A stretch of 13,987 nucleotides of DNA, from NCBI GenBank assembly GCA_030616165.1, contig JAUWXV010000077.1, positions 1-13,987 on the forward strand, given 5' to 3'. Below are positions 1 to 13,987 of the stretch, one piece after another (within the stretch, counting starts at the first letter, position 1; every line of letters starts with the position of its first letter). Source of the DNA: a bacterium. GTDB lineage: Bacteria > SM23-31 > JAUVVT01. The position numbers were made by a program, and so were the translations under genes. The notes beneath the pieces are model-generated. The model searched no databases. It was not told the DNA's origin and worked only from the letters and a program-made list of their open reading frames with translations.

Positions 1-2
1 AT

Positions 3-3000
3 AAAAATACGGAATATTCAGATATTGAAGGAATGGAGCGATATGCCGAAAGTTTAAGGAAAAAATTTAAATCCGAATATGTTAATCACCCCAGAATAAG
101 GGGATTTTGTTTGCTGATAAAGAAAGAAGTTGTTGATACGATTGGTGGATTTGACGAAAGATTCAGATTCGGGAATTATGAGGATGATGATTTCTGCCTT
201 AGGATTAATAATGGAGGATTTTTCTGTGCAGTGGCGAAGGGGATATTTGTTCATCACTTTGGGTCGGTAACATTTAATGATATAGATATTAAATATAATG
301 AGATTCTTGAAGAAAACAGGAAAAGATTTATTGAGAAGTGGAGATTCGACCCTGAAAGCAGAGAAATAGAAATCTCAGGAACAGGTGAAATTAGAAAATT
401 AAAAGAAGAGGTTTATGAAGAAAAAGATATTCCTTGTCTTTTTGAAAAGGGGAGTAAGCTGGCAATATCCGGAAGAATTGATGAGGCAGAGGATGTTTAT
501 AATAAAATTCTTAAGATAAATCCCAATCATATAGAGACAATGTATAATTTTGCCTGTCTTGAGTATGAAAAGGGATTTCCAGAAAATGCGGTTCAACTTC
601 TTGAAAGAGTAGTAAGTCTGGATTCAAGTTTTGCCAAAGCCTGTAATGCACTTGGATTAATTAAATATTCACTTGGTAAAAAGGATTCTGCTTTAAGATA
701 TTTTAAAGATGCTATCTCAAAAGATATCAACTTTGATGAAGCGTATGACAATTATCTGAATACTGCAAATGAACTTGGATTTGCTGTAGATAAAAAGACT
801 GCTGACTTCGTTTTTTACACTGTTGGAATGAAGTTTGATGGTAATACCATATATGAAAAGGGGCTTGGTGGCAGTGAGAGTGCACTTTTTTATATAGCGA
901 GGGAACTGGCGAGGATTGGATATGTTGTGAAAGTTTTCAACAAGTGTGATAATCCTGGAATTTATGAAGGTGTGGAATATGGAGGCCTTACAGATTTTTA
1001 TATTTTTAATAGATTCTGCAAAATCAAGGTTTTTATTGCATCGCGCTCATTCAAGCCATACTTTTCAGAGATAAATGCCGAAAGAAAGGTTCTTTGGCTC
1101 CACGACCACTTTGAAATGGCATTTTTGGATGAGTATGATTTTAAAAAGATTGACCTCAAAGATATTGAGTTTTTTACCTTGAGCAAATGGCAGACTGATA
1201 TGTGGGCTGAAGGATTAAATCTCCCCGAAGATAAATTTTATATTACTCGCAACGGATTTAATCCTGACCTTTTCAACACAGAGAGGATAAAAAGAAATCG
1301 ATATAAATTAATCTATTCCAGCAGGCCAGAAAGGGGATTGGAGATTCTGCTTGATTTATTCCCGGAAATAAGAAAACGTGTACCTGAAGTGGAACTTAAC
1401 GTTTTTGCTTATGTTCCCTTTTCTGAAGATAGAGAGATGGAACCTCTTCGTGATAAATTAGAACAAGAAGGTGTGGTTTTAAGAGGAAGCGTTACTCAGG
1501 CGCAACTTGCGAAGGAGATGATGGGGTCGAGAGTTATGGTATATCCAAGTATTTGGGAGGAGACATCCTGTATGGCGGCGATTGAGGCACAGGCTGCCGG
1601 TCTGCCAATTGTTTCGTCTGTATTAGCTGCCCTGCCTGAGACTGTGGTTAATGGAAAAACCGGGATATTGATTGAGGGAGACCCTAAAAATGAAGAATAT
1701 AGAAAGAAATTTATTTATGAGGTCGTTGAACTTATTAAGAATGATAAGAAATGGGAGAATTTGAGTGAAAACAGCAGAAAAAGAGCATTTGAAATATATA
1801 CCTGGAAAAATATTGCAGAGGAATGGGCTGAAAAGTTTGAAGATGTTATTGGGAAAAAAAGTTTTTCAAAGATTAAGACAAAAAAGCTTTCTCTTTGTAT
1901 GATAGTGAAAAATGAGGAAAAAAATCTTCCAATATGTCTTGAAAGTGTTAAAGACATTGCGGACGAGATGATAATTGTTGATACTGGTTCTACTGATGAT
2001 ACTATTAAGATAGCGGAGAGTTTTGGGGCTGAGGTTTATAATTTTAAATGGTGTGATGATTTTTCAGAAGCAAGGAATTACGCTTTGTCTAAAGCGGAAG
2101 GCGAATGGATTTTATACCTTGATGCCGATGAGAGGTTGAATGATGAAAATGCAAAAAAGGTTTTAAAGGTGATAAACAGAGATGATATAATGGCGGTGAG
2201 CCTGAATCTACATACCCCACAGGAAGAAGACAATTTGATTAAATATTCATCGCTTGATTACTGCAGACTTTTCAAGAAGCATCCTAAGATAAGATTTGAG
2301 GGAAAAATTCACGAACAGGTCCTTCCTTCTATTAATATGTTGAACGGGAAGGTTCTCAAGTCTGATATAATAATTGAACATTTTGGATATAGAATTTCTG
2401 AAGAAAAGAGAAATGAGAGATTAAATAGAAATGTTAATATTCTGAAAAATGTTTTGAAAGAAACTCCTGATGATTCTTTTATGCATTTTTATCTGGCAAA
2501 GACATACAGATTAATGGGGAAAGATGCTGATGCTGTTAAAGAATTTGAAAAGGTGATTGAATTAAATAAAGGAGATATGAAGGATAGGCTGATTGCGGAA
2601 GTTTTTACGGCATTATCACAGTTATATCTTAAAATGGAGGATTATACTGCTTCGAGAAGTTGTGCTTTGAAGGCTATAGAGATGGCAGAGTACGAAATTC
2701 TACCGAGATACATACTTGTAACTCTTGATTTTATTGAAGAAAATTTTTCAGATGCTCTCACTAAACTTGAAAAAATGCTTGAAACTGTCGAAGATAAGAA
2801 TAAGAGAGCTTTATCCGGAGAGGTAGATATATCTCAAATTTATGAGGATATGGGGAATTGCAAGTTCAGGATGAATGATTTTAGCGGAGCAGTGAAAAAT
2901 TATGAAAAGGCAATCTTGATGGATGATAGTAAATATACAGCACATTTTAATCTGGGGAATGTCCTGTTTAACATGGGGAATATAGATGATGCATTAAAAG

Positions 3001-3098
3001 AATACGAAAGGGTACTGGAACTGAAGAAAGAATTTGAGCCAGCAGAAAAAAATTTAATGGTATGCAGAAAAATATTAGGCAGAGTAACAACACTTTAA
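3..3098 (+). CDS. Multidomain TPR glycosyltransferase (GT2-TPR-GT4-GT2-TPR), 5' end outside window
   Basis: Predicted cytoplasmic enzyme that transfers sugars from nucleotide-sugar donors, probably to protein. The reading frame is open to the left edge, so the ATG at 33 is likely internal and the N-terminal half of the first domain is missing. Numbering from that ATG: residues 1-115 are the end of a GT2 domain (GGFDERF, then EDDDFC); about 135-255 are TPRs; about 258-610 form a GT4 GT-B domain with the GGSE donor-side motif and an E-x7-E motif (E510, E518); about 617-800 form a second, complete GT2 domain with CMIVKNEE, DTGSTDD (650), DFSEARN, DAD (697-699) and IHE (759-761); about 810-1021 are TPRs. 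The catalytic motifs of the two complete domains look intact. The next gene starts 9 bases downstream. The domain calls are firm. Flagellin as acceptor is inferred from context; a polysaccharide acceptor is the alternative. Confidence 0.88.
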   Translation, partial: KNTEYSDIEGMERYAESLRKKFKSEYVNHPRIRGFCLLIKKEVVDTIGGFDERFRFGNYEDDDFCLRINNGGFFCAVAKGIFVHHFGSVTFNDIDIKYNEILEENRKRFIEKWRFDPESREIEISGTGEIRKLKEEVYEEKDIPCLFEKGSKLAISGRIDEAEDVYNKILKINPNHIETMYNFACLEYEKGFPENAVQLLERVVSLDSSFAKACNALGLIKYSLGKKDSALRYFKDAISKDINFDEAYDNYLNTANELGFAVDKKTADFVFYTVGMKFDGNTIYEKGLGGSESALFYIARELARIGYVVKVFNKCDNPGIYEGVEYGGLTDFYIFNRFCKIKVFIASRSFKPYFSEINAERKVLWLHDHFEMAFLDEYDFKKIDLKDIEFFTLSKWQTDMWAEGLNLPEDKFYITRNGFNPDLFNTERIKRNRYKLIYSSRPERGLEILLDLFPEIRKRVPEVELNVFAYVPFSEDREMEPLRDKLEQEGVVLRGSVTQAQLAKEMMGSRVMVYPSIWEETSCMAAIEAQAAGLPIVSSVLAALPETVVNGKTGILIEGDPKNEEYRKKFIYEVVELIKNDKKWENLSENSRKRAFEIYTWKNIAEEWAEKFEDVIGKKSFSKIKTKKLSLCMIVKNEEKNLPICLESVKDIADEMIIVDTGSTDDTIKIAESFGAEVYNFKWCDDFSEARNYALSKAEGEWILYLDADERLNDENAKKVLKVINRDDIMAVSLNLHTPQEEDNLIKYSSLDYCRLFKKHPKIRFEGKIHEQVLPSINMLNGKVLKSDIIIEHFGYRISEEKRNERLNRNVNILKNVLKETPDDSFMHFYLAKTYRLMGKDADAVKEFEKVIELNKGDMKDRLIAEVFTALSQLYLKMEDYTASRSCALKAIEMAEYEILPRYILVTLDFIEENFSDALTKLEKMLETVEDKNKRALSGEVDISQIYEDMGNCKFRMNDFSGAVKNYEKAILMDDSKYTAHFNLGNVLFNMGNIDDALKEYERVLELKKEFEPAEKNLMVCRKILGRVTTL

Positions 3099-3107
3099 AA
3101 AATTTTT

Positions 3108-4799
3108 ATGGAAAAGAATAAAGATATTCTTGAAAAATTATTGAAGAAGGTTGAAAAAAGACCTGATTCGGCTGAGGAATATGAGAAACTTTTTAATTAT
3201 TATGTCTCTGATGGAATGGAGGATGAAGCAGTCTCGATACTTGAAAAACTTCTTGAAATTAAAAAAGACTATCCGGAAGGTGAATGTCATCTTGGGATTA
3301 TGTATTTCAACAGGGGTGATTTGGAAAAGGCCGAAGAGAGATTTCTGCATGCACTTAAGATTGAGCCTGAAATGAAAGATGCAAATTTTAATCTTGGGAT
3401 TCTTTATAAAATCTATAAGAAATATAAAGAATCACTTCTGTTTTTCAGAAAAGTAATATACCAGGACCCTGCTGACATAGAAACACTCTTTAATGTTGCA
3501 GAATGCTGTGTAGAAATCGGAAAGAATAAAGATGCAGAATTTTTCTATCAAAAAGTTTTAAAATTAGACCCAGACCATAAAGGAGCAAAAGAAGGATTGG
3601 TAAAGATAAAGGGAAATAAAAAAGATATAAAAAGATATTCCAAAAAGGAGAGACTTGATATCCTTTTTGTTCAGGAATTTCCCTGTATTCGAAATTACAA
3701 GATGGCAAGAGCATTGAAATCAAAGGGACATAAGGTTTCTTTGGCGTATACACGGGCGAAGTTGAGTCAAATTTATAATCTTAATGATGATGTTTATCAT
3801 AAATTGATTCCTATAGCGGATTTCAGGCAGTTATGGGATGTTTCAAGGTTATATGATATTGTTCACTGTCATAATGAGCCTGATGTATTGACTGTTAACT
3901 GCCTTGCAGGGGATAGTCCAGTGATTCATGATACACACGACCTTATATCACTGCGGGAACCAAAGAATGTAAACTTTAAATTCTTTGAAGGTATTGCTAA
4001 CAGGGGTTCTGACGGAAGGGTGTATTCTTCTCACCTTCAAATGTCGGAAGCACATGATATGTATGGCATTGAACCTGATAATTCCATTGTTTTATACAAC
4101 TATGTTTCAAAGGATGATGTTCCATTTAAACTTAAGCCAAAAATTTCTAAAAAAGATGGCGAAATACATATAGTTTATGAGGGTGGCATTGGTGTGGATA
4201 TTCCACACAGAAATTTTATGCCGATATTCAAAGAGATAGCAAAAAGAGGAATTCATATTCACATTTATCCTGCCTTTCACATAAAGGAATATGAGAGGGA
4301 ATTCAGTAATAATCCTTATATTCATTATAATAGACCGATATCTCCGGGAGATATTATGTATGAGATGAGTCAGTATGATTTCGGTATAATACCATTTATA
4401 GAGTCGGAAGAGAATTCGCGACATACTAATTCAATGATTCCACATAAACTATTTGAATATATGGCTGCTGGGCTTCCTGTGATTGCTTCAGATATTAAAG
4501 GGGTAAAGTATTTTATAGAAAAAGATAATATCGGTATTACTTATAAAAATGTTGATGATATTTTTAATGTAATCGGTGAACTTGAAAAGATAAAAGTTAA
4601 GAATAAAATATATACAATTGAAGATGAAATTGATAAACTTGTTGAGTTTTATCATAAGATAATAGTTAAAAAGAAGGGCTCCCCAAATGAGATTTATGAT
4701 GAAAAGCGGAGAGAATATCTAAAAAGAGTATATTCTAAACTTGAACATATAAATGATTTTTATAAAGGGGTAAATATAGACCCTTTAACAATTAATTAA
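3108..4799 (+). CDS. TPR-GT4 family glycosyltransferase
   Basis: Predicted GT-B fold glycosyltransferase of family GT4 with an N-terminal TPR domain. Residues 1-170 contain about four TPRs (for example the stretch around HLGIMYFNRGDLEKAEERF). The GT4 part runs from about 180 to 520: the N-terminal Rossmann half includes HCHNEPD and IHDTHDL, and the donor-binding half includes KLFEYMAAGLPVIASD at about 446-461. The first glutamate of the usual GT4 E-x7-E motif is replaced by Ser441, as in many KLFEY-type GT4 enzymes, so this need not mean loss of activity. The C-terminal 40 residues are charged and helical. The start is the first ATG after the upstream stop; no Shine-Dalgarno sequence is visible, so translation is probably coupled to the preceding gene (9-base gap). 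Donor and acceptor are unknown; flagellin is the acceptor inferred from context. Confidence 0.87.
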   Translation: MEKNKDILEKLLKKVEKRPDSAEEYEKLFNYYVSDGMEDEAVSILEKLLEIKKDYPEGECHLGIMYFNRGDLEKAEERFLHALKIEPEMKDANFNLGILYKIYKKYKESLLFFRKVIYQDPADIETLFNVAECCVEIGKNKDAEFFYQKVLKLDPDHKGAKEGLVKIKGNKKDIKRYSKKERLDILFVQEFPCIRNYKMARALKSKGHKVSLAYTRAKLSQIYNLNDDVYHKLIPIADFRQLWDVSRLYDIVHCHNEPDVLTVNCLAGDSPVIHDTHDLISLREPKNVNFKFFEGIANRGSDGRVYSSHLQMSEAHDMYGIEPDNSIVLYNYVSKDDVPFKLKPKISKKDGEIHIVYEGGIGVDIPHRNFMPIFKEIAKRGIHIHIYPAFHIKEYEREFSNNPYIHYNRPISPGDIMYEMSQYDFGIIPFIESEENSRHTNSMIPHKLFEYMAAGLPVIASDIKGVKYFIEKDNIGITYKNVDDIFNVIGELEKIKVKNKIYTIEDEIDKLVEFYHKIIVKKKGSPNEIYDEKRREYLKRVYSKLEHINDFYKGVNIDPLTIN

Positions 4800-4833
4800 T
4801 TTTAATATTCATAGTGTAAAAGGAAATTTATTT

Positions 4834-6921
4834 ATGAATAATTTATTGGACGATGCGATAGCACTGCAGGACCATCAAAAAATCATTGAAATTTGTAATG
4901 AGAATTTGAAAGATATTGGTGAGAAGCATAATAATGAGGATTATTTAAGATATTCTATTATTAAAAGTATTTCTCTGATAAGGATTAATGGAATAGAAGA
5001 GTCAAAAGAGATTCTGGATAATCTTTATAATGAAGCATATAAAACTATTGATGTAGAATTTCTTCTTTGTCATATATCTTCACTCGTTGGTGAATGTGAA
5101 AATTCCATTAAATTTGGTAAAATATATCTTGAACATCTGGAGAACAAAAAAGGGAATAGTTTTCCTTCCTTTACCGATGCTGGTGGTAAACCGCACGAAG
5201 TATGCAACAATCTTGGGACGATGTCACTGAGGTTAAAGAGAAATGAAGACGCTGTGATGTTTTTTAATAAGGGACTTAAGTATAAAGATGATTATCCTCT
5301 TTTGTATCATAATTTAGGAGTTATTTACAGCAAGTTGAACAGATGGGATGATGCCAGAGAGATAATGAAGCGAGGAAGGGATAAATGTCCTGATGACCCT
5401 GAAATTCACAGAATATTGGGTATAGTCTATAGATCATTGTATTACTTTGGTAGAAGCAAGGAAGAACTTATAATTGCAGCATCACTCGGTTCTCAAGAGG
5501 CATTTTTTGACCTTGCAGTTCATTGCAGAATTTTATGCAAGTTTAAAGAGGCAAAATCATGGATGGATAAGTATCTTATTTTTAATCCGAAAAGCACCGA
5601 AGCCAGGGAATTTATAACCGCAATTAAAAAATTTCCTTATTACAGGAGAAAAGAACCAACAATAAGCGTTTGTATGATTGTCAAAGATGAGGAAGAGATG
5701 CTTGGTCAGTGTTTGGAATCGGTTGTTGATGTCGCAGATGAAATAGTTGTAGTTGATACTGGCTCAAAAGATAAGACAGTAGAAATTGCTGAAGAGTTTG
5801 GAGCAAAAGTTTTTCATCATCCCTGGAATGATAGTTTTAGTGAGGCGAGAAATTACTCATTAAGACATGCGACTGGTGATTGGATTTTGGTGATAGATGC
5901 TGATGAGGTTTTAGAACGGGAAGATATACCAAAAGTTCTGGAATCAAAGTGGCAAAGAGAGTTCAATGCAGTCTGTTTTGCAGTTTATAGTGTTCTTCCT
6001 GGTCAGATTGGCGGTGTTAATATGGGTAAAAATTATTCAGCAAGACTTTTTAAAAACAGAAAGAGCGTCTATTATGAAGGTATTGTACACAATGTTTTAA
6101 AACTGCCAAAGAAAACCGCTACATCTGAGATAAGAATGTATCACTACGGGTATGACCTGAGAACAGATAAGATGTCTGAGAAGTATGAAAGAAGTATAAA
6201 ACTCCTTTTAAAACAGGTTAAGGAAGACCCTGAAGACCCTTTTGTTCGATATAACACGGCTCAAATGTTTCTCAGCAGAAACTTTGTTAAAGAGGCTGAG
6301 GAACATGCTAAAAAAATAGTTGAGATTATTAATCCAGATAATAAGAAACAACAGCATCTTTATTTAATGGGTTTATACCAATTGGCTTTAATAAATATCC
6401 GTAATGATAATTACGAAACTTCTGAGAGATACTGCCTTGAAGCATTCCAAATTATGGAAGATTATGTAGACTCTATACATCTCCTTATGTGGATTTATTT
6501 TATTGAGAAAAGGTACGACAAAGCAAAAGAAATGTGCAATAAATTATTAAAAGCAATAGAAAAAAACCTGAAAAAAGATAATTTTAATATGCTTATATTA
6601 AATAAAATTGGAAGCGATTATGAGGCGTATTACGTTCTTGGAGAAATCGCCGGGTATGAAGGAGATGTATTAAAAGCAAAAGATTACATAATAAATTCCC
6701 TTAAGTGCAATCCATATTACTGGAAGGCTTATCACTGTCTTGGAGAGATTCTTATGAAAGAGGGAGATTATGAAGGGGCAAGTGAGTTTTTTGAATATGG
6801 CATAAAGTATGGTTATCTGAATGCAGAAAAATATGGGACTGTCGGTGCTAAAAGAGAAGATTATTCTTCTATGTTAGAAGGTTATAAAAATGCCCTGGAA
6901 AAGAGCGTATTAACCGAATGA
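4834..6921 (+). CDS. TPR-GT2-TPR glycosyltransferase
   Basis: Predicted family-2 glycosyltransferase (GT-A fold) between two TPR regions: TPRs at about 1-270, GT2 at about 272-455, TPRs at about 460-685. The GT2 domain shows CMIVKDEE, VVDTGSKD (D308), the SFSEARN segment and IDADE (DAD at 355-357), the metal/nucleotide-binding DxD equivalent. At the place where the two related GT2 domains in this window read IHE, this one reads VHN (His419, Asn420), a non-conservative change at a conserved site. An AAAAGGA Shine-Dalgarno at about 4818-4824 supports the ATG at 4834. The gap from the previous stop is 34 bases, with no terminator seen. The GT2 type resembles the WaaE/SunS-like group with C-terminal TPRs. 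Donor and acceptor are not shown by sequence. Confidence 0.87.
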   Translation: MNNLLDDAIALQDHQKIIEICNENLKDIGEKHNNEDYLRYSIIKSISLIRINGIEESKEILDNLYNEAYKTIDVEFLLCHISSLVGECENSIKFGKIYLEHLENKKGNSFPSFTDAGGKPHEVCNNLGTMSLRLKRNEDAVMFFNKGLKYKDDYPLLYHNLGVIYSKLNRWDDAREIMKRGRDKCPDDPEIHRILGIVYRSLYYFGRSKEELIIAASLGSQEAFFDLAVHCRILCKFKEAKSWMDKYLIFNPKSTEAREFITAIKKFPYYRRKEPTISVCMIVKDEEEMLGQCLESVVDVADEIVVVDTGSKDKTVEIAEEFGAKVFHHPWNDSFSEARNYSLRHATGDWILVIDADEVLEREDIPKVLESKWQREFNAVCFAVYSVLPGQIGGVNMGKNYSARLFKNRKSVYYEGIVHNVLKLPKKTATSEIRMYHYGYDLRTDKMSEKYERSIKLLLKQVKEDPEDPFVRYNTAQMFLSRNFVKEAEEHAKKIVEIINPDNKKQQHLYLMGLYQLALINIRNDNYETSERYCLEAFQIMEDYVDSIHLLMWIYFIEKRYDKAKEMCNKLLKAIEKNLKKDNFNMLILNKIGSDYEAYYVLGEIAGYEGDVLKAKDYIINSLKCNPYYWKAYHCLGEILMKEGDYEGASEFFEYGIKYGYLNAEKYGTVGAKREDYSSMLEGYKNALEKSVLTE

Positions 6922-6939
6922 TAAATTATTTTATGAAAG

Positions 6940-8817
6940 ATGGGATATATTAAAGATAAAAAGATATTGTTGTCATTATGTATGATAGTAAAGGATGAAG
7001 AGTCACACTTAAGAAGTTGTATTGAAAGTGTAAAAGATTTGGTTGATGAGGTAATAGTTGTTGATACTGGTTCTAAGGATAATACAGTAAAGATTGCACA
7101 GGAATTCGGAGCAAAAGTTTATCATTATAAATGGAACGATGATTTTTCATCAGCAAGAAATGAATCTTTGAAATATGCAGTGGGGGATTGGATATTGGTT
7201 CTGGATGCCGATGAAAGGATTGATGAAAAAAATAAGATAAAAATAAAAGATTTAATAAAGGGAAAGGGGAATTTAGCGTATTATTTAAATTTTAAAAGTA
7301 GGATGAATACGGGGTGTATGGGAGACTATGTTTACAATGCTCATCCCCGCCTATTTCAAAACAGGCGGGGTATTTTTTATCAGGGAAGAATTCATGAGGA
7401 AATTATATCTTCAGTGAAAATTGCCGGGGGAACAATATCTCTCAGTGACGTCGAAGTCGAACATTTCGGATATGAGGAGCATTTGTATAAACAAAAAAAC
7501 AAAGCAAAAAGGAATATTAAAATTTTAATGAAAGAACTGAATAATGATCCTGATAATGGAATGATATATTTTTATCTTGGTGAATCTTATTCATTGTTAC
7601 ACCAATGGAGAAAGGCGGTTGAATATTATAAAAAAGGAGCCAAAAAAGAGAATATTCCAGACATGAACAGGGCATTACTATATCAGAATTTTGGAACAGC
7701 ACTGCTTCACTTAAAAAGGTATGATGAAGCAATAAAATCAGAAGCGAAGGCTGTTGAGTTTAATCCTTACATAACAACGCCCCATATTGTTTCTGCTCAG
7801 GCAGGGTTTGAGAGTAAAAATTATGATAAAACTATCTGGGAGCTTAACGGGTATCTTGAAAAGATTAATCAGAAAAATATAAAAAAGAATAATTATATAA
7901 TTTTTCACGAACCGAATTTACCATTTGTTTATACCCTTTTGGGAAAGGCATATCTGAATACGAATAATTTTCATGATGCTGAAAAATGTTTTCTTAAAGT
8001 AATTAGTGAAAATGAGGCATCTGATGGAATATTTTATCTTTTATATAAAACAGCGTTAGGGAAAAACAATCTTGAAGGGGCTGAAGAATATATTAAAAAG
8101 GCAATAAATATAAATAAAAATTGTGCAGGATATTATGTTGAACTCGGAAGTATTTTAGGGAATCAGAAAAGATTTTCGGAAGCAGAGGGGATTTTCAAAA
8201 ATGCGCTTAATATTGACAGCAGAAATAAAGAAGCAGTAAAGGGCCTGGGATTGGTTTATTTTAATAAGAATGAATATAAAAAGGCTATTTCTGAATTTGA
8301 GAAGATTAAAGAAAATAATGTTGAGATACTCGAGTTGCTTGCCGAATCATACAGTAATATTGGACAGGTCAATGATGCTCAAAAGATTATCGAATCTCTC
8401 TTAAAAAGCGGTATAAGAAAGCAGAATTATTATTATTTTTTGGGGAGAATTAGCGAAATCTCGGGGGAAAAGGAAAAGGCAAATGAGTTCTATGGGCAGG
8501 CGGCATATTGGGAAGATGGGAGTTCGGAATTATATTTTATGACAGGGAATAAATTATTGAATGCAGGTTTGTTTGATGATGCCATATATGCATACAATAA
8601 ATCCATTAGATTAACTCCACAGGTTAAAGAGCCAAGAATGAATCTTGCTCTCACCTATATAAAAAAGGAAGATTTTCAAAAAGCGATAGAGACATATTCA
8701 GGTTTACTTAAGGTTGACCCATTGGATAAAAAAGTTAAAAGAAATCTTGCAGCTCTTTATGGAAAGATAGGGGATATAAGAAAATCTGAAAAATATCTCC
8801 TGGAATCGAAAGAATGA
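6940..8817 (+). CDS. GT2-TPR glycosyltransferase with long TPR array
   Basis: Predicted GT2 glycosyltransferase with the catalytic domain at the N-terminus (about 8-190) and TPRs filling the rest (about 195-625, roughly a dozen units). Motifs seen: LSLCMIVKDEE, VVDTGSKD (D42), DDFSSARN, LDADE (DAD at 89-91), RLFQN and GRIHEE (H152, E153). The layout is like SunS-type enzymes, but the TPR array is far longer. ATG 6940 is the only ATG between the in-frame stop at 6934 and the conserved motif; only a weak GAAAGA precedes it, so coupling to the upstream gene (stop at 6921) is likely. A GC-rich, terminator-like inverted repeat lies inside the catalytic domain (7345-7370). Its position next to flagellin suggests flagellin as acceptor, but that is inference. 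Confidence 0.87.
   Translation: MGYIKDKKILLSLCMIVKDEESHLRSCIESVKDLVDEVIVVDTGSKDNTVKIAQEFGAKVYHYKWNDDFSSARNESLKYAVGDWILVLDADERIDEKNKIKIKDLIKGKGNLAYYLNFKSRMNTGCMGDYVYNAHPRLFQNRRGIFYQGRIHEEIISSVKIAGGTISLSDVEVEHFGYEEHLYKQKNKAKRNIKILMKELNNDPDNGMIYFYLGESYSLLHQWRKAVEYYKKGAKKENIPDMNRALLYQNFGTALLHLKRYDEAIKSEAKAVEFNPYITTPHIVSAQAGFESKNYDKTIWELNGYLEKINQKNIKKNNYIIFHEPNLPFVYTLLGKAYLNTNNFHDAEKCFLKVISENEASDGIFYLLYKTALGKNNLEGAEEYIKKAININKNCAGYYVELGSILGNQKRFSEAEGIFKNALNIDSRNKEAVKGLGLVYFNKNEYKKAISEFEKIKENNVEILELLAESYSNIGQVNDAQKIIESLLKSGIRKQNYYYFLGRISEISGEKEKANEFYGQAAYWEDGSSELYFMTGNKLLNAGLFDDAIYAYNKSIRLTPQVKEPRMNLALTYIKKEDFQKAIETYSGLLKVDPLDKKVKRNLAALYGKIGDIRKSEKYLLESKE
7345..7378 (+). terminator. Terminator-like hairpin inside the fourth glycosyltransferase gene
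   Basis: CCCCGCCT (7345-7352) and AGGCGGGG (7363-7370) are perfect 8-base inverted repeats around a 10-base loop, followed directly by TATTTTTT. This is the form of an intrinsic terminator on the + strand, but it lies within an intact reading frame, in codons for the conserved RLFQNRRG segment. It uses CGC and CGG arginine codons, which are scarce in the neighbouring AGA-rich sequence. It may act as an attenuator in untranslated or poorly translated message; ribosomes would normally melt it. Function is unproven. Confidence 0.4.
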
Positions 8818-8945
8818 GATTTTTCTGTATTTAGTGTTATAAATGAAGACTTTTTATCACTTTGATAGTGGTTATTATATATTGATTTAAGATTTATTTC
8901 CGTGGTGATTTAATTTTATTTGTCTAAAAAAAGTTATTTAAAAAG

Positions 8946-8972
8946 TAAAGTTTTAATGAAAAATGTCGATTA
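8946..8972 (+). promoter_or_regulatory. Sigma-28 (FliA/SigD)-type promoter of flagellin
   Basis: TAAAGTTT (8946-8953), exactly 11 bases, then GTCGATTA (8965-8972). The known flagellar sigma consensus is TAAAGTTT-N11-GCCGATAA, so the -35 box is perfect and the -10 box matches 6 of 8 including the CGAT core. A start of transcription near 8980 would give a leader of about 170 bases before the flagellin ATG. A second site of the same form lies upstream of flgM, which strengthens both calls. Confidence 0.75.
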
Positions 8973-9100
8973 TTATATATAAACATAAGTGTATTGAAAT
9001 TTATAAATTTAGGTGATAAAAAATCAATTTTAAAAGATTAAAATAAAAAAGTAAAACAAAAAGAGGGTATTGTATAAGTATTTGTAATAAATAAAGATAG

Positions 9101-9148
9101 GGCGGGCATGGATGTCCGCTGAAGGAATAATTAAAATTACAAGGAGGT
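9101..9148 (+). promoter_or_regulatory. Probable dual CsrA-binding leader of flagellin mRNA
   Basis: A hairpin pairs 9101-9108 with 9113-9120 (two G-U pairs) and shows UGGA in its loop; the strand reads GGGCAUGGAUGU. The published CsrA consensus is RUACARGGAUGU with GGA in a hairpin loop, so CA-GGAUGU is matched. The Shine-Dalgarno region UUACAAGGAGGU (9137-9148) matches the same consensus at 10 of 12 positions and would be covered by bound CsrA. The two GGA triplets are 33 bases apart, suitable for one CsrA dimer. The pattern parallels the Bacillus hag leader, where CsrA represses flagellin translation and FliW relieves it. Neither csrA nor fliW is in this window. Confidence 0.5.
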
Positions 9149-9153
9149 AAAAA

Positions 9154-10029
9154 ATGGCTATTGGTGATTCCAACCGTATTAATACAAACATTGCAGCATT
9201 AAATGCATTAAATGCATTAAAAAGTATAAACAGAGAATTAGAAAGGAGTCAGCTTAAATTAGCAACAGGATGGAGGATTAACGAGGTATCGGATGATCCA
9301 GCAGGATTTGTAATATCTAAAAGACTTGAAGCCCGAGCAAGGGGTCTGGCTGTTGCTTATGATAATGTGGGAACCGCAAAAAATGTGTTAGCGATTGCGG
9401 AAGGTGGAATGATAAATATCCAGAACATCCTGATTACTATGAAAGAAAAGGTAACTCAAGCGGCAAGCGATACTTTAGGTTCTGCTGAAAGGAATGCAAT
9501 AAAAACCGAAATCGACCAGTTAACGCAGGAGATTAACGATATTGTAGATGAGACTACTTTTAATAATGTAAGTTTACTTGATGGTACTTTTGTTGATAAA
9601 TCTATACAGACCGGTGAAGAAACAACAGCTATATTACTCTTTTCTATTGCTCAGCCAACAGCTCTTGGTGATGGTCTGGGAATGGGTCTCACAGCACCTG
9701 ATTTGATGGTTGATTCCACAAGTGTATCGGATTTAGTATTCACGGCAGCAGGTTCATCAACGGCGCTGGCAAATGTCGATAATGCTATTGAAGTTCTTGC
9801 ATATTTTTTACAGGATGTAGGAGCAAAGGTTTCACGTTTAACAGTAAAGGAATCTACGCTAAGTATTTCTATTACAAATACACTGGCTACAAAAGGAAGG
9901 ATATGGGATGCGGATATCGCAAGAGAACAATTGAATTCTACAAAAATGCAGATTTTGCAGCAGACTTCTACTGCACAACTTGCTCAGGCGAATGTTTCTC
10001 CGCAGAATGTATTGGCTCTATTTCGGTAA
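9154..10029 (+). CDS. fliC: Flagellin, compact form
   Basis: Major subunit of the flagellar filament, exported by the flagellar type III system and assembled under the FliD cap. The 291-residue protein has both conserved ends. The N-terminal D0/D1 helices run to about residue 145 and include TGWRINEVSDDPAGF (the usual SGLRINSAADDPAG position). The C-terminal D1/D0 runs from about 205 and ends with QILQQTSTAQLAQANVSPQ and NVLALFR. The middle is short (about 150-205), so D2/D3 outer domains are essentially absent. It has no cysteine; Ser/Thr in the central and distal segments (around DSTSVSD and AAGSST) are plausible O-glycosylation sites. Start: ATG after a near-perfect AAGGAGGT at 9141-9148. 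Driven by a sigma-28-type promoter, with probable CsrA control in the leader. fliS follows after 74 bases. Confidence 0.97.
   Translation: MAIGDSNRINTNIAALNALNALKSINRELERSQLKLATGWRINEVSDDPAGFVISKRLEARARGLAVAYDNVGTAKNVLAIAEGGMINIQNILITMKEKVTQAASDTLGSAERNAIKTEIDQLTQEINDIVDETTFNNVSLLDGTFVDKSIQTGEETTAILLFSIAQPTALGDGLGMGLTAPDLMVDSTSVSDLVFTAAGSSTALANVDNAIEVLAYFLQDVGAKVSRLTVKESTLSISITNTLATKGRIWDADIAREQLNSTKMQILQQTSTAQLAQANVSPQNVLALFR
9196..9222 (+). repeat. Three tandem 9-base units in the flagellin start region
   Basis: GCATTAAAT occurs twice in tandem, then GCATTAAAA, coding for ALN-ALN-ALK in the N-terminal D0 helix. The unit length is a multiple of three, so slippage would add or remove three residues without a frameshift. 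It may only reflect the conserved NxxALNA motif of flagellins. Confidence 0.7.
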
Positions 10030-10103
10030 TATTTGTCTGAATTTTTCGAATATGCGTTAAAAATTGTAAATAAGTTGGTAATAAGTTATTCAGGAGATAG
10101 TAA

Positions 10104-10457
10104 TTGACCGGGATGAGAAATCGAACAAAGAAGCATTTAAATTATCAAAAGAATCAGATTATGAGCATGTCACCTGCTCAACTGGTTTTAAAGATTTATG
10201 ATTACGCTATTTTGGGATGTAAATTAAAGGATTCAAGAAAGGTATCAAAAGCTCTGATAGAATTAATTTCTGCATTAAAGTTCGAACATGGTGAAATCTC
10301 TTTGGGGATGTTTAAACTTTATCAATATTGTATGGATATAGTAAAAAAGAATCAGTTTGATGAAGTGATGGAAATTTTGTCAGAGCTCAGAAATACCTGG
10401 TTAGTTGTCGTAAAGGAGAATCAATCCCCAAAGAAAAACATGGCAAAGGCACTTTAA
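10104..10457 (+). CDS. fliS: Flagellin export chaperone FliS, short form
   Basis: Cytoplasmic chaperone that binds the C-terminus of newly made flagellin, prevents premature polymerisation and delivers it to the export gate. The family pattern is visible: YQKNQIMSMSPAQLVLKIYDY (the usual Y..nqv.TAsP.eLilmLYdga) at about 14-34, then ALIELISALKF, then LYQYCMDI and the ending ELRNTW. At 117 residues it is somewhat shorter than usual (about 125-135); the shortening lies in the second-helix loop and before the last helix. The TTG at 10104 is preferred: AGGAG at 10092-10096 gives 7 bases of spacing, whereas the in-frame ATG at 10113 would have 16. It lies between fliC and fliD, the standard order, and its stop directly abuts the fliD ATG, so translation is probably coupled. 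Confidence 0.9.
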   Translation: MTGMRNRTKKHLNYQKNQIMSMSPAQLVLKIYDYAILGCKLKDSRKVSKALIELISALKFEHGEISLGMFKLYQYCMDIVKKNQFDEVMEILSELRNTWLVVVKENQSPKKNMAKAL

Positions 10458-11945
10458 ATGGCGGATATTTCTTCGATATCAACACAACAGTCGGGCGTTG
10501 AACAATTAGTATCAAAGTATCTTTCTCTGGAAAGAAAACCAATTGATGAACTCGAGAAGTCTAAAAGCAGTCTTAGTAAAAAGATAAATATTTACTCTGA
10601 TCTTAAATCTAAACTAAAGGTTTTGAGTGATCGGGTAAAAAGGTTTACCGAGACCGGAGGTAAGATAAAGATCGGGGCTAAAAATGCGAGTTCATCGAAT
10701 GAAAAGGTTTTTACTGCAGAGGCAAGTTCTGATGCTTCTATTGGGATTAATACTATTTTCGTGTCGAGACTTGCTTCCAGAGATACTGCCATTTCAAAAC
10801 AATTTGAAAGTCTGAACGGAACAAGTCTTGCCTCAAAGTTATATGGTACTGTTCAGAAGTTTGATATCACTGTAGGTTCAAATGATGCTGTTAGAATTAC
10901 GCTTGAATTTAATGATGAAAATGAGACTAATGAAAGCATACTCAAAAGAATTGTTTCTGCTGTTAATAACTCCGAAGCCGATGTCAGCGCAAATTATATA
11001 AAAGATACTCCAAACACTGCAAGGATAACTATTATAAGCAATAATACAGGTTCTACAAACGAAATAAGTTTACAGGAGGTAGATGGTTCAAACATTTTAA
11101 GAGAATTAGGAGTGATAACTGCTAAAGATTCCAGACCTGAAGCTGAGGATACATCTGGAGGATTTCTCCAATCTGACCCTGATAATCTGAATGCAAGTTT
11201 TACCATGAACGGTATTAGTATAATAAAGGATTCAAATACTGTTAGCGATATTCTTCAAGGAGTCACTATTAATTTACTTTCTGTACAAGCGGGGGGAGAA
11301 AATCCAGAAACTCTTTCTATAACCCATGACAGTGAGGCAATAAAGGGCGAAATTGAATTATTTATTAAAGATTATAATGATATAATAAAGTATTTGAATG
11401 CTAAGACCAGTGTTGACCCCTCAACATTTACCAGAGGGGCACTCGTAGGGAAGTTTACATATTTCAATCTTAGATTAAATTTGCGGAGTATAGTATCGGG
11501 ACAGGTAAGTTCTGTCGAAAGTGGTGCACCATCTTTACTTTCTCAGATTGGCATTGATATAGAAAGGAATGGAACTATAAAGATTTCGGATAACGATAAA
11601 TTTCAGGAATATATTGATAAAGGTGATTCGTCTATATCAGGCCTTTTTAGTTCAGAAAATGGGATTGCAGAGAGGATTGATGCTCTTCTTAAAAATTATG
11701 TTCGGACCGGGGGTATTGTTGATGACGATAAAAAGTTTTTAACCAGAAGAATTAAGAATATAGATAAAAGAATTGCCAATTTCGAGGGAAGATTAAAAAT
11801 AAGGGAAGCGTCACTGAGAAGGCAATTTACAGACCTCCAGCGGATGTTAAGTGCACTCAACTCTCAACAAGCCATGTTACAAAGAAGTATGTTTTATTAC
11901 GGAGGTGGTAGTGGAATGAATTACGGGAATCAATATTTATATTGA
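10458..11945 (+). CDS. fliD: Flagellar filament cap protein FliD
   Basis: Forms the cap at the filament tip under which exported flagellin folds and is inserted. The 495-residue length is typical. The N-terminus has the FliD_N pattern (SGVEQLVSKYLSLERKPIDEL, about 12-32, then a heptad-rich helix to about 65). The C-terminus has the FliD_C pattern: a long coiled-coil helix from about 420 with FTDLQRMLSALNSQQAMLQ. The middle is the variable capping domain. An unusual tail rich in Gly, Tyr and Asn (about 478-495) follows the last helix. The ATG directly follows the fliS stop; an AAAGG within the end of fliS (10445-10449) is its ribosome site. No cysteine-rich or enzymatic motif is seen. Role assigned by family and by the fliC-fliS-fliD order. 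Confidence 0.95.
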   Translation: MADISSISTQQSGVEQLVSKYLSLERKPIDELEKSKSSLSKKINIYSDLKSKLKVLSDRVKRFTETGGKIKIGAKNASSSNEKVFTAEASSDASIGINTIFVSRLASRDTAISKQFESLNGTSLASKLYGTVQKFDITVGSNDAVRITLEFNDENETNESILKRIVSAVNNSEADVSANYIKDTPNTARITIISNNTGSTNEISLQEVDGSNILRELGVITAKDSRPEAEDTSGGFLQSDPDNLNASFTMNGISIIKDSNTVSDILQGVTINLLSVQAGGENPETLSITHDSEAIKGEIELFIKDYNDIIKYLNAKTSVDPSTFTRGALVGKFTYFNLRLNLRSIVSGQVSSVESGAPSLLSQIGIDIERNGTIKISDNDKFQEYIDKGDSSISGLFSSENGIAERIDALLKNYVRTGGIVDDDKKFLTRRIKNIDKRIANFEGRLKIREASLRRQFTDLQRMLSALNSQQAMLQRSMFYYGGGSGMNYGNQYLY

Positions 11946-11980
11946 TAAATTAAATTATAATCAAAAAATCGATTTTTAGA

Positions 11981-12008
11981 GAAAGTAATTTTAATACTTT
12001 CAGATTTT
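11981..12008 (+). terminator. Weak hairpin after fliD, possible terminator
   Basis: GAAAGTA (11981-11987) pairs with TACTTTC (11995-12001) around a 7-base loop, followed by AGATTTTT. The stem is AT-rich and weak, so termination would be partial at best. flaG has its own good ribosome site but no promoter I can recognise in this gap, so read-through is needed. Confidence 0.25.
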
Positions 12009-12062
12009 TATAAAAAAGTTACTCGAGAAAATAGAGGAAAAATTTTAAGGAGATGAAAGATT

Positions 12063-12446
12063 ATGATTGCCAGCAGGATGACAATTGGAATTAATTTTCC
12101 CTCTAATGTAGTCCCAGAGAAGATTGTTGAAGGAGATAGACAAACTCCAAATAGTAATCCCTCAAAAACATCCGATGAGATTTCACAAGTGGGTGAAGCT
12201 GTTCGCGAACATATAGGAATAAGAAGAGAAGTTCTGGAAAAAGGGATTGAAGAGATAAATCAAAATATTAGAATTTTCAATACGAAGTTATCTTTTTATA
12301 TAGATGAACCTACTGGCAGGACCGTAATAAAAATATCTGACCGTGAGACTGATGAAGTAATTCGGGAGATACCACCAATTGAATTTTTGAAAATTGCAGC
12401 TAAACTGAGTGAAATTATAGGAATCATTATTGACAAAAAAGTTTAA
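12063..12446 (+). CDS. flaG: FlaG family flagellar protein
   Basis: FlaG proteins occur beside fliD in many flagellates; in Pseudomonas and Campylobacter relatives, loss alters filament length, but the mechanism is unclear. The 127-residue protein has a polar, low-complexity N-terminus (about 1-60) and the conserved C-terminal FlaG domain: KLSFYIDEPTGRTVIKISDR (about 75-94), then EVIREIPPIEFLKIAAKL, matching the known pattern of VDExTGR followed by IRQIPPEE. AAGGAG at 12047-12052 with 10 bases of spacing supports the ATG at 12063. It lies 117 bases after fliD and probably shares the flagellin transcript, since no clear promoter precedes it. No signal peptide or membrane segment is seen. Confidence 0.92.
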   Translation: MIASRMTIGINFPSNVVPEKIVEGDRQTPNSNPSKTSDEISQVGEAVREHIGIRREVLEKGIEEINQNIRIFNTKLSFYIDEPTGRTVIKISDRETDEVIREIPPIEFLKIAAKLSEIIGIIIDKKV

Positions 12447-12451
12447 ATTAT

Positions 12452-12478
12452 TAAAGATATTTTGAAATTTGCCGATAT
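12452..12478 (+). promoter_or_regulatory. Sigma-28 (FliA/SigD)-type promoter of flgM
   Basis: TAAAGATA (12452-12459), 11 bases, GCCGATAT (12471-12478). The -10 box equals the Bacillus SigD consensus GCCGATAT exactly, and TAAA lies at the right distance (15 bases between TAAA and GCCGATAT). The geometry is the same as the flagellin promoter at 8946. Transcription should start near 12485, giving a leader of about 57 bases that includes the palindrome AACCCGGGTT (12506-12515). Confidence 0.8.
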
Positions 12479-12541
12479 TTTATATGCATAATTATAGTTA
12501 TCATAAACCCGGGTTAAAAGGAATTAAAATAAGGAAGTGAT

Positions 12542-12841
12542 ATGAGGATTGAAAGTATACTCCAGGCATTAACTACACAATTTCTTCAGAAAAAGGGAGT
12601 TAAATCAAGTTCTAAACCTTTAAATTCAACTGAAGACAAGGTAGAAATTTCTTCTGAAGCCAGAGATTTGCAGAAGAATCAGAAAACTAATGATTTACAG
12701 AAAGGCGGTGCAAAAGATATTCAGCCTATTAGAGAAGAGAAGGTTAAAGAAGTTATTTCAAAGATTGATCAAGACTTTTATTCCTCTCCAAAAGTTATTT
12801 CTAAAATTGTGGATAGTTTGTTTAAGGTATTTGGGATTTAA
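12542..12841 (+). CDS. flgM: Anti-sigma-28 factor FlgM
   Basis: FlgM binds sigma-28 and holds late flagellar genes off until the hook-basal body is finished, when it is exported through it. The 99-residue length is typical. Features seen: DKVEIS at 32-37 (the common D.V.IS motif before the disordered part), a polar Gln/Lys/Asn-rich linker (about 40-60, with DLQK twice), and the C-terminal sigma-binding pattern PIREEKVKEVISKI then DFY (about 62-80), ending in a helix to residue 99. AAGGAAGTGA just upstream supports the ATG at 12542. It has its own sigma-28-type promoter (negative feedback) and ends at an intrinsic terminator. The N-terminal 45 residues are clearly related to those of the gene at 13427. 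Confidence 0.85.
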   Translation: MRIESILQALTTQFLQKKGVKSSSKPLNSTEDKVEISSEARDLQKNQKTNDLQKGGAKDIQPIREEKVKEVISKIDQDFYSSPKVISKIVDSLFKVFGI

Positions 12842-12861
12842 GATAAATAGACTCCAGTTTT

Positions 12862-12899
12862 AAAAGGATAGTTTTTTTAAAAGGCTATCCTTTTTTTAT
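12862..12899 (+). terminator. Intrinsic terminator after flgM
   Basis: AAAAGGATAG (12862-12871) and CTATCCTTTT (12885-12894) form a perfect 10-base stem with a 13-base loop, and the T run continues (12891-12897). It separates flgM from the promoter of the next unit. Confidence 0.85.
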
Positions 12900-12910
12900 T
12901 TTTAATTTCC

Positions 12911-12938
12911 TTGACATTAGTAAAAAAAATTATATATT
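12911..12938 (+). promoter_or_regulatory. Sigma-70-type promoter of the flgN-like unit
   Basis: TTGACA (12911-12916, exact consensus), 16 bases, TATATT (12933-12938, 5 of 6 matches to TATAAT). The start of transcription would be near 12945, about 25 bases before the GTG start. It lies just after the flgM terminator, which supports a new transcription unit. AT-richness makes chance -10 boxes common, so the exact -35 box carries the weight. Confidence 0.6.
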
Positions 12939-12970
12939 TTGAGTAAAAGGTATATTATAATTATAACACC

Positions 12971-13411
12971 GTGAAAGCTAAAAATTATAAGAATGAAATT
13001 GATGAACTTCTTAATGGGGAACTAAAACTTTGTCAAAAGATTTTTGAGTATACTGAGCGGTTTGAAAATCTTGCAAGCGATGGTGAACTTGAAAAGACAA
13101 ATGAAATTTTAAAAGATAGGATGGAAGAAATTGAGGAGATAAAATTAATTGAAGAAAAGATAGGATTAATCTTAAAAAAAAATAAAATTACTATGGAGAA
13201 GCTGAGAAATGAATTCGGAGTGATTATTCTTGAGATTGCAAAACTATTAAAAAAAATTTTTGAACTCGATGATAAAGTAAAAGTTTTATTAAATAGGCAG
13301 AAAAATGCTGTTTTAGAAGATTTAAAGAAACTTAAAATCGGAAAAGTTGTTTATGAAAAATATTTAACTTCCTTAAAAGGGGATAATGGTTTTATTGATA
13401 TAGTTGAATAA
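12971..13411 (+). CDS. FlgN/FliT-like putative flagellar export chaperone
   Basis: Small all-helical, highly charged protein of 146 residues with no signal peptide, cysteine cluster or enzymatic motif beyond coiled coils. The layout fits the FlgN/FliT class of type III export chaperones: an N-terminal helix (about 5-35), a Glu/Lys/Ile coiled coil (about 40-75), and a third helix (about 80-130) with the family-like FELDDKVKVLL and LKKLKIGKVVYEKYL. FlgN escorts hook-filament junction proteins FlgK and FlgL; FliT escorts FliD. Which applies here cannot be told. The GTG at 12971 is the only good start after the in-frame stop at 12944; no ATG fits and no Shine-Dalgarno is properly placed, so translation may be weak. 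Sitting between two FlgM-like genes favours FlgN, since flgM-flgN pairs are common. Assignment is by pattern, not by strong motif. Confidence 0.6.
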   Translation: MKAKNYKNEIDELLNGELKLCQKIFEYTERFENLASDGELEKTNEILKDRMEEIEEIKLIEEKIGLILKKNKITMEKLRNEFGVIILEIAKLLKKIFELDDKVKVLLNRQKNAVLEDLKKLKIGKVVYEKYLTSLKGDNGFIDIVE

Positions 13412-13426
13412 AAGAGAAAGAAATTT

Positions 13427-13903
13427 ATGCGTATAAATGATATAATTTCAATATTTAAATTACAAATTTTTCATAAAAAGCAAGTTAAAACTTCAAAAGC
13501 AAAAATCTTAGATATTAAAGACACTGTTACAATTTCTAAGAAAGGAAAGACTTTACAAAAAGATAAGGCAGAATTTTTAGTTGCAAAAAAAGCACTTTCC
13601 AAAATCCCTAATCTAAGACAGGAAAAGATACGATCATCATTATTGAAAATAGAAAGCAATTTTTATAACAAGTCTATTGTTAAAAGAGAACTGTCAAAAA
13701 AATTTCTTACATCATGGCTTTTAAGTACAGAGATTTCCGGAACCAGAATTGCTTCAAAATATAAACCAGAACTTAGAAGGATACCTGATGTAAGAAAGAA
13801 AAAAATAGATGAAATTAGAGAAAAGATAAGAAATAAATTTTATAATAATAAAAAAACAATTTCAGAATTATCTGAGAGGATTTTAAGAGATTTAGGGATA
13901 TAA
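13427..13903 (+). CDS. FlgM-like protein with two tandem C-terminal FlgM signatures
   Basis: Paralogue of the FlgM at 12542. The first 45 residues align with it: MRI, then KK.VK.S, D.V.IS (32-37) and LQK. After this come two copies of the FlgM sigma-binding signature: copy A at about 60-94 (IPNLRQEKI ... KIESNFY) and copy B at about 119-158 (IPDVRKKKI ... KIRNKFY), joined by a linker with SWLLSTEISG. Both share the pattern I..xR..K[IV]......KI...FY with FlgM. Copy B ends with RDLGI, like FGI of FlgM. At 158 residues it is over half again as long as FlgM and more basic. Gap to the upstream gene is 15 bases, with only a weak AGAAAG ribosome site. It could bind two sigma-28 molecules, or be a divergent regulator that no longer binds sigma-28. 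Relationship to FlgM is well supported; function is inferred. Confidence 0.7.
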   Translation: MRINDIISIFKLQIFHKKQVKTSKAKILDIKDTVTISKKGKTLQKDKAEFLVAKKALSKIPNLRQEKIRSSLLKIESNFYNKSIVKRELSKKFLTSWLLSTEISGTRIASKYKPELRRIPDVRKKKIDEIREKIRNKFYNNKKTISELSERILRDLGI

Positions 13904-13941
13904 TTTTAAGCGGTCATCAATAAAATTATAATTGGTTTTTT

Positions 13942-13977
13942 AAGGCGGGATTATATATAATTCTGCTTTTTTTATTG
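13942..13977 (+). terminator. Intrinsic terminator after the second FlgM-like gene
   Basis: Positions 13942-13953 pair with 13958-13969 around a TATA loop (12 pairs, three of them G-U), followed by a T run to about 13973. The G-U pairs exist only in the + strand transcript (they become A-C mismatches in the other), so it serves the genes to its left. Confidence 0.75.
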
Positions 13978-13987
13978 CTATTTTAGT

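Follow-up and report, generated by a model that had tools for sequence, protein, structure and literature searches.

FlgM keeps the flagellar sigma factor inactive until hook construction is complete and, as an exported 1:1 inhibitor, is the textbook coupling of gene expression to organelle assembly. The window (the whole stretch of DNA analyzed here, 13,987 nucleotides, constituting the entire contig C58 in a genome of 3.7 Mb) carries late flagellar genes in its right part, two flgM-like genes among them. The product of the second, henceforth referred to as FlgMM, was originally predicted to combine one FlgM-type N-terminus with two copies of the C-terminal sigma-binding signature. The question raised by this locus is whether such a two-headed FlgM is real and, if so, what the second head would do. 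The genes and signals concerned are as follows:

9154..12446, + strand: flagellin, fliS, fliD and flaG, late flagellar genes located upstream (Pfam matches above the cut-offs)
12452..12478, + strand: exact sigma-28 promoter of flgM1, TAAA-N15-GCCGATAT (zero mismatches; 0.03 expected per window by chance)
12542..12841, + strand: flgM1, single-headed FlgM of 99 aa (PF04316, E = 2.8e-5; 25.1 bits with neighbours in frame)
12862..12894, + strand: terminator-like hairpin separating flgM1 from the flgN-flgMM unit (z-score −4.7)
12911..12938, + strand: sigma-70-like promoter for flgN and flgMM, TTGACA-16-TATATT (11 of 12 bases as in the consensus)
12971..13411, + strand: flgN/fliT-like export-chaperone gene, directly 5' of flgMM (weak FliT match, E = 0.0017, below the cut-off; gene order repeated in G001, G002 and Neomarinimicrobiota)
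13427..13903, + strand: flgMM, two-headed FlgM of 158 aa (PF04316, E = 7.7e-8, in two stretches; full-length relative in G001)
13942..13969, + strand: terminator-like hairpin 3' of flgMM (z-score −4.1)

The single flgN/fliT-like gene separates flgM1 from flgMM, and FlgM1, two genes upstream, has one head, as had been stated. Immediately 5' of the flagellin gene, four long open reading frames with TPR repeats and glycosyltransferase-like sequence (3-8817) possibly represent a putative flagellin glycosylation block. At least five flagellin loci are present in the genome (G000; contigs C58, C82, C119, C171 and C199), the copy on C199 lying in two frames. A sigma-28-like site with two mismatches is located at 8946-8972, about 180 bp 5' of the flagellin start, and exact sigma-28 sites are found just upstream of some flagellin genes of class-mates (L070, L071).

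The whole FlgMM protein matches the Pfam FlgM family in its two stretches with 32.9 bits (cut-off 25 bits), and each part also matches when taken separately, the N-terminal 96 aa with E = 0.0046 and the C-terminal 62 aa with E = 1.2e-4. Likewise, an HMM derived from single-headed FlgMs only recognizes two domains (32.3 and 32.7 bits), and the last 60 residues reach 36.7 bits, compared with no more than 8.8 bits for 1000 shuffled versions of this segment. The isolated hairpin of head 1 has no Pfam match. Both the doubled signature and its predicted ranges (about residues 60-94 and 119-158) were thus confirmed, the signature tyrosines being residues 80 and 139. The protein is subdivided as follows:

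13427..13450, + strand: residues 1-8, N-terminus of the FlgM type and presumed signal for export (pattern common to FlgM1 and class-mate FlgMs; 7 of 8 residues as in G001)
13520..13558, + strand: DxVxIS element preceding head 1, residues 32-44 (most conserved block when 47 two-headed proteins are aligned, with a mean pairwise identity of 0.41)
13601..13714, + strand: head 1 hairpin, residues 59-96, with Tyr80 (single-FlgM HMM and 47-protein alignment)
13715..13777, + strand: linker between the heads, residues 97-117, about 21 residues (unconserved, mean pairwise identity 0.085)
13778..13900, + strand: head 2 hairpin, residues 118-158, with Tyr139 (C-terminal part alone matches PF04316, E = 1.2e-4; above all 1000 shuffles)

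The shared N-terminus proved real as well: FlgMM starts with MRINDI and FlgM1 with MRIESI, and the two proteins align across residues 1-85 (E = 1.1e-6). Ahead of head 2, only a possible remnant of the DxVxIS element is seen (TEISGTR, about residues 103-109), indicating that FlgMM carries a doubled C-terminal hairpin and is not two whole FlgMs in tandem. An AlphaFold2 model contains helix-turn-helix structures at residues 65-76/83-103 and 120-135/142-156; its low confidence (mean pLDDT 56.5) is unsurprising for a protein whose folding takes place on its target. Structure comparison using this low-confidence model returned common helical bundles only and was not used. A sequence search of the PDB with FlgMM gave no useful match, and a profile of the two-headed proteins matched FlgM of 9WSF in the head 1 region only. 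FlgMM was not assigned to the NCBIfam equivalog TIGR03824, as its score (29.4 bits) is below the cut-off of 40.75 bits, which is also true of FlgM1 (18.4 bits). As far as anatomy can be read from sequence, it is supported that FlgMM belongs to the FlgM family and combines a single N-terminus with two hairpins of the sigma-binding type at its C-terminal side.

Two-headed proteins were gathered by scanning 386 genomes with Pfam FlgM, by inspection of long frames and by a search with an eight-member alignment; with the window protein as sole query, no match was obtained in the genome contigs, and single-sequence patterns proved too strict. The sole other genome of the same family found (G001) encodes a two-headed protein of equal length, 49% identical over all 158 aa, downstream of a flgN-like gene that is frame-broken in the assembly; the start of the gene that follows resembles that of a fapA-like gene in G002. 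The frame change splits this flgN-like gene between its halves (L003, 966-1397) and is either an assembly error or real. Class-mates G002, G003 and G004 have single-headed FlgMs, and in G003 and for one of the two copies in G002 the gene lies between flaG and the flgN-like gene, the place that flgM1 occupies in the window.

Full-length two-headed FlgMs are present in five phylum-level lineages. They were found in all five genomes examined of a small phylum (that of G056), in 2 of 13 genomes of the phylum of G226, in 8 of 82 genomes of the phylum of G195 (frames read) and in 36 of 245 genomes of Candidatus Neomarinimicrobiota (the phylum of G333 and G059). Among the Neomarinimicrobiota matches listed, FlgM matches span both heads throughout, meaning that all are two-headed, and five records from this phylum encode proteins of the two-headed set. 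The statement that known FlgMs have one sigma-binding region holds for the described proteins, while the two-headed form proved widespread. In the nearly complete genomes of G333, G059, G056, G198 and G195, nothing FlgM-like other than the two-headed protein was matched, so this protein presumably does the job of FlgM there. Of 10 full-length Neomarinimicrobiota copies, just 3 are recognized by Pfam FlgM at E ≤ 0.01, so that this form is easily missed by annotation. Another lineage encodes an additional, compact form of the two-headed FlgM, in which the linker is shorter (L128; G299, C13, 17719-18039). G149 was dropped from the two-headed set, as its second head fails to beat shuffles. Two separate flgM-like genes lie close together in G348 (L130; C1, 1734254-1735037) and in G045 (C4, 12905-13737), a possible intermediate toward the fused two-headed protein.

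One Neomarinimicrobiota locus (L185) reads fliS-like gene, fliD, flaG, flgN-like gene and flgMM, names being given by resemblance to Pfam-scanned neighbours, and the gene order of the window equals this order with flgM1 inserted after flaG. Elsewhere, flgMM follows fliS (G056, G226, G403) or a flgN-like gene (G195). Because the layout recurs in several distant bacterial phyla, the two-headed FlgM appears to be a genuine form of this well-known switch that has been overlooked. A literature search for two-headed or duplicated FlgM, covering a minor part of the subscription journals, found no description, and the protein is a real, conserved and apparently undescribed variant.

In an alignment of the 47 two-headed proteins, which served to analyze constraint, mean pairwise identity is 0.25 for head 1 and 0.27 for head 2, compared with 0.41 for the DxVxIS block and 0.085 for the linker. 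All heads carry Tyr or Phe at the signature position, and the two positions of a protein lie 41-60 residues apart. Equal conservation of the heads while the linker is free indicates that both heads are maintained. When heads were taken in isolation, 40 from each position, 21 of the first and 9 of the second matched Pfam FlgM at E ≤ 0.05, and no family other than FlgM was matched more than once. Since a profile built on second heads also picks up a similar hairpin in an unrelated protein of yeast, the hairpin alone is no proof of sigma binding. Outside the family of the window genome, head 2 is devoid of the DxVxIS element and is thus not a complete FlgM.

Head 2 of the window protein and of its G001 counterpart is closer to the single-headed FlgMs of class-mates than to the second heads of other phyla. 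In leave-one-lineage-out models, built on short segments, second heads have no consistent preference for a head-2 model; in the window protein, head 1 and head 2 alike prefer head-1 models. The lack of a common head-2 signature, combined with the class-mate-like second head in this family, suggests that several independent doublings are more likely than a single ancient origin, the segments compared being short. Repeated origin, if so, would argue for an advantage of having two heads.

Upstream control appears to differ between the two genes of the window. The promoter stretch of the flgN-flgMM unit is 85% identical to that of G001 over 33 nt, versus 37% across the 60 nt upstream, and the two classical flgM promoters seem to be split, the sigma-28 promoter serving flgM1 and the sigma-70-like promoter flgN and flgMM. 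Among the 47 upstream regions of flgMM genes, a sigma-28-like site is exact in 5, has at most one mismatch in 11 and at most two mismatches in 20; the latter include a two-mismatch site of the window, 122 bp 5' of flgMM, which was not counted as a promoter. In Neomarinimicrobiota, the site mostly lies 60-85 bp 5' of the flgMM start, within the 3' end of the flgN-like gene, where agreement may partly be due to the encoded protein sequence. The third-position C of a GCC/ACC codon is uniform in the aligned sites, versus 32% in the background, but the related genomes are not independent. In G560 (L157), an exact sigma-28 site precedes the flgN-flgMM pair instead.

FliA, encoded on contig C27, is the only match in the genome to reach the FliA/WhiG cut-off (282.9 bits). 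The next match, a 285-aa sigma factor on C56 (134 bits), looks from its sequence like a primary-type sigma factor. With one FliA above the cut-off, the originally suggested binding of two different sigma factors becomes less likely, and two docking hairpins for the same sigma factor are the simplest reading of FlgMM. We tentatively favor the plausible view that FlgMM is an exported anti-sigma-28 factor whose two hairpins each most likely take one FliA, with an early/late division between the paralogues. For this scheme we infer FliA binding by each head, a 1:2 ratio, export, and a division of labour. Before hook completion, FlgMM would be made with its flgN-like neighbour from the sigma-70-like promoter and would sequester FliA, each hairpin most likely holding one FliA and each molecule thus two. 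After the export switch, FlgMM would leave through the flagellar secretion channel and both FliA would be freed, while FlgM1, produced from its sigma-28 promoter, would supply late negative feedback. The candidate sigma-28-like promoter just 5' of flgMM in many Neomarinimicrobiota, as in classical flgM, speaks for this reading, as do the FlgM match in two stretches, the equal conservation of the heads, the genomes in which FlgMM stands alone and the late flagellar operon with its export chaperones. The incomplete second heads outside this family, their weak Pfam matches in isolation and the yeast hairpin speak against it.

The constrained spacing of the signature tyrosines would also fit a different arrangement, in which both hairpins contact the same FliA, or FliA within RNA polymerase, in a tighter and more slowly releasing 1:1 complex. 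Known FlgM wraps round one sigma-28 over several domains, blocking polymerase-binding regions (PMC4598750), so two contacts are conceivable, and head 2, generally lacking the DxVxIS element, is not a self-sufficient FlgM. However, sigma-28 is already covered by one FlgM and, judging from the known complex, copies of one hairpin would be expected to compete for a single site; we regard this arrangement as unlikely. A somewhat poorer prospect still is that only one head binds FliA and the other a different partner, for example the export gate, a further sigma factor or the flgN-like chaperone. The heads do differ in detail, the hairpin motif also occurs in unrelated proteins and flgMM nearly always adjoins an export-chaperone gene (flgN/fliT-like or fliS), but the classical single-headed flgM also lies beside flgN, so this context is not specific; moreover, the same hydrophobic and aromatic positions are kept in both heads, and a second FliA-type sigma factor, sought as a partner in the window genome, was not found. 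Neutral internal duplication with one redundant, decaying head, to which the weakness of head 1 of the window protein when taken alone (E = 0.0046 with the N-terminal part; no Pfam match of the isolated hairpin) might point, is very improbable, as both heads are kept in G001 and are equally conserved over five phylum-level lineages while the linker varies freely.

Returning to one FliA per hairpin, a broader and less probable proposal is that the two-headed FlgM constitutes a widespread, repeatedly evolved checkpoint that doubles sigma-28 release per export event, the paralogues of the window having split early and late roles. If true, the two-headed form, the only kind found in Neomarinimicrobiota, would change the stoichiometry of the switch and would let the influence of valency on its threshold be studied in a natural setting.

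Like FlgM (PF04316) of E. coli/Salmonella and of Aquifex (FlgM-FliA complex, PDB 1RP3/1SC5), FlgMM has the N-terminus, the DxVxIS element and the C-terminal hairpin, and as in FlgM systems its gene is part of a late flagellar operon beside a flgN-like gene, with FliA encoded in the genome. Unlike FlgM, which acts 1:1 with sigma-28 (PMC3861889), FlgMM carries the hairpin twice, in 158 aa versus about 100. In E. coli, a single flgM is expressed both within flgA-flgM-flgN from a sigma-70 promoter and from a sigma-28 promoter of its own (PMC3861889). The window likewise combines a sigma-70-type unit that includes flgN with one sigma-28 promoter; in contrast to E. coli, however, these two predicted promoters would serve two flgM genes, with a terminator-like hairpin between them.
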